Positions 1 to 64,000 of a DNA stretch of 64,000 nucleotides are shown in pieces; the first letter of the stretch is position 1, and each line of letters starts with the position of its first letter. A program made the position numbers and the translations under genes. The stretch lies in the NCBI GenBank assembly GCA_027307335.1, contig DAHUXD010000060.1:1-64000 (forward strand). The letters are read 5' to 3'. The notes under the pieces are model-generated. The model made no database searches, had not been told where the DNA came from, and was given only the letters and a program-made list of their open reading frames with translations. Source of the stretch: Acidobacteriota bacterium. Its GTDB lineage: Bacteria > Acidobacteriota > Thermoanaerobaculia > UBA5066 > Gp7-AA6.

Positions 1-3348
<3,348 letters not shown>

Positions 3349-3379
3349 CTCGCCGCCGGTCCCCCGTCACGGCGCGACC

Positions 3380-3385
3380 TATACT
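3380..3385 (+). promoter_or_regulatory. -10 element (TATACT) of sdaAB
   Basis: TATACT ends 9 nt before the GTG start of sdaAB, so transcription would begin at or next to the start codon. No Shine-Dalgarno sequence lies between. No clear -35 is seen. Confidence 0.5.
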
Positions 3386-3394
3386 CACCGTCCC

Positions 3395-4078
3395 GTGATT
3401 TCGCTGCTCGACATCGTCGGTCCGGTGATGGTCGGGCCGTCCTCCTCCCACACCGCGGGGGCGTGCCGTCTCTCGCACGTGGCGCTCGCACTCCTCGAGG
3501 AAGATCCCGTCGAGGCGCGCTTCGAGCTCCATTCGGCGTTCGCGAAGACGATGCGCGGCCACGGGACGGACCGTGCGCTCGTCGCGGGCGCGCTCGGCAT
3601 GGAGGTGGACGACGAGCGCATCAAGGACGCGCTCGACCTGGCGCGCGCGCGGGGCATCGCGTTCACGTTCAAGCCGAAGAACATGGGCCCGGAGGCCCAC
3701 CCGAACAGCGTCGCGATCCACCTGAGGGGTCGGACGCGCTCGATCTCGATCCTGGGCGCCTCGATCGGCGGCGGCATGATCGAGATCCGCGAGGTGGACG
3801 GATTCCCGGTCTCGCTCACCGCGCGGGACCCGTGCATCCTGCTCTTCTACGAGGACCGCCCCGGCATGGTGATGCGCGCCTCGGAGATCATCGGACGCCG
3901 GGGCATCAACATCGCGTCCATGGAGGTCCTGCGCCGCGGCAAGGGCGACCAGGCGTTCATGCGCATCGACCTCGACGCGCCCCTGCCGCACGAGGACGTC
4001 GCGGCGCTCCGGCAGATGCCGGGCGTGCACCGTGTTCACGTGCTCGACCGCGTCGCCGGCGGCGCGCCCATCACGTAG
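3395..4078 (+). CDS. sdaAB: L-serine dehydratase, iron-sulfur type, beta subunit
   Basis: This is the regulatory/beta half of the two-subunit [4Fe-4S] L-serine dehydratase, which deaminates serine to pyruvate and ammonia. The 227-residue product begins with the family signature GPVMVGPSSSHTAGA and has a C-terminal ACT domain from about residue 148 (LLFYEDRPGMVMRASEI), which in relatives senses serine. The GTG start at 3395 puts the conserved MISLLDIVGP at the N-terminus and lies 9 nt after a -10-like hexamer. sdaAA follows after 14 nt and has its own ribosome-binding site. The split arrangement matches the Bacillus-type enzyme rather than the fused E. coli type. Confidence 0.95.
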   Translation: MISLLDIVGPVMVGPSSSHTAGACRLSHVALALLEEDPVEARFELHSAFAKTMRGHGTDRALVAGALGMEVDDERIKDALDLARARGIAFTFKPKNMGPEAHPNSVAIHLRGRTRSISILGASIGGGMIEIREVDGFPVSLTARDPCILLFYEDRPGMVMRASEIIGRRGINIASMEVLRRGKGDQAFMRIDLDAPLPHEDVAALRQMPGVHRVHVLDRVAGGAPIT

Positions 4079-4092
4079 GCGAAGGAGACCTC

Positions 4093-4971
4093 ATGGCCCG
4101 CCTCCAGACGTTCGCGGATCTGATCGAGCTCGCGCGCGAGGGGACGCGGCCGCTCGACGAAATCTTCCTCGACGAGGAGGCGGCCGAGCGCGAGGTTCCG
4201 GCGGAGCGCCTCCGGCAGACGTTCCTCGAGCGGTGGGCGGTGATGAAGGACTCGGTCCGCCGCGGGCTCGCCGGCGGCAAGTCGTTCTCGGGGCTCGTCG
4301 GCGGGGACGCGAAGAGGGTGATCGAATTCACGCGCGGCGGCGACATCGCGGGCGGGCACCTCGTGGCGAAGGCGATCGCGTACTCGATCGCCGTCCTCGA
4401 GGAGAACTCGCGCATGGGCGTGATCGTCGCGGCGCCGACGGCCGGCGCCGCCGGCATGGTTCCGGGGACGCTGCTCGCGCTCTCCGAGGAGCGCGGAATC
4501 GACGACGCCGCCACGGTGCGTGGCCTCGTGGTGGCGGGCGGCTTCGGGGCGCTCGTCGCCGCCCGGGCGGAGCTGTCCGGCGCCGCCGGCGGCTGCCAGG
4601 CCGAGCAGGGCGTCGGCGCCGCGATGGCGGCGGGCGGACTCGCGTTCCTGCTCGGCGGCGACTCCGAGACCTGCGTGCACGCCGCGGCGCTGACGCTCCA
4701 GAACACGCTCGGCCTCGCCTGCGATCCCGTCGCGGGGCTCGTCGAGGTGCCCTGCGTCGTGCGCAACGGCTTCACGGCGATGCTCGCGCTCGCCGGCGCC
4801 CAGACGGCCCTCGCGGGCGTGCGCAGCGTCATCCCGATGGACGAGGTGGTCGAGGCGATGGTGCGCATCGGCGAGGCGATGCCGCGCTCGCTGAAGGAGA
4901 CGGCGGACGGCGGCCTGGCGATGACGCCGACGGGCTGCCGCATCCGAAACGACCTCTACCAGATCAAGTGA
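4093..4971 (+). CDS. sdaAA: L-serine dehydratase, iron-sulfur type, alpha subunit
   Basis: This is the catalytic half of the [4Fe-4S] serine dehydratase (292 residues). Conserved features include TAGAAGMVPG near residue 116 and cysteines near residues 168 (GGCQAE), 210 (ACDPVAG) and 221 (PCVVRN), which in the family bind the cluster. The ATG at 4093 is preceded by AAGGAG at 4082-4087, one of the clearer ribosome-binding sites here. The frame is open further upstream, but that part overlaps sdaAB out of frame and is not coding. The stop codon overlaps the GTG start of the next gene by 4 nt, so the membrane protein downstream is probably co-expressed. Confidence 0.95.
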   Translation: MARLQTFADLIELAREGTRPLDEIFLDEEAAEREVPAERLRQTFLERWAVMKDSVRRGLAGGKSFSGLVGGDAKRVIEFTRGGDIAGGHLVAKAIAYSIAVLEENSRMGVIVAAPTAGAAGMVPGTLLALSEERGIDDAATVRGLVVAGGFGALVAARAELSGAAGGCQAEQGVGAAMAAGGLAFLLGGDSETCVHAAALTLQNTLGLACDPVAGLVEVPCVVRNGFTAMLALAGAQTALAGVRSVIPMDEVVEAMVRIGEAMPRSLKETADGGLAMTPTGCRIRNDLYQIK

Positions 4972-6806
4972 AACCGCCGCGCCTGCGGCTGCCGGCCGCG
5001 CTCCTCCTCTCGGGCGCGTGCCTGCTGTCGTACGCCAACGGCCTGACCGGCGCCTTCGCCTACGACGACAAGGCGATCGTCCGAGACAACTTCCGCCTCC
5101 GCGCGCCCGAGCGGGTCCTCGAGCTCTTCACGACACAATACTTCGGCGGCCGCCCGGGGACGGGCACCGCCTACCGGCCGGTCCTGCTCCTCTCGTACGC
5201 CCTGCAGTGGTGGGCGCTCGGCGGCTCCGTCGTCCCGTACCACGCGGTGAACGTGCTCCTGCACCTCGCCGCGACCCTCCTGCTGGCGACGCTCCTCCTC
5301 CGGGTCGGGCTGCCGCCGCCCGCATCGTTCGCGGCGGCGCTCCTCTTCGCGGTGCTGCCGATCCACGTCGAGGCCGTCACGAGCGTCGTCGGCCGCGGAG
5401 AGACCCTGTCGGCGGCGCTGCTTCTGGCGGCGCTGCTCCTCGCCCTGCGGGCCGCGGAACGCGGTCGGGGATGGGTCCTTCGGACCGGGCTCGCGCTCCT
5501 GCTCTACGCGCTCGCCTGCCTGACGAAGGAGAGCGCCGCCGTCGGCCCGGCGCTCCTCGTCCTCCTCCTCGCCTTTCGCGGCGAGGGCCCTCCGGGCCGG
5601 CGGCTCGCCGCGGCGACCCGCGCCGGGCTGCCCTTCCTCGCCGGCGCCGCCGCCGTGCTCTGGGGCGTCTTGCGCCTGAGGGCGGCCGTGCTCGGCGGCG
5701 CCCTCGGAGCGGCGTCCACCGGCATCTTCGAGCTGGAGAATCCGCTCGCTCCGATGCGGCCGGGGCCGCGCGCCGCCAACGCCTGCGCCATCCTGCTCCG
5801 CTACCTCGGGCGCATGGCGCTGCCGCTGCGCCTGTCGGCGGACGAGTCCGCCTGGTCGATCGCCCGCCTCTCGCCGCGCGACGCGCTCTTCTGGGCGGCG
5901 CTGGCGCTCGTTCTCGCCCTGACCGCGGCGTCGCTCGCGCGGCTCCGCGGGCGCTCGCCTTCGGCGCTCGGGTTCCTCTTCCTCGGCGTCGCGTTCCTGC
6001 CGACCGGGAACCTGCTCTTTCCCACGGGCACGGTCTTCGGCGAGCGGCTCGCGTACCTGCCGTCGGCGGGATTCTGCGTGATCGCGGGCGCGTGGTTCGC
6101 CGGCGTGAGAGGCGTCCTCTCCCCGCACCGCGCTGCCGCGCTCGGCGGGGTCGTCCTGCTGTTCGCGGCGCGGACCATCGTGCGCAATCCCGTCTGGACC
6201 GGCGACGAGTCCCTCTTCACGAACCTCGTGCGCGTCTCCCCGGGCAGCGCGAAGGCGCACTACGACTTCGCGTACATGTCGGCCGACGTCGGGCGGCCGA
6301 GGCTCGCCCTGAAGCACTACGCGCGCGCCACCGAGATCTACCCCGGCTACTGGGACGCCTGGGCGGGGAAAGGGCGCATGGAGCGCCTTCTCGGGGACCT
6401 CGACGCGGCCGAGAAGTCGTACGCGAGGTCCCTCGAGATCGTCTCGACCTACGAGAACGGCTTCTTCGGTCTCGGCCTCGTTCGGGAGGATCGCGGCGAC
6501 CGGGCCGGCGCCGTGGAGAACTACCGCCGAGGGCTTCGCCACAATCCCCAGTCCCTGCCGCTCGCGTATCGCATGGCGCTCGCGCTCTCGGCCGAGCGGC
6601 GGCCGAACGCCCTCTTCGCCTGGCGGCGGGCGTTGGCGATCGAGCCCGGGTCGCTCCCGGCGCGCCTGGGGTTCGCCGACTGGCTCGCGGGCGAGGGCCG
6701 AGGAGGGGACGCGCTCGCCCAGGTCCGCGAGGCGCTGCGTTTGTCGCCGCGCTACGCCCCGGCGCTGGCGAAGCGCCGGGAGCTGGAAGAAACGAACGCG
6801 CGGTGA
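4968..6806 (+). CDS. TMTC-like multispanning membrane protein with C-terminal TPRs
   Basis: The predicted polytopic membrane protein (612 residues) has about 10 hydrophobic helices over residues 1-410, followed by three to five tetratricopeptide repeats to the C-terminus. The first periplasmic loop carries YDDKAIVRDN, followed by the YRPVLLLSYALQW region, a layout typical of TMTC/DUF1736 proteins related to GT-C O-mannosyltransferases that use polyprenyl-phosphate sugars. A role in protein or envelope glycosylation is therefore plausible, but no substrate can be read from the sequence. GTG at 4968 overlaps the sdaAA stop (GTGA). Its link to serine dehydratase is unexplained. Confidence 0.8.
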   Translation: MKPPRLRLPAALLLSGACLLSYANGLTGAFAYDDKAIVRDNFRLRAPERVLELFTTQYFGGRPGTGTAYRPVLLLSYALQWWALGGSVVPYHAVNVLLHLAATLLLATLLLRVGLPPPASFAAALLFAVLPIHVEAVTSVVGRGETLSAALLLAALLLALRAAERGRGWVLRTGLALLLYALACLTKESAAVGPALLVLLLAFRGEGPPGRRLAAATRAGLPFLAGAAAVLWGVLRLRAAVLGGALGAASTGIFELENPLAPMRPGPRAANACAILLRYLGRMALPLRLSADESAWSIARLSPRDALFWAALALVLALTAASLARLRGRSPSALGFLFLGVAFLPTGNLLFPTGTVFGERLAYLPSAGFCVIAGAWFAGVRGVLSPHRAAALGGVVLLFAARTIVRNPVWTGDESLFTNLVRVSPGSAKAHYDFAYMSADVGRPRLALKHYARATEIYPGYWDAWAGKGRMERLLGDLDAAEKSYARSLEIVSTYENGFFGLGLVREDRGDRAGAVENYRRGLRHNPQSLPLAYRMALALSAERRPNALFAWRRALAIEPGSLPARLGFADWLAGEGRGGDALAQVREALRLSPRYAPALAKRRELEETNAR

Positions 6807-6828
6807 GACCCCGAGGGGCCGCATCTTT

Positions 6829-6850
6829 TCGCGGCGTCTCCTCGCCGCGA
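6829..6850. terminator. Hairpin at convergent junction
   Basis: TCGCGGCG / CGCCGCGA form a perfect 8-bp stem with loop TCTCCT, between the convergent TMTC-like gene and the DUF2062 gene. No T-tract follows on either strand. A near copy (stem CGCGGCG, loop TTCTCT) lies at 50723-50742. Confidence 0.45.
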
Positions 6851-6854
6851 CGGG

Positions 6855-7463
6855 TCAGTGCACGCGTTCGTCCGGCCGGACCTCGATCTCCGCGGGGGGC
6901 GGATGGAGCGCGTGCCTGCGGCGCCGCGCCGCACGCTCGGCCACGCGCGGGTGGCGCCGGTGATAGAGCCTCAGGAAACTGCGCGCGAAGAAGTACGTCA
7001 CGAACGCGGCCACGAGCGCGAGGATCGTCGTGCCCACGAGAAAGGAGGCGAGGCGCGGCGAGAAGCCGGGACCGCGAAAGGCGACCCAGAAGTCGTGGTG
7101 CAGGATCCGCTCCCACTTGAGCGGCGGCACGCGCACGGGGGGATAGCCGAGGAGGATGCGTCCCAGCCGGTAGCCGGCCGCGTAGACCGGCGGCAGCGTC
7201 CAGGGATTGCCGGCGAAGGAGCCGATGACGGTGTCGAGCTTGTGGAGACGGAAGAGCCACGCGAGCACCACGGCGAGGATGAAGTGGAAACCGATGAACG
7301 GCGAGAGCCCCACGCCGACGCCGAGCGCGAGCGCGGCCGCGACCCGCTCCGGCCGGTCCACGCGCCCCATCAGATCGAGCAGCAGGCGCAGGCGCCGCCG
7401 CTTGAGCGACCGGCAGCGCCGCCGCTCGGCCGTGTCGCCGGTGGACGGGGGCTCGCCGGTCAC
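6855..7463 (-). CDS. DUF2062 membrane protein
   Basis: The 202-residue protein belongs to the DUF2062 family. It has a basic N-terminus, a hydrophobic segment with the family motif GVGVGLSPFIGFH near residue 50, a second motif FAGNPWTLPP near residue 84, and one or two further membrane segments around residues 140-165. Its function is not established; relatives are small inner-membrane proteins, sometimes fused to glycosyltransferases. The GTG start at 7463 overlaps the thiL stop (GTGA), making it the last gene of the hsp20-lon-thiL run. The basic C-terminal tail is RRHALHPPPAEIEVRPDE. Confidence 0.8.
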   Translation of the reverse strand: MTGEPPSTGDTAERRRCRSLKRRRLRLLLDLMGRVDRPERVAAALALGVGVGLSPFIGFHFILAVVLAWLFRLHKLDTVIGSFAGNPWTLPPVYAAGYRLGRILLGYPPVRVPPLKWERILHHDFWVAFRGPGFSPRLASFLVGTTILALVAAFVTYFFARSFLRLYHRRHPRVAERAARRRRHALHPPPAEIEVRPDERVH

Positions 7464-8485
7464 CGCCGCGCCTCCGCGAAATGATCGTGACCGAGCGTCG
7501 AGACGTCGATCCGGGCCCCGCCGTCGGCGAGCACCGCGCCCGAGCCCTCCTCCACGCGGCCGATGCGCGTGACGGGAACGTCGAGGCGGGAGGCGCGCTC
7601 TTCCAGACGCGGCGCGGCGGCGGGAGGAACGGTGAAGAGGAGCTCGTAGTCGTCGCCGCCGGAGAGGAAGAGCGCCAGGGGATCGAGGTCCTCCGTCGCG
7701 GCGAGCTCGCGCAGCGTCGTCGAGAGGGGCAGCAGCTCGCGCTCGAAGACCACTCGAACGCCGCTCGCCCGCGCGAGACGCGCGGCGTCCAGACCCATGC
7801 CGTCCGAGACGTCGATCGCGGCGCTCGCGAGACGCTCCTCCGCCAGCGCGATCCCGAGCCCGATCCGCGGCGCCGGGTCGCGGTAGGCCGCGAGGAGGCG
7901 CCGCTCGGCTTCGAGCGGGAGCTCCGGAAAGTGCGGCGTCGGCAACGAGCCGTGCTCCGCGAACGCCTCGAGGCGGCGCGCGAGGCGAAGGCCCCCCGCG
8001 GCTTCGCCGGGGTGGCCCGAGACGTAGACGAGGTCGCCGGGCGCGGCGCCCTTCCGGCGCAGGGGCTCGCCGGCGGGGCGCCCCCAGAGCGCCACGGTGA
8101 TCACGGTCTGCGGCGCGTCCGACAGGTCGCCGCCCGCGAGACGCGCCCCGAAGTCGGCGCCGCGCGCGATCGCGCCCCTGGCGACCGCGAGCGGGTAGTC
8201 CGGACCTCGGCGGCTCTCGAAGCCGATCGCGAGAAGGAAGAATTCCGGCCGCGCGCCCATCGCGGCGAGGTCCGAGAGGTTGACCGCGACCGCGCGCCGC
8301 CCGAGCCGCTCGGGGTCCTCGCCCGGAAGGAAATCCACACCCTCGACCAGCATGTCCGTCGTAGCCGCGAGGAGTCCCGCCTCGCGCGCGAGGATGGCGG
8401 CGTCGTCGCCGGGACCCAGGACGAGGGGCGGCCCGTCGGAAAGCAGGGCGCCGAGCGCCTCGACGAAGCGGTCCTCGGAGCTCAC
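7460..8485 (-). CDS. thiL: Thiamine-monophosphate kinase
   Basis: ThiL phosphorylates thiamine monophosphate to the active cofactor thiamine pyrophosphate using ATP. The 341-residue product shows the PurM/ThiL fold motifs: GPGDDAAIL near residue 20, TTDMLVEGVDF near 42, VNLSDLAAMGA near 68, GGDLSD near 115, DVSDGMGLD near 220 and SGGDDYELLFT near 267. GTG at 8485 overlaps the lon stop (GTGA); the frame is open further upstream but that part is antisense-like shadow of lon. No other thiamine gene is nearby. Confidence 0.93.
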   Translation of the reverse strand: MSSEDRFVEALGALLSDGPPLVLGPGDDAAILAREAGLLAATTDMLVEGVDFLPGEDPERLGRRAVAVNLSDLAAMGARPEFFLLAIGFESRRGPDYPLAVARGAIARGADFGARLAGGDLSDAPQTVITVALWGRPAGEPLRRKGAAPGDLVYVSGHPGEAAGGLRLARRLEAFAEHGSLPTPHFPELPLEAERRLLAAYRDPAPRIGLGIALAEERLASAAIDVSDGMGLDAARLARASGVRVVFERELLPLSTTLRELAATEDLDPLALFLSGGDDYELLFTVPPAAAPRLEERASRLDVPVTRIGRVEEGSGAVLADGGARIDVSTLGHDHFAEARR

Positions 8486-10968
8486 GCGCGGGGCGCGGGA
8501 GGAGAGCGGCGGCGGCCCGGGGCGGCGACGGAGATCTCGCGGGGCGGAGGCGCCGCGGCCTTCCCGTCGGCGGGCGGCTCCGCCGCGGGAGGAGCGTCCG
8601 CCGGGAGGAGCGCGATCGCGAGGACCTCGTCCATGCTGTCGACGTACCGGAAGGTGATGCCGTGCAGGATCCGCGCCGAGATCTGCGCGACGTCGCGCCG
8701 GTTGAGGCGCGGCAGGACGACCGTCGTGATTCGCGCGGCGCGGGCGGCGAGCACTTTCTCCTTCACGCCGCCGATCGGGAGGACCTCGCCGCGCAGGGTG
8801 ATCTCGCCCGTCATCGCGACGTCGCGCCGCACGCGGCGCTGCGTGAACGCCGAGATCATCGCGGTCGCGATCGTGATGCCGGCGGACGGCCCGTCCTTGG
8901 GAATCGCCCCCTCGGGAACGTGGACGTGGACGTCGCGGCTCTCGAAGAAATCGGTCGGAATCTGGAGATCGGACGCGTGGGCGCGCGCGTACGACATCGC
9001 GGCCTGCGCCGACTCCTTCATGACGTCGCCGAGCTGGCCGGTCAGACGCAGCCCGCCCTTGCCGCGGACGGCGAGCGCCTCGACGAACAGGATGTCGCCC
9101 CCGACCGACGTCCACGCGAGACCGGTCGCGACGCCGACCTCGTCCCTCTTCAGGAGCTCGTCGCGGAAGTGCTTGACCGGGCCGAGCATCTTCTCGACCG
9201 AAGCGCCCGAGATTCGGTAGCGGCGCTGCTTGCCCTTGGCCACGGACACCGCGACCTTGCGGCAGAGCGCGCCGATCTCCCGCTCGAGGTTGCGCAGCCC
9301 GGCCTCGCGCGTGTACGCCTCGATCACCTTCTGGATGCCGCTGTCCGTGAACTCGACGTTCGCCTCCGTGATGCCGTTCTCCTCCATCTGCTTGGGGATG
9401 AGATGGCGGCGGGCGATCGCCTTCTTCTCCTCGAGCGTGTAGCCGGACAGCCGGATGACCTCCATGCGGTCGAGGAACGCCGGCTGGATCGGATCGAGCA
9501 CGTTCGCGGTGGCGATGAAGAGCACCTTCGAGAGGTCGTACGGCACCGAGAGATAGTGATCGCGGAACGAGTAGTTCTGCTCGGGATCGAGCACCTCGAG
9601 GAGAGCGGCCGAGGGGTCGCCGCGGTAGTCCGCGCCGATCTTGTCGATCTCGTCGAGCATGAAGACCGGATTCGAGGTGCCGGCCTGGTGGATGCCCTGG
9701 ATGATGCGTCCCGGCATCGCGCCGACGTAGGTGCGGCGGTGGCCGCGGACCTCCGCCTCGTCCCGCACGCCGCCGAGGGACAGCCGCACGAACTTGCGGT
9801 CGAGCGCGCGGGCGATCGAGCGGCCGAGCGACGTCTTCCCGACGCCCGGCGGGCCGACGAAACACAGGATCGGGCCCTTCAGGCTCTGCTTGAGCGCGTG
9901 GACCGCGAGGAACTCGAGGATGCGCTCCTTGACGCGCTCGATGTCGTAGTGGTCCTCGTCGAGAATCCGCCGCGCGCGATCGATGTCCTTGGAGTCCTCC
10001 GAGACCTGACTCCAGGGAAGACCCGTCATCCAGTCGAGGTAGGTGCGGATGATCGCCGTCTCGGCGGAGTCGGGGTGGCTCCGCTCGAGACGCTTGATCT
10101 GCTTCTCGATCTCGGTCGCCGCCTCCTGCGGGACCTTCTTCTCGGCGATGATGCGGCGGTATCCCTCGAGCTCCTCCGAGATCTCCTCGCCCTCGCCGAG
10201 CTCCTGCTGGATCGCGCGCAGCTGCTGCCGCAGGTAGTACTCGCGCTGCGACTTGTCCATCTCGCCGCGCGCCTGCGTCGAGATCTCCTGCTGCATCGTC
10301 AGGACCGTGATCTCCTTCGTCAGGCTCTCGTTGACGATTCGCAGGCGCTCCATCGGGTCGGTCGACTCCAGGATCTTCTGGGCGTCCTCGAGCTTCAGGT
10401 CGAGGTTCGAGGCGGCGAGGTCGGCCAGGCGGGCGGGATCGTCCAGGTTGCCGGCGATCACCATGACCTCGGGGGAGATGTTCTTGCCGAGCGAGACCGA
10501 CTTCTCGAGGTTCTGCTTCACGCTGCGGAGGAGGGCCTCGTGCTCCGGCGGAAGCTCCTCGGGCGTGGACGCCTCCTCGAGCCGCGTGATCTTCGCCTTG
10601 ATGTACGGCTCCTCGGCGAGCACCGAGTCGATGCGCGCCCGGGAGAGGCCCTGGACGAGCAGGCGGATGCGTCCGTCCGGCAGCTTCAGCATGCGCATGA
10701 TGGCCGCGACCGTTCCCACCGTGTAGAGGTCGTCGGGACGCGGGGTGTCGTTCTGCCCGTCCTTCTGCGCGACGAGCATGATGATCCGCTGCTCGGCCAG
10801 CGCCGCGTCGACCGCGTTGATCGACTTCTCACGGGACACCGACAGCGGCAGGATGATGTACGGGAACACCACGACGTCCTTCAGCGGGAGAACCGCGAGG
10901 ATGTCGGGGATCGGCAGGTCGCCTTCGCGATCCGCCGCGGCGAGTTCTTTTTCTTCGAGCTCCGCCAT
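8482..10968 (-). CDS. lon: ATP-dependent protease Lon
   Basis: Lon is a cytoplasmic hexameric AAA+ serine protease that degrades misfolded and regulatory proteins. The 828-residue length fits the family. An N-terminal substrate-binding LAN domain (about residues 25-225) precedes a coiled coil, then Walker [10 protein letters not shown] near residue 377 and Walker B MLDEIDKI, and a C-terminal protease domain with catalytic Ser695 in PKDGPSAGI and Lys near 738 in [11 protein letters not shown] Pro/Ala-rich tail ends the protein. It lies 8 nt after hsp20 on the same strand, a functional pairing of a holdase chaperone with a protease. Confidence 0.97.
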
Positions 10969-10976
10969 CCGGTCCT

Positions 10977-11450
10977 CTACTCCTCGGGCTCGGCGCGAAC
11001 GGGAATCTCGATCTCCTTCTCCCGCATGTCGGGAACGCGGGGGAGGAGGATTTCGAGGATCCCGTCCTTCATCTGCGTCCGCGCGTGGTGCGAGTTGACC
11101 GGGCGGGGCAGGGAAATCGACTTCATGAACGCGCCGAAGTAGCGCTCCATGCAGAAGAAGCGCATGCCTTCCTTGGCGCGAATTCGGCCCTTCTTCGTGC
11201 CGCGCACCATCACGACCTTGCCGCGGATCGAGACGCGAACGTCGGACGCGTCGACGCCCGGAAGCTCGACGAGGATCCGAATCGACTCGCCGTCGTCCAC
11301 GACGTCCACGTTCGGGTCCCAGGACGATGCCGGCGCCGCGCCGCGGTCGTTCGATTCGACGAAGGCCGCGAAGAGGCGGTTCAGCTCGCTCTGGAGACGG
11401 GAGAGCTCGACGATCGGCCCGTAGAACCGGGCAGCGGCGCGCTTCACCAT
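10977..11450 (-). CDS. Small heat-shock protein, Hsp20/alpha-crystallin family
   Basis: This 157-residue ATP-independent holdase binds unfolding proteins. The alpha-crystallin domain spans about residues 45-150: DPNVDVVDDGESIRILVELPGV, followed by VRGTKKG and the C-terminal DGILEILLPRV strand, with an IPVRAE motif after it. It is unusual in having a Phe/Tyr-rich segment (FFCMERYFGAF) in the beta5-beta6 loop, which is normally RxxGxFxRxxxLP-like; here it reads RYFGAFMKSISLP. It leads the lon-thiL-DUF2062 run. No CIRCE-like heat-shock operator is visible upstream. Confidence 0.92.
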   Translation of the reverse strand: MVKRAAARFYGPIVELSRLQSELNRLFAAFVESNDRGAAPASSWDPNVDVVDDGESIRILVELPGVDASDVRVSIRGKVVMVRGTKKGRIRAKEGMRFFCMERYFGAFMKSISLPRPVNSHHARTQMKDGILEILLPRVPDMREKEIEIPVRAEPEE

Positions 11451-11460
11451 TGTCAGCCTG

Positions 11461-11532
11461 TCATCCGGAGGAGCGCAGTGACGAGGGATCCCGGGCTCGA
11501 CGAGGAAGGGATCCCTCGCTGCGCTCGGGATG
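11461..11532. repeat. Inverted pair of a TCATCC..GAGGGATC dispersed-repeat type element
   Basis: Two imperfect inverted arms, 11461-11492 (TCATCCGGAG...GAGGGATCCC) and 11508-11531 (GGGATCCCTCG...CTCGGGATG), flank a short loop between nrdR and hsp20. The half-site resembles a short intergenic repeat common in many bacterial genomes. This is the only copy in the window. Confidence 0.55.
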
Positions 11533-11560
11533 CCGTCGTGGGGCTTCGCCTCACGACGGC
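11532..11560. terminator. Hairpin across the nrdR stop codon
   Basis: A 13-bp stem (GCCGTCGTGGGGC / GCCTCACGACGGC, one G-T pair) with a TTC loop spans the end of nrdR; the nrdR stop codon is inside one arm. No T-tract follows on the minus strand, so this may act as an mRNA 3' end or processing structure rather than a classical terminator. Confidence 0.5.
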
Positions 11561-12021
11561 ACCTTTTCCCCGCGCCCGATCAGGTTCTTCAGCTCGTGCA
11601 GGAACTCGTCCACGTCCTCGAACTTCCGGTAGACCGAGGCGAAGCGCACGTAGGCGACCTTGTCGAGCTCCCGGAGTCGCTCCATCACGATCGCGCCGAC
11701 GCGGGAGGTCGCGATCTCGCGCTCCTCCGAATCGTGAAGAACGGACTCGACTTCGTCGACGATCCGGTCGAGCTCGACGGGGGGCACCGGCCGCTTCTCG
11801 CAGGCCTTGGCGAGCCCGGTCCGGAGCTTGTTGCGGTCGAAGCGCTCCCGCCGGCCATCGTTCTTGACGACCATGTAGGGGATCTCCTCGATGGTCTCGT
11901 AGGAGGTGAACCGGCGGCCGCAGGAGGAGCACTCCCGGCGGCGGCGGATGACCTCGCCCTCCCGGCTCTCGCGCGAGTCCACCACGCGGTCGTCCACGGC
12001 CGCGCAGAAGGGGCACTTCAT
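11551..12021 (-). CDS. nrdR: Transcriptional repressor NrdR
   Basis: NrdR is a zinc-ribbon plus ATP-cone repressor of ribonucleotide reductase genes. The 156-residue product starts with MKCPFC, has the second zinc pair CSSCGRRF near residue 31, and an ATP-cone domain from about residue 49 (VVKNDGRRERFDRNKL). The ATG at 12021 was chosen because MKCPFC is the near-universal start; it lies 8 nt after a TAAGCT hexamer on this strand. No nrd genes occur in the window. The hexamer overlaps the stop codon of the upstream flippase-like gene. Confidence 0.95.
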   Translation of the reverse strand: MKCPFCAAVDDRVVDSRESREGEVIRRRRECSSCGRRFTSYETIEEIPYMVVKNDGRRERFDRNKLRTGLAKACEKRPVPPVELDRIVDEVESVLHDSEEREIATSRVGAIVMERLRELDKVAYVRFASVYRKFEDVDEFLHELKNLIGRGEKVPS

Positions 12022-12032
12022 CGAGTCGAAGC

Positions 12033-13070
12033 TTACCCGACTTCGGGGGGAACCCGGCCCGGCTCCGGCCCGCTCGCGAGCGTCTGGAGGCCGCTCCGGC
12101 GGAGCGGGCTCGCCGCGAAGAGCGTGAAGCCGATCAGCGAGATCGGCGCGAACGAGACCGCGTGCGCGATCAGGGCGACGCCCGTGGCGACGGCGAGGGG
12201 CACACCGAACAGATTGGTCAGGGCGAACTGCACGGCCGCGTGATAGCCCCCGACGCCTCCCGGCGTCGGCACCACGAGACCGAGGACGGCCGCGCTGGTC
12301 ACGACGTACGCGGCCGAGAGGGGCAGGTCGAGGCCGAACGCTCGCATCACGCAGTAGATCTGGACGTTGATGACGAACCACAGGAAGATCGAGGCGCCGC
12401 CGACGAGCCCGGCGAGGCCCGGAGTCCGCAGCGACGCGAACCCGTCGAGGAACGTGCTCGCCACCCGCCGGGCGGCGGGGCGCAGGCGCTCGGGCAGCAC
12501 GGCGAAGAGACGGTCGAGGAAGCGCTCGGTCGCCGCCCGCCAGAACACGGCGAAGAGCGCGGTCGCGACCGCCACGGCCGCCACTCCGGCCACGGCCCAG
12601 CGCAGGCGCCCGGTCGAGAGGGCGGCGCCCGAAGCGGGCCCGAACGTGAGGGCGAACCCGAGGAAGCAGAGCTGGGAGAGCGCGTCGAGGATGCGCTCGA
12701 ACACGATCGATGCGAGCAGGGCCGCGAAGGGGAGCCCCCGCTCGCGGGCGAGCATCGCCGGCCGGAGGACCTCGCCCGCTCGCGCGGGCAGAACGGCATT
12801 GGCCGCGAAGCCGACCGCGGTCGCCCGGAACGCGGGGAAAAAGGGGACCGCGCCGATCGGCCGGAGGATCCAGACCCACCGGAGGGCCCTCAGGGCGAAC
12901 GTGGCGACCGAGATGGCGATGCTCGCCGCGAGCCAGCCCGGCGAGGCGGCGGCGATGCGGGCCCCGATCTCGGAGAGGGGGACCCGGGAGAGAAAGAACG
13001 CGAACAGGCCGATGGCCAGGACGCCGGAGGCAATCGCCTGGAAACGGCGGGAGTGCAGGAGGCGCTTCAT
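12033..13070 (-). CDS. Lysylphosphatidylglycerol synthase TM-region / UPF0104 membrane protein
   Basis: The 345-residue polytopic protein has about eight membrane helices and belongs to the LPG synthase TM-domain (UPF0104, flippase-like) family. The signature VLPARAGEVLRPAML is near residue 93 and the PTPGGVGGYHAA motif is near residue 270. Relatives without the synthase domain are proposed lipid flippases or lipid-biosynthesis partners; the substrate is unknown here. It lies 11 nt upstream of nrdR on the same strand but nrdR may have its own promoter. Confidence 0.85.
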   Translation of the reverse strand: MKRLLHSRRFQAIASGVLAIGLFAFFLSRVPLSEIGARIAAASPGWLAASIAISVATFALRALRWVWILRPIGAVPFFPAFRATAVGFAANAVLPARAGEVLRPAMLARERGLPFAALLASIVFERILDALSQLCFLGFALTFGPASGAALSTGRLRWAVAGVAAVAVATALFAVFWRAATERFLDRLFAVLPERLRPAARRVASTFLDGFASLRTPGLAGLVGGASIFLWFVINVQIYCVMRAFGLDLPLSAAYVVTSAAVLGLVVPTPGGVGGYHAAVQFALTNLFGVPLAVATGVALIAHAVSFAPISLIGFTLFAASPLRRSGLQTLASGPEPGRVPPEVG

Positions 13071-13221
13071 CGCGTGACCGGCGTCACCCGCGAAAGGCTC
13101 GCGCCCGTCGCGTCCGCCCGTTTTGCGGGAACGCGCCTTTCGAGCAGGAAATGCACTGGCCAGTATTTAACAACGGTAGAGGCCTTTTGCCTAAAAAAAT
13201 GAGGCGAAGACTCGGTGACGC

Positions 13222-13250
13222 TTGACTTTTGGGCCCAATTTCCACATTCT
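13222..13250 (+). promoter_or_regulatory. Promoter of the Ig-repeat secreted protein gene
   Basis: TTGACT (13222-13227) and CATTCT (13245-13250) are spaced 17 nt apart in an unusually AT-rich stretch. They are followed by GGGAGG (13265-13270), a good ribosome-binding site for ATG 13278. Confidence 0.5.
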
Positions 13251-13277
13251 TTTCTTAAATTTTCGGGAGGAAAGCGC

Positions 13278-14987
13278 ATGGAGAGGAAGGCGCTCCGGAT
13301 TCTAGCGCTCGTCGGGGCCGTGTCGTTGGTGCTCGCCGCCGGCGCCGTGGCGCAGCCGATCGGGGCGATCGACAGCCCGACCGAGGGGCAGACGGTTTCG
13401 GGCGTGGTGCGCGTCTCCGGCTTCGTGCTCGACATGAACGCCGTGCAGAGCGTCGAGGTGCTCGTCGACGGCGCGGCGGTCAACAGCGCGCAGCTCTACC
13501 TGCCGCGCATCGACGTGCTTCTGATGTTCCCGACCTACGCCGGCAGCCCGACCGCGCAACCCGGCTTCATCACGTCCTTCCTCGCCGGCAACTACGCCAA
13601 CGGGCCGCACAACGTCGCGATCCGCGTGACGGAGTCGGCGTCGCAGGCCCAGACGATCGTCGCGAGCGTCGACGTCGTCGTGGACAACACGGTCAACCAG
13701 GCGCCGTTCGGGTACGTCGACATCCCGAGCCCCGTCGGCCTGACCGGGGCGAACGGCTCGTTTCCCGTGTTCGGCTGGGCGCTCGACGACGTGTCCGTCA
13801 ACCACGTCGACATCCTGATCGATGGCCAGGAGGTCGCGGGATCGGTCGGCAGCGGCTCGCCGTCGACGGCCCTGTACGGATATCCGCGCGCCGACGTTGC
13901 CGCCGCGTTTCCCGACGTCCCCGGCTCGCTGAACTCGGGCTTCCAGGCGAACATCGACACGACCGCGCTCGTCAACGGCATCCACATCCTCTCGGTGTGG
14001 GCGTGGGACGATCAGGGTCTGGGCCGCGACATCGGCGACCGGACGATCCAGGTGATCAACAACGCGGCGAACCTCGCGCCGTTCGGCGACATCGACTTCC
14101 CGCTCGACAAGGCGTCGCTCCTGTGCACGAATTTCACCAGCGGCAGCGACGGGTATCCCTCGCCGTGCACGCCGGAGCTGTGCGGCGCGCCGCTGTTCGT
14201 TCCCAACTTCATCGAGGGCTGGGCCCTCGACGTCGGCGCGCGCCTCGACCAGGGCCAGGTCGCCTACGTCGAGCTCCTCCTCGACGGACAGATCGTGTCG
14301 AACAGCCGCACGGATTGCGTCCAGCAGGGCGCGACGCTGATGGACTGCTATGGCATCAACCGTCCGGACATCGCGCAGCTGTATCCCGGCTACGTGAACG
14401 CCGACAACGCCGGGTTCAACTTCACGATCTTCCTGGCGCACAACACGAACGACCTGTCGAACGAGATCGCCATCTACCTGCCCACGACCAATCCGGCGAA
14501 CCCGGTCCCCGTCGGCTTCACGACTCCGGGCAAGCACACGATCGCGATCCGCGCGGGCGACGATACGTCGACCGTCACCCAGTTCGGCGCCATGTCGGTG
14601 GACATCCTTTGCGACCAGTCCGCCACGGGCTCGGCGGATCAGCCGTCGTTCGGCTTCATCGACAAGCCGGTCAACATGGAGCAGATCAGCGGCAACGCGT
14701 ACCAGGTGTTCGGCTGGGCGTACGACCTGCAGGGCGTTCAGACGGTCCAGGTGGACGTGGACGGTCAGGTGGTCGGCAACGCGACGTACGGTCTCTACCG
14801 GCCCGACGTCCCGCCGATGGACTCGCGCGTCCGCTCCGCGAACGTCGGCTTCTCGTTCATCCTCGACACGACGCAGCTCTCGAACACGCAGCACGACATC
14901 GTCGTGTACGTCATCGACCACGGCGGGCACCGCACCGAGATCGGGCGCCGGAAGGCAGTGGTCAACAACAACGTCTCGACGCACTGA
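13278..14987 (+). CDS. Secreted protein with tandem Ig-like domains
   Basis: The 569-residue predicted exported protein has a signal peptide (residues 1-24, cleavage after AVAQP-like AGAVA). Four to five tandem units of about 105-130 residues follow. Each starts with a G-x-(V/I)D-x-P strand (PIGAIDSP, PFGYVDIP, PFGDIDFP, SFGFIDKP), then FGWALDD/VFGWAYD and a VDGQxV strand, then YPRADV/LYRPDV and a closing GIHxxxVWAWDD or TQHDIVVYVIDH strand. This is a bacterial Ig-like architecture; the middle unit has an insertion with several cysteines. No anchor, protease or enzyme domain is seen, so an extracellular or cell-surface role is inferred. The start at ATG 13278 is preferred over an upstream in-frame GTG at 13215, which would lie inside the promoter. 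Confidence 0.8.
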   Translation: MERKALRILALVGAVSLVLAAGAVAQPIGAIDSPTEGQTVSGVVRVSGFVLDMNAVQSVEVLVDGAAVNSAQLYLPRIDVLLMFPTYAGSPTAQPGFITSFLAGNYANGPHNVAIRVTESASQAQTIVASVDVVVDNTVNQAPFGYVDIPSPVGLTGANGSFPVFGWALDDVSVNHVDILIDGQEVAGSVGSGSPSTALYGYPRADVAAAFPDVPGSLNSGFQANIDTTALVNGIHILSVWAWDDQGLGRDIGDRTIQVINNAANLAPFGDIDFPLDKASLLCTNFTSGSDGYPSPCTPELCGAPLFVPNFIEGWALDVGARLDQGQVAYVELLLDGQIVSNSRTDCVQQGATLMDCYGINRPDIAQLYPGYVNADNAGFNFTIFLAHNTNDLSNEIAIYLPTTNPANPVPVGFTTPGKHTIAIRAGDDTSTVTQFGAMSVDILCDQSATGSADQPSFGFIDKPVNMEQISGNAYQVFGWAYDLQGVQTVQVDVDGQVVGNATYGLYRPDVPPMDSRVRSANVGFSFILDTTQLSNTQHDIVVYVIDHGGHRTEIGRRKAVVNNNVSTH

Positions 14988-15021
14988 TCGAAAGACCCGG
15001 GGTCATCCCCGAGAAACCATC

Positions 15022-15051
15022 GCCCCGCCGAAAGGCGGGGCATTTTGTTTT
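15022..15051 (+). terminator. Intrinsic terminator after the Ig-repeat gene
   Basis: GCCCCGCC-GAAA-GGCGGGGC forms an 8-bp stem with a GAAA tetraloop, followed by ATTTTGTTTT. This is the best rho-independent terminator in the window. Confidence 0.9.
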
Positions 15052-15104
15052 CGGGACGGAACGTCGGCGGGGCGTCCTCTGACGGTGAATCGCAGAAAAG
15101 GCCT

Positions 15105-15110
15105 TACGCT
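15105..15110 (+). promoter_or_regulatory. Possible -10 element (TACGCT) of the glyoxalase-like gene
   Basis: TACGCT ends 6 nt before the GTG start, the same short spacing seen at other transcription units here. Sequence match to TATAAT is weak. Confidence 0.3.
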
Positions 15111-15116
15111 CCGGCC

Positions 15117-15746
15117 GTGAACAGGCCCGAGCTCGATCATCTGGTCTACGCAACCCCGGATCTCGAATCGACCGTGGATGCGCTGGAGGCGAGCCTGGGC
15201 GTCCGGGCCGTCGAGGGGGGGCGGCACATCGGCGAAGGGACGCGCAACGCGCTGCTGGGCCTGGGTCCGTCGTCCTACCTTGAAATCCTGGGTCCCGATC
15301 CCGGCCAGCCGGCGCCCGGCCGGCCACTATGGTTCGGACTCGAGGGCCTGACGGATCCCCGGCTGACCCGCTGGGCGATGCGGACGGGGGATCTCGAGAC
15401 CATCGGCGAGCGCGCCCGGGCCGCCGGCGCCCGGCTCGGACCCGTCGAGGACGGCCAGCGGCGTCGGGCCGACGGATCCCCCCTTGCCTGGCGCTTCACG
15501 GATCCGCACGTGACGACCGCCGACGGGATCGTCCCATTCTTCATCGACTGGGGCGCCTCGGCGCACCCGGCGCGGAGCGCGCCGACCGGCGTGTCGCTGC
15601 TGGCGCTCCGGGCCGAGCACCCCTACCCCGCGGGCGTCGCCTCGCTGCTGCGGGCGATCGGAGTCGACCTGCCGGTCACCAGGGGGGATCGGCCGGCCCT
15701 GATCGCGGTGCTCGAGGGGCCGAGAGGGATGGTCGAGTTGCGGTAA
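15117..15746 (+). CDS. VOC-superfamily glyoxalase-like protein
   Basis: The 209-residue protein belongs to the Glyoxalase_3 (PF13468-like) group of the vicinal-oxygen-chelate fold. It starts with RPELDHLVYATPDLESTVDALEASLGV-type sequence, in which His in LDHLVY is the likely first metal ligand. It continues with GTRNALLGLGPSSYLEIL (Glu ligand) and a second half with PFFIDWG near residue 140. Substrate unknown. GTG 15117 was chosen because it lies after the upstream terminator and matches the family start; an upstream in-frame ATG lies within the terminator. No operon partner. Confidence 0.8.
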   Translation: MNRPELDHLVYATPDLESTVDALEASLGVRAVEGGRHIGEGTRNALLGLGPSSYLEILGPDPGQPAPGRPLWFGLEGLTDPRLTRWAMRTGDLETIGERARAAGARLGPVEDGQRRRADGSPLAWRFTDPHVTTADGIVPFFIDWGASAHPARSAPTGVSLLALRAEHPYPAGVASLLRAIGVDLPVTRGDRPALIAVLEGPRGMVELR

Positions 15747-15767
15747 ACGCAAGGATGGCGGGCGCGC

Positions 15768-15803
15768 GCCCCACCCCCAGCCCCTCTCCCGGCGGGAGAG
15801 GGG
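15768..15803. repeat. Dispersed hairpin repeat, copy 1 (inverted orientation)
   Basis: CCCCTCTCCC (15781-15790) pairs perfectly with GGGAGAGGGG (15794-15803) across a 3-nt loop, preceded by GCCCCACCCCCAG. It is the reverse orientation of copies at 27483-27514 and 54088-54125, and here sits at a convergent gene junction. Confidence 0.8.
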
Positions 15804-15805
15804 TT

Positions 15806-17455
15806 CTAGCCGCCGGCCTTCACCGCCATCTCGCGCTTCTTCTTGGGCAGGCTCGCGACGCGCGAGGCCTCGCCGAAGAGGGTCAGCGCCTTCTGGATCT
15901 GCGGGTCGCCGCTCGCGAACGCCCTCCGCCCCGCCTCGGGTCCGAACTTGGCGTTCTCGATCTCGATCCGGATCGCGAGATCGACCAGCGCGCGGTTCGG
16001 GTCCTCGTCGTACGCCTTCTGGAGGTCGGCCGCCGTCGAGTACTTGGCGGAGTTCTCGACGAACTGGAAGAACTCCTGTCTGATCTCCGGCGTGATCTCG
16101 AGGTCGGCCGAGGCGTTCGGGTGACGCGCGAGCCAGTCGACGGCGAAGTTGAAGAAGGCGTAGCGCGCGAGCAGCTGCTGCAGCAGCTTCGAGTCGCGGT
16201 CGTTCTTGACGATGACGTCCGGCGTGATGCCACCCTGCGCGTACACGATGCGGCCGGCGTCCGTGTAGAAAACGGCGCTCTCGCCGTGCGGGGCCTCGTC
16301 GCCCGTCTGGGCGCCCGCGACGGAGTCGGGATCGCCGGGGTTCACGTAGGCGAGGAGATCGGTGTAGTCCCGCTGGATCCAGCGTCCCGACGGCGTGTAG
16401 TAGCGGGCCGTCGTCAGGGCGAGGCCCGCGCCGTACGACAGCGTGTAGACGCTCTGCACCAGGCCCTTGCCCCACGTGCGCTGGCCGACGATGAGGCCGC
16501 GATCGTGGTCCTGGATGGCGCCCGCCACGATTTCCGAGGCGGAGGCGGACCCGCGGTTGACGAGGACGACCAGAGGCAGATCGATGTGCGGCCCGTCGCC
16601 GGGCGCGTAGTACTCCTGCGCCGAGGACGCGGTGCGGCCCTTCGTGTACACGACCATGTCGCCCTTCGGCACGAACACGTCGGTGACGTCGACCGCCTGC
16701 TCGAGCACGCCGCCCGGGTTGCCGCGCAGGTCGAACAGGAGCTTGTTCATGCCCTGCTTGCGCAGCTTCTCGATCGCCTCGTAGAGCTCCTTCGAGGAGG
16801 TGTGGGTGAAGTCCGAGAGCATGATGTAGCCGACGCCCGGCTCGAGCATGAACGCGTAGCGCACGGACTTCGTCGGGATCTCGGCGCGGGTGATCGTCAT
16901 GACGATCGGCTCGGGGAAGCCGACGCGCCGAAGCCGGATCGTCACCGCCGTTCCCTTGGGGCCCCGGAGCTTGCGCACGACGTCCTCGGTCGAGACGTCG
17001 TCCTTCAGCTCCTCGTCGCCGATGTGGGTGATGATGTCGCCCGCCCGGACGCCCATCCGGTAGGCCGGCGTGCCCTCCATCGGCGAGATGACCGTGATCT
17101 TGCCCATCCGCTTCTGGATCTGGATGCCCAGCCCGTAGAAGGAGCCGTGCTGCTTCTCCTTCATCGCCGAGAACTCGTCCGGCTCGAGGAACGCCGTGTG
17201 CGGGTCGAGACGGCCGAGCATGCCGTGGATCGAGGCGTACACGATCTTGTCCGGCGGAATCGGCTCGGGCGCCCAGTCGGACAGGGTCGTCAGGATGTCG
17301 GCGTATTCGTCCAGAGACGGGGCCTCCCGCTCCGGCGTGGCGTGCAGCTTGCCGGCGAAGGCGCCGCCGGCGAGCGTGGCGCCCGCAATGAGGGCGAGCG
17401 CGAAGAGGAAGCGGGATTTAGGTCGGTTCAAGGAAACCCCCTCGAGAAGGCTCAT
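15806..17455 (-). CDS. Carboxy-terminal processing peptidase (S41 family)
   Basis: This periplasmic serine protease of the CtpA/Prc family cleaves proteins near their C-termini. The 549-residue product has an N-terminal signal anchor (RFLFALALIAGATLAGGAFA), a PDZ domain at about residues 105-190 (GLGIQIQKRMGKITVISPMEGTPA region), and the S41 core with GSASASEIVAGAIQD near residue 303 (catalytic Ser) and GQRTWGKGLVQ near 328 (catalytic Lys). The C-terminal part after about residue 400 is longer than in CtpA and helical. It is divergent from tatA and has a 3' hairpin repeat. Confidence 0.93.
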   Translation of the reverse strand: MSLLEGVSLNRPKSRFLFALALIAGATLAGGAFAGKLHATPEREAPSLDEYADILTTLSDWAPEPIPPDKIVYASIHGMLGRLDPHTAFLEPDEFSAMKEKQHGSFYGLGIQIQKRMGKITVISPMEGTPAYRMGVRAGDIITHIGDEELKDDVSTEDVVRKLRGPKGTAVTIRLRRVGFPEPIVMTITRAEIPTKSVRYAFMLEPGVGYIMLSDFTHTSSKELYEAIEKLRKQGMNKLLFDLRGNPGGVLEQAVDVTDVFVPKGDMVVYTKGRTASSAQEYYAPGDGPHIDLPLVVLVNRGSASASEIVAGAIQDHDRGLIVGQRTWGKGLVQSVYTLSYGAGLALTTARYYTPSGRWIQRDYTDLLAYVNPGDPDSVAGAQTGDEAPHGESAVFYTDAGRIVYAQGGITPDVIVKNDRDSKLLQQLLARYAFFNFAVDWLARHPNASADLEITPEIRQEFFQFVENSAKYSTAADLQKAYDEDPNRALVDLAIRIEIENAKFGPEAGRRAFASGDPQIQKALTLFGEASRVASLPKKKREMAVKAGG

Positions 17456-17504
17456 TCTGGCATGGCGATTCGGGAAAGTCTCGCCGGGGATCGGGCTGGC
17501 GTCG

Positions 17505-17510
17505 TAAAAT
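17505..17510 (+). promoter_or_regulatory. -10 element (TAAAAT) of tatA
   Basis: TAAAAT lies 20 nt before the tatA ATG, in the divergent ctp/tatA spacer, and is followed by GGGGGAAA as the likely ribosome-binding site. No clear -35 is seen. Confidence 0.45.
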
Positions 17511-17530
17511 CGTCATTCCGGGGGGAAAAC

Positions 17531-17848
17531 ATGTTTGGTTCCGTTGGAATGCCCGAATTGATTCTGATTTTTGTCGTGGCCCTCCTCGTCTTCGGGCCGA
17601 AGAAGCTCCCCGAGCTCGGCAAGTCGCTCGGACGCGGTCTGGCGGAATTCAAGAAGGCCTCCGAGGACCTGAAGAAGACGATCGAGGACGAGATCGAGCA
17701 GGGCAAGAAGGAAGCCGCCGACGTCAAGGAGCAGGTCGGCGAGGTCCGCCGGAGTCTTCAGCCGGTCCCGCCCCCGCCGCCGGCCGAGGCGGCTGCGGAG
17801 CCGACGGTGCCGAGGACGGAGCCGGGCGCGCCGATTCGTCCCGCTTGA
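17531..17848 (+). CDS. tatA: Sec-independent translocase subunit TatA/TatB-type
   Basis: This is the pore-forming or adaptor subunit of the twin-arginine translocase, which exports folded proteins across the inner membrane. The 105-residue product has one N-terminal membrane helix (MPELILIFVVALLVFG), the hinge FGPKKLPELG, an amphipathic helix GLAEFKKASEDLKK and an acidic/Pro-rich tail. ELI rather than the TatB-typical GFSEL points to TatA, though it could serve both roles because only one copy is present next to tatC. ATG 17531 follows a GGGGG-rich ribosome-binding site. Confidence 0.93.
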   Translation: MFGSVGMPELILIFVVALLVFGPKKLPELGKSLGRGLAEFKKASEDLKKTIEDEIEQGKKEAADVKEQVGEVRRSLQPVPPPPPAEAAAEPTVPRTEPGAPIRPA

Positions 17849-18633
17849 CCTTCAATCCGCGCGAGCTCCTCGAGGGGAGAGGCCAGCGTCCGCCGGGGGA
17901 GGAGGACGAGCTTCCCCGGATGGGGTTCTTCGAGCATCTCGAAGAGCTCCGGAAGCGGCTGATCGTCTCGCTCATCACGGTCTTCGTGACGTTCCTGGCC
18001 GCGTGGGCGTGGGCACCCGAGATCTTCGAGTTCCTCGCCCGGCCGATCCGGCGGGTGCTGCCGCCCGGCCAGGACCTCTCGTACACCACGCTGACCGAGC
18101 CCTTCCTCATGTACTTCCGGGTGGCGCTCCTCGCCGGAACGCTCCTCGCGTCGCCGATCCTCTTGTGGCAGCTCTGGCTCTTCATCTCGCCCGCGCTCTA
18201 CCGCCGCGAGAAGAGGTGGGTCTTTCCGTTCGTCTTCTTCGGCGTCGTGTTCTTTCTCTCCGGCTGCGCCTTCGCCTACTACGAGGCGTTCCCGCTGGTC
18301 GTGAATTTCCTGATCGGCATCGGCAAGCCCTTCCACGCCGTGATCACGATCAACGAGTACGTCTCGATGTGCACGAAGCTGATCCTCGGGCTCGGCCTCT
18401 GCTTCGAGATGCCGCTGCTCGTCTTCTTCCTCGCGCGGCTCGGAATCGTCTCGGAGCGCTGGCTCCTCGCGAAGTTCAAGTACGCCGTTCTGATCATCTT
18501 CATCATCGCGGCGGTCATCACGCCGACGCCGGACATCGCGACGCAGTGCGTCTTCGCGCTGCCGATGATCGGCCTCTACCTGATGGGGATCGCCGTGGCG
18601 TGGATGTTCCGGAAGAAGGAGCCCGCCGCCTAG
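17845..18633 (+). CDS. tatC: Sec-independent translocase subunit TatC
   Basis: TatC is the six-helix receptor for twin-arginine signal peptides. The 262-residue product shows the N-terminal signature MGFFEHLEELRKRLI near residue 27, the TEPFLMYFRVAL loop near residue 84 and ASPILLWQLWLFISPALY near residue 104. Helices continue to residue 253. The TTG start at 17845 overlaps the tatA stop (TTGA), indicating translational coupling. The 3' end forms a perfect hairpin with the end of kdsC. Confidence 0.95.
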   Translation: MTFNPRELLEGRGQRPPGEEDELPRMGFFEHLEELRKRLIVSLITVFVTFLAAWAWAPEIFEFLARPIRRVLPPGQDLSYTTLTEPFLMYFRVALLAGTLLASPILLWQLWLFISPALYRREKRWVFPFVFFGVVFFLSGCAFAYYEAFPLVVNFLIGIGKPFHAVITINEYVSMCTKLILGLGLCFEMPLLVFFLARLGIVSERWLLAKFKYAVLIIFIIAAVITPTPDIATQCVFALPMIGLYLMGIAVAWMFRKKEPAA

Positions 18634-18647
18634 ACGGACCTAGGCGG
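18626..18647. terminator. Perfect hairpin containing both stop codons (tatC/kdsC)
   Basis: CCGCCTAG (18626-18633) and CTAGGCGG (18640-18647) pair perfectly around the 6-nt spacer ACGGAC. One arm contains the tatC TAG stop, the other the kdsC stop. No T-tract follows. Confidence 0.55.
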
Positions 18648-19146
18648 GACGCCTCGTCACCACTCCCGCCTGCCCGTTCCGTTTCAGGATGATCTCGATG
18701 AACTCCCGGACGGCGCCGCCGCCGCCGGGGGCCCGGGTCACGAGGGAGGCGGCCCGGCGGGCGCCGGGAGCCGCGTCGGCCGGGCAGGCGGAGAGGCCGG
18801 CGGCGTCGAACAAGGGGATGTCCGGCTCGTCGTCCCCCATCGCCGCGATTTCGGCGCGCGAGACGCCGAGCCTTCGCGCCAGCCGGGCGATGACGACTCC
18901 CTTGTCCCGGACACCCTGAAGGCAGTGGGGAACGCCGAGCTCCTTCGCCCGGCGCGCCGTGGCGGGGGAGGAGCGGCCGGAGATCCAGCAGACCGCGATC
19001 CCCGCGGCCGCGGCCTTGCGCATGCCGTGGCCGTCCTTCGTGTTGAAGACCTTGAGCTCGCGCCCCGTCCCGTCGAGATAGATCCGGCCGTCGGTCAGCA
19101 CGCCGTCGACGTCCAGGAAGAGGGCGCGGATGCGGCGCCGCGTCAC
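18640..19146 (-). CDS. kdsC: 3-deoxy-D-manno-octulosonate-8-phosphate phosphatase
   Basis: KdsC is the HAD-type phosphatase that converts Kdo-8-P to Kdo for lipopolysaccharide inner core. The 168-residue product shows HAD motif I FLDVDGVLTDG near residue 9, motif II SGRSS near 58 and motif III GDDEPDIPL near 108, with no cap domain, as in the family. GTG 19146 overlaps the kdsD stop (GTGA), so kdsD-kdsC are coupled. Other Kdo genes follow within 3 kb on the same strand. Confidence 0.93.
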   Translation of the reverse strand: MTRRRIRALFLDVDGVLTDGRIYLDGTGRELKVFNTKDGHGMRKAAAAGIAVCWISGRSSPATARRAKELGVPHCLQGVRDKGVVIARLARRLGVSRAEIAAMGDDEPDIPLFDAAGLSACPADAAPGARRAASLVTRAPGGGGAVREFIEIILKRNGQAGVVTRRPA

Positions 19147-20093
19147 AGGCCGGCCGACAGGAGGTCGTGCATGTGGAGCGCGCCCGACAGCCTCCCGCCC
19201 TCCACGATGAAGAGCGACGTGATCTTCTGCGAGCGCATCACGTCGAGGGCCGCCGCGGCGAACTCGTCGGACGCGATCGTCTTCGCCCCCCTCCGCGCGC
19301 AGGCGCCGGCGGTCTTCTGGAGCTCGCTTGCATCGCGCTCGAGCAGGCGCCGCAGGTCGCCGTCCGAGATCACACCGAAGAGGCGCTCGCCGTCCTCGAC
19401 CACCGCCGTCACGCCCATCATCTTGCGCGACATCTCGTGGATCGCCTCGGTCATCGGGGCCCCGGTCGCCACGCGGGGGATCCGGTCGCCGGTGCGCATC
19501 AGATCCCGCACCTTGAGGAACCGGCGGCCGAGGCTTCCGGCCGGATGGAGCAGCGCGAAGTCCTCGGGCCGGAAGCCGCGCTGCGTCGAGAGGGACATCG
19601 CGAGCGCGTCCCCCATGGCCAGCATCGCCGTCGTCGAGGCGGTCGGCGCCATGTTGAGCGGGCAGGCCTCGCGCGGGATCGCGACCGAGAGGCACACGTC
19701 GGCAGCCCGCGCGACCGGGGATTCCGGGACGCCCGTCATCGCGACGGTGCGGATCTCCCGCTTCCGGGCGAACTCGAGCAGCCGGACCACCTCGGGCGTC
19801 TCGCCGGAGTAGGAGAGCGCCAGCACGACGTCGCCGGGCATGAGCATGCCGAGGTCGCCGTGGCTGGCCTCGCCGGCGTGGAGGAAGTAGGCGGGCGTGC
19901 CCGTCGAGGCGAGCGTCGCGGCGATCTTCTCGGCGATCAGCCCCGACTTGCCGATCCCCGTCAGACAGAGGCGGCCCTTCGTGGTCTCGATCGCTTCGAC
20001 GGCGGCGAGGAATCCCGGACCGAGATTGTCGATCTGGCGGCGGACCGAGTCCGCCTCGATCTCGAGGACGCGCCGCGCGGTGTCGAGAGTCAT
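19143..20093 (-). CDS. kdsD: Arabinose-5-phosphate isomerase (KdsD/KpsF/GutQ family)
   Basis: This sugar-phosphate isomerase converts ribulose-5-P to arabinose-5-P, the first committed Kdo precursor. The 316-residue product has an N-terminal SIS domain (GIGKSGLIAEKIAATLASTG near residue 46, SYSGET near 94) and two C-terminal CBS domains (from about residue 205: VRDLMRTGDRIPRV and later FGVISDGDLRRLL). ATG 20093 matches the usual family start; a TAATAT hexamer lies 10-15 nt upstream on this strand. It is divergent from the DedA-rhodanese gene. Confidence 0.94.
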   Translation of the reverse strand: MTLDTARRVLEIEADSVRRQIDNLGPGFLAAVEAIETTKGRLCLTGIGKSGLIAEKIAATLASTGTPAYFLHAGEASHGDLGMLMPGDVVLALSYSGETPEVVRLLEFARKREIRTVAMTGVPESPVARAADVCLSVAIPREACPLNMAPTASTTAMLAMGDALAMSLSTQRGFRPEDFALLHPAGSLGRRFLKVRDLMRTGDRIPRVATGAPMTEAIHEMSRKMMGVTAVVEDGERLFGVISDGDLRRLLERDASELQKTAGACARRGAKTIASDEFAAAALDVMRSQKITSLFIVEGGRLSGALHMHDLLSAGL

Positions 20094-20146
20094 GGCGGAC
20101 CTAATATTAACCAGACCCCCGGACCCGGCCGTCGTTCTGTTTCCCT

Positions 20147-20152
20147 TATGAT
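20147..20152 (+). promoter_or_regulatory. -10 element (TATGAT) of the DedA-rhodanese gene
   Basis: TATGAT ends 8 nt before the ATG at 20161, which would give a leaderless transcript; the intervening CGTTTTCC has no ribosome-binding site. No good -35 is seen. Confidence 0.5.
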
Positions 20153-20160
20153 CGTTTTCC

Positions 20161-21159
20161 ATGCCGAGCGCCCTCACCAACGCCGTCCTGACGTACGGCC
20201 TGCCGCTCGTGTTCGTCGTCGTGCTGCTCGAGCAGCTCGGCGCTCCGATTCCGGCCATTCCGGTGCTCATCGTCGCCGGCGCGTTGTCGCTCGACCGGGA
20301 CCTCTCCGCCTGGCAGGTCCTGCTCGTGGCGATCGTCGCGTCGCTCATCGCGGACAGCGTCTGGTTCCTGCTCGGCCGGTCGCAGGGGCAACGCGTCCTG
20401 AAAACGCTGTGCCGCATCTCGCTGTCGCCCGACTCGTGCGTGCGCCAGACGGAGTCCGTCTTCGAGCGCTGGGGGATGCCGTCGCTGCTGGTGGCCAAGT
20501 TCATTCCCGGCTTCTCGACCGTCGCTCCGCCGATGGCCGGCGCGACGGGGGCGGGCATCGACGAGTTTCTGCTCTACGACGGCGGCGGCGCGCTGCTCTG
20601 GGCGGGGGCGGGCGTCGTGGCCGGGCTGATCTTCCACCGGGCCATCGACCGCGCGCTAGCGTACCTCGCCTCGTTCGGGAGCGCGGCGTTCGCCCTGCTC
20701 GGGGCGGGGCTCGTGGCCTTCATCGCCGTCAAGTGGTGGCAGCGGCGGCGCTTCTACAAGGTCCTCCGCATGGCGCGGATTTCCGTCGACGACCTGCGCC
20801 GCCTCATGGACGAGGGCAAGAGCCCGATCGTGCTCGACGTGCGGACCGTCAAGGGCCGCTCGCTCGACCCGAGGCGGATCCAGGGAGCCGCCGTCTTCGA
20901 CGTCGATCACATCGACGACGCGCTGAGGGACCTGCCGCGCGACCGGGAGATCGTTCTCTACTGCACCTGACCGAACGAGGCGTCGGCGGCCCGTGTGGCT
21001 CGCATGCTGATGGACAGGGGGTTTACGCTGGTGCGTCCGCTCGCGGGCGGCCTCGAGGCGTGGGTCGAGGCCGGCTACGCCCTCGACGTCGAGCCGCTCA
21101 TCGCGATCCGCCCGTCGGGATCCTTCGACAAGACTTCGACCGGCTTCCCGCGGCAGTAA
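20161..21159 (+). CDS. DedA-family membrane protein fused to rhodanese domain, with in-frame TGA (candidate selenoprotein)
   Basis: Residues 1 to about 200 form a DedA/VTT membrane domain (EQLGAPIPAIPVLIVAGAL near residue 24, FIPGFSTVAPPMAGAT near 114, four to five helices). Residues from about 208 form a rhodanese domain (IVLDVRTVKG, then EIVLYCT at residues 263-269). Codon 270 (20968-20970) is TGA. The frame then continues PNEASAARVARMLMDRG and RPLAGGLEAW to TAA at 21157-21159 with the same GC-rich third positions. From family knowledge, DedA-rhodanese fusions usually read YCTCPNEAS here, so the TGA stands exactly at a Cys, giving C268-T-U270. The first Cys is the expected persulfide-forming residue. 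If TGA were a true stop the rhodanese domain would lose its second half. A nonsense mutation cannot be excluded without homologs. Confidence 0.75.
20979..21008 (+). promoter_or_regulatory. Candidate bacterial SECIS hairpin
   Basis: A hand-drawn fold directly after the TGA pairs 20979-20983 with 21004-21008, 20986-20987 with 21002-21003, and 20988-20991 with 20997-21000, with small bulges and apical loop CGUGU (20992-20996). The loop begins 21 nt after the TGA and has G in its second position, as bacterial SECIS elements usually do. Fold energy was not computed. Confidence 0.4.
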
Positions 21160-21186
21160 GATTCCCGAAAGAGGAGGACTCTCCAT

Positions 21187-21483
21187 ATGCGTCACTCGAG
21201 GATGGTCGCCGCGAGCCTCGCCCTGGCTTCCTTGCTGTCGTCGTTGCCGGCCGCGGCCGCGAGCCCCGACAAGTACCAGGTGACCGGGCAGGTGGTCGAG
21301 GTCACGGATTCCATGATCGTCGTCATGAAGGGCAAGGAGCGCTTCGAGATGGCGCGCGATGCCTCGACGAAGGTCAACGGGGATCTCAAGGTGGGCGCCA
21401 AGATCACGGCGCAGTACAAGATCACCGCCACGTCGGTCGAAGTCAAGGCCGACAAGGCCGCGACGACGAAGAAGAGCAAGTGA
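21187..21483 (+). CDS. Small secreted protein of unknown function
   Basis: The 98-residue exported protein has a signal peptide (residues 1-25, cleavage near PAAAA-SPDK) and a compact beta-rich domain: YQVTGQVVEVTDSMIVVMKG, then ERFEMARDASTKV, KVGAKITAQYKITATSVEVK. This pattern resembles small OB-like/DUF5666-type periplasmic proteins. The Lys-rich tail ends in KKSK. A strong ribosome-binding site (AGAGGAGG) lies upstream and a terminator follows, so it may be the second gene of the DedA-rhodanese transcript (27-nt gap). Function unknown. Confidence 0.75.
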   Translation: MRHSRMVAASLALASLLSSLPAAAASPDKYQVTGQVVEVTDSMIVVMKGKERFEMARDASTKVNGDLKVGAKITAQYKITATSVEVKADKAATTKKSK

Positions 21484-21510
21484 ACTTCGCGCGGTAGCGC
21501 GAACATCATC

Positions 21511-21540
21511 GGGCCGCCTCCGGGCGGCCCTTCCTTTTCC
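21511..21540 (+). terminator. Intrinsic terminator
   Basis: GGGCCGCC / GGCGGCCC form an 8-bp stem with a 4-nt loop, followed by TTCCTTTTCC, after the small secreted protein gene and before the convergent kdsA. Confidence 0.8.
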
Positions 21541-21543
21541 GGC

Positions 21544-22347
21544 TCAGCCGGTGAGGCGCCGCGCCGCGGCCGTGAGCTCGAGGATCGAGCGCAGGAGCAC
21601 CGGGATCGTCTTCACGTCGAGCTGAGTGGTCCTGTCCGAGAGGGCATGGTCGGGGTCGTCGTGGACCTCCATGAAGAACCCGTCCACGCTGCCCGTGGCC
21701 GCGGCGGCCCGCGCGAGGTACGGGGCGTACTGTTTCAGGCCGCCGGTCTCCCTGCCCCCGCCCGGCAGCTGCAGGGAATGGGTGACGTCGTACACGACCG
21801 GATACCCGAACGCCGCCATGATCGGGAAGCTGCGCATGTCGACGACGAGGTTGTGGTAGCCGAAGCTCGCGCCGCGCTCGCACAGCAGGATCTTCTCGTT
21901 GCCCTCGGCGCGGATCTTCTCGATCACGTGGTCCATGTCGTCCGGGGCCATGAACTGGCCCTTCTTCACGTTGACGGCCTTGCCCGTCCGGGCGATGGCC
22001 GTGACGAGGTCCGTCTGGCGCGAGAGGAACGCCGGGATCTGGAGCACGTCGAGGACCCCGGCGGCGGCCGCCGCCTGCCCGGGCTCGTGCACGTCGGCGA
22101 TCACCGGCAGGCCGGTCTTCGCCTTGACCTCCGCGAGGATCGACAGGCCCTCCTCGAGGCCCGGCCCGCGGTACGAATCCTTCGACGACCGGTTGGCCTT
22201 GTCGTAGGAGGACTTGAAGACGAGTCGCGCGCCGGTCTCCTCGCCGATCTTCTTCAGCCGCTCGGCCATCCGCAGCGAGTGCTCGCGCGACTCGATCACG
22301 CAGGGGCCCGCGAAGAAGACGGGCGGAGCTCCTCCGCCCGCGATCAC
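21544..22347 (-). CDS. kdsA: 3-deoxy-8-phosphooctulonate synthase
   Basis: KdsA condenses arabinose-5-P and phosphoenolpyruvate to Kdo-8-P. The 267-residue TIM-barrel product shows FFAGPCVIES near residue 10, FKSSYDKANRSS near 41, RGPGLEEG, then GQFMAPDDM near 130 and YDVTHSLQLPGG near 190. The Cys in AGPCVIES is the position that binds metal in metal-dependent KdsA enzymes. GTG 22347 is the best start; there is no strong ribosome-binding site and the start lies 32 nt after the pyrG stop. Confidence 0.94.
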   Translation of the reverse strand: MIAGGGAPPVFFAGPCVIESREHSLRMAERLKKIGEETGARLVFKSSYDKANRSSKDSYRGPGLEEGLSILAEVKAKTGLPVIADVHEPGQAAAAAGVLDVLQIPAFLSRQTDLVTAIARTGKAVNVKKGQFMAPDDMDHVIEKIRAEGNEKILLCERGASFGYHNLVVDMRSFPIMAAFGYPVVYDVTHSLQLPGGGRETGGLKQYAPYLARAAAATGSVDGFFMEVHDDPDHALSDRTTQLDVKTIPVLLRSILELTAAARRLTG

Positions 22348-22379
22348 CCCGGGAGCGATCGAGACGGCTCGCCCCGGGC

Positions 22380-24778
<2,399 letters not shown>

Positions 24779-24794
24779 GCAATCATCAGCGGCG

Positions 24795-24802
24795 ATAGTA
24801 TC
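24795..24802. promoter_or_regulatory. Overlapping divergent -10 elements (kdsB / unknown gene)
   Basis: ATAGTATC reads TAGTAT on the plus strand (24796-24801, 13 nt before TTG 24815) and ATACTAT on the minus strand (17 nt before the kdsB ATG). Both could be -10 hexamers, which would make the two promoters mutually exclusive. Confidence 0.35.
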
Positions 24803-24814
24803 CTCGGCTCCGAC

Positions 24815-25417
24815 TTGCGTCAAGAAACCGCCCCGCGCGCGCCGTTTTCGCACGGTTCCGCGCGACGCGCGCTCCTCGCCCTGGCCCTCCTGATCGCGAC
24901 GGTCGCCGGGGCGAGCTCGTGGCATCGCCGGGTGGAGGACCGCCGCCATCTCTCGACGGGCCGGGCCGAGTGGATCTGGTACGCGCGCGCGGGCCGGATG
25001 CCGCAGCCGCTCCACTTCTACGCGTTTCGCGATTTCGATCTCGCCGCGGCGCCGGGGCCGGCGCGCGCGCTCGTCTTCGCGGATCCCGAGGCGGTGCTGT
25101 GGGTCGACGGCGCGCGGGTGGCGGAGCTGCGTCAGAAGCCCGGCGACGTACTCGCGATCGTCGACCTCGCGCCGCACCTGCGCGCCGGAAGGAACCGCCT
25201 CGTCCTCGAGGCGTCGAGCGAAGACGGCATCGGCGGGCTCCTGTTCTGGGTCGAGGGGGAGGGCATCGACTCGGCGGCGATGGCCTCGGGTCCGGGATGG
25301 CGCGTCACCCGCGACGCGCGCGAGGCCGAGTCGGGAGCCGGACGGCCGGCCATCGTGTGGGGACGGCCGCCGCAGGCGCCCTGGGGATACCCGGAGCGGC
25401 CCGCCGCCGGGCGCTAG
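24815..25417 (+). CDS. Membrane-anchored protein with galactose-binding-like (jelly-roll) domain
   Basis: The 200-residue protein of unknown role begins with a basic segment and one membrane helix (RRALLALALLIATVAGASSW). A periplasmic domain follows with the pattern RAEWIWYARAGRMPQPLHFYAFRDFDL, FADPEAVLWVDGARVAEL, VDLAPHLRAGRNRLVLEAS. That order resembles the N-terminal galactose-binding-like domain of rhamnosidases and sugar hydrolases (WIW...FRKxF...D....VNG...L..G.N.L). No catalytic domain is attached. The TTG start at 24815 is the only plausible one in frame. Its stop shares the CTAG tetramer with the convergent TPR gene. Confidence 0.6.
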   Translation: MRQETAPRAPFSHGSARRALLALALLIATVAGASSWHRRVEDRRHLSTGRAEWIWYARAGRMPQPLHFYAFRDFDLAAAPGPARALVFADPEAVLWVDGARVAELRQKPGDVLAIVDLAPHLRAGRNRLVLEASSEDGIGGLLFWVEGEGIDSAAMASGPGWRVTRDAREAESGAGRPAIVWGRPPQAPWGYPERPAAGR

Positions 25418-25791
25418 ACCTGGATCGCCGCCTGGACCTTCTGGACCAGCGCGTCGAGGGCCTCGCGCGCGGCGACGCAGAGGGGGTTCGAGCCGTCGTA
25501 GGCGGCGAGCGCGATCACCTTCCTGTACCCCGCCACCGCCGCCTCGAGGTCGTTCAAGCCCTTATCGTGGATTTTCGCGGCGAGCAGGCGCGCGGCCAGG
25601 TGGCGTGGCGCGACCTCGATCGCTTTGCCGCAGAACACCAGGGCGACGTCGAACCGCTCCTCGGCCGCGGCGAGACGGGCCCTCCGGTAGTAGAGATCCG
25701 CTTCGCCGGATGGATCCGTCTGACCAGGAAGGAGTTGGGATAGATTTTTCAGGGTTTCCGCGAGGACCGTCCAAGAGTTGGAAACTGTCAT
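25414..25791 (-). CDS. Small TPR-like helical protein
   Basis: The 125-residue, mostly helical cytoplasmic protein carries TPR-like helix pairs: ADLYYRRARLAAAEERFDVALVFCGKAIEVAP, ARLLAAKIHDKGLNDLEAAVAGYRKVIALA. No signal peptide or enzyme motif is seen. It probably mediates protein contacts, but its partner is unknown. It has a clear promoter with leaderless spacing and ends on a CTAG shared with the convergent gene. Confidence 0.6.
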   Translation of the reverse strand: MTVSNSWTVLAETLKNLSQLLPGQTDPSGEADLYYRRARLAAAEERFDVALVFCGKAIEVAPRHLAARLLAAKIHDKGLNDLEAAVAGYRKVIALAAYDGSNPLCVAAREALDALVQKVQAAIQV

Positions 25792-25799
25792 CTGGAGAC

Positions 25800-25827
25800 A
25801 GTGTACGCCTTTTTGGTCGGTTGGCAA
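25800..25827 (-). promoter_or_regulatory. Promoter TTGCCA-N16-TACACT of the TPR gene
   Basis: On the minus strand TTGCCA (25827-25822) and TACACT (25805-25800) are separated by 16 nt. The -10 ends 8 nt before the ATG at 25791, implying a leaderless transcript. Confidence 0.6.
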
Positions 25828-25951
25828 TAAAAATTTAGAAGAATGAATGAACAAACCTTCTTTTGTATGGCTATAGGGGAGCCGAAGTGCTCCCGAATAA
25901 ATTAAGGTAAACAGTGAAAAATTCCGATGATCATTAGGGCCGGGCCGGAAC
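25828..25951. other. AT-rich intergenic segment
   Basis: This short stretch is markedly AT-rich compared with its surroundings. It holds a small hairpin GGGAGC-CGAAGT-GCTCCC (about 25878-25895) that could terminate the polyprenyl synthase transcript from the right. No coding sequence is recognised. Confidence 0.5.
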
Positions 25952-26953
25952 TCAGCGAATCCGATCGATGACCGATTCCGTCGCGAGCAGAAGGCCTTCC
26001 CTGGCCGCGGAGTCCGGAAACGCTCCGAGCGCCACGCGCGCGGCGCCCGCGTAGTCGCGCGCGAGCGCGCGTGTCTCCGGGATGCCGTCGTAACGGTCGA
26101 CGATCGAGAGAATCTCCGAGGTCTGCACCGACCGGAACTCGCGCTCCTTGAGCACGGTCGCGACCTTCTCGCGCTCGGCGACTCCGGCACGCGGCAGCGC
26201 GAGCAGGAGCGGCATCGTCAGCTTGCCCTCGCGCAGGTCGTTCAAGACCGGCTTGCCGACGTCCTTCTCGTTGCCCGTGTAGTCGAGCAGGTCGTCGATC
26301 AGCTGGAACGCCATGCCCAGGCAGCGGCCGTACTCCGCCAGCCGCTCCGCCGCGACGAGGTCGCCGCGCGGCGCGAAGTGCGCCGGCAGCCGGCACGCGG
26401 CGGCGAAGAGGTCCGCGGTCTTGCGGCGCGTGATCTCGAGCGCCTCCTCCTTCGTCACCTGGAGGACGCCTTCCTTCTCGATGCCGATGATCTCGCCCTC
26501 GATCATCGAGAGGGTCGTGTCCGAGAGCACCTTCAGGATCGTGAGGTCGCCCTCGTCGAGCGCGATGCCCATCGACATCGTGTAGAGGTAGTCGCCGAAG
26601 AGCACGGTGAGGTTGTTGCCCCAGCGCGCGTTCGCCGACTTGCGGCCGCGCCGCAGGCTCGCCTCGTCGATGATGTCGTCGTGGACGAGCGTCGCGGTGT
26701 GGATGAACTCGATGACGGCGGCGTATCGCACGTCCTTCTCGCCGCGATAGTCGAGGAGCCGGGACGAGAGCAGCAGGAGCGCCGGGCGGATGCGCTTGCC
26801 GCCGCCCTGCGCGAGATACGCGCCGATCCGGTCGATGGTCGGGATCGGGGACCGGAAGTGGAGCAGCAGCTCCTCCTCGACCCGGGCGAGCTTGTCGGAG
26901 ATCAGATCGTAGGCGCGCTTCAGGCGCACGTCCTGCAGGGGCGAGGCGGTCAT
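25952..26953 (-). CDS. Polyprenyl diphosphate synthase (trans-isoprenyl diphosphate synthase)
   Basis: This enzyme elongates allylic diphosphates with isopentenyl diphosphate, most likely to the side chain of the respiratory quinone. The 333-residue product has the first Asp-rich motif HDDIIDEASLRRG near residue 92 and the second QLIDDLLDYTG near residue 218, plus GGGKRIRPAL near residue 50. Small residues before the first motif fit a long-chain (octaprenyl-like) enzyme, but chain length cannot be decided. The start overlaps the yajQ stop (ATGA). Confidence 0.93.
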   Translation of the reverse strand: MTASPLQDVRLKRAYDLISDKLARVEEELLLHFRSPIPTIDRIGAYLAQGGGKRIRPALLLLSSRLLDYRGEKDVRYAAVIEFIHTATLVHDDIIDEASLRRGRKSANARWGNNLTVLFGDYLYTMSMGIALDEGDLTILKVLSDTTLSMIEGEIIGIEKEGVLQVTKEEALEITRRKTADLFAAACRLPAHFAPRGDLVAAERLAEYGRCLGMAFQLIDDLLDYTGNEKDVGKPVLNDLREGKLTMPLLLALPRAGVAEREKVATVLKEREFRSVQTSEILSIVDRYDGIPETRALARDYAGAARVALGAFPDSAAREGLLLATESVIDRIR

Positions 26954-27447
26954 CGGTAGTTCGTGAACTGCAGCGGCACGCCGAAGTCGCGGCCGCGCAG
27001 GAGGGCCATCACCGTCTGGAGGTCGTCCTTCGACCTCCCGGCGATCCGCACCTGGTCCGCCTGGATCGAGGCCTGCACCTTCAGCTTCTGGTCCTTGATC
27101 GCCTTGACGATCTCCTTGGCCTTCTCCGTGGGGATGCCCTGCTGCACCTTGGCCACCTGCCGCACGGTGGCGCCCGCCGCCGGTTCGATCTTGCCGTAGT
27201 CGAGCGCCTTGACGGCGATTCCCCGCTTGACGAGCCGCGTCTCGAGGATGTCCACGACCGACTTCAGCTTCGACTCGTCGTCGGAGATCAGCGTCAGGGC
27301 GAGCTCCTTCTCGTTCCAGTCGATCGAGGACTTGGACCCCCGGAAGTCGAACCGGGTGCCGATCTCCTTGCCCGCCTGCTGGACGGCGTTGGAGACCTCC
27401 TGCAGGTCGACCTTGGACACGACGTCGAAGGAAAACTCCTGGGCCAT
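26950..27447 (-). CDS. yajQ: YajQ family cyclic di-GMP-binding protein
   Basis: The 165-residue product is a member of the YajQ/UPF0234 family, nucleotide-binding proteins shown in some species to bind cyclic di-GMP. Family features include MAQEFSFDVVSKVDLQEVSNAVQQ at the N-terminus, TRFDFRGSKSSI near residue 32, and AKEIVKAIKDQKLKVQASIQ with the C-terminal RDFGVPLQFTNYR. ATG 27447 gives the usual start. It is upstream of and coupled with the polyprenyl synthase gene. Confidence 0.93.
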   Translation of the reverse strand: MAQEFSFDVVSKVDLQEVSNAVQQAGKEIGTRFDFRGSKSSIDWNEKELALTLISDDESKLKSVVDILETRLVKRGIAVKALDYGKIEPAAGATVRQVAKVQQGIPTEKAKEIVKAIKDQKLKVQASIQADQVRIAGRSKDDLQTVMALLRGRDFGVPLQFTNYR

Positions 27448-27482
27448 TCGGGGGGATTCTATTCGACGGCCGGCTGCCAACT

Positions 27483-27514
27483 CCCTCTCCCTCCGGGAGA
27501 GGGCGGGGGTGAGG
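27483..27514. repeat. Dispersed hairpin repeat, copy 2
   Basis: CCCTCTCCC (27483-27491), loop TCC, GGGAGAGGG (27495-27503) followed by CGGGGGTGAGG. Same element as at 15768-15803 and 54088-54125. Confidence 0.8.
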
Positions 27515-27541
27515 TCGATGACTGAGGGCCGCAGTCCGACT

Positions 27542-28204
27542 TTACTGCGTGACCGTCCGGGTGCCCTTCGGTCCCTCGACGCGGTAGTCCGCGGCGGGGC
27601 GCGCCTTTTCGGGTTTCCAGGCGTCGAATCGGAATTCGGTCCGGTTGCCCGACGTGTCCTGGTAGGAGAGCGCGTCGACCCGTCCGCTCGCCGCGATCAC
27701 GAGCTTCAGCCAGGAGAGCTCGGAGTCCGCGGCGCGGGGCTTCAGAACGACCGCGCCGGAGGGGTCGAGCGAGATCTCGTACCTCGCGGCGAGCGATTCG
27801 GGCTGCTCCAGGAACACGAGCGGGAGGCGCGCGCGCTCGTCGGGGGAGAGGCGGTGCACCGTGAGCTGCTTGTCCTCCGGGGAGTAGAAGCGGCCCTCGC
27901 CGCCGTCGTACGTGAACACCTTGACGTCGGGCGCATAGTCGAAGCGCAGGCGCTCCGGCGCCTGCACCCACACGGTGCCCGACTCGCGGCGCGCCGTCGA
28001 GAATCCCGCGGGCGTGTAGATCTGCGTGAACGGCGACTCGAAGGCGGCGCCCGTCGAGTACGCGGCCGTCGCCTTCGCGAGGAGTCCCATCGCCTCGGCG
28101 GGTCCCGCGCTCCGGGCGGCGAGCGACGCCGCGGCGAGCCCGAGCAGCAACGCCCTTCCGGGCGCCCTCTGGAACCGGAACGGCGGCCGGCGCGCGCTCC
28201 TCAA
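27542..28204 (-). CDS. LolA-like outer-membrane lipoprotein carrier protein
   Basis: This is a predicted periplasmic protein of the LolA family, which ferries lipoproteins to the outer membrane. The 220-residue product has a signal peptide (RALLLGLAAASLAARSAGPAEA) and the LolA fold pattern: FESPFTQIYTPAGFSTARRESGTVWVQAPERLRFDYA, VFTYDGGEGRFYSPEDKQ, LVFLEQPESL, then WLKLVIAASGRVDALSYQDTSGNRTEFRF. The TTG start at 28204 overlaps the purH stop (TTGA). Carrier function is inferred from the fold. Confidence 0.82.
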   Translation of the reverse strand: MRSARRPPFRFQRAPGRALLLGLAAASLAARSAGPAEAMGLLAKATAAYSTGAAFESPFTQIYTPAGFSTARRESGTVWVQAPERLRFDYAPDVKVFTYDGGEGRFYSPEDKQLTVHRLSPDERARLPLVFLEQPESLAARYEISLDPSGAVVLKPRAADSELSWLKLVIAASGRVDALSYQDTSGNRTEFRFDAWKPEKARPAADYRVEGPKGTRTVTQ

Positions 28205-29793
28205 TGCCGGAAGTGCCGTCGCGGTGCGACCAGGAAGGCGAGGCCGCGCTCGTCCGCCGCCGCGACGATCTCCTGGTCGCGGATCGAGCCGCCGGGCGCG
28301 ACGATCGCGGTCACACCGGCCTCCGCGAGGATGTCGACGCCGTCGCGGAACGGGAAGAACGCGTCGGAGGCGGCGCCGCAGTTGACGATGGGGAGCACCG
28401 GCTTGGTCACGGCCAGGCGGCAGGCGTCGACGCGGCTCATCTGGCCGGCGCCGATTCCGATCGTCTGCCTCGCGTTCGCGATCACGATCGCGTTCGACTT
28501 GACGCGGCGCGCCACGCGCCATGCGAGCTCGCACGCCGCCCGCTCGACCGCGGTGGGCTTGCGCTGGGAGGCGAGCTTCCAGGACGCGCTCTGGTCCGGC
28601 TCGCTGTCGGAGTCCTGCAGGAGCAGGCCGCCCTCGATCCGCTTCCAGTCGAGGCCCGGCGCGGGATGGCGCGAGACCGGGAGCCGCAGGAGACGGATGT
28701 TCGGCTTCTTCGCGAAGAAGGCGAGGGCCTCCTCGCTGAACTCGTCCGCCGCGACGACCTCGACGAAGTGCTGCAGCACGAGCGATGCCACGGCGCCGTC
28801 CACCGGCCCGCGGATCGCGATGATCCCTCCGAACGCCGCGAGCGGGTCGCAGGCGAAGGCCCGCCCGAACGCCTCCGAGAGCGTCTCGCCGACGCCGACG
28901 CCGCACGGGTTGTTGTGCTTGACGATGACGGCGGCGGGTCCCTCGAAGTCCCGGGCGAGCGCCACCGCGGAGTCGAGGTCGAGCAGGTTGTTGAAGGAGA
29001 GCTCCTTGCCCTGGAGCATCTGGAAGTGCACGAGCGAGTCGGGAGGCGCCGACCGGAACGCGTACAGCGCGGCCCGCTGGTGCGGGTTCTCGCCGTAGCG
29101 GAGCGCGCCGACCCGGTCGAACGCGAACACGAGGTTCTCGGGGAAGCCGTACGGCTCGCGCGCGGCGGCGGCGAAGTAGCCGGCGATGGCGGCGTCGTAG
29201 GCGGCGGTGCGCGAGAACGCCCGTGCGGCCAGCCGCTCGCGGGTGGCGAGCGAGGTGCCGCCGCTCGTCCGGACCTCCTGGAGCACCGACGCGTAGTCGG
29301 CGGGATCGACGATCACGGCGACCCGCTTGTGGTTCTTCGCGGCCGCCCGGATCATCGCCGGGCCTCCCACGTCGATCATCTCGATGACCTCGCCGCGGGC
29401 CTTTCCCGCCGCGACGGTCTTCTCGAACGGGTAGAGGTTGACCACGACGAGGTCGAACGCCTCGATCGACTCCTGCTTCATGTCGCGCGCGTGGTCGTCG
29501 CGCGAGTCGTCGGCGAGCACACCGCCGAAGACCCGGGGATGGAGCGTCTTCACGCGCCCGCCGAGGATCTCGGGGAAGCCCGTGATCTCCTCGACGAGCG
29601 CCACGGGGACGCCTGCCTCCTTCAGGTGAGCCGCGGTGCCCCCGGTCGAGACGAGGCGGACGCCATTTTCCGCGAGGGCCTTGGCGAACTCCGCGATTCC
29701 TTCCTTGTCGTGGACCGAGATCAGCGCGCGGCGCACGGGGGAAAGGTCGGCGGGGGACGAAGAGGCACCGGCGGAAACGGAAGGCTCGGCCAT
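28201..29793 (-). CDS. purH: Bifunctional AICAR formyltransferase/IMP cyclohydrolase
   Basis: PurH performs the last two steps of purine synthesis. The 530-residue product has the N-terminal IMP cyclohydrolase (MGS-like) domain (ALISVHDKEGIAEFAKAL near residue 23, GGRVKTLHPRVFGGVL) and the C-terminal AICAR transformylase with the catalytic KHNNPCGVG near residue 290 and the SDAFFPFRDGVDIL signature near 475. ATG 29793 follows a TATATT hexamer by 9 nt. The length is normal. Confidence 0.96.
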   Translation of the reverse strand: MAEPSVSAGASSSPADLSPVRRALISVHDKEGIAEFAKALAENGVRLVSTGGTAAHLKEAGVPVALVEEITGFPEILGGRVKTLHPRVFGGVLADDSRDDHARDMKQESIEAFDLVVVNLYPFEKTVAAGKARGEVIEMIDVGGPAMIRAAAKNHKRVAVIVDPADYASVLQEVRTSGGTSLATRERLAARAFSRTAAYDAAIAGYFAAAAREPYGFPENLVFAFDRVGALRYGENPHQRAALYAFRSAPPDSLVHFQMLQGKELSFNNLLDLDSAVALARDFEGPAAVIVKHNNPCGVGVGETLSEAFGRAFACDPLAAFGGIIAIRGPVDGAVASLVLQHFVEVVAADEFSEEALAFFAKKPNIRLLRLPVSRHPAPGLDWKRIEGGLLLQDSDSEPDQSASWKLASQRKPTAVERAACELAWRVARRVKSNAIVIANARQTIGIGAGQMSRVDACRLAVTKPVLPIVNCGAASDAFFPFRDGVDILAEAGVTAIVAPGGSIRDQEIVAAADERGLAFLVAPRRHFRH

Positions 29794-29802
29794 CGGGCCC
29801 GC

Positions 29803-29808
29803 AATATA
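29803..29808 (-). promoter_or_regulatory. -10 element (TATATT) of purH
   Basis: On the minus strand TATATT ends 9 nt before the purH ATG, again predicting a leaderless mRNA. Confidence 0.55.
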
Positions 29809-29822
29809 GCGAAAACGGCCGC

Positions 29823-32597
29823 TCAGAACACCTTGAGAACCTGGGCGTTGATCGTGAAGCCCTTCACGCCGTGGTTGACGACGGGATACCCGACGTCGGC
29901 GCGAATGCGGGTGTTGTTCCAGGGTCCGTTGAACGAGCTCGTGATCCCGACGCCCGAGAAGTACGTGTTGTTGTAGCCGGCGAACCTGTTCGTGACGAGC
30001 GCCTGGTCGTACTCGATCTCGAAGCGGATGACGTTCTCGATGTTGAGGCCGTAGGACATGTTGCTCAGCCACGCCTTGTCGGCGAGCACGCTGCCGCTCG
30101 GGAAGCCGGTCATCGAGTGCGTCGAGAACGGCCCGAAGTCCCACTGGGACCAGCGGTCGAGGTCCTGGCCGCTCATGTATTCCACCTTCACGAGGAGCTT
30201 CCGGAAGTTCGCGAAGTAGAAGTCCTTCTGGGCCACGAAGTCCCACTTCCAGTAGTCCTTCTGCGACGGCAGGTACGTGTTGAGGTTGGGATCGCCCCAG
30301 GGCTGCCAGTCCTGCCGGCTGTAATAGTCGGCCTCGCCCTGGAAGTTGTAGCCGGCCTCGCTCCAGTTCAGGCGCAGGCCGGCGCCGAGGGTGAACGTCG
30401 AGACCGGCACGACGAAATTCGGCGCGGTGTCGCTCGTCGACTTGTAGCCGTCGTACTGCCCGAAGAGCCACGCCGAGGCCTTCAGGTAAGTGCCGAGCGG
30501 GTGCCCGAAGTTGACCGACAGGTACTCCGGCCAGTGCTTCACGGAGCCGGCCTTGACCTCCTGGCCGAAGCGGTAGTCGGTCTCCGTGAACGGGAACGCG
30601 ACCCCGAAGACGTCCGCGCCGAGATCGAAGTGGGTGCCCAGGAACGCGGGGTCCGTGTAGTTCGCGAAGAGGACCGAGCCGAAGAAGAAGACCGAGAGCT
30701 GCTTGTTCTTGTGAAAGAGATCGAAGTTGAAGTACTGGAACCCGATGAGCGGGAACGGGTAGTCGAGGCCCCTCTCGTAGAAGATTCCCGCGACGCCGAT
30801 CAGGCTCTCGCGCGTCAGCTTGTTCGAGACCTCGCGCTCGTCCGGATGAGCCGGGTCCGGCTCGAGGTAGCGCAGGCCATCGTCGGTGTCGCGCACCATC
30901 TGCGAGGGCGACGCGTACTCCTGCTTGAGGCGTGCCTCGTAGTCGGGCGGATTCACCACGATGTCCGTCATCGTGACCTTGCGCTCGATCGCGGTCGTCC
31001 GCCCCGCGGTCGAGAAGACCTGCTGGCCGTGGATCTCGATCGGAAGGATCACGCCGGGCGCGCCGGGCACCTCCCGGTAGAACTCGGTCTGGACGTTCGA
31101 AAGCGTGTCGCCCTTGAGGTTCAGCTGGATCGATTCGCGGCGCAGCAGCGCGAACGTCTCCCGGTCGATCCAGGCGGTGCCCCGGTAGATGGGCTTGTCG
31201 CCGACCGCCTTCGGCCGGAAGTCCACGCGGTAGGCGGGGCGCCCCTCGGCCTGCGTTTCGCCGACGAGCTCGTAGTCGTATTCCTCCGAAAGGCGGATGT
31301 CGAGCGGCAGCGTCGTCACCTTGTCCGGCTGGAGGATCGGCAGCTTCGGGATGGTCCTGCCCTTCCACTTGACGCCGTTCAAGTAGAACTCCTGCCATGC
31401 CCAGTCGGGGTTCTTCCCCGCCTGGAAGAAGTAGGGGCCGCGGATCGTCAGTTCGAGGCTGCCCGGCAGCGACGCGACCCGGAAGCGCAGCGAGGCGTCC
31501 ATCCGCGCGATGTAGGCCTTCGTCTTCTCGCGCTGCCCCGCGTCCCAGGCGCGCTCCCGCGCCACGATCTCCTCCGCCGTCAGGCCGCGGACGGCGCCGA
31601 CCTCGACCGCGGCCTTCGTCTCGCCGCCCTTTCGGGCCATCGGCTGGAGGACGACCGCGAGCGGTCCGCGGGAGAGGTCGAGGGTCAGCGACGGCGCGCC
31701 CTTCAGGTCGAAGTCGCGCTTGACGCCGGAGGCGAGGTTCTCGACCGAGGCGGTCGCAAACGGGCCTCCCGAGAGCTCGACCGAGACGGCGCCCGCGGGA
31801 TCCTCGGGGAGGAGCAGCATCGGCGTGAACTTCTTCGCGTCGAAGAGCCGCAGGGCCGTGACGGTCGACCCGTTCCTGCGCGCGACGCGAGTCGGAGTCG
31901 GGTCGCGCGACGCGTCGGCGGTGAGGTAGTTCTGGAGCCGCGCCAGCGTGTCGATCTCGGGCGCGGTCAGCGGACGCTCGTCGCCGAGGGCGGCGACCAG
32001 GACCGACTGCGGCACCCGCACGAACGATGCGATGACCGCGGTCGTGGGGCTCGCCGACGCGGACGGCCGGGCGAGCACCCAGGTGCGGAAAGCGGTCTCC
32101 GGCGAGGCCGACGCGTTCGGCCGCGCGACGAGCGCGTCGACGTAGGCGGCGAGGTCCTCCTCGAGAGTGCCCGGAGGCGGCCCCGGCACGTCGAGCGCGA
32201 CCTGGCCGTCGGGGGAGCCCGAGCGGAAGATCGAAGCGAGACGCTTGACGGCGTAGGAGAATCGCTCCGCGTCCTCGGTCGAGGGGAGGACGAGCACGGC
32301 CCCGGTCGCCGCGTGCACCGACGCGAGGCGCTCGACGGCGGCGTCGATGTCGGCGTCCGAGAGCGTCTCGAGACGCACCACGAAGAGGCATGTCGCCGGC
32401 TGCCCGGCCGGCGAGGGAGCGCCGAGACGGACGACGCCCGGCAGCTTGCCGTCCGGCGGGCAGGACCCGTCGGGCCGCTCCGCCGCGACGCGCAGCCTCT
32501 CGGCCGACAGCGCGAAGGGGAGGGCGAGCATAAGAAAAGCGCCCGCCAGGGAGCGGGCGCGCGGTGCTCCTCGCATCGTCATGGGCAACGGGATCAT
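29823..32597 (-). CDS. Large outer-membrane protein of unknown function: LolA/LolB-like middle domain plus beta-barrel
   Basis: The 924-residue predicted outer-membrane protein has three parts. A signal peptide ends near ALPFALSA-ERLRV. Residues about 35-330 form an unrecognised domain. A middle beta domain (about 370-590) contains RGPYFFQAGKNPDWAWQEFY, YDYELVGETQAEGRPAYRV and GTAWIDRETFALLRRESIQ, which resembles the outer-membrane lipoprotein-sorting fold. The remainder (about 600-924) is rich in alternating aromatic beta strands (YFNFDLFHKNKQLSVFFFGSV, YRFGQEVKAGSV) and ends in ..NAQVLKVF, with the C-terminal Phe typical of barrel proteins. It could move or bind lipid at the outer membrane; this is inference. 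The start could also be a downstream ATG (MTMRGAP or MRGAP). Confidence 0.7.
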   Translation of the reverse strand: MIPLPMTMRGAPRARSLAGAFLMLALPFALSAERLRVAAERPDGSCPPDGKLPGVVRLGAPSPAGQPATCLFVVRLETLSDADIDAAVERLASVHAATGAVLVLPSTEDAERFSYAVKRLASIFRSGSPDGQVALDVPGPPPGTLEEDLAAYVDALVARPNASASPETAFRTWVLARPSASASPTTAVIASFVRVPQSVLVAALGDERPLTAPEIDTLARLQNYLTADASRDPTPTRVARRNGSTVTALRLFDAKKFTPMLLLPEDPAGAVSVELSGGPFATASVENLASGVKRDFDLKGAPSLTLDLSRGPLAVVLQPMARKGGETKAAVEVGAVRGLTAEEIVARERAWDAGQREKTKAYIARMDASLRFRVASLPGSLELTIRGPYFFQAGKNPDWAWQEFYLNGVKWKGRTIPKLPILQPDKVTTLPLDIRLSEEYDYELVGETQAEGRPAYRVDFRPKAVGDKPIYRGTAWIDRETFALLRRESIQLNLKGDTLSNVQTEFYREVPGAPGVILPIEIHGQQVFSTAGRTTAIERKVTMTDIVVNPPDYEARLKQEYASPSQMVRDTDDGLRYLEPDPAHPDEREVSNKLTRESLIGVAGIFYERGLDYPFPLIGFQYFNFDLFHKNKQLSVFFFGSVLFANYTDPAFLGTHFDLGADVFGVAFPFTETDYRFGQEVKAGSVKHWPEYLSVNFGHPLGTYLKASAWLFGQYDGYKSTSDTAPNFVVPVSTFTLGAGLRLNWSEAGYNFQGEADYYSRQDWQPWGDPNLNTYLPSQKDYWKWDFVAQKDFYFANFRKLLVKVEYMSGQDLDRWSQWDFGPFSTHSMTGFPSGSVLADKAWLSNMSYGLNIENVIRFEIEYDQALVTNRFAGYNNTYFSGVGITSSFNGPWNNTRIRADVGYPVVNHGVKGFTINAQVLKVF
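32539..32560 (-). terminator. Terminator-like hairpin inside the 5' end of the outer-membrane protein gene
   Basis: On the minus strand GCGCCCGC-TCCCTG-GCGGGCGC is followed by TTTTCTTATG. It lies about 87 nt after the recA stop but within the signal-peptide codons of the next gene. Confidence 0.6.
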
Positions 32598-32646
32598 TGC
32601 AAGAGTTCTTCCAGAATCCCGGGAGGCGGATTCCGACGCCGAAACT

Positions 32647-33729
<1,083 letters not shown>

Positions 33730-33738
33730 GTCCTCACC

Positions 33739-33756
33739 TTTCTCGATCTCGAGAAA
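33739..33756. promoter_or_regulatory. Perfect dyad next to the recA ribosome-binding site
   Basis: TTTCTCGA-TC-TCGAGAAA is an 8-bp perfect inverted repeat with a 2-nt centre, placed between the recA -10 and its ribosome-binding site (33731-33738). It could be an SOS-type operator or an mRNA hairpin. Confidence 0.45.
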
Positions 33757-33761
33757 ACTTC

Positions 33762-33782
33762 CGCGCGTTTCGCGCGATTATA
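33762..33782 (-). promoter_or_regulatory. recA -10 element with GC-rich dyad
   Basis: On the minus strand TATAAT (33782-33777) is directly followed by CGCGCG-AAA-CGCGCG (33776-33762), so transcription would start within the dyad. No -35 match was found. Confidence 0.5.
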
Positions 33783-33853
33783 GACTTCGACCGGGGACGC
33801 CGCAGGACGCGATGAGGACCGAAGGATCTTCTCTCCGGCACGACCCGGTGTCA

Positions 33854-34396
33854 ATGTCCGACGCCCGGCGCGCGTTCGCGGCGCATCCGCTCGCGGCGTT
33901 CGTCGCGACGGGCTTCGGATCCGGTCTCTCTCCGGCGATGCCCGGCACCGCGGGCTCCGTCGTCGGCCTGGTTCTCGGCGCCCTTCTCGTCCGAACGCTC
34001 GCGTCGCACGCGACGAGTCTCGGCCTCTCGGTCGGACTTTTGACGTCCGGGCTCGTCGTGGGACTCGTCGGCGTCTTCGCGGCGGAGCCCGTGTGCCGGA
34101 CGCTCGGCGCGGAGGACCCGGGCTGCGTGACCATCGACGAGGTGTCCGGGCAGCTGATCGCCTGCGCGGCGATCCCGCTGCTGCCGCCGCTGCATGCGGG
34201 CCCGGTCTGGGCGGTCTGGCTCGCCGCGTTCGGGCTCTTCCGCTTCTTCGACGTCGTCAAGCCGTGGCCGATCCATCGCATCCAGGACCTGCCCGGCGGG
34301 TGGGGCGTCGTGGCGGACGACGTCGCGGGCGGCGTCGCGGCGGCCGCCGTCCTCCTCGGCGGCGGATGGCTCGCGGCGCGCCTCGGATGGATCTGA
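33854..34396 (+). CDS. pgpA: Phosphatidylglycerophosphatase A
   Basis: PgpA dephosphorylates phosphatidylglycerophosphate to phosphatidylglycerol at the inner membrane. The 180-residue product has ATGFGSGLSPAMPGTAGSVVG near residue 17, DPGCVTIDEVSGQ near 88, and RFFDVVKPWPIHRIQ near 130 with the closing GWGVVADDVAGG. Four hydrophobic segments fit the family. The start could also be the in-frame ATG at 33812; 33854 is preferred because it better matches family length. It overlaps murB by 10 nt. Confidence 0.92.
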   Translation: MSDARRAFAAHPLAAFVATGFGSGLSPAMPGTAGSVVGLVLGALLVRTLASHATSLGLSVGLLTSGLVVGLVGVFAAEPVCRTLGAEDPGCVTIDEVSGQLIACAAIPLLPPLHAGPVWAVWLAAFGLFRFFDVVKPWPIHRIQDLPGGWGVVADDVAGGVAAAAVLLGGGWLAARLGWI

Positions 34397-35283
34397 GGCT
34401 CGACCCGGCGGAGGGCGCGGTCGAGCCCGGCGCGCCCCTCGCGCCGCTGACGACCTGGCGGATCGGCGGGCCCGCGCGCTATCTCTGCCGCGTCCGCACC
34501 GGGGCCGCCCTCGCGCGAGTTCTCGGCGCCGCCTCGCGCGAGTCCCTTCCGATCGCCCTCCTCGGGATGGGCTCGAACGTCCTCGTCGCCGACGAGGGAT
34601 TTCCGGGATGCGTGCTGCGTCTCGAGGGCGAGTTCCTCGACGTGCGCGTCGAGGGCGAGCGGGTCCTCGCCGGCGGCGGCGCGCCGCTCGGAGGCGTCTG
34701 CGCCGCGGCGGCCCGGGCGGGCCTGTCCGGCCTCGAGGCGATCACGGGCATTCCGTCGTCGATCGGCGGCGCCGTGCGCATCAACGCGGGCGCGTACGGC
34801 GGCGAGATTTTCGACGTGCTCGAGTCGGTGCGGCTCGTCGCGAGGGACGGCGCGGCGCGGGAGGCCGCGGCGTCGGAGCTGCCGCACGGGTACCGCTGGA
34901 CCCGGCTCGTCGAGACGCGGGAGATCGTCGCGGCGGCCGTCCTCCGGCTGCGGCCCGCCGGGCGGGAGGAGATCGCGGAGAAGACGCGGTCGGTCGCGGA
35001 CCGCCGGCGGGGCGCGCTCCCGTCGGAGCCGAACGCCGGCAGCGTCTTCAAGAACCCGGAGGGGGACTTCGCCGGCCGGCTGATCGAGGCCTGCGGCCTG
35101 AAAGGGGAGCGGCGCGGCGGCGCGCTCGTTTCGCCGCGGCACGCCAATGTGATCGTCAACACGGGGGGCGCTCGGGCCTCGGAGGTGCTGGCGCTCATGC
35201 GCGTCATGCGCGATGCGGTCCGCGGCCGATTCGGGGTTACCCTGATGCCCGAAGTGGAATTGCTGGGAATGCGCTGGGAATGA
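34387..35283 (+). CDS. murB: UDP-N-acetylenolpyruvoylglucosamine reductase
   Basis: MurB is the flavoenzyme that makes UDP-N-acetylmuramate for peptidoglycan. The 298-residue product shows TTWRIGGPARYLCRV near residue 22, GMGSNVLVADEGFPG near 60, ITGIPSSIGGAVRINAGAYG near 119, and Ser219 in the catalytic GSVFKNP. The C-terminal EVELLGM carries the conserved Glu. Its start lies inside the end of pgpA (10-nt overlap), which suggests coupling. Confidence 0.95.
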   Translation: MDLRLDPAEGAVEPGAPLAPLTTWRIGGPARYLCRVRTGAALARVLGAASRESLPIALLGMGSNVLVADEGFPGCVLRLEGEFLDVRVEGERVLAGGGAPLGGVCAAAARAGLSGLEAITGIPSSIGGAVRINAGAYGGEIFDVLESVRLVARDGAAREAAASELPHGYRWTRLVETREIVAAAVLRLRPAGREEIAEKTRSVADRRRGALPSEPNAGSVFKNPEGDFAGRLIEACGLKGERRGGALVSPRHANVIVNTGGARASEVLALMRVMRDAVRGRFGVTLMPEVELLGMRWE

Positions 35284-35365
35284 GCACCGCGGCGCGGGCG
35301 GGGACGAGCCCCGCCCCTGCGCGACGAGAGGCGGGGTCGGACCTCGCGGCCGGCCGCGGGGCACG

Positions 35366-36349
35366 ATGAGGATCCTCCTCCTCGCGGGCGGCGGCGGGAC
35401 GCGGCTGTGGCCGCTCTCGACGGAGGACCGGCCGAAGCAGTTCCTCCCGCTCCTGTCCGAGAAGAGCCTGCTCCGGGAGACGTACGAGCGCGTGCGGCCG
35501 CTCTCATCGGACATCTTCGTCGCGACTTCCGCGCGTTATTCGCCCCTCGTCCACCGGGAGCTCCCGGAGGTGCCGCCGGACCGGATCCTGGCGGAGCCCG
35601 TGCGCCGCAACTCGGGTCCCGCGCTCCTCGCCGCCGCGCTCCGCTTCGAGGCCGGGGGCGACCCGATCACGGCCGCGATCCCGTCGGACCAGACGGTGCG
35701 CGACGACGAGGCCCTTCGAGGCGCGCTCGCCGAGGCGGCCTCGCTGGCCGATGCGGCGAGCGTCGTCCTCCTTCTCGCGGCCGCCACCCGTCCCGAGCCC
35801 GACTACGGCTACGTCGAGCACGGCGAAGGGCGCGTGACCGGCTTCACCGAGAAGCCGACGCCCGACCGGGCGCGCGAGCTCGTCGCCGGCGGCCGCCACG
35901 CCTGGAACGCGGGGATCTTCGTGTTCCGGCCGTCGCGCCTGCTCGCGGAGGCGCGCCGCGTGGCCGGCGATCTGGTCGCGGCGACGGCGCGCTGGGTGGA
36001 GAGCGGCGCCGACCGGGACTACGGCGCCCTTCCCGACATCTCGATCGACTTCGCCGTGATGGAGAAGATCTCCGGGATCCGGGCCGTTCCGCTCGACGCC
36101 GGCTGGAGCGACGTCGGCACGTGGCGCTCGGTCCGCGACCTGCGCGGCGCGAGCGGCGCCGCGGGCAACCTCGTGATCTCTCCCGTGCCGGTGCTCGCGC
36201 CGGGGGTCAGGGACACGGCCGTCGTCGTCGGCCCGTCGGGCGTCCTCGTCCTGCCGTTCGAGAAGGAGGGAGAGCTCCGCGGCGCCGTCGACGGGCTGCG
36301 TCGGGCGTCGGCGCCCTCCGCCGCCGGAGAGGAGCCGCGGTCCGCATGA
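35366..36349 (+). CDS. manC: Mannose-1-phosphate guanylyltransferase
   Basis: This enzyme makes GDP-mannose from mannose-1-P and GTP for glycan synthesis. The 327-residue product has the nucleotidyltransferase signature LLAGGGGTRLWPLSTEDRPKQFLPL at its N-terminus, FTEKPT near residue 160, WNAGIFVFRPS near 180 and IDFAVMEK with GWSDVGTW near 240. It lacks the C-terminal phosphomannose-isomerase domain of bifunctional ManC. The 82-nt gap after murB holds no recognisable gene. It probably feeds the glycosyltransferases 4 kb away. Confidence 0.9.
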   Translation: MRILLLAGGGGTRLWPLSTEDRPKQFLPLLSEKSLLRETYERVRPLSSDIFVATSARYSPLVHRELPEVPPDRILAEPVRRNSGPALLAAALRFEAGGDPITAAIPSDQTVRDDEALRGALAEAASLADAASVVLLLAAATRPEPDYGYVEHGEGRVTGFTEKPTPDRARELVAGGRHAWNAGIFVFRPSRLLAEARRVAGDLVAATARWVESGADRDYGALPDISIDFAVMEKISGIRAVPLDAGWSDVGTWRSVRDLRGASGAAGNLVISPVPVLAPGVRDTAVVVGPSGVLVLPFEKEGELRGAVDGLRRASAPSAAGEEPRSA

Positions 36350-37284
36350 GAGACGCCGCCGGCGCTCTGTCGAAGCTCCGCGAGAACGTGGCCCTCGCCT
36401 TCCGCGGCGACGGCCGCGCGATCGACCTCGTGGTGACGGCGCTCCTCTCGCGCGGACACGTCCTGATCGAGGACGTGCCCGGCGTCGGAAAGACGACGCT
36501 CGCGCGGGCGCTCGGCCGCAGCCTTTCGCTCGAGTTTCGCCGCATCCAGTTCACGAGCGATACGCTGCCCGCGGACGTCCTCGGCATCTCGGTCTTCCAT
36601 GCGCCGTCGGACCGCTTCGAGTTTCATCCCGGGCCGATCTTCGCGAACATCGTGCTCGCCGACGAGATCAACCGCGCGACGCCGAAGACACAGTCGGCGC
36701 TCCTCGAGGCGATGAACGAGGGCGCGGTCACGGTCGAGACCGAGCGCCGCGTCCTGCCGCAGCCGTTCATGGTGGTCGCGACGCAGAACCCCGTCGAGTA
36801 CCTCGGCACGTACCCGCTCCCGGAGTCTCAGATGGATCGATTCTTCCTGCGCCTGAACCTCGGGTACCCGTCGGCCGAAGAGGAGAAGATGCTGCTTCGC
36901 CGCGGCGGGACCGAGCGCGTCCTATCGGCGATCCCCGCCGTGCTCGGCCCCGGCGACGTCCTCGCGCTCCAGGAGGAGGCCGAGAAGGTCGCCGTCTCGG
37001 ACCGGCTCCTCGACTACCTGCACGCGCTCGTCCGCGCGTCCCGCGAGACGTCGGAGCTCCGCCTGCCGGTCTCGACGCGCGGCGCGCAGGCCCTCTACCG
37101 GGCGGTCCAGGCGCACGCCTTCCTGCACGGCCGCGCCTACGCGACGCCGGACGACGCGCAGACCGTCGTCGAGCCGGTCCTCGCGCACCGGATCCTGTCG
37201 GTCTCCTCGGACGGCTTCGGGGCGGGAGGCCGCGAGCGCGAGATCGTGCGGAAGATCCTGGCGACGGTCCCCATCCCGGTGTGA
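36346..37284 (+). CDS. MoxR-type AAA+ ATPase
   Basis: This chaperone-like AAA+ ATPase of the MoxR family has 312 residues. Walker A is DVPGVGKTTLARAL near residue 43, Walker B is VLADEINRATPKTQSALLEAM near 105, followed by ATQNPVEYLGTYPLPESQMDRF near 145. MoxR proteins typically act with a DUF58 and a transglutaminase-like protein encoded next to them, exactly as here. The start overlaps the manC stop (ATGA). Target proteins are unknown. Confidence 0.94.
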   Translation: MRDAAGALSKLRENVALAFRGDGRAIDLVVTALLSRGHVLIEDVPGVGKTTLARALGRSLSLEFRRIQFTSDTLPADVLGISVFHAPSDRFEFHPGPIFANIVLADEINRATPKTQSALLEAMNEGAVTVETERRVLPQPFMVVATQNPVEYLGTYPLPESQMDRFFLRLNLGYPSAEEEKMLLRRGGTERVLSAIPAVLGPGDVLALQEEAEKVAVSDRLLDYLHALVRASRETSELRLPVSTRGAQALYRAVQAHAFLHGRAYATPDDAQTVVEPVLAHRILSVSSDGFGAGGREREIVRKILATVPIPV

Positions 37285-37285
37285 C

Positions 37286-38272
37286 ATGACGCGTCTGATC
37301 CCCGAGTGGGAGATCCGCGTCACGAACTTCGGTCTCGGCTACATCCTCATGTGCCTCGTCGTCGCGATCGCGGCGCTCAACACCGGAAACAACGGCCTCT
37401 ACCTCGTGCTCGCGGCGATGCTCTCGGGGATGGTCGTCTCGGGGTTCCTCTCGAGGCGCAACGTCCGCGGCGTGCGGTGCGAGATCGAGGCCGCGGGCGA
37501 GGTGATCGCGACCCGTCCCGCGTGGCTCAAGGTCCGGCTGGAGAACCGGCTGCGCACCGCGACGGCTCAGGCGCTCTTCTTTCTCCACGAGTCCCTCCCG
37601 GGACCTCTCTGGGTGGATCCACTCGGCCCGGGGGAGAAGCGGGACGTCGTCGTCGAGAGCGTCTTTCCGCGCCGGGGCGTCTTCCGCGAGGCGGACGCCG
37701 GGATGCTGTCGCGTTTTCCGCTCGGCCTCTTCCGCAAGTACCGGCGCGCTCGCCTCACCCGCGAGATCGTCGTCTATCCGCTGCCCGAGACGATCCCGGT
37801 GCCGGAGATTCCGCCCGAGGACCCGCGCGGCGGACGGCCCCACCCCCGCCTGCGCGGCAGCGGCACGGACATCCGGACGCTGCGGGAGTTCGCGCCGGGC
37901 GACGACCCGCGGGACCTGCACTGGAAGCAGTCGGCGCGGATGCGCCGCTGGATCGTGCGGGAGCGCGAGGCCGAACGCGATCGCGTGCTCTTCCTCGCCG
38001 TCGAGAACGCGCTGGCGGACCCGGCGGACCCCGACGCGCTCGCCCCCTTCGAGCGCGCCGTCTCGCGGGCGGCCGGCGCGGCGCTCCTGCTCCTGTCGCG
38101 GGGCGCCGAGGTCGGGCTGCACGCCCGCGGCGTGAAGGTGTCGGCGCGCGGCGGGCAGAGCCAGCGCATCCGGATCCTCGACGCGCTCGCGCGCCTCGAA
38201 CCCGTCCCGGCCGCGGAGGCGCCCGAGTTTCCGAGCATGCGGCGCGGGGACCTGCGATGGTTCGTTTCCTGA
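37286..38272 (+). CDS. DUF58 domain-containing protein
   Basis: This 328-residue partner of MoxR has two N-terminal membrane helices (about residues 15-60), a beta-rich middle and the DUF58 region with GSGTDIRTLREFAPGDDPRDLHWKQSAR near residue 192, which is a VWA-like fold signature. It likely stands in the inner membrane. The gene overlaps the transglutaminase gene by 16 nt. Confidence 0.92.
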   Translation: MTRLIPEWEIRVTNFGLGYILMCLVVAIAALNTGNNGLYLVLAAMLSGMVVSGFLSRRNVRGVRCEIEAAGEVIATRPAWLKVRLENRLRTATAQALFFLHESLPGPLWVDPLGPGEKRDVVVESVFPRRGVFREADAGMLSRFPLGLFRKYRRARLTREIVVYPLPETIPVPEIPPEDPRGGRPHPRLRGSGTDIRTLREFAPGDDPRDLHWKQSARMRRWIVREREAERDRVLFLAVENALADPADPDALAPFERAVSRAAGAALLLLSRGAEVGLHARGVKVSARGGQSQRIRILDALARLEPVPAAEAPEFPSMRRGDLRWFVS

Positions 38273-40275
38273 CCGGCTCGCGCTCGATGCCGCCCGCGCT
38301 GTCGCGGGCGTATCTCCTCGTGCTCGCGCCCGCCGCGTTCCTCGCGCCGCTGCCTCTCCTCTGGACGGGCGGCGCGAGCCGGAGGGCGATCGTCCTGTAC
38401 GAGCTGCTGCTCGCGGCGCTCTGGTGGCGCGCCCGGAGCGGGCGGCCCGTGCGCGTGTCCGACGCGGTCATGAACCTGGCGGGCCTCGCGTACCTCGTGT
38501 GGCTCGCCTTCTCGACGGTGACCCTCCGGTCCGGGCTCCTGTCCTCGGTCGCGCACCTGCTGCTGTTCACCGGCCTCGCGAAGCTCGCGTCGCTCAAGCG
38601 GCCGAGCGAGGCGCGTCTCGCGCTCCTCGTGGTCTTCCTCCTGACGCTCGCGTCGGCATCGACCGCGACCCACGTCTCCTCGCTCCTCTATTTCGCGGCG
38701 ATGGCGGTGATCGGCTTCCGCGCGCTCGCGCGTCTCGCGGTCCTCGCCGATTTCGACGACGCGCCCCCGGACCGCGTCCTCGGTTCCGTGCCGACCGGCG
38801 GCCTGACGGCGCTCGCGCTCGCCGGCGGCGTGCTGGGCGCGGCGCCGCTCTTCCTGCTTCTGCCGCGGCTGCACGGGCCGTTCGCGCTGACGCCGTTCCG
38901 CCTCGACGACGCGGTCGGCCGGGCGCTCGCGTCGGACCGTGTCGAGCTCGACTCGTTCGGCGCGGCGAAGCAGAGCGACCGGGTCATTCTGCGGCTCGAG
39001 TCGGACCCGCCGCTCGCCAACGCGGAGATGCTCCGCCTGCGCGAGGCGGTGTTCACGGACTACCTGGACGGCGTCTGGACGCGCGACCCGCGTGTCGGCG
39101 TGCGGCGCGGCGACCGTCCGGCGCACGGAGGGGGGACTCCGGCGGGACCGCGCGTGGCGGCCGTGACGGTCGACCTCAACGTCGTGGGGCAGGGCTTTCT
39201 CTTCCTGCCGTACGGCTCGGGGAACGTGCGGCTCGAGCGCGGCCGCGCGATGGAGCTGCCGGACGGCGTGATGCAGGTCGCCTCGGGCCGCGGTCCGGTG
39301 CGCTACGGGACCGACGTCCTCCGCGGGCGCCCCCGGGGCTCGGGCCGAGGCGCGATCGCGTCGGTCGATGTGCCGGGCGAGGTCCAGAAGTACGCCTTCG
39401 AGCTCACCGGCGACCTGACCGATCCGAGGGCGATCGCGCGCCGGATCGAGGCGCACTTCGCGAAGAACTTCGTCTACACGCTCGACCCGCCGCGCGGCAG
39501 CGGCGATCCGCTCGTGAACTTTCTCTTGCGTTCGAAGGCGGGCCACTGCGAGTACTTCGCGTCGGCGGCCGCCATGATGCTCGCCGCCCGCGGAATCCCC
39601 GCCCGCCTGGTCACCGGCTCGTTCGGCGGCGAGGAGGGCTTCCTCTCGCGCAGCGTCGTCGTGCGCGCGCAGAATCTCCATGCCTGGGTCGAGGCGGACT
39701 TCGACGGGACCGGGTTCCAGGTCTTCGATCCGACGCCTCCGGGCGGCATTCCGCCGGTGCTGCGGCCCTACTCGCTCCTCTCGCGCATCACGGCCCTCGG
39801 CCGCGAGGTCGAGTTCTTCTACGACCGCCACGTCCTCGGCTTCGATTCGGGCGACCAGTCCGTGGCGGTCGAGTCCGCGCGCGACTCGATCGTCGCGGCC
39901 GCCGGCCGGTTCCTCGCGCTCCGCGACTCGCTGCGGGAGGGGTTCTCCGCGCCGGCCGCCGCCGGGCTCCTCGCGGCCGGGGCGACGGGATGGCTCCTGT
40001 GGTCGCTCCTGCGGAGGGGGCTCGACCGACGCGACACCGCGACGAGCGTCTACATGGGGCTCCGGCGCCTGGCGATGCGGCGGGGGGACCGGGTGTTTCC
40101 CTGGACGCCGCCCGCCGAGATCGTGCGCCTCTTCGCGGCGCGCTCCGAGGAGGCCGGGCGCGAGGCCGGCGCCGTCGTCGAGACCTACTGCGCGAGCGCG
40201 TTCGGCGGGATCCGCCCGGACCGCGAAACCGAGCGGGACCTCGAGCGCCGACTGCGACGGCTCAGGAAGATCTGA
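38257..40275 (+). CDS. Transglutaminase-like membrane protein (TgpA type)
   Basis: The 672-residue protein has six to seven N-terminal membrane helices (to about residue 215), a periplasmic DUF3488-type region and a transglutaminase core with a complete catalytic triad: Cys431 in AGHCEYF, His475 in NLHAWVEAD and Asp491 in FDPTPPGG. A further membrane helix (near residue 575) and a cytoplasmic DUF4129-like tail follow. With MoxR and DUF58 it forms a standard three-gene set. Substrate unknown. Confidence 0.93.
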   Translation: MVRFLTGSRSMPPALSRAYLLVLAPAAFLAPLPLLWTGGASRRAIVLYELLLAALWWRARSGRPVRVSDAVMNLAGLAYLVWLAFSTVTLRSGLLSSVAHLLLFTGLAKLASLKRPSEARLALLVVFLLTLASASTATHVSSLLYFAAMAVIGFRALARLAVLADFDDAPPDRVLGSVPTGGLTALALAGGVLGAAPLFLLLPRLHGPFALTPFRLDDAVGRALASDRVELDSFGAAKQSDRVILRLESDPPLANAEMLRLREAVFTDYLDGVWTRDPRVGVRRGDRPAHGGGTPAGPRVAAVTVDLNVVGQGFLFLPYGSGNVRLERGRAMELPDGVMQVASGRGPVRYGTDVLRGRPRGSGRGAIASVDVPGEVQKYAFELTGDLTDPRAIARRIEAHFAKNFVYTLDPPRGSGDPLVNFLLRSKAGHCEYFASAAAMMLAARGIPARLVTGSFGGEEGFLSRSVVVRAQNLHAWVEADFDGTGFQVFDPTPPGGIPPVLRPYSLLSRITALGREVEFFYDRHVLGFDSGDQSVAVESARDSIVAAAGRFLALRDSLREGFSAPAAAGLLAAGATGWLLWSLLRRGLDRRDTATSVYMGLRRLAMRRGDRVFPWTPPAEIVRLFAARSEEAGREAGAVVETYCASAFGGIRPDRETERDLERRLRRLRKI

Positions 40276-40293
40276 TGGCGCGCTGCGCCATCA
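40273..40293. terminator. Perfect hairpin containing both stop codons
   Basis: TGATGGCGC (40273-40281) and GCGCCATCA (40285-40293) pair perfectly with a GCT loop. The first three bases are the stop of the transglutaminase gene, the last three the stop of the convergent sugar transferase gene. Confidence 0.6.
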
Positions 40294-41694
40294 GTAGGCG
40301 TTTCGGTGACGCAGGCCATGCCGGAGCGTCATCCAGAGGATCTTGATGTCGAGGGCGAGCGACCAGTTCTCGATGTAGTAGAGGTCGTACTCGATGCGCT
40401 TCGACAGGCTCGTGTTGCCGCGCCAGCCGTGGACCTGCGCCCACCCGGTGATCCCGGCCCGGACGCGGTGGCGCAGCATGTACTGCGGAAACTTTTCCTT
40501 GAACTCGCGCACGAACTCGGGCCGTTCGGGCCGCGGGCCGACCAGCGACATCTCGCCGCGCAGGACGTTGACGAGCTGCGGGAGCTCGTCGAGGCTCCAG
40601 CGCCGCAGGAAGGCCCCGAGGCGGGTGCGCCGGACGTCGTCGGGGCTCGCCCACGTCGGTCCCGACAGCTCCTCCGCGCCGACGACCATCGAGCGGAACT
40701 TCACGATGTCGAACGGACGGCCGTCGAGCCCCATGCGCCGCTGCCGGTAGAGCACCGGCTTGCCGTCGGTGAGGCGGATGGCGGCGGCGATCGCCGCGTA
40801 GACGGGCGAGAGCGCCACGAGCGCGGTGCCCGAAATCGCGAGGTCGAGCCCGCGCTTGACCAGGCTCATCCATCCCGTGAGCGGCACCTGCGTCAGGTGC
40901 ACCACCGGGAGCCCGTCGAGGTCCTCGACGCCCGCGCGGAAGGTGATGTACTGGAGGAGGTCCGGCACGACCCGGACGTCGGCGACCGTGCGTCCGACCT
41001 CCTGGAGCACCGCGAACATCGTGCGATGCGCCTCGAGCGGCAGCGCAAGGAACACGGTGTCCGCGCCGCGCTCCTCCACGATGCGCGCGGCGTCGGACGT
41101 GGGGCCGAGCACCGGCACGTCGAGGAATCGCGTGCCCTGCTTGTCTGCGTCGTCGTCGACGAATCCGATCGCGCGCAGTCCCGCCTCCGGGTGCTCGTGC
41201 AGCTTCTCGACGACCGCGTGCCCGAGGCGGCCCGCGCCGACGACCAGCACGTGACGCACGCCGACCCCGTGCCGCCAGGCCTCCTCGAGGTAGCGCCGGA
41301 TCGCCGTCCGGCCGGCGAACACGAGGACGACGTCGAGCGCGAAGAAGAGGATGAAGACCGCGCGCGAGTAGGAGAAGCCGCGGTAGAAGGTCGCGAGGCC
41401 GGCGAGCACGAGCGTCGCGAGCCCGGTCGCGCCGAGCACCGCGAGTCCCTCCTCGACGCGCGAGCGGTTCCGGCGGACCTGGTAGAGGCCGTAGAAGTAG
41501 TAGACCGCGGGCCACAGCACGCCCATCAGCGGGAAGAGGCGGTAGTAGAGCCCCGCGTCCGGAATTCCGTACCGGATCGGGATGACCTCGAGGCGGAAGC
41601 GCAGGAAATAGGCCGCCGCGAGCGCCACGATCGTGGCCGCGACGTCGGAGGCGAGCAGGGCCACCGCGATGCGCCGGGTCGTCTTTCGAATCAC
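40291..41694 (-). CDS. Polyprenyl-phosphate sugar-1-phosphate transferase (WcaJ/undecaprenyl-P glucose phosphotransferase type)
   Basis: This initiating enzyme loads a sugar-1-P onto undecaprenyl phosphate for exopolysaccharide. The 467-residue product has five membrane helices, a Rossmann-like CoA-binding domain (VLVVGAGRLGHAVVEKL near residue 145) and the C-terminal sugar-transferase domain with KRGLDLAISGTALV near 280, KFRSMVVGAE near 340, RRWSLDELPQLVNVL near 380 and GPRPERPEF near 400. GTG 41694 overlaps the upstream stop (GTGA) and has GGAGAG 8 nt ahead; an alternative GTG is at 41703. The sugar may be glucose. Confidence 0.93.
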   Translation of the reverse strand: MIRKTTRRIAVALLASDVAATIVALAAAYFLRFRLEVIPIRYGIPDAGLYYRLFPLMGVLWPAVYYFYGLYQVRRNRSRVEEGLAVLGATGLATLVLAGLATFYRGFSYSRAVFILFFALDVVLVFAGRTAIRRYLEEAWRHGVGVRHVLVVGAGRLGHAVVEKLHEHPEAGLRAIGFVDDDADKQGTRFLDVPVLGPTSDAARIVEERGADTVFLALPLEAHRTMFAVLQEVGRTVADVRVVPDLLQYITFRAGVEDLDGLPVVHLTQVPLTGWMSLVKRGLDLAISGTALVALSPVYAAIAAAIRLTDGKPVLYRQRRMGLDGRPFDIVKFRSMVVGAEELSGPTWASPDDVRRTRLGAFLRRWSLDELPQLVNVLRGEMSLVGPRPERPEFVREFKEKFPQYMLRHRVRAGITGWAQVHGWRGNTSLSKRIEYDLYYIENWSLALDIKILWMTLRHGLRHRNAY

Positions 41695-42782
41695 CGCAAC
41701 CACTCTCCGAGGGCGCCGCGAAACGCGGCCGCGAAGCGTTCCCCGCGGAACGGAAGCGCCGTGGACCGCAGGCGAGTGTAGTCGAAGCCGGCGCGGTCCG
41801 CCTCCCGCACCGCGTCGGCGAGCGCCGCGGCGCCGTCCTCCCCCGCGAGGACGCCGTTCTCGCCCGGCCGGACGATGTCGCGGACCCCGCCGCGGCCGAG
41901 CGCGACGACCGGCGCCCCGCACGCGAGCGCCTCGACGGCCGCGATGCCGAAGTCCTCCTCGCCCGGCTGCATGAAGGCGGCACAGGTTCGGTAGAGGCGC
42001 CGCAGCTCCTCGCGCGAGACCGCGCTCCGGAGCTCGACGCGCCCGCCCTCCGCCAGGGCGGCGAGGCGCCCGCGCTCGGGTCCGCCGCCGACGAGGACGA
42101 GGCGCCGTCGGAGGGCGCGCGCCGCGTCGATCGCGACGTCGAAACGCTTGTACGGCACGAGCGCGCCGACGGCGAGGAGGAAGTCCTCGCGCGCCTCCGG
42201 GGGATCGGCGGGCCGGAAGAAGTCGACGTCGACCGGCGGCGGGCAGACCGCCGCCTCGCGCCCGTAGTGTTTCGCGATGCGCGCGGCGACGGCCGACGAG
42301 TTCGCGAGGTACCGGTCGGGACGGTTCGCGGTCGCCACGTCCCACCGGCGCAGCCGCGCGATCGCGGCGGCCTTCAGCGCGCGGAGGCGCGTGCGGCCGG
42401 GCGGGAAGTAGAGGTCGAACTGCTCGTACGCGTAGCGCACCGGCGTGTGGCAGTAGCAGAGGTGGGGGACCCCGCGCGGTGCGATCGCGCCCTTCGCGAC
42501 GCAGTGCGACGACGAGACGACGAGGTCGAAGCCGGAGAGGTCGAACGACTCGACCGCCGCCGGGAACAGCGGCAGGTAGTGGCGGTACCCGCGTCGGGCG
42601 AACGGCAGCCGGTTCAGCCACGACGCGCGGATCGGGTGGCGCTCGATCTCCGCCGACACGGAGCCCGGCCGGTGGAAGAGCGTGAAGATGGTCGGCTCGG
42701 GGACGAGCGGCAGGATGGCCTCGAGCACCTTCTCGCCGCCGCGCATCCCGTTCAACCAGTCGTGGACGACGGCGGTTCTCAT
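41691..42782 (-). CDS. Glycosyltransferase family 4 (WbaZ-like)
   Basis: The 363-residue GT-B enzyme starts MRTAVVHDWLNGMRGGEKV, a WbaZ-like mannosyltransferase-type beginning, and has PHLCYCHTPVRYAYEQF near residue 96, LVAVGALVPYKRFD-type donor domain near 195, and the EEDFGIAAVEALACGAPVVA motif near 280. The start overlaps the preceding gene's stop (ATGA). It probably builds an exopolysaccharide repeat unit using GDP-mannose; the acceptor is not determinable. Confidence 0.9.
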   Translation of the reverse strand: MRTAVVHDWLNGMRGGEKVLEAILPLVPEPTIFTLFHRPGSVSAEIERHPIRASWLNRLPFARRGYRHYLPLFPAAVESFDLSGFDLVVSSSHCVAKGAIAPRGVPHLCYCHTPVRYAYEQFDLYFPPGRTRLRALKAAAIARLRRWDVATANRPDRYLANSSAVAARIAKHYGREAAVCPPPVDVDFFRPADPPEAREDFLLAVGALVPYKRFDVAIDAARALRRRLVLVGGGPERGRLAALAEGGRVELRSAVSREELRRLYRTCAAFMQPGEEDFGIAAVEALACGAPVVALGRGGVRDIVRPGENGVLAGEDGAAALADAVREADRAGFDYTRLRSTALPFRGERFAAAFRGALGEWLR

Positions 42783-43954
42783 CCGGCGTTCGGAGGCTGG
42801 CGCGCTCCCGGCTCCGGGCGCCGCCCCGCCAGCGCCTCCGCGTACACGCGGAGCGTCTGCTCGGCCGCGCGCTCCCACGAGAAATCGGCGGCACGCCGCC
42901 GGCCGAGCTCCGCGTATTCCCGCCGCCGCTCCGGGTCGGTCGCGAGATCGACGATCCCGCGCGCGATCGCGTCGACGTCCATGGGATCGACGAGGTACGC
43001 GTAGCCGCCCGCGATCTCCTGCAGCGCCGAGGTCGACGACGTCAGCACCGGCACGCCGCAGGCCATCGCCTCCGCGACCGGAAGCCCGAAGCCCTCGTAG
43101 AGCGTCGGGTACAGGAAGGCGTCCGCGCCCGCGAAGAGTCCCGGCAGGTCCTCCTCCGGCACGACGCCCGGCCGGGTCACGTGCGCGCCGAGGTCGAGCG
43201 CCGCGATGAGGGCCTCGACGCGGCTGCGGTTCTTCGGCATCGGCCCCGCGAGCACGAGCGCGTGCGGGAGCGCCCGGGCGCGCCGCGCCTCGGCGAAGGC
43301 GCGCAGGACGTTGCGGACGTTCTTGTGCGGCTTCTCGCCCCCGAGGAAGAGGAGATAGGGCCGCGGCAGCCCGTACTTAAGCGCCACACGCTCGCTCTCG
43401 GCCCGGGGGAGGTCCGCGCGAAAGCGCCCCGCGACCCCGTTGTAAATGACCTCGATCCGCGCGGGCGAGATGCCGAAATAGTCGACGAGGTCGCGCTTGC
43501 TGTTGTTCGAGACCGTGATGATCCGGTCGGCGCGGCGGAGCGCCCGCCGGATCATCACCCGGGCGTAGATGAGCGCGGCGCGGTGCGGCAGGAACTGCGG
43601 GTAGAGCACGTGGATGATGTCGTGAATCGTGACCACCGCCCGCGCCCGCGCGAGCGGCGGGATGACGTAGTGCGTCGCGTGAAAGAGGTCGAGCCGGTCG
43701 CGCCAGAGGCGCCACGCGAACGTCGTCAGCTCGGAGATGGAATAGCCGGGCGAGTCCTCCTCGACGATCTCGAAGCGCTCCGGGAGCGGCGGGACCGACG
43801 GCCGGTCGGCGGGCCGGACGTACACGCGGAAGCGGTAGCCCTCGGACTGCGGGTTGCGGGCGATCGCTTCGAGCAGGTTGCGGACGTACGCGCCGATGCC
43901 GTAGTCCGTGAGCTTGCGCGCGTCGATGCCGACGCGCGGCGGCCGGGCGCTCAC
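42779..43954 (-). CDS. Glycosyltransferase family 4 (mannosyltransferase-like)
   Basis: The 391-residue GT-B enzyme has GIDARKLTDYGIGAYVRNLL near residue 9, DLFHATHYVIPPL near 90, ITVSNNSKRDLVDYFGI near 147, LFLGGEKPHKNVRNVLRAF near 210 and the donor-site YEGFGLPVAEAMACGVPVL motif near 305. GTG 43954 overlaps the upstream gene's stop (GTGA). It is the middle of three tandem glycosyltransferases. Confidence 0.91.
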   Translation of the reverse strand: MSARPPRVGIDARKLTDYGIGAYVRNLLEAIARNPQSEGYRFRVYVRPADRPSVPPLPERFEIVEEDSPGYSISELTTFAWRLWRDRLDLFHATHYVIPPLARARAVVTIHDIIHVLYPQFLPHRAALIYARVMIRRALRRADRIITVSNNSKRDLVDYFGISPARIEVIYNGVAGRFRADLPRAESERVALKYGLPRPYLLFLGGEKPHKNVRNVLRAFAEARRARALPHALVLAGPMPKNRSRVEALIAALDLGAHVTRPGVVPEEDLPGLFAGADAFLYPTLYEGFGLPVAEAMACGVPVLTSSTSALQEIAGGYAYLVDPMDVDAIARGIVDLATDPERRREYAELGRRRAADFSWERAAEQTLRVYAEALAGRRPEPGARQPPNAG

Positions 43955-45069
43955 CGGCGGGTCTCCGCGGCCTCGGCCACGACCGCGGCGGTGCGCCGCG
44001 CCGCCTCGTCCCAGCCGAAGATGGCCGCCCGCTCCGGTCCGGCCTTCCGGAGACGGGCGCGGAGGCCTTCGTCGTCGAGCGCGCGCTCGAGCGCCTCCGC
44101 GAGCGCCCCGGCGTCGCCCACGGGCGCGCGCAGCGCCGCGTCGCCGCCGACCTCCACGAGCGCCGCGGCGTCCGACGACACCGACGGCGCGCCGCACGCC
44201 ATCGCCTCGAGCAGCGGCAGGCCGAACCCCTCCTCGATCGACGGGTAGGCGAAGACCTCCGCGGCCCGGTAGAGATCCCGGGCGGTGTCCCGCTCGGCGT
44301 AGCCCGCGACGTGGATCCGATCGCGGAAGGCCGACGCCTCGATCCGGCGCCGCAGGGGTTCCGACTTCCAGCCCGCGCCGCCCGCGAGCACGAGGTCCGG
44401 ACGCGACGGGCGCCGCCGCCACAGGAGCTCGCACGCGGCGACGAGCGTCCCGACGTCCTTTCGGGGCTCGAGCGTCCCGAGATACAGCACGAACGGCTTG
44501 CCTCCCGCGCAACGGTCGCGCGTCCGCCGCCGCGCCGCCTCGTCGCCGCCCGGCGCGAAGAAGTCGCGGTCGACGCCGTTGCGCGCGACGCGCACGCGCT
44601 CGGCGGTCTCCGGGTAGCGCGCGACGAGGTCGCGCGCGGTGGCCTCCGAGACGCAGGCGACGCGGGCGGCGCGCTCGACCGTGCGGTCCCACAGCGGCAC
44701 GAAGCCGACGAGGGTCCGCCGCGCGTGCCACTCCGGATGCGTGACGGGCGTCAGGTCGTGCACGACCGACACGAACGGCGTCTCGCCGCGGACCGGGCCG
44801 ATCGTCAGCGCCGACACGAGCACGTCGGCGCCCCACTCCTCGAGCCGGCGCGGCAGCGTCGCCTGGAGCCAGAGCATGCCGGGGAGGCCGCGGTCCTCGT
44901 GGAGCGAGACGCCGGTCGGGCGCGGCGGCGCCTGCGGAAAGGGCCGCGGCGCGAACAGGCCGACCTCGTGGCCGTCGAGCCGAGCCAGTCCCCGGACGAT
45001 CGCGTCGGTGTAGGTCCCGATGCCGGTCCGCTCCGCGAGGAGGGCCCGGCCGTCGACCGCGATCTTCAC
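43951..45069 (-). CDS. Glycosyltransferase family 4
   Basis: This 372-residue first gene of the exopolysaccharide run has AVDGRALLAERTGIGTYTDAI at the N-terminus, VSVVHDLTPVTHPEWH near residue 99, VLYLGTLEPRKDVGTLV near 193 and EEGFGLPLLEAMACGAPSV near 278. GTG 45069 lies 6 nt after a TAGACT hexamer on this strand. It is similar to the next gene, suggesting an old duplication. Confidence 0.9.
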   Translation of the reverse strand: MKIAVDGRALLAERTGIGTYTDAIVRGLARLDGHEVGLFAPRPFPQAPPRPTGVSLHEDRGLPGMLWLQATLPRRLEEWGADVLVSALTIGPVRGETPFVSVVHDLTPVTHPEWHARRTLVGFVPLWDRTVERAARVACVSEATARDLVARYPETAERVRVARNGVDRDFFAPGGDEAARRRTRDRCAGGKPFVLYLGTLEPRKDVGTLVAACELLWRRRPSRPDLVLAGGAGWKSEPLRRRIEASAFRDRIHVAGYAERDTARDLYRAAEVFAYPSIEEGFGLPLLEAMACGAPSVSSDAAALVEVGGDAALRAPVGDAGALAEALERALDDEGLRARLRKAGPERAAIFGWDEAARRTAAVVAEAAETRR

Positions 45070-45075
45070 GGGGCG

Positions 45076-45081
45076 AGTCTA
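45076..45081 (-). promoter_or_regulatory. -10 element (TAGACT) of the glycosyltransferase run
   Basis: On the minus strand TAGACT ends 6 nt before GTG 45069, consistent with a leaderless start for the whole glycosyltransferase unit. Confidence 0.45.
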
Positions 45082-45109
45082 GCCCGCTCCGCGCGGGGCG
45101 CGGGGCGAT

Positions 45110-45137
45110 TTGACGGAGGCGCGCCGGGGAGTAGAAT
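45110..45137 (+). promoter_or_regulatory. Promoter TTGACG-N16-TAGAAT of yceD
   Basis: TTGACG (45110-45115) and TAGAAT (45132-45137) are 16 nt apart and drive the yceD-rpmF unit. The -10 overlaps an in-frame ATG at 45136, which decides for the later ATG at 45151 as the start. Confidence 0.65.
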
Positions 45138-45150
45138 GCGCGGTTCGATC

Positions 45151-45702
45151 ATGAAGCCGGCCACTCTCTCGCTCGACGCCGTCCTCGACGAGCCGCTGCG
45201 GTTCGCGGAGGTTCTCTCCGTTCCCGCCTCCTCTTTCGACCGGGAGCCGCTCCTCTCGATCACGCCGCTCGAGCTGTCGGGCGAGGTCGCGCGCGTCGAA
45301 GGGGGATACGCGCTCTCCGGGCAGCTCGTCTACGGCGGGGAGCTCGAGTGCAGCCGCTGTCTTTCCGCATACCCGTTCCGCGAGGACGAGGCGTTCTCGC
45401 TGCTGCTCTATCCGCGCCGCCCGGCGGCGGGCGAGGAGATCGAGCTCGCCCCGGAGGAGCTCGACGCCGTCTTCTACGACGAGCCGGTGATCGCGCTCTC
45501 GCCGATCGCGGAGGAGCGCGTCCAGATGGCGCTCCCGATGAAGCCCCTGTGCCGCCCGGACTGCAAGGGACTCTGCGTCGAGTGCGGCAAGGACCTGAAT
45601 CTCGGACCGTGCGGCTGCGCGCACGAGTCGGTCGATCCCCGCTGGGAGGCCCTCCGGGGCCTCAAGGAGGAGGCCCTCAAGGGCCTCAAAGAGAAAGCAT
45701 AG
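45151..45702 (+). CDS. yceD: YceD/DUF177 family protein
   Basis: The DUF177 protein (183 residues) is linked in E. coli and plants to 23S rRNA accumulation. Visible cysteines could bind zinc: ECSRCLSAYPF near residue 67, then CRPDCKGLCVECGKDLNLGPCGC near 135. The next gene, rpmF, is its standard neighbour. The start at 45151 is chosen because the -10 covers the ATG at 45136; no ribosome-binding site precedes it, so translation is probably leaderless. Confidence 0.92.
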   Translation: MKPATLSLDAVLDEPLRFAEVLSVPASSFDREPLLSITPLELSGEVARVEGGYALSGQLVYGGELECSRCLSAYPFREDEAFSLLLYPRRPAAGEEIELAPEELDAVFYDEPVIALSPIAEERVQMALPMKPLCRPDCKGLCVECGKDLNLGPCGCAHESVDPRWEALRGLKEEALKGLKEKA

Positions 45703-45712
45703 GAGAACGACG

Positions 45713-45886
45713 ATGCCGAACCCCAAACGACGCCACAGCAAGGCCCGCCGCGACAAGCGCCGCGCGCACGACGCGCTCACGCCGCCGGCGATGTCCGAAT
45801 GCCCGAACTGCCACGAGCCGAAGCAGCCGCACCGCGTCTGCCCGCGCTGCGGCTACTACAAGGGCAAGCAAGCCATCAATACGTAG
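45713..45886 (+). CDS. rpmF: 50S ribosomal protein L32
   Basis: This 57-residue ribosomal protein starts MPNPKRRHSKARRDKRRAHD and has a zinc-ribbon Cys set (CPNCHEPKQPH, CPRCGYYKGK), typical of the zinc-binding L32 form. The ribosome-binding site AGGAGA overlaps the yceD stop. yceD-rpmF-plsX-fab is a widely conserved order linking ribosome and fatty acid synthesis. Confidence 0.97.
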   Translation: MPNPKRRHSKARRDKRRAHDALTPPAMSECPNCHEPKQPHRVCPRCGYYKGKQAINT

Positions 45887-45903
45887 CGGCTCGGATTTTG
45901 AGC

Positions 45904-45920
45904 GGCCCGCTTCGCGGGCC
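45904..45920 (+). terminator. Hairpin after rpmF
   Basis: GGCCCGC-TTC-GCGGGCC, 7-bp stem, lies 17 nt after the rpmF stop. It is followed by AAACGG rather than T, so termination may be partial. Confidence 0.4.
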
Positions 45921-46001
45921 AAACGGAGAGAGAGAGGGGAAGTCGCTGACGAACCCTCTCCCTCGGCTCGCTTCGGAGGCGATCCGACTCGGGCGGGCCG
46001 C

Positions 46002-46007
46002 TATAAT
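46002..46007 (+). promoter_or_regulatory. -10 element (TATAAT) of plsX-fab operon
   Basis: A perfect TATAAT lies 38 nt before the plsX GTG, with GAGGA (46035-46039) as ribosome-binding site. No convincing -35 is seen. Confidence 0.6.
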
Positions 46008-46045
46008 CCCGGGACTCGTGTTTCAAGCAGGGTTGAGGACTTAAC

Positions 46046-47065
46046 GTGCGCATCGCGGTGGACGCGATGGGCGGCGATCATGCGCCCCTAGTGAACGTCG
46101 ACGGCGCCGTCGCGGCCGCGCGGGAGTTCGGGATCACCAGCCTCCTCGTCGGCCGGACCTCGGAGCTCGAGCCGCTGCTGCGCGACTCGGGCTACCGCGG
46201 ACCGGAGATCGAGATCGTGGAGGCGCCCGAGGTCGTCGCGATGGACGAGCCGGCCACGGCCGCGATCCGCCGGAAGCGCAACTCGTCGATCCGGGTCGCG
46301 GCGAACTGCGTCCGCGACGGCCGCGCGCAGGGCCTCGTGTCGGCGGGCCACACCGGCGCCGCCATGGTGTCCGCCAAGATGGTCGTCGGCACGATCGAGG
46401 GCGTCGACCGTCCCGCGCTCGCGACGGTGCTCCCCAACCTGACCGGCCACAGCCTGCTCCTCGACGTCGGCGCGAATCCGGACGCGAAGACGCCGCACTT
46501 CCGCGAGTTCGCGGTCATGGGCTCGATCTATGCCGAGCTCGTCTTCGGCAAGACGAAGCCTTCGATCGGGCTCATGTCGATCGGGGAGGAGGACTCCAAG
46601 GGCACGGCCTCCACGAAGGAGGCGTTCAAGGTCCTCAAGGAGACCGGCCTGAACTTCATCGGCAACGTCGAGGGCCGCGACGTGTTCAACGGGGCCGTGG
46701 ACGTCATCGTCACGGACGGCTTCACCGGCAACGTGATCCTCAAGGTGTCAGAGGCGCTCGCCGAGATGGTGGAGAACCTGCTCCGCGAGGAGATCAAGCG
46801 GACGCTCCAGGCCTCGGTCGGATTCCTGCTGTCGAAGTCGGCATTCCGCCGCTTCAAGCAGCGCCTCGACTATTCGGAGTACGGCGGCGCCCCGCTCCTC
46901 GGCGTGAAAGGATGCGTCATCATCTGCCACGGCCGCTCTTCGGCGAAGGCCGTGAAGAACGCGATCCGCTTCGCGGCCGAGTTCTCCCGGCAGAACCTCG
47001 CCGAGAAGATCCAGGGGCAGATCGCCGAGCTCCACTCGCGCGAGGCGAGGCTGGCGAAGGCATGA
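46046..47065 (+). CDS. plsX: Phosphate acyltransferase PlsX
   Basis: PlsX converts acyl-ACP to acyl-phosphate, the first acyl donor for phospholipid. The 339-residue product has MRIAVDAMGGDHAPL at the start, SAGHTGAAMVSAKM near residue 98, LDVGANPDAKT near 139, NVEGRDVFNG near 210 and VTDGFTGNVILKVSE near 225. GTG 46046 is the start. It is followed by fabH with a 4-nt overlap (ATGA). Confidence 0.96.
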   Translation: MRIAVDAMGGDHAPLVNVDGAVAAAREFGITSLLVGRTSELEPLLRDSGYRGPEIEIVEAPEVVAMDEPATAAIRRKRNSSIRVAANCVRDGRAQGLVSAGHTGAAMVSAKMVVGTIEGVDRPALATVLPNLTGHSLLLDVGANPDAKTPHFREFAVMGSIYAELVFGKTKPSIGLMSIGEEDSKGTASTKEAFKVLKETGLNFIGNVEGRDVFNGAVDVIVTDGFTGNVILKVSEALAEMVENLLREEIKRTLQASVGFLLSKSAFRRFKQRLDYSEYGGAPLLGVKGCVIICHGRSSAKAVKNAIRFAAEFSRQNLAEKIQGQIAELHSREARLAKA

Positions 47066-48045
47066 TTCGCGCGAAGATCCTGGGCACCGGCGCCGCCGTC
47101 CCGAAGCGCATCCTCTCGAACGCGGACCTCGAGAAGCTCGTCGAGACCTCGGACGACTGGATCACCAGCCGCACGGGGATCCGCGAGCGCCACATCGTCT
47201 CGGAGGGCGAGCACTTCTCGGACCTCTGCACGCGGGCGGGGGAGCTCGCGCTGAAGCGCGCCCACGTGAAGCCCGAGGAGCTCGACATGATCCTCGTCGG
47301 CACGATCTCGGGCGACATGCCGTTCCCGGCGACCTCGTGCCTCGTCCAGCGCAACCTCGGCGCGACGCGCGCGGCGGCCTCCGACGTGTCGGCCGCGTGC
47401 GTCGGCTTCCTGTACGCCCTCCACCTCGCGGACGGACTGATCCAGTCGGGGAAGGCGCAGAACGTGCTGGTCATCGGCGGCGAGATCCTGTCGCGCTACG
47501 TCGACTGGACCGACCGCAACACCTGCGTCCTCTTCGGCGACGGCGCGGGCGCCGTCCTGCTCCAGGCGACGCGGGGGGACCACGGGATCCTCGGCAGCAT
47601 CATGAAGGCGAACGGCAGCTACCACGACTTCATCTGCATGCCGGGCGGCGGCTCGGACCGCCCCGCGAACGATCCGAAGTCGATCGAGGAGCGCCTGCCG
47701 TACATCAAGATGAAGGGCAACGAGACCTTCCGGGTCGCGGTGAAGGCGATGGCCGACGTGTCGCAGGAGCTCCTCTCCGAGCAGGGCTTCACGCACGAGC
47801 AGGTGGACCACTTCATCCCGCACCAGGCGAACGTCCGCATCATCGACGCCGTCAGCGAGAAGCTGAAGATCGACCCGCGGAAGGTCTACAAGAACATCGA
47901 GCGATTCGGCAACACGTCCGCGGCCTCGATCCCGATCGCGCTCGACGAGCTCGTGCGCGAGGACCGCGTGAAGGACGGCGACATGGTCCTCATGACGGCG
48001 TTCGGCGCGGGGCTCGTCTGGGGATCGGTCCTCCTGCGCTGGTGA
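47062..48045 (+). CDS. fabH: Beta-ketoacyl-ACP synthase III
   Basis: FabH starts fatty acid synthesis by condensing an acyl-CoA with malonyl-ACP. The 327-residue product has the triad Cys113 (SAACVGF), His254 (HQANVRI) and Asn284 (GNTSAAS). The start overlaps the plsX stop. Length and motifs are standard. Confidence 0.97.
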   Translation: MIRAKILGTGAAVPKRILSNADLEKLVETSDDWITSRTGIRERHIVSEGEHFSDLCTRAGELALKRAHVKPEELDMILVGTISGDMPFPATSCLVQRNLGATRAAASDVSAACVGFLYALHLADGLIQSGKAQNVLVIGGEILSRYVDWTDRNTCVLFGDGAGAVLLQATRGDHGILGSIMKANGSYHDFICMPGGGSDRPANDPKSIEERLPYIKMKGNETFRVAVKAMADVSQELLSEQGFTHEQVDHFIPHQANVRIIDAVSEKLKIDPRKVYKNIERFGNTSAASIPIALDELVREDRVKDGDMVLMTAFGAGLVWGSVLLRW

Positions 48046-48073
48046 TCGTCCCGGCCTGACGGCGGTTTCACCG

Positions 48074-48979
48074 ATGTCGCTCGCGCTGCTCTTTCCCGGT
48101 CAGGGCTCGCAGTCCGTGGGGATGGGGAAGTCCCTCTACGAGGCCTCGCCGGCCGCGCGCGCCGTCTTCGACGCGGCGGACGCGGCGCTCGGATTTCCGC
48201 TCTCGCGGCTCTGCTTCGAGGGTCCCGAGGAGGAGCTGAGGCTCACCGCGAACACGCAGCCGGCGATCCTGACGCACTCGGTCGCCGCCTTCGAGGACCT
48301 GCGCGCCCGCTTCCCGGAGCGCCTCGAGAACGCCGCGTTCGCCGCGGGACACTCGCTCGGCGAGTACTCGGCGAACGTCGCCGCGGGCGCGCTCGCGTTT
48401 CCGGACGCCGTGCGCCTCGTCCGGGAGCGCGGGCGCTTCATGCAGGAGGCCGTGCCGCCCGGCGTCGGCGCCATGGCCGCGATCGTCGGTCTCGCGCCCG
48501 CGGAGGTGGACGCCGCGTGCCGCGAGGCCGCGCACGGGGAGGCCGTCTCACCCGCGAACTACAACTCGCCCGAGCAGACGGTGATCGCGGGCCACGCGGC
48601 AGCCGTCGCGCGCGCGTCGGAAGCGTGCCTCGCCCGCGGCGCCAGGCGCGCGATTCCGCTGCCGGTGTCGGCGCCGTTCCACTGCGCACTCATGTCGCCC
48701 GCCCGCGAGAAGATGCGGCCCCTCCTCGAGGCGACGGCCTTCGCCGACGCGCGCCTTCCGGTCGTCACGAACGCCGGCGCCGAACCGGTCCGGGCGGCCG
48801 CCGGCCTCCGCGACGCGCTCGTGCGCCAGGTGGACTCGCCGGTGCGCTGGGTGGAATCGGTCCAGCGGCTCGCCCGCGAGGGCGTCGACCGCGGTCTCGA
48901 AATCGGACCGGGGAACGTGCTCGCGGGACTCGTCCGCCGGATCGAGAAGGGGATCAAGGTCGAGGGGTACTCGGGATGA
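48074..48979 (+). CDS. fabD: Malonyl-CoA:ACP transacylase
   Basis: FabD moves malonyl groups from CoA to ACP. The 301-residue product has LLFPGQGSQSVGMGK at the N-terminus, the nucleophile Ser94 in GHSLGEYSA, and His203 in SAPFHCALM. The ATGA overlap couples it to a beta-lactamase-like gene, an unusual partner in a fab operon. Confidence 0.96.
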   Translation: MSLALLFPGQGSQSVGMGKSLYEASPAARAVFDAADAALGFPLSRLCFEGPEEELRLTANTQPAILTHSVAAFEDLRARFPERLENAAFAAGHSLGEYSANVAAGALAFPDAVRLVRERGRFMQEAVPPGVGAMAAIVGLAPAEVDAACREAAHGEAVSPANYNSPEQTVIAGHAAAVARASEACLARGARRAIPLPVSAPFHCALMSPAREKMRPLLEATAFADARLPVVTNAGAEPVRAAAGLRDALVRQVDSPVRWVESVQRLAREGVDRGLEIGPGNVLAGLVRRIEKGIKVEGYSG

Positions 48980-49899
48980 GGGGGCGCCTCGCGCTCCTCC
49001 TCGCGTCTCTCGCCCTGCTCGCCCGCTGCGCCACGACGGCCCCGTCGACCGCGGCGAGGCTCGACGCCGCCGTGCAGGGCGCGGAGTCGCGCTGCCGCTG
49101 CCGGATGGGCGTCTCCGCGCGCCACCTCGAGTCGGGCCGCACGTACGAGCACAACGCGCAGTCGGAGTTCGAGTCGGCGTCCGTCATCAAGATCGCCGTT
49201 CTGACCGAAGCCATGGCCGAGGTCCGCGACGGGAGGGTCGACCTCGCCGGGCGCTGGGACCTGACGGCCGAGAAGAAGGCGGACGGGTCCGGCACGCTCC
49301 TGCTCCTCGACGCGGGCCTGAATCCCACCTGGAACGACCTCGCGACGCTGATGATCGGCCCGTCCGACAACACCGCCGCGAACGCGTGGATCGTCCGGCT
49401 GGGCGTCGACACGATCAACGCCCGGATGACCTCGCTCGGCTACGAGCACGTCCGGCTCTTCGGCACGATCCCGTGGCTCACGCAGAAGGACGAGGATCCG
49501 TCGCCGTGGAAGGGCTTGCGGCTGGGCATCCTCACCCCGCACGAGGTGGCGGACTGGATGGCGCGCGTCGCCCGCGGGGAGCTCCTCGACGCCGACTCGT
49601 CGAAGCGCATCTTCGAGTACCTCGACAAGGATCCCAGCCGGATGCGGATCGCTCGCCGCTTCCCCTCGAGCTTCCTGTGGGCGGGGAAGACGGGCTCGAT
49701 GTCGGGCGTGCGCAACGACTCGGGCATCCTCCGCACGAAGAAGGGCCGGTTCGTGCTCGTCGTGTTCACGGATCAGAGCAAGGCGGAGGGCTTCGGCGCG
49801 GCCGACCATCCCTCGGTGCTCGCGATCGCCGACGTGTCGAAGGCCATCGTCGACGCGTGGAGCGCGGAGCTGCCGGACGTGACGGAGAAGCCGGAGTGA
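48976..49899 (+). CDS. Class A beta-lactamase-like serine hydrolase (secreted)
   Basis: The predicted exported serine hydrolase (307 residues) has the class A beta-lactamase/D-Ala-carboxypeptidase fold. A hydrophobic leader (GRLALLLASLALLARC) is followed by Ser69-V-I-K72, S130-D-N132 and K238-T-G240. The Glu166-x-x-Leu-Asn omega-loop motif needed for deacylation in true class A beta-lactamases is not visible; the region reads WLTQKDEDPSPW. It is therefore probably not a resistance enzyme. The Cys after the leader lacks a good lipobox (LLARC). ATG overlaps the fabD stop. Confidence 0.85.
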   Translation: MRGRLALLLASLALLARCATTAPSTAARLDAAVQGAESRCRCRMGVSARHLESGRTYEHNAQSEFESASVIKIAVLTEAMAEVRDGRVDLAGRWDLTAEKKADGSGTLLLLDAGLNPTWNDLATLMIGPSDNTAANAWIVRLGVDTINARMTSLGYEHVRLFGTIPWLTQKDEDPSPWKGLRLGILTPHEVADWMARVARGELLDADSSKRIFEYLDKDPSRMRIARRFPSSFLWAGKTGSMSGVRNDSGILRTKKGRFVLVVFTDQSKAEGFGAADHPSVLAIADVSKAIVDAWSAELPDVTEKPE

Positions 49900-49912
49900 G
49901 GGGTCGGGGCGA

Positions 49913-49918
49913 TACACT
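49913..49918 (+). promoter_or_regulatory. -10 element (TACACT) of fabG
   Basis: TACACT ends 9 nt before the fabG ATG, with no ribosome-binding site between. This may give fabG-acpP-fabF a promoter independent of plsX. Confidence 0.45.
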
Positions 49919-49927
49919 CCGCGTCGC

Positions 49928-50671
49928 ATGAAACGTTTCGAAGGCAAGACAGCCCTCGTCACCGGCGCGTCCCGGGGCATCGGGGAGGCGATCGCGCGGC
50001 GCCTCGCCGCGGAGGGCGCGACCGTCCTCGCCGCGGCACGGTCGACCGACGCGCTCTCGCGCGTCGTCTCGGAGATCGAGTCCGCCGGCGGCAAGGCCGA
50101 GGCGCTCGCGCTCGACCTCGCCGACTCCGCCTCGATCGAGGCCGCGGTCAGGGCGGCGCTCGCGGCGCACCCCGAGATCCACGTCCTCGTCAACAACGCC
50201 GGCGTCACCGAGGACAGCCTGATCCTCCGCATGAGCCGCGACGCCTGGGACCGCGTCCTCGGGACCAACCTGACCGGCGTCTTCCTGCTCACGCAGGCGC
50301 TCGTCAAGGGGATGGTCCGCAAGCGCTACGGCCGCATCGTCAACGTGACGTCGGTCGTGGGTCTCATGGGGAACGCCGGGCAGGCCAACTACGCCGCGTC
50401 GAAGGCCGGGCTGATCGGCCTCACGAAATCGATCGCGCGCGAGCTCGCCTCTCGCCGCGTCACGTGCAACGCGGTCGCGCCCGGTTTCATCGCGACCGCG
50501 ATGACGGAGAAGATGACCGACGCCGCCCGCGCGGCGCTGTCGACGCAGATCCCGCTCGAGCGCCTCGGCACCCCCGACGACGTCGCGGCGGCCGTCGCGT
50601 ACCTCGCGTCCGACGAGGCGTCGTACGTCACGGGCACCGTCGTCAACGTGTCCGGGGGCTTGTACATGTAG
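49928..50671 (+). CDS. fabG: 3-oxoacyl-ACP reductase
   Basis: FabG is the NADPH-dependent ketoreductase of fatty acid elongation. The 247-residue SDR product has the TGASRGIGEAIA glycine motif near residue 12, NNAG near 89, and the catalytic Ser142, Tyr155 and Lys159 (YAASK). The C-terminus YVTGTVVNVSGGLYM is typical. Confidence 0.96.
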   Translation: MKRFEGKTALVTGASRGIGEAIARRLAAEGATVLAAARSTDALSRVVSEIESAGGKAEALALDLADSASIEAAVRAALAAHPEIHVLVNNAGVTEDSLILRMSRDAWDRVLGTNLTGVFLLTQALVKGMVRKRYGRIVNVTSVVGLMGNAGQANYAASKAGLIGLTKSIARELASRRVTCNAVAPGFIATAMTEKMTDAARAALSTQIPLERLGTPDDVAAAVAYLASDEASYVTGTVVNVSGGLYM

Positions 50672-50687
50672 CCGACGCGATTTTTCT

Positions 50688-50742
50688 CGGGTTTCGGCCC
50701 GGCTCGCCGGCCCGAAACCCGACGCGGCGTTCTCTCGCCGCG
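50688..50742. terminator. Two stacked hairpins between fabG and acpP
   Basis: CGGGTTTCGGCCCGGC (50688-50703) pairs with GCCGGCCCGAAACCCG (50706-50721) with one mismatch; then CGCGGCG (50723-50729) pairs with CGCCGCG (50736-50742). Neither has a T-tract. They may attenuate readthrough or stabilise the acpP mRNA. Confidence 0.55.
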
Positions 50743-50815
50743 GGTCTTGCCCCGGGGGGGCATCTAGGGAACAATACGGCGTCTTTTTCAGAACCAGCGA
50801 CGAAGGGAGAGTGGA

Positions 50816-51055
50816 ATGGCCGTCGAAGAAAAGGTGAAGAGCATCATCGTCGAGCAGCTCGGCGTGGACGCGAACGAAGTCACTCCGGAGGCGTCTTTCG
50901 TCGATGATCTCGGCGCCGACTCGCTCGACACCGTGGAGCTCGTCATGGCGTTCGAGGAGGCCTTCAACATCGAGATCCCCGACGAGGCGGCCGAGAAAAT
51001 CCAGAAGGTCAAGGACGCCGTCGATTACATCGAGAAGAACTCCTCGAAAAACTGA
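50816..51055 (+). CDS. acpP: Acyl carrier protein
   Basis: This 79-residue carrier has the phosphopantetheine-bearing Ser36 in [10 protein letters not shown]. It is highly acidic, as expected ([17 protein letters not shown]). A purine-rich ribosome-binding site (GAAGGGAGAG) precedes ATG 50816. It is 6 nt from fabF. Confidence 0.97.
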
Positions 51056-51061
51056 AAACAG

Positions 51062-52321
51062 ATGCCCCGTTTTTCCTCCCCGCGCCGCGTGGCCGTGACG
51101 GGGCTGGGTCTGGTTTCCCCGCTCGGCATCGGCAATCGTGAGAACTGGGACGCCCTGACGGCCGGCCGCTCCGGTCTCGGGCCGATCACCCGTTTCGACG
51201 CCTCGCGCTTCAACTCCCGGATCGCGGGCGAGGTGAAGGGGTTCGATCCGTCCCTGTACATCGAGAAGAAAGAGATCAAGAAGATGGACATCTTCATCCA
51301 TTACGCGATGGGGGCGGCCCATCTCGCGATGGAGGACTCGGGCGTCCAGGTCACGGACGAGAACCGCGAGCGCTTCGCCGTCGTCGTCGGCTCGGGCATC
51401 GGCGGACTCCCGATCATCGAGGAGACCCACAAGAAGTACCTCGAGAGCGGCGGCAACCCGCGCACGATCTCGCCCTTCTTCATCACCGGCCTGATCGTCA
51501 ACGAGGCCGGCGGCAACATCTCGATCAAGTACGGGATGAAGGGGCCGAACCTCGCGATGGTGACGGCCTGCACGACGGGCGCGCACTCGATCGGCGAGGC
51601 GTACCGCATGATCCAGAACGGCGAGGCGGACCTCGCGCTCGCCGGAGGCACCGAGTCGGTGATCACCCCGCTCGCCGTCGGGGGCTTCGCCATCATGAAG
51701 GCGCTGTCGCAGCGCAACGACGACCCGCAGCGCGCCTCGCGTCCCTGGGACCGCGACCGCGACGGCTTCATCATCGCCGAGGGCGCGGGCATCGTCATCC
51801 TCGAGGAGATGGAGTCCGCGAAGAAGCGCGGGGCGCGCATCTATGCGGAGATCGCCGGATACGGCATGTCCGGCGACGCGTTCCACATCGCGGCCCCGTC
51901 CGAGGACGGCGACGGGCCCGCCCGCGTCATGCGCAACTGCCTGGAGGACGCAGGAATCGGCCCCGAGAAGATCGACTACATCAATGCGCACGGCACCTCG
52001 ACGCCGGCCGGCGACAGGGCCGAGACGCTCGCGATCAAGAGGGTGTTCGGCGAGCACGCGAAGAGGCTGGCGGTCTCCTCGACGAAGTCGATGACGGGAC
52101 ATCTGCTCGGCGCCGCCGGCGGCCTCGAGACCGGGATCTGCGCCCTCGCGCTGCACCACGGGGTCCTCCCGCCCACGATCAACTACGACACGCCCGACCC
52201 GGAGTGCGACCTCGACTACGTGCCGAACACCGCGCGGCAGAAGAAGGTCGATTACGTCCTCTCGAACTCCTTCGGCTTCGGCGGCACGAACGGCTGCCTC
52301 ATCCTGAAGAGAATGGATTGA
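51062..52321 (+). CDS. fabF: Beta-ketoacyl-ACP synthase II
   Basis: FabF elongates acyl-ACP. The 419-residue product has the catalytic Cys170 ([10 protein letters not shown]), His310 ([11 protein letters not shown]) and His347 ([11 protein letters not shown]). Sequence and length are standard. It is followed after 7 nt by etfB. Confidence 0.97.
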
Positions 52322-52328
52322 TTCGCCC

Positions 52329-53114
52329 ATGAACTCGCTGGTCTGCATCGCGTACGTTCCCGACACCGAGACGAAGATCAAGATCGGCGCCGACGGCAAG
52401 TCGATCGACGAGGCGGACGTGAAGTGGATCGTCTCGCCCTACGACGAGTACGGCCTCGAGGAGGCGCTGAAGACGAGGGAGGCGAAGGGCGCGGGCACCG
52501 TGACCGTGCTCGGCGTCGGTCCGGAGCGCGTGAAGACGGGGCTCCGGGAGTGCCTGGCGCGCGGCGCCGACGAGGCGATCTGGGTGGACACGGGCGCGGT
52601 CTCCGCGCTCGACGCGCTCGGGACGGCGAAGGCGCTCGCGGCGGCCGCGAAGGGCGGCGCCTACGACTTCTACTGGTTCGGCCAGAAGGGCGTCGGCTTC
52701 GACGAGTCGCTCGTCGGTCCGATGTTCGCGGAGCTCATGGGCGTGCCGCACGTCGGCAGCGTGATCAAACTGGAGCTCGGCGACGGCAAGTTCACGGCGC
52801 ACCGCGAGATCGAGGGTGCGCACGAGGTCGTCGAGTGCACGCTGCCAGTGGTGCTCACCGCGCAGAAGGGCCTGAACGAGCCGCGGTACGCGTCGCTCAA
52901 GGGCATCATGGCCGCGAAGAAGAAGCCGATCGCCGAGAAGAAGCTCGCGGACCTGGGAGTTCCCGAGGCCGACCCGGCGCAGGCGAAGACGCGGTGGCGC
53001 AAGCTCGAGCTGCCGCCGGCGCGGCAGGCCGTCCGGCTCGTGCCGCCGGACGATCCGGCCGCGGCGGGCCGCGAGCTCGCGAGGCTGCTGCGCGAAGAAG
53101 CGAAGGTGATCTGA
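52329..53114 (+). CDS. etfB: Electron transfer flavoprotein beta subunit
   Basis: This is the beta subunit of the ETF that takes electrons from acyl-CoA dehydrogenases. The 261-residue product has KIKIGADGKSIDEADVKWIVSPYDEYGLEEAL near residue 17 (AMP-binding type) and DFYWFGQKGVGFDESLVGPMFAELMG near residue 114. Adjacent etfA follows after 1 nt. Placing etf right after fab is not classical but suggests shared lipid metabolism. Confidence 0.93.
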   Translation: MNSLVCIAYVPDTETKIKIGADGKSIDEADVKWIVSPYDEYGLEEALKTREAKGAGTVTVLGVGPERVKTGLRECLARGADEAIWVDTGAVSALDALGTAKALAAAAKGGAYDFYWFGQKGVGFDESLVGPMFAELMGVPHVGSVIKLELGDGKFTAHREIEGAHEVVECTLPVVLTAQKGLNEPRYASLKGIMAAKKKPIAEKKLADLGVPEADPAQAKTRWRKLELPPARQAVRLVPPDDPAAAGRELARLLREEAKVI

Positions 53115-53115
53115 C

Positions 53116-54084
53116 ATGAAATTCCTCGTCTTCATCGAGCAGCGCGACGGGAAGATCCGCAAGGCCTCGCTCGAGGCGCTGTCGCTCGCGAAGAAGCTGG
53201 GCGGCGGGCCGGCCGCGGCCGTGCTCCCTGGCAAGGGCGTCACCGCGCTCGCGAAGGAGCTCGGCAAGTACGGCGCGGGCACCGTGTACGTGGCCGACCG
53301 CGACGACCTCGCGCTGTACTCGAACAAGGGATACGTCGGCGCGCTCGACGCGGCCGCGAAGAAGGCGTCGCCTGACGCCGTGCTCATCGCGGCGACCGCC
53401 ATGGGCAAGGACGTCGCGCCCCGGTTCGCCGCGCGCCGCGACGTCTCCGTCCTCGCCGACGTGATGGACCTCCGGGTCGAAGGCGACCGCCTCGTGGCCT
53501 GGCGTCCGGTCTACTCGGGCAAGGCGCGCGCGGAGGTGGACTGCGGCGCCGCGAAGCTGCAGATCGCCACGGCGCGCCCGAACGTGTTCCCGGCGGAGGC
53601 CGATGCGGCCACGCCCGATCCGGCCGTGGAGGCTCTCGACCTCGGCGACGTCGCGCCCCGCGCGAAGGTGCTGCGGGTCGAGACGTCCGAGTCGAAGGAG
53701 CTCGACGTCTCCGAGGCGGACGTCATCGTCTCGGGCGGCCGGGGCATCAAGGGGCCGGAGGGATGGCCCGTCATCCGCGACCTCCAGCAGGCGCTCGGCG
53801 CGGCCCTCGGCGCGTCGCGCGCCGTCGTGGACGCCGGCTGGATCGACCATCAGCACCAGGTGGGACAGACCGGCAAGGTCGTCTCGCCCACGCTCTACGT
53901 CGCCTGCGGGATCTCGGGCGCGATCCAGCACCTGGCCGGCATGGGAACGTCGAAGGTCATCGTCGCGATCAACAAGGACCCCGAGGCGCCGATCTTCAAG
54001 GTCGCGACCTACGGGGTCGTGGGCGACCTCTTCCAGATCGTGCCGGAGTTCGCGAAGGCGGTTCGAGCGGCGAAACAAGAATAG
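53116..54084 (+). CDS. etfA: Electron transfer flavoprotein alpha subunit
   Basis: This 322-residue subunit binds FAD in the C-terminal domain: [13 protein letters not shown] near residue 207, [29 protein letters not shown] near 230 and [31 protein letters not shown] near 262. It would hand electrons to the membrane Fe-S oxidoreductase encoded 1.1 kb downstream. A hairpin repeat follows its stop. Confidence 0.95.
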
Positions 54085-54087
54085 ACA

Positions 54088-54125
54088 CCCCTCTCCCTCC
54101 GGGAGAGGGGGTAGGGGTGAGGGGA
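54088..54125. repeat. Dispersed hairpin repeat, copy 3
   Basis: CCCCTCTCCC (54088-54097), loop TCC, GGGAGAGGGG (54101-54110) followed by GTAGGGGTGAGGGGA. It lies at the convergent etfA/YihY junction and matches the copies at 15768 and 27483. Confidence 0.85.
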
Positions 54126-54167
54126 GAACCCTCGCCACCGCACCTTTTCCTTCCTCCCAGGCTCCCT

Positions 54168-55085
54168 CTACTCCGGCATCTCCTTCTTCACCCTCTCGAC
54201 CCGCACCGCGCCCCTCGTGACGCGCAGACGGTGCTCTTCGAAGTGCCTCGCCTGGACGCGCGTGAAGACCGCGCCGAGCAGCACGAGCAGCGAGGCGAAG
54301 TAGACCCAGAAGAGCATCACGATCATCGACCCCGCGGTGCCGTACTCGAGCGCGATCTCGCTGCGCCCCATGTAGAAGCCGATCGCCCACTTGCCGACGG
54401 AGAGGAGCAGCGCCGTCAGCAGGGCGCCCGCCCAGACGTCGCGCCAGGGGATCTCGACGTCCGGGAGCACCCGGTAGAGGAGCGCGAACAGCACCGTCAC
54501 GAGGAGCCAGCTGACGATCGCGTTTCCCGTGTCGAAGATGGCCGAGGGAAAGTTCGCGTGCCGCTCGGCGACGGTCTGCAGCGCGTGGAGCGTCGTCGAG
54601 AGGACGAGCGAGACGACGAGGACGAACCCGAGCGCGAGGAGCAGCGCGAACGAGACCACACGCTTCCACACGAGGTTGCGGAGCATCGGCCCCGGTTTCG
54701 GCGCGACGTCCCACATCCGGTTGAGCGAGTCCTGGAGCTGCACGAACACCGCGGTCGTTCCGACCACGAAGGTGGCGATCGCGATGATCCGCGCAACGAT
54801 CCCGTGCATCTCGACGGCGGCGCGCCCGAGCATCGCGTCGACCGCGACCGCCGGGTCGTGGCCCATGAGCAGCTCGAACTGGCCGATGATCTGACGCCGG
54901 ACCGCCGACGGGTCGAAGAGGAGCGCGGCGCCCTCGGTGAACACGACGAGAACCGGCCCGAGCGAAAACAGCGCGAAGAAGGCGAGGGCCGCGCTGTAGG
55001 TGAACGCGTCCCGCTCGATCCAGATGTGGAAGGTCTCGCGCAGGATGGCGCGCCAGTCCACGGATCGACCGTCGTGTTCCCTCAT
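54168..55085 (-). CDS. YihY/UPF0761 family inner-membrane protein
   Basis: The 305-residue protein of the YihY (BrkB-like) family has six membrane helices. It has the family features TYSAALAFFALFSLGPVL near residue 29 and, near 210, YRVLPDVEIPWRDVWAGALLTALLL, then GTAGSMIVMLFWVYFAS near 256. Function uncertain; older names (ribonuclease BN) are not supported. It sits on the opposite strand between etfBA and its likely partner oxidoreductase. Confidence 0.9.
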   Translation of the reverse strand: MREHDGRSVDWRAILRETFHIWIERDAFTYSAALAFFALFSLGPVLVVFTEGAALLFDPSAVRRQIIGQFELLMGHDPAVAVDAMLGRAAVEMHGIVARIIAIATFVVGTTAVFVQLQDSLNRMWDVAPKPGPMLRNLVWKRVVSFALLLALGFVLVVSLVLSTTLHALQTVAERHANFPSAIFDTGNAIVSWLLVTVLFALLYRVLPDVEIPWRDVWAGALLTALLLSVGKWAIGFYMGRSEIALEYGTAGSMIVMLFWVYFASLLVLLGAVFTRVQARHFEEHRLRVTRGAVRVERVKKEMPE

Positions 55086-55155
55086 GGCGCTCTTCCCTGC
55101 AACGGACGTTCCGCGGTCGATCCATCCCGATCTAGGCGCTTCTGGGTGCTCGGGT

Positions 55156-55161
55156 TAAGAT
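55156..55161 (+). promoter_or_regulatory. -10 element (TAAGAT) of the Fe-S oxidoreductase gene
   Basis: TAAGAT ends 8 nt before ATG 55170, again at leaderless distance. Confidence 0.4.
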
Positions 55162-55169
55162 CCGCGCCG

Positions 55170-57185
55170 ATGTTGCCGCTGCCCACGGAGTCCACCGTGC
55201 TCGGTCTGCCCGGCCGCGTCGTCTTCGGCCTGCTCGTGCTGGCCGCGATCGGCGCCTTCGCGTATTCGATCTCGCGGCGGGTGCGGGTCCTCCTCGCCGG
55301 CCGGCCGGACGACCGGTTCACGCGCATCCCGAAGCGGATCCTGCGCACGCTTCAGTATGCCTTCGCGCAGCGGAGGATGTTCCGCGATCCGTACGCGGGC
55401 TTCTTCCACATCCTGATCTTCTCGGGCTTCGTCGTCCTCACGGTCCGGTCGATCGAGCTCGTCGTCGAGGGCCTCGTCCCCGGCTTCATGCTCCTGCCCG
55501 GCGCCGCCGGCAACGCCTACACGCTGATCAAGGACGTCTTCGAGGTGCTGGTCCTCGTGGGCGTCGGCCTGGCGGTGTTCCGGCGTCTCTTCGCCCGGCC
55601 GAAGCGGCTCGACCTCTCGATGGACGCGTGGCTGATCCTGTTCCTGATCGCGTACCTGATGATCACCGACCTCGTGGCCGAGGCGGCGCGGGTTGCCGCG
55701 GCGGGTCCCGGCACGACGAGCGCCTGGGCGCCCGCGGTCGCGGCGATCGCGGCGCGCCTCGCCGGTGCCTCGCCGACCCGGCTCCAGTCGCTATACGGAT
55801 TCTGCTGGTGGACGCACCTCCTCGACCTGCTCTTCTTCGCCAACTACCTGCCGTACTCGAAGCACTTCCACATCATCACGTCGATCCCGAACGTCTTCTT
55901 CATGAACCTCCAGCCGATGGGCAGGCTCACGCCGATCGACCTCGAGAACACGGAGCGGTTCGGCGCGCAGCGCGTCGAGGACTTCACGTGGAAGCAGATG
56001 CTCGACGGCTACACGTGCACCGAGTGCGGGCGCTGCCGCGTGGTGTGCCCGACCGCGCTGACCGGCAAGCCGCTCGACCCGAAGATCTTCATCGGCCGGG
56101 TCCGCGACGCGGTGTACGAGGCCACGCCGGGGATCCTGAGCGCTGCGGACGGCCGCGGGAACGGCGCGCCGGGAGGACGGCGCGACCTGATCGGCGGCTG
56201 GATCTCCGAGGACACGATCTGGGCGTGCACCATGTGCGGCTTCTGCACGACGGCGTGCCCGGTCTTCATCATCCCGGCGGTCGACAAGATCGCCGAGATG
56301 CGGCGCTACCTCGTCCTCGACAGGGCGGAGTTCCCGAAGGAGGTCCAGAACGCGTTCAAGGGGATGGAGACGAACGGGAACCCCTGGAACATCTCGGCGG
56401 CGTCGCGCGCCGACTGGGCCGAGGGCCTCGACGTCGTCACCATGGCGGAGGCTGGGGAGAGGCAGATCGAGGTTCTCTTCTGGGTCGGCTGCGCCGGGTC
56501 GTACGAGGACCGGGCGAAGCGCGTCTCGAAGGCGTTCGTCGAGCTCCTGAACGCCGCCGGCGTCTCGTTCGCGATCCTCGGCGGGGAGGAGACGTGCACC
56601 GGCGACTCGGCGCGCCGCATGGGCAACGAGTACCTCTTCCAGATGCTCGCGCAGCAGAACGTCGAGACGCTCAACAACTACAAGATCCGCAGGATCGTCA
56701 CGAACTGCCCGCACTGCTTCAACACGATCGGCAACGAGTACAGGGACTTCGGCGGGAGCTACGAGGTCGTGCACGGGACGCAGCTCGTCGCGGAGCTCGT
56801 CGCCGCGGGGCGCCTGAAGCTGACGACGCCGATCGCCGACACGATCGCGTTCCACGACCCCTGCTACCTCGGCCGCTACAACGGTGCCTACGAGGCGCCG
56901 CGCCAGATCCTGCGCGCGATCCCCGGCCTCGAGGTCACCGAGCTGCCGCGCTCCCGCGAGCGCGGCCTCTGCTGCGGAGCGGGCGGCGGCCGGATGTGGA
57001 TGGAGGAGAAGCTCGGCGAGCGGATCAACCAGACCCGCATGCGCGAGATCGCAGACGCCGGCACGGGCGCCGTCGGCGTCTCCTGCCCGTTCTGCATGGT
57101 GATGATCGGCAATGCGAAGGACGAGATCGGCGTGGCCACGCAGCCGTTCGACGTCATCGAACTCGCGCGCCGCGCCATGGGTTAG
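55170..57185 (+). CDS. Membrane-bound ETF-linked Fe-S oxidoreductase (EMO/HdrD-related)
   Basis: This is a predicted ETF:(methyl)menaquinone oxidoreductase that would take electrons from EtfBA to the quinone pool. The 671-residue product has an N-terminal NarI/HdrE-like membrane domain (five to six helices to about residue 235, with His residues able to bind heme). Two [4Fe-4S] motifs follow, CTECGRCRVVCP near residue 281 and CTMCGFCTTACP near 353. Two CCG domains then appear: WVGCAGSYEDRA, NCPHCFN, HDPCYLGRYN, RGLCCGAGGGRMW. No FAD domain is present, which separates it from mitochondrial ETF-QO. Confidence 0.9.
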   Translation: MLPLPTESTVLGLPGRVVFGLLVLAAIGAFAYSISRRVRVLLAGRPDDRFTRIPKRILRTLQYAFAQRRMFRDPYAGFFHILIFSGFVVLTVRSIELVVEGLVPGFMLLPGAAGNAYTLIKDVFEVLVLVGVGLAVFRRLFARPKRLDLSMDAWLILFLIAYLMITDLVAEAARVAAAGPGTTSAWAPAVAAIAARLAGASPTRLQSLYGFCWWTHLLDLLFFANYLPYSKHFHIITSIPNVFFMNLQPMGRLTPIDLENTERFGAQRVEDFTWKQMLDGYTCTECGRCRVVCPTALTGKPLDPKIFIGRVRDAVYEATPGILSAADGRGNGAPGGRRDLIGGWISEDTIWACTMCGFCTTACPVFIIPAVDKIAEMRRYLVLDRAEFPKEVQNAFKGMETNGNPWNISAASRADWAEGLDVVTMAEAGERQIEVLFWVGCAGSYEDRAKRVSKAFVELLNAAGVSFAILGGEETCTGDSARRMGNEYLFQMLAQQNVETLNNYKIRRIVTNCPHCFNTIGNEYRDFGGSYEVVHGTQLVAELVAAGRLKLTTPIADTIAFHDPCYLGRYNGAYEAPRQILRAIPGLEVTELPRSRERGLCCGAGGGRMWMEEKLGERINQTRMREIADAGTGAVGVSCPFCMVMIGNAKDEIGVATQPFDVIELARRAMG

Positions 57186-57203
57186 ACTGCGGCGGAGAGG
57201 TTC

Positions 57204-57497
57204 ATGGACCGCGAGACCGCCGACGAGATCAAGAGGCACTTCAACGTCGTTGCCGAAGGTCTGCGGTCGGAAATTCGCGTCGTGGCCGAGGGCATCTCGG
57301 CGAATTCGGACAGGCTGGATCGAGTCGACGGACGCCTGGACCAGTTCGAGGCCCGGGTGACGGAAGAGTTGGGCGAGATCAAGGCGATGATTCGGATCTC
57401 GTTCGGGCAGCTCGACCGTCGCATCACCTCGCTCGAATCCGACGTCAGCAGCCTGCGGGCCAGGCTCGAGCGGCTCGAAGCCCGTTTCGGGAACTGA
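57204..57497 (+). CDS. Small coiled-coil protein of unknown function
   Basis: The 97-residue, soluble, wholly helical protein has strong heptads: RHFNVVAEGLRSEIRVVAEGI, DRLDRVDGRLDQFEARV and RITSLESDVSSLRARLERLEA. The repeats resemble coiled-coil regions of DUF-type accessory proteins often next to unrelated genes. A GGAGAGG ribosome-binding site precedes it. Function unknown. Confidence 0.65.
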   Translation: MDRETADEIKRHFNVVAEGLRSEIRVVAEGISANSDRLDRVDGRLDQFEARVTEELGEIKAMIRISFGQLDRRITSLESDVSSLRARLERLEARFGN

Positions 57498-57534
57498 AGC
57501 GACTCGTCTCGCGACAATAGAGGGGCGAGCCTCC

Positions 57535-57972
57535 GTGACGCCCCTCGCCCTGCTGCGGCTCCTTCGCCTCGCGCGCCCGCGCGACTACCGTGGCCTGCGC
57601 GGCCGCGGCCAGGCCTGGGAAAGGCTCGCGGCCCGATGCCTCGAGGCCGAGGGCTACAAGATTCTCGCCCGCAACTTTCGGGCGCGAGCCGGCGAGATCG
57701 ACTTCGTGGCCGAAGAAAGCGGCGTGCTTTGCTTCGTCGAAGTCAAGGGCCGGTCGGGACCCGGCTTCGGCTCGCCGGCCGAGGCGGTGACGCTCGAGAA
57801 GCGGCGCCGCATCTTTCGCGCGGCCGCGGAGTACCTGCACCGGTGCGGGGGAAGCGTGCGGCGACGCTGCCGCTTCGACGTCGTCTCGATCGTCGAAGAG
57901 GGCGCGCGCACGGACGTCGTGGTTCTGCGCGGCGCCTTCGAGGAGCCGCCGCCGAGGCGGCGGCCTCGGTGA
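57535..57972 (+). CDS. yraN: YraN/UPF0102 family nuclease-like protein
   Basis: The 145-residue protein of the UPF0102 family is predicted to have the restriction endonuclease-like fold. It carries GQAWERLAARCLEAEGYKILARNFR near residue 25, GEIDFVAEES near 53 and CFVEVKGRS near 65, i.e. the D-(E/Q)-x-K type catalytic set. Cellular role not settled. GTG 57535 starts the frame. Confidence 0.9.
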   Translation: MTPLALLRLLRLARPRDYRGLRGRGQAWERLAARCLEAEGYKILARNFRARAGEIDFVAEESGVLCFVEVKGRSGPGFGSPAEAVTLEKRRRIFRAAAEYLHRCGGSVRRRCRFDVVSIVEEGARTDVVVLRGAFEEPPPRRRPR

Positions 57973-57989
57973 TCGGCGCGCCCGCGTGC

Positions 57990-57995
57990 TAGAAT
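57990..57995 (+). promoter_or_regulatory. -10 element (TAGAAT) of the zinc-finger protein gene
   Basis: TAGAAT lies 25 nt before TTG 58021; GAGGAAA (58009-58015) may serve as ribosome-binding site. Confidence 0.45.
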
Positions 57996-58020
57996 CGAAG
58001 CCTCTGTCGAGGAAACCCCC

Positions 58021-58689
58021 TTGAACGACGCCGACCTGAGGTACGGATTCTCCTGCCCGATCTGCGCCGGAACCTTTTCGATCTCCCTCGCCAAGATTCC
58101 GCCGGTCCAGGCGCGCTTCAATTGCCCGAAGTGCGGCAAGGCGATGGACTTCCCGTCCCGCGAAGAGGCGCGCGTGTACATCTCGCTGCAGTCGAGCGGC
58201 GCCGTCGCGCCCGCTGCCGCGCCCGAGCCGGCGCCTCGCGAGCTGCCGCGGCCCGCGGCGGTCCGCCCGACGCCCGCCCCCGAACCGATGGACGCGACCG
58301 GCGCGCCGTCGGACAAGTCCTACCGCCTCCAGAAGCGCGGGTTCGAGGCCGACGTCTTCGACCGCCGCACGATGCGGACTCTGATCCGGACGCAGCTCGT
58401 CCAGGAGGGCGACCTGGTCGCCGTCGACGCCGCCGTGGCGGCGCGCGCCGATACGATCCCGGAGCTGAAGTCGCTGTTCGAGCTCCGTCGGAACGCGCGG
58501 ACCGTGCCGCCGCCCATCTGCCCGACGCACACGGACCGGCTCGCCCACTACAAGTGCGCCGACACCGGCCGGCCCCTCTGCGAGGAATGCGGCGACGAAA
58601 AGAAGTTCGGCGGGGCGAGCGTGCGCGTCTGCTCCCACTGCGGCGGCACGGCCACCGAGCTTCACGAGTCCCCGGGCGACCTCGCCTAG
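58021..58689 (+). CDS. Zinc-finger protein with N-terminal zinc ribbon and C-terminal B-box-like finger
   Basis: The 222-residue protein is not recognised as a family with known role. The N-terminus has a zinc ribbon (CPICAGTF, CPKCGKAMDF). A Pro/Ala-rich linker (about residues 60-98) follows, then a helical domain (about 100-160) and a C-terminal finger with CPTHTDRLAHYKCADTGRPLCEECG, similar in layout to eukaryotic-type B-box fingers, plus a last CSHCGG pair. It may bind protein or nucleic acid partners. TTG start at 58021 follows a -10. Confidence 0.7.
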   Translation: MNDADLRYGFSCPICAGTFSISLAKIPPVQARFNCPKCGKAMDFPSREEARVYISLQSSGAVAPAAAPEPAPRELPRPAAVRPTPAPEPMDATGAPSDKSYRLQKRGFEADVFDRRTMRTLIRTQLVQEGDLVAVDAAVAARADTIPELKSLFELRRNARTVPPPICPTHTDRLAHYKCADTGRPLCEECGDEKKFGGASVRVCSHCGGTATELHESPGDLA

Positions 58690-58700
58690 GCTCGCCCGGG
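58671..58700. terminator. Hairpin at convergent junction before argJ
   Basis: CCCGGGCGA (58671-58679) and TCGCCCGGG (58692-58700) pair perfectly around a 12-nt loop that includes the stop of the zinc-finger gene. No T-tract. Confidence 0.5.
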
Positions 58701-58702
58701 TC

Positions 58703-59884
58703 TCAGCTCCGGTAGTCGGCGTTCAGCGACACGTAGTCGTGCCCGAGGTCGCTCGTGAGGACGCGCGCCCGGGCATCGCCGACGCCGAGGTCGATGGTGA
58801 TGGGCACGAGCTCGCGCGCGAAGATCCGCGCCGCGTCGCGCTCGCGGTACGACACGGGCACTCCGGCCTCCACGAGGCACAGCGGGCCGGCGGCGAGATG
58901 GGCGCGCGCGGGCGAGAGCCGCGCCCCGCTGCGGCCGACCGCGGCGAGAATGCGGCCCCAGTTCGGGTCGCCGCCGTGGAGCGCCGTCTTCACGAGCGGG
59001 GACGTGGCGACCGCGTGGGCCGCGAGCCGCGCGTCCCGCTCGTTCGCCGCGCCGCGGACGAGGACCTCCATCACGCGCGTCGCGCCCTCCCCGTCGCGCA
59101 CGATGCGCCACGCCAGCTCCCGGCAGACCGCGAGGAGCGCGCGCTCGAAGTCCCCGGCGTCCGCCGCGCCGTGGAGGCGGGGCGCCCCGCGGGCGCCGGA
59201 CGCGAGGAGGAGCACCGTGTCGTTCGTGGACGTGTCGCCGTCCACCGAGATCGCGTTGAAGCTCTCGTCGGTGGCGCGCCGGAGCGCGGCCTTGAGGTAG
59301 TCCGGCGGGACTTCTGCATCCGTCATGACGAAGGCGAGCATCGTCGCCATGTCGGGGTGGATCATTCCGGCGCCCTTCGCGAATCCGACGAGCCGGCCCC
59401 GCCGCCCGTTCGCGCGGAAGGTCGCGGAGGCCACCTTCGGTCCCACGTCGGTGGTGAGAATCGCGTGCGACGCGGCGTCGAGGCCTCCGGAGGAGAGGCG
59501 CGCGACCGCCGCCGGAAGCGCCGCGCGGATGCGCGCGTCGGGCAGCAGCACGCCGATGACGCCGGTCGACGCGAGGAAGACCTCCTCGGGGGGGCAGCCG
59601 AGCAGCTCGGCGGTGCGCCGGCGCACTCGACGCGCGGCCTCCATGCCGGGCCGCCCGGTGATCGCGTTGGCGCAGCCCGAATTGACGACGATCGCCCGCA
59701 CGCGGCCGCGGCTCCTCGACAGCGCGGCGCGGGACAGGACCACGGGGGCGGCGGGGAAGCGGTTGCGGGTGAAGAGCGCCGCCGCGGTCGCGCCCTTCTC
59801 CGCCACGATCAGCGCGAGGTCGGGCCGGCTCTTGCGAACCCCCGCCCGCACGCCGGACGCGAGGAAACCCCGGGGCAGTTTCAA
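58703..59884 (-). CDS. argJ: Bifunctional glutamate N-acetyltransferase (ornithine acetyltransferase)
   Basis: ArgJ moves the acetyl group from N-acetylornithine to glutamate, making the arginine pathway cyclic. The 393-residue precursor cleaves itself before the Thr in the motif PDMATMLAF near residue 180. Other conserved spots are NSGCANAITG near 70, SVDGDTSTNDT and GDPNWGRIL. TTG 59884 overlaps the argH stop (TTGA). Confidence 0.95.
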   Translation of the reverse strand: MKLPRGFLASGVRAGVRKSRPDLALIVAEKGATAAALFTRNRFPAAPVVLSRAALSRSRGRVRAIVVNSGCANAITGRPGMEAARRVRRRTAELLGCPPEEVFLASTGVIGVLLPDARIRAALPAAVARLSSGGLDAASHAILTTDVGPKVASATFRANGRRGRLVGFAKGAGMIHPDMATMLAFVMTDAEVPPDYLKAALRRATDESFNAISVDGDTSTNDTVLLLASGARGAPRLHGAADAGDFERALLAVCRELAWRIVRDGEGATRVMEVLVRGAANERDARLAAHAVATSPLVKTALHGGDPNWGRILAAVGRSGARLSPARAHLAAGPLCLVEAGVPVSYRERDAARIFARELVPITIDLGVGDARARVLTSDLGHDYVSLNADYRS

Positions 59885-61248
59885 GACCGCCCCCGTGCCG
59901 CCGCGATCCGCCGCGAGGCGCTCCGCGCGGCCTCCGCGACGCGCAGGGGTGCGGTGCCGCCGAGCGCCCGCCGGCGCCCGAGCGCGCGCCCGAGGTCGAG
60001 GGCGGCGAGGTCCCGGGACTCGATGCCGTCGGAGGGCGGGAGGTCGGCGAGCGTGCGCCGAGCCGTCCGGGCGCGGGCGAGACGCCGTCCGACGCGCGCG
60101 TGCGCCTCGCGGAACGGGACGCCCCGGCCGGTGAGCGCGTCGGCGAGGTCGGCCGCGAGGAGGCGCTCGTCGGCCGCGGCCTCGGCCATGCGCGCCCTGT
60201 CCAGCCGCACGGCGGCGACGAGCTCGGCGACGGCCGGGAGCACGGCGGCCAGGGTGTCGCGCAGCCGGAAGACGGGCTCCTTGTCCAGCTGGAGGTCCTT
60301 GTCGTACGCGAGGGGCAGTCCCTTCAGCAGGGCGAGGAATCCCGCGAGGTCGCCCGCCGCGCGCGCGGCGTGGCCGCGCACGAGCTCGAGCAGGTCCGGG
60401 TTCTTCTTCTGGGGCATGCGCGAGGAGCCGGTGGCCAGCCGGTCGGGCAGCTCGAGGAAGCGGTGCTCGTCCGAGGAGAACGCGATGACGTCCTCGGCGA
60501 GGCGAGAGAGATGCGAGAGCGCCATGGCGCCGGCGTACAGGTAGTCCGCGGCCGCGTCGCGGTCCGAGACCGCGTCGAGCGAGTTGGCGGTCGGCCGCGC
60601 GAAGCCGAGGCGGCGTGCGAGCAATGCGCGGTCGATCGGCAGCGGCGTTCCCGAGAGCGCGGCGGAGCCGAGCGGACACTCGTCGGCGCGCGCGAGCGCG
60701 TCGTCGCAGCGGGAGACGTCGCGGAACAGCATCTCCACGTAGGCGAGACACCAGTGGCCGAACGTGACGGGCTCGGCCCGGCGCGCGTGCGTGTAGCCGG
60801 GCATAGGCGTCGCGGCCTCGACCCGGGCCCGCGCGGCGAGCGCGTGGGCGACGTCGAGGAGTCCACGGCGCGCCTCCGCGAGGGCGCGCTTGAGCCAGAG
60901 GCGCAGGTCGACCGCCACCTGGTCGTTGCGCGAGCGGCCCGAGTGGAGCTTGCCCGCGAGGGGACCGAGGCGGCGTGCGAGCTCGGCCTCGACCCACGAG
61001 TGCACGTCCTCGTGTCCCGAGCGCGGTGCCTCGCGCTTGGCGACTTCGCGCAGCGCGGCCGTCAGCCGCCGGGCCTCCGAGACGGTGAGCACGCGCGCCT
61101 CGCGCAGGGCCTCCGTCCAGGCGATCGAGCCCTCGACGTCCTCCGCGAAGAGCGCGCGATCGAAGGAGAGCGAGTCGTTCAGCCGCGAGAGGCGCGCCGA
61201 CGCCGGCTCGGCGAACCCGCTGCCCCACTGGTTGCGGCGGCGCGTCAA
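59881..61248 (-). CDS. argH: Argininosuccinate lyase
   Basis: ArgH splits argininosuccinate to arginine and fumarate. The 455-residue product has HSGRSRNDQVAVDLRL near residue 104, PGYTHARRAEPVTFGHW near 152 and the superfamily signature GSSRMPQKKNPD near 275. TTG 61248 overlaps the argG stop (TTGA). Confidence 0.95.
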   Translation of the reverse strand: MTRRRNQWGSGFAEPASARLSRLNDSLSFDRALFAEDVEGSIAWTEALREARVLTVSEARRLTAALREVAKREAPRSGHEDVHSWVEAELARRLGPLAGKLHSGRSRNDQVAVDLRLWLKRALAEARRGLLDVAHALAARARVEAATPMPGYTHARRAEPVTFGHWCLAYVEMLFRDVSRCDDALARADECPLGSAALSGTPLPIDRALLARRLGFARPTANSLDAVSDRDAAADYLYAGAMALSHLSRLAEDVIAFSSDEHRFLELPDRLATGSSRMPQKKNPDLLELVRGHAARAAGDLAGFLALLKGLPLAYDKDLQLDKEPVFRLRDTLAAVLPAVAELVAAVRLDRARMAEAAADERLLAADLADALTGRGVPFREAHARVGRRLARARTARRTLADLPPSDGIESRDLAALDLGRALGRRRALGGTAPLRVAEAARSASRRIAAARGRS

Positions 61249-62486
61249 CGGCGTCTCGCGCGCTTCGGCGTCTCGGCCGCGCCGACCTCGATGGGGGCGA
61301 GGCGCCGGCGGCCGCGGTGCGGCAGGCCGAACAGCCGGATGAACCCGGCGGAATCGCGGGGCGTGTAGCCCGACATGTCGAACGAGGCGAGGCCCTTGTC
61401 GTAGAGCGAGCGCGGCGAGCGGCGTCCGACGACGGCCGCGGTCCCCTTGTAGAGCTTGAGCGTCACGCTGCCGGTCACCGGCTCCATCACCTTCTCGAAG
61501 AAGGCGTCCAGAGCCTCGCGCAGGGTCGTGAACCACTGCCCGAAGTACACGAGCTCGGCGTAGCGCAGCGCGGCCCGCTCCTTCTCGTGCGCCGTGTCGC
61601 GGTCGAGCGTCAGCGACTCGAGCGCCCGCAGCGCCGCGACGAGGAGGGTGCCGCCCGGGGTCTCGTAGACGCCCCGCGACTTGATGCCGACCAGCCGATT
61701 CTCGACGATGTCGACCCGGCCGACGCCATGCCGGCCGCCGATGGCGTTCAGCGCGGCGATCAGGCGGGCGGGGGAGAGCGGCTCCCCGTTCACGGAGACC
61801 GGCAGGCCGGACTCGAACGCGATCGCCACGCGCTCGGGCTCGTCGGGGGCCTCCTCCGGGGAGACCGTCAGCTGAAAGAGGGATGGTTCCGGCTCCCAGG
61901 CGGGGTCCTCGAGGTGGCCGCCCTCGTGCGAGAGATGCCACAGGTTCCGGTCTCGCGAGTACGGGTCCTTGCGCGTCGCGGCGACCGGGATGCCGCGCGC
62001 CGCGGCGAAGTCCATCGCGTCCTCGCGCGAGGCGATCGACCACTCGCGCCAGGGCGCGATCACCGCGAGCTCCGGGGCGAGCGCCTGGTAGGCGAGCTCG
62101 AAGCGGACCTGGTCGTTCCCCTTGCCGGTGCAGCCGTGGGCGAGCGCGTCGCAGCCGGTCTCCAGCGCGACCTCGACCTGCTTGCGGGCGATCAGGGGCC
62201 GCGCCGACGCGGTGCCGAGCAGGTACTCGCGTTCGTAGATGGCGCCCGAGCGCAGGACGGGAAAGAGGTAGTCGCGCGCGAACTCCTCCTTGAGGTCGAG
62301 GAGCCGGAAGTCCGCCGCGCCGGTGCGGCGCGCCTTCTCCGCGAGCCCCGAGGTCTCCTCCTCCTGCCCGACGTCGGCCGCGACGGCGACGACCTCGCAG
62401 CCATAGGTCTCCCGCAGCCAGGGGATGATGATCGAGGTGTCGAGGCCGCCCGAATAAGCCAGGGCGACGCGGCGAATCGTCTTCAT
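61245..62486 (-). CDS. argG: Argininosuccinate synthase
   Basis: ArgG joins citrulline and aspartate using ATP. The 413-residue product has the P-loop-like AYSGGLDTS near residue 10, AHGCTGKGNDQVRFE near 114 and the later IVENRLVGIKSRGVYETPG near 264. ATG 62486 overlaps the argD stop (ATGA). Confidence 0.96.
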   Translation of the reverse strand: MKTIRRVALAYSGGLDTSIIIPWLRETYGCEVVAVAADVGQEEETSGLAEKARRTGAADFRLLDLKEEFARDYLFPVLRSGAIYEREYLLGTASARPLIARKQVEVALETGCDALAHGCTGKGNDQVRFELAYQALAPELAVIAPWREWSIASREDAMDFAAARGIPVAATRKDPYSRDRNLWHLSHEGGHLEDPAWEPEPSLFQLTVSPEEAPDEPERVAIAFESGLPVSVNGEPLSPARLIAALNAIGGRHGVGRVDIVENRLVGIKSRGVYETPGGTLLVAALRALESLTLDRDTAHEKERAALRYAELVYFGQWFTTLREALDAFFEKVMEPVTGSVTLKLYKGTAAVVGRRSPRSLYDKGLASFDMSGYTPRDSAGFIRLFGLPHRGRRRLAPIEVGAAETPKRARRR

Positions 62487-63679
62487 GCGGGACGTTCCTC
62501 CTTCAGGATGCGTTCGAGCTCTTCGAGAAAGGCGGACAGCGCCGCCCGCGGCACGATGTAGGGCGGCAGGAGGCGCAGGACGGTCGAGCGCGCCGTGCCG
62601 ACGACGAAACCGGCGTCGAGCAGCCGGCGAGCGACGGGCGCCGCTTCCCGATCGAGCTCGATGCCCCACATGAGGCCGCGCCCCCGGATGGCGACGATCG
62701 GCGGGGTCTTTCGACGGAGCCTCTCGAGGCGTCCGCCGAACCATTCCCCGAGTCGGCGGACGCGCTCGAGGAGCCCCGCTTCCTCGATCTCGTCCAGCAG
62801 GGCGAGCCCGAGGCGGCACGCGATCGGGTTGCCCCCGAACGTCGAGCCGTGCTGGCCCGGGGCGATCGCGCCGTCGAACGACGGGCCGAGCAGAACGGCC
62901 CCGAGCGGGAGACCCCCCCCGAGCGGCTTCGCGAGCGTCACCGCATCCGGGCGGACGCCGGAGGCCTCGAACGCGAAGAGGGTCCCCGTCCGGCCGAGAC
63001 CGCACTGCACCTCGTCGAAGACGAGCGTCGCGCCCGTCGCGTCGGCGAGCTCCCGCGCGGCCCGGAGGAACTCCGCCGAGAGCGGGACGACGCCGCCCTC
63101 GCCGAGCACCGGCTCGAGCAGGATGACGGACGTGCGCTCGGAGACGGCCGCGCGAAGGGCCGGCGCGTCGTTCGGCGGCACGAATCGCGCGCCCGGCACG
63201 AGCGGAACGAACGGCGCGCGGTACGGCGCGTGTCCCGTGACGGAGAGCGCGCCGAACGTCCGTCCGTGGAAGCTCTCCTCGAGCGCGACGACCTCGGGGC
63301 GGCCGGGGTTCTTGAGCCGCGCGAACTTCAGCGCGGCCTCGTTCGCCTCCGTGCCGCTGTTGCAGAAGAAGACCCGCGAGAGGCCCGAGGCCTTGGTCAG
63401 GCGCTCCGCCAGCATCCCCTGCGCGGGGTGGTAGTAGAGGTTCGAGACGTGCCACACGCCGGCCGCCTCGTCGCGCAGTGCGCGAACGAGACGAGGGTGC
63501 CGGTAGCCGAGCGCGTTCACGGCGATGCCCGCGAGCAGGTCCCAGTAGGTCTTCCCGTCCGCGTCCTCGAGCCGGGCGCCGCGCCCGCGCCGCGGATGGA
63601 AAGGCGTGCGGGCGTACGTGGCGGCCACGTGCGCCTTGTCGCGCGTCTCGACGGCGGCGGCGGACTCAGGCGGCGACAA
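62483..63679 (-). CDS. argD: Acetylornithine aminotransferase
   Basis: ArgD is the PLP-dependent aminotransferase of arginine (and possibly lysine) synthesis. The 398-residue product shows NSGTEANEAALKFAR near residue 107, FHGRTFG near 136, LVFDEVQCGLGRTG near 220 and the PLP-Lys in TLAKPLGGGLPLGA near 248. TTG 63679 is the only plausible start and overlaps the argB end by 14 nt. Confidence 0.94.
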   Translation of the reverse strand: MSPPESAAAVETRDKAHVAATYARTPFHPRRGRGARLEDADGKTYWDLLAGIAVNALGYRHPRLVRALRDEAAGVWHVSNLYYHPAQGMLAERLTKASGLSRVFFCNSGTEANEAALKFARLKNPGRPEVVALEESFHGRTFGALSVTGHAPYRAPFVPLVPGARFVPPNDAPALRAAVSERTSVILLEPVLGEGGVVPLSAEFLRAARELADATGATLVFDEVQCGLGRTGTLFAFEASGVRPDAVTLAKPLGGGLPLGAVLLGPSFDGAIAPGQHGSTFGGNPIACRLGLALLDEIEEAGLLERVRRLGEWFGGRLERLRRKTPPIVAIRGRGLMWGIELDREAAPVARRLLDAGFVVGTARSTVLRLLPPYIVPRAALSAFLEELERILKEERPA

Positions 63680-64000
63680 GGGTCGTTCCTCCCGGGCCGC
63701 CGGCGAGCGCGGCCTCGCGCCGCGCCGGACCGGCGATGACGATCTCCCGGATGCCCGCGCGCGAGGCCGCGAGGCAGGCCGTCAGCTTCGGACGCATCCC
63801 TCCCGTGACCGCCGGCGAGTCGAGGAGGCGCCGCGCCTCGAGCGGATCGAGCCGCTCGCGGAGGCGCCCCGCGCCGTCGGCGACGCCCTCGACGTCGGTC
63901 AGGAAGACCAGGCGCCGGGCCCCGATCGCGCCGGCGAGCGCGGCGGCCGCGGCGTCCGCGTTCACGTTCAGAAGGGAGTCGTCCGGTCCCGCGGCGAGCG
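63666..64000 (-). CDS. argB: Acetylglutamate kinase (5' part outside window)
   Basis: Only the C-terminal third is present. The visible part includes LLNVNADAAAAALAGAIGARRLVFLTDVEGV, RLLDSPAVTGGMRPKLTACLAA and GPARREAALAGGPGGTTL, all typical of ArgB. ArgB phosphorylates N-acetylglutamate. The frame is open to the window edge. Confidence 0.93.
   Translation of the reverse strand, partial: LAAGPDDSLLNVNADAAAAALAGAIGARRLVFLTDVEGVADGAGRLRERLDPLEARRLLDSPAVTGGMRPKLTACLAASRAGIREIVIAGPARREAALAGGPGGTTLVAA

Follow-up and report, generated by a model that had tools for sequence, protein, structure and literature searches.

A DedA-rhodanese fusion protein of Acidobacteriota with a predicted selenocysteine in its rhodanese active site

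The question raised by this locus is whether a single in-frame TGA ends a protein in the middle of a domain, or is read through as selenocysteine (Sec). In the stretch of Acidobacteriota DNA that we analysed (64,000 nucleotides, hereafter the window), a frame on the forward strand opens with ATG at 20161 and meets TGA at 20968-20970, codon 270, right behind the residues IVLYCT. The same frame then continues for 62 further sense codons to a TAA at 21157-21159, and the predicted complete selenoprotein gene (20161-21159) would encode 332 residues, Sec270 included. Pfam searches place a VTT (DedA) membrane domain at residues 30-155 (20248-20625; PF09335, 5.4e-13, 49.9 bits against a cut-off of 33.9) and a rhodanese domain at residues 208-303 (20782-21069; PF00581, 7.1e-10), and consequently the TGA lies inside the rhodanese domain, whose active-site loop reads YCT-TGA-PNEAS. 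Termination there would cut the protein within this loop and remove the last third of the domain. An earlier note on this DNA had pointed to this TGA in mid-rhodanese and proposed a candidate selenoprotein in which TGA takes the place of a Cys codon. The TGA is confirmed and does not stand there by chance, since nearly all full-length orthologs of the class have it at this codon and the sequence 3' of it is strongly conserved.

Within the order, all ten orthologs covering the position, the one in the window included, read CTU. Among 149 genomes of the class, TGA was found in 30 of 31 full-length copies, and all thirty have C-x-U, nearly always as YCTU. The exception is the copy of genome G142, CCSCPNEASSARVA, which has Cys; this genome is 84% complete, and searches for selA and selB in it were negative. 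A wider sample of 396 genomes of the phylum added 21 with TGA copies and 39 with only TGA-free copies, giving totals of 51 related genomes in which a full-length ortholog carries TGA and 40 others in which it has no stop. The residue at position 270 was read in seven of the 39 stop-free phylum copies, the remainder being counted simply as TGA-free; in these seven (YCTC) and in G142, hence in all eight stop-free copies read, it is Cys. Position 270 is accordingly Sec or Cys in 55 of 55 aligned proteins, with nothing else in the rows read, and the Cys homologs, with YCTCP, YCACP, YCDCP or CCSCP, bear out the proposal that TGA stands for a Cys codon. Maximum-likelihood phylogeny places the phylum's Cys rows within a well-supported group that holds many Sec rows, and the Sec/Cys label requires three changes. 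The tree, which has several long branches, suggests that replacement of Sec by Cys may have occurred repeatedly. Two genomes, G378 and G318, each have two TGA-bearing copies of the fusion.

The genome from which the window comes has one selA (3.2e-137), a selB scoring over its cut-off, selD (1.1e-111) and a tRNA-Sec, for which ARAGORN reads the anticodon tca. This genome is thus not devoid of selenium machinery, nor do its sister genomes have Cys only, and the candidate put forward by the earlier note is supported by the presence of all four Sec genes as well as by the TGA-or-Cys alternation. Across the class, selA is present in 137 of 149 genomes. All 51 genomes with the TGA form have selA or selB, and 50 have selA, the sole exception being G452, in which selB was found. 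By comparison, of the 40 genomes whose copy is stop-free, G142 counted among them, 3 have selA. For the phylum sample (20 of 21 TGA genomes versus 3 of 40 stop-free genomes) this gives a Fisher p of 5.5e-12, a value that leaves out the 30 TGA-bearing members of the class. In these distributions the TGA form of the fusion tracks the Sec machinery, and the exchange for Cys appears to have taken place mostly in relatives without selenium machinery. Three genomes, G188, G211 and G496, have both selA and selB and yet a fusion copy without TGA.

The search for a recoding signal, which the earlier note had named as a check, led to a bacterial SECIS-like hairpin 3' of the TGA. At 20986-21003 (forward strand), the stem GCGGCC pairs with GGC-U-CGC, in which the U is bulged, around the loop CGUGU. 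Published criteria for bacterial SECIS elements are a loop of 3-9 nt, a stem of 4-16 bp, a G among the first two loop bases, a distance of 16-37 nt from the UGA and an energy of at most -7.5 kcal/mol (PMC13188914). The window hairpin lies within all of these limits, with a 5-nt loop that has G as its second base, six base pairs and one bulge, a loop 21 nt after the TGA, and an energy of -8.5 kcal/mol over a 24-nt stretch. Taken singly, it does not exceed synonymous shuffles in stability (p 0.6), a 54-nt stretch folded freely favours another structure (z +0.86), and no Rfam match was found in the window at gathering score. In a gene so rich in GC, minimum-energy tests of a single sequence are uninformative, and therefore the case for the structure rests on comparison.

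This comparison was made on codon usage and on base pairing. Of the gene's 75 conserved codon columns with four- or six-fold degeneracy, those of lowest synonymous entropy are codons +7 (GCC in 30 of 30) and +9 (GTG in 30 of 30) after the TGA, with +6 and +8 also near the bottom of the ranking, and this indicates that the nucleotides are constrained beyond the needs of the protein. These codons build the hairpin, GCGGCC-CGUGU-GGC(N)CGC. Covariation was seen between codons +6 and +10 at their wobble bases (alignment columns 21 and 33), the second being G in 11 of 11 sequences in which the first is C and in 1 of 19 otherwise (p 2.2e-7, calculated on related sequences that are not all independent). 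When 44 sequences are compared, the stem shows 27 changes on both sides, against 11.3 in shuffles, and does better than slid controls; at least 5 bp are formed by 43 of the 44 if three registers, distinguished by a bulge, are allowed. A clean compensatory change is found in L105, with GUGCC/GGCAC for GCGCC/GGCGC. None of the seven Cys copies in the phylum's main Cys clade has the hairpin. The Cys copy of G142 (L085) retains a remnant of it (z -3.75), and this looks like a recent change from Sec to Cys.

We also observed rhodaneses that stand alone and have an in-frame TGA in YCTU (L043:271-576, L044:1510-1836, L086, L087, L088, L090 and L054:1739-2053). They come from related genomes and from a bacterium of the Anaerolineales (DeMMO6_43) and have a similar hairpin, often GCGCC-loop-GGCGC, so that the Sec module extends beyond the DedA fusion. 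A scan of genome contigs gave only one distant rhodanese, from Anaerolineales.

In the rhodanese half, Cys268 (20962-20964), at the site of the persulfide-forming Cys of rhodaneses, is invariant in all 55 fusion proteins, and D226 and R228 are conserved in the same alignment. In an AlphaFold model of moderate confidence (pLDDT 76.9, from a ten-row alignment), residues 268-272 lie between a strand (264-267) and a helix (273-285), as expected of the rhodanese active-site loop, and the best fold matches are solved rhodaneses, with a TM-score of up to 0.76 over the target. The loop itself, CTUPNEAS, differs from the CRxGxR loop of classic rhodaneses.

For the membrane half, we used as reference a canonical DedA protein from the window's own genome, aligned to the fusion, together with column counts over the 55 fusion proteins. 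Where the canonical protein has PGDS the fusion has PAIP, so that the Asp is gone and a P-x-x-P stands instead. We take this Asp and E24 to be the acidic residues that form the proton path of DedA proteins; E24, just upstream of the VTT domain, is Glu in 41, Gln in 2 and Asp in 1 of the 44 Sec forms. The canonical protein also has two Arg residues where the fusion has K113 (in 55 of 55) and, at position 119, Ser, Asn, Gly or Ala, but never Arg. A pair of Arg residues on the second re-entrant helix (R130 and R136 in E. coli YghB) has been tied to undecaprenyl-phosphate binding (PMC10127716). In addition, C84 (20410-20412) and C93 (20437-20439) are kept without exception in the 55 fusion proteins, whether Sec or Cys forms and including three distant ones from Pseudomonadota, and are missing from the canonical DedA. 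From these residues, the DedA subgroup to which the fusion belongs is probably not a lipid-carrier flippase.

The surroundings of the gene were compared with the short flanks available for other copies. Directly after the selenoprotein gene, a frame at 21187-21483 encodes a small protein of 98 residues with a signal-like N-terminus; it has no Pfam match and does not adjoin other fusion copies. The upstream KdsD gene had no match near the other copies either, an all-versus-all clustering of ORFs gave mostly shadow frames, and within these flanks there was no conserved neighbour pointing to the substrate of the fusion.

Taking the machinery, the recurrence of the TGA and the comparative evidence for the hairpin together, insertion of Sec at codon 270 is close to certain from sequence. 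SelB with Sec-tRNA would read the UGA as directed by the hairpin, the apical loop of which begins 21 nt downstream, and the product would be an inner-membrane DedA-like domain followed by a C-terminal rhodanese domain, probably cytoplasmic because the basic stretch KWWQRRRFYK comes after the last helix. In the mechanism that we propose, Cys268 would accept a sulfane sulfur atom and become a persulfide; Sec270, two residues on, would attack this persulfide, either releasing sulfide or passing sulfur or selenium on, and a Cys268-Sec270 selenenylsulfide would remain. This could then be reduced by thiols, possibly those of C84 and C93 in the membrane domain, a suggestion drawn from their conservation. 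The idea of the earlier note, a Cys/Sec redox pair beside the persulfide-forming Cys, would fit this mechanism. We consider the explanation as a whole, a 332-residue membrane selenoprotein with CxU persulfide chemistry, to be likely. Its exact chemistry can be named only tentatively, and our assignment as a membrane-anchored CxU persulfide (sulfane-sulfur) reductase or transferase, with the function predicted, falls somewhat short of an even chance.

Perhaps the UGA is after all a true stop, leaving a DedA protein with a truncated and dead rhodanese tail, whether through sequencing error, a pseudogene or a decaying fusion. TGA does act as a stop elsewhere in the window, for example at the end of the 98-residue gene at 21483. 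However, a plain stop is hard to bring together with a TGA shared by 51 genomes and followed by 62 conserved codons, in the place of which stop-free relatives have Cys; the recurrence in itself rules out sequencing error, a pseudogene and a plain stop, and we give this explanation hardly any weight.

The alternatives that accept Sec differ in the chemistry that they assign to it. One would have the enzyme reduce peroxides or disulfides as a thiol/selenol reductase, with the rhodanese fold a mere scaffold for the CxU pair. Spaced pairs of Cys and Sec are typical of redox motifs, C84 and C93 with their invariance could serve as a resolving dithiol, and antioxidant defence has been said to depend critically on selenoproteins (PMC13188914), but the conserved active-site Cys together with the D226/R228 motif favours persulfide chemistry and there is no peroxidase-like fold among the fold matches, so that we regard such a reductase as unlikely, though deserving of attention. 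Less probable still, and in our opinion improbable, is that the protein handles selenium itself, with a perselenide on the rhodanese, a membrane domain tied to selenium uptake or export, and its own Sec as a selenium sensor. A Cys relative of the fusion does occur in Cupriavidus metallidurans CH34 (L116:3001-3873), and a DedA protein, not necessarily this one, is reportedly, going by the title of a 2005 article by Ledgham et al. cited in PMC10127716, linked to selenite resistance. Against this, many genomes that lack selA have the stop-free form, which indicates that the core function is independent of selenoprotein synthesis. Persulfide chemistry at a membrane-anchored CxU centre is therefore the reading that we prefer.

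Among known families, that of the CxU rhodaneses is the nearest. Rhodaneses with CxU are listed selenoproteins, as form 3, NF041203 (PMC13188914), and this model (rhodanese_LYCAU, 'Rhodanese-like domain-containing protein form 3') shares with the window protein the C-x-U at the active site, here C268-T269-U270. It is also the best NCBIfam match (E 8.6e-24, 83.6 bits), under its curated cut-off of 115; the difference is that here the rhodanese is fused behind a membrane domain and makes up the C-terminal half of the protein. Fusions of COG0586 with rhodanese are known, but have no established link to function, and the reason for the fusion has been called unclear (PMC10127716); PA1209 is an example (PMC12893004). 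The Cys fusions, annotated 'DedA family protein/thiosulfate sulfurtransferase GlpE', have the same two domains and C84, C93 and C268, with 38-47% identity in Pseudomonadota, but carry Cys at 270, and those of the phylum's main Cys clade have no hairpin. With the DedA undecaprenyl-phosphate flippases of COG0586 the VTT domain and E24 are held in common, whereas the fusion is without the Asp of PGDS, has K113 and S119 for the two Arg, and has the extra C84 and C93. TsoB (NF045694), a selenoprotein resembling a rhodanese/DsbD fusion, likewise joins a rhodanese to another domain, but the partner is a different one and the motif is UxxxxU, and the window protein scores 12.8 bits against a cut-off of 805. 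A search of the open-access literature gave no description of a selenoprotein with a DedA or VTT domain, nor do DedA proteins appear among the prokaryotic selenoproteins listed in 2026.

With the fusion, the CxU rhodanese selenoproteins would gain a membrane (DedA) architecture. This appears to be a stable trait, with TGA in 51 sampled genomes of one phylum and the stop-free form found mostly where selA is absent. Because standard gene callers stop within the active site, these proteins risk being annotated as truncated DedA proteins. We also considered, as a speculative and rather unlikely extension, a selenoenzyme embedded in the membrane, whose DedA-derived domain has lost the flippase residues, gained the conserved dithiol C84/C93 and exchanges electrons or sulfur with the Cys-x-Sec centre of the rhodanese; if true, selenium and sulfane sulfur would here form the basis of a novel kind of membrane redox relay. 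C84, C93, C268 and Sec270 are clear and testable residues, and they bear on why rhodaneses are fused to DedA.
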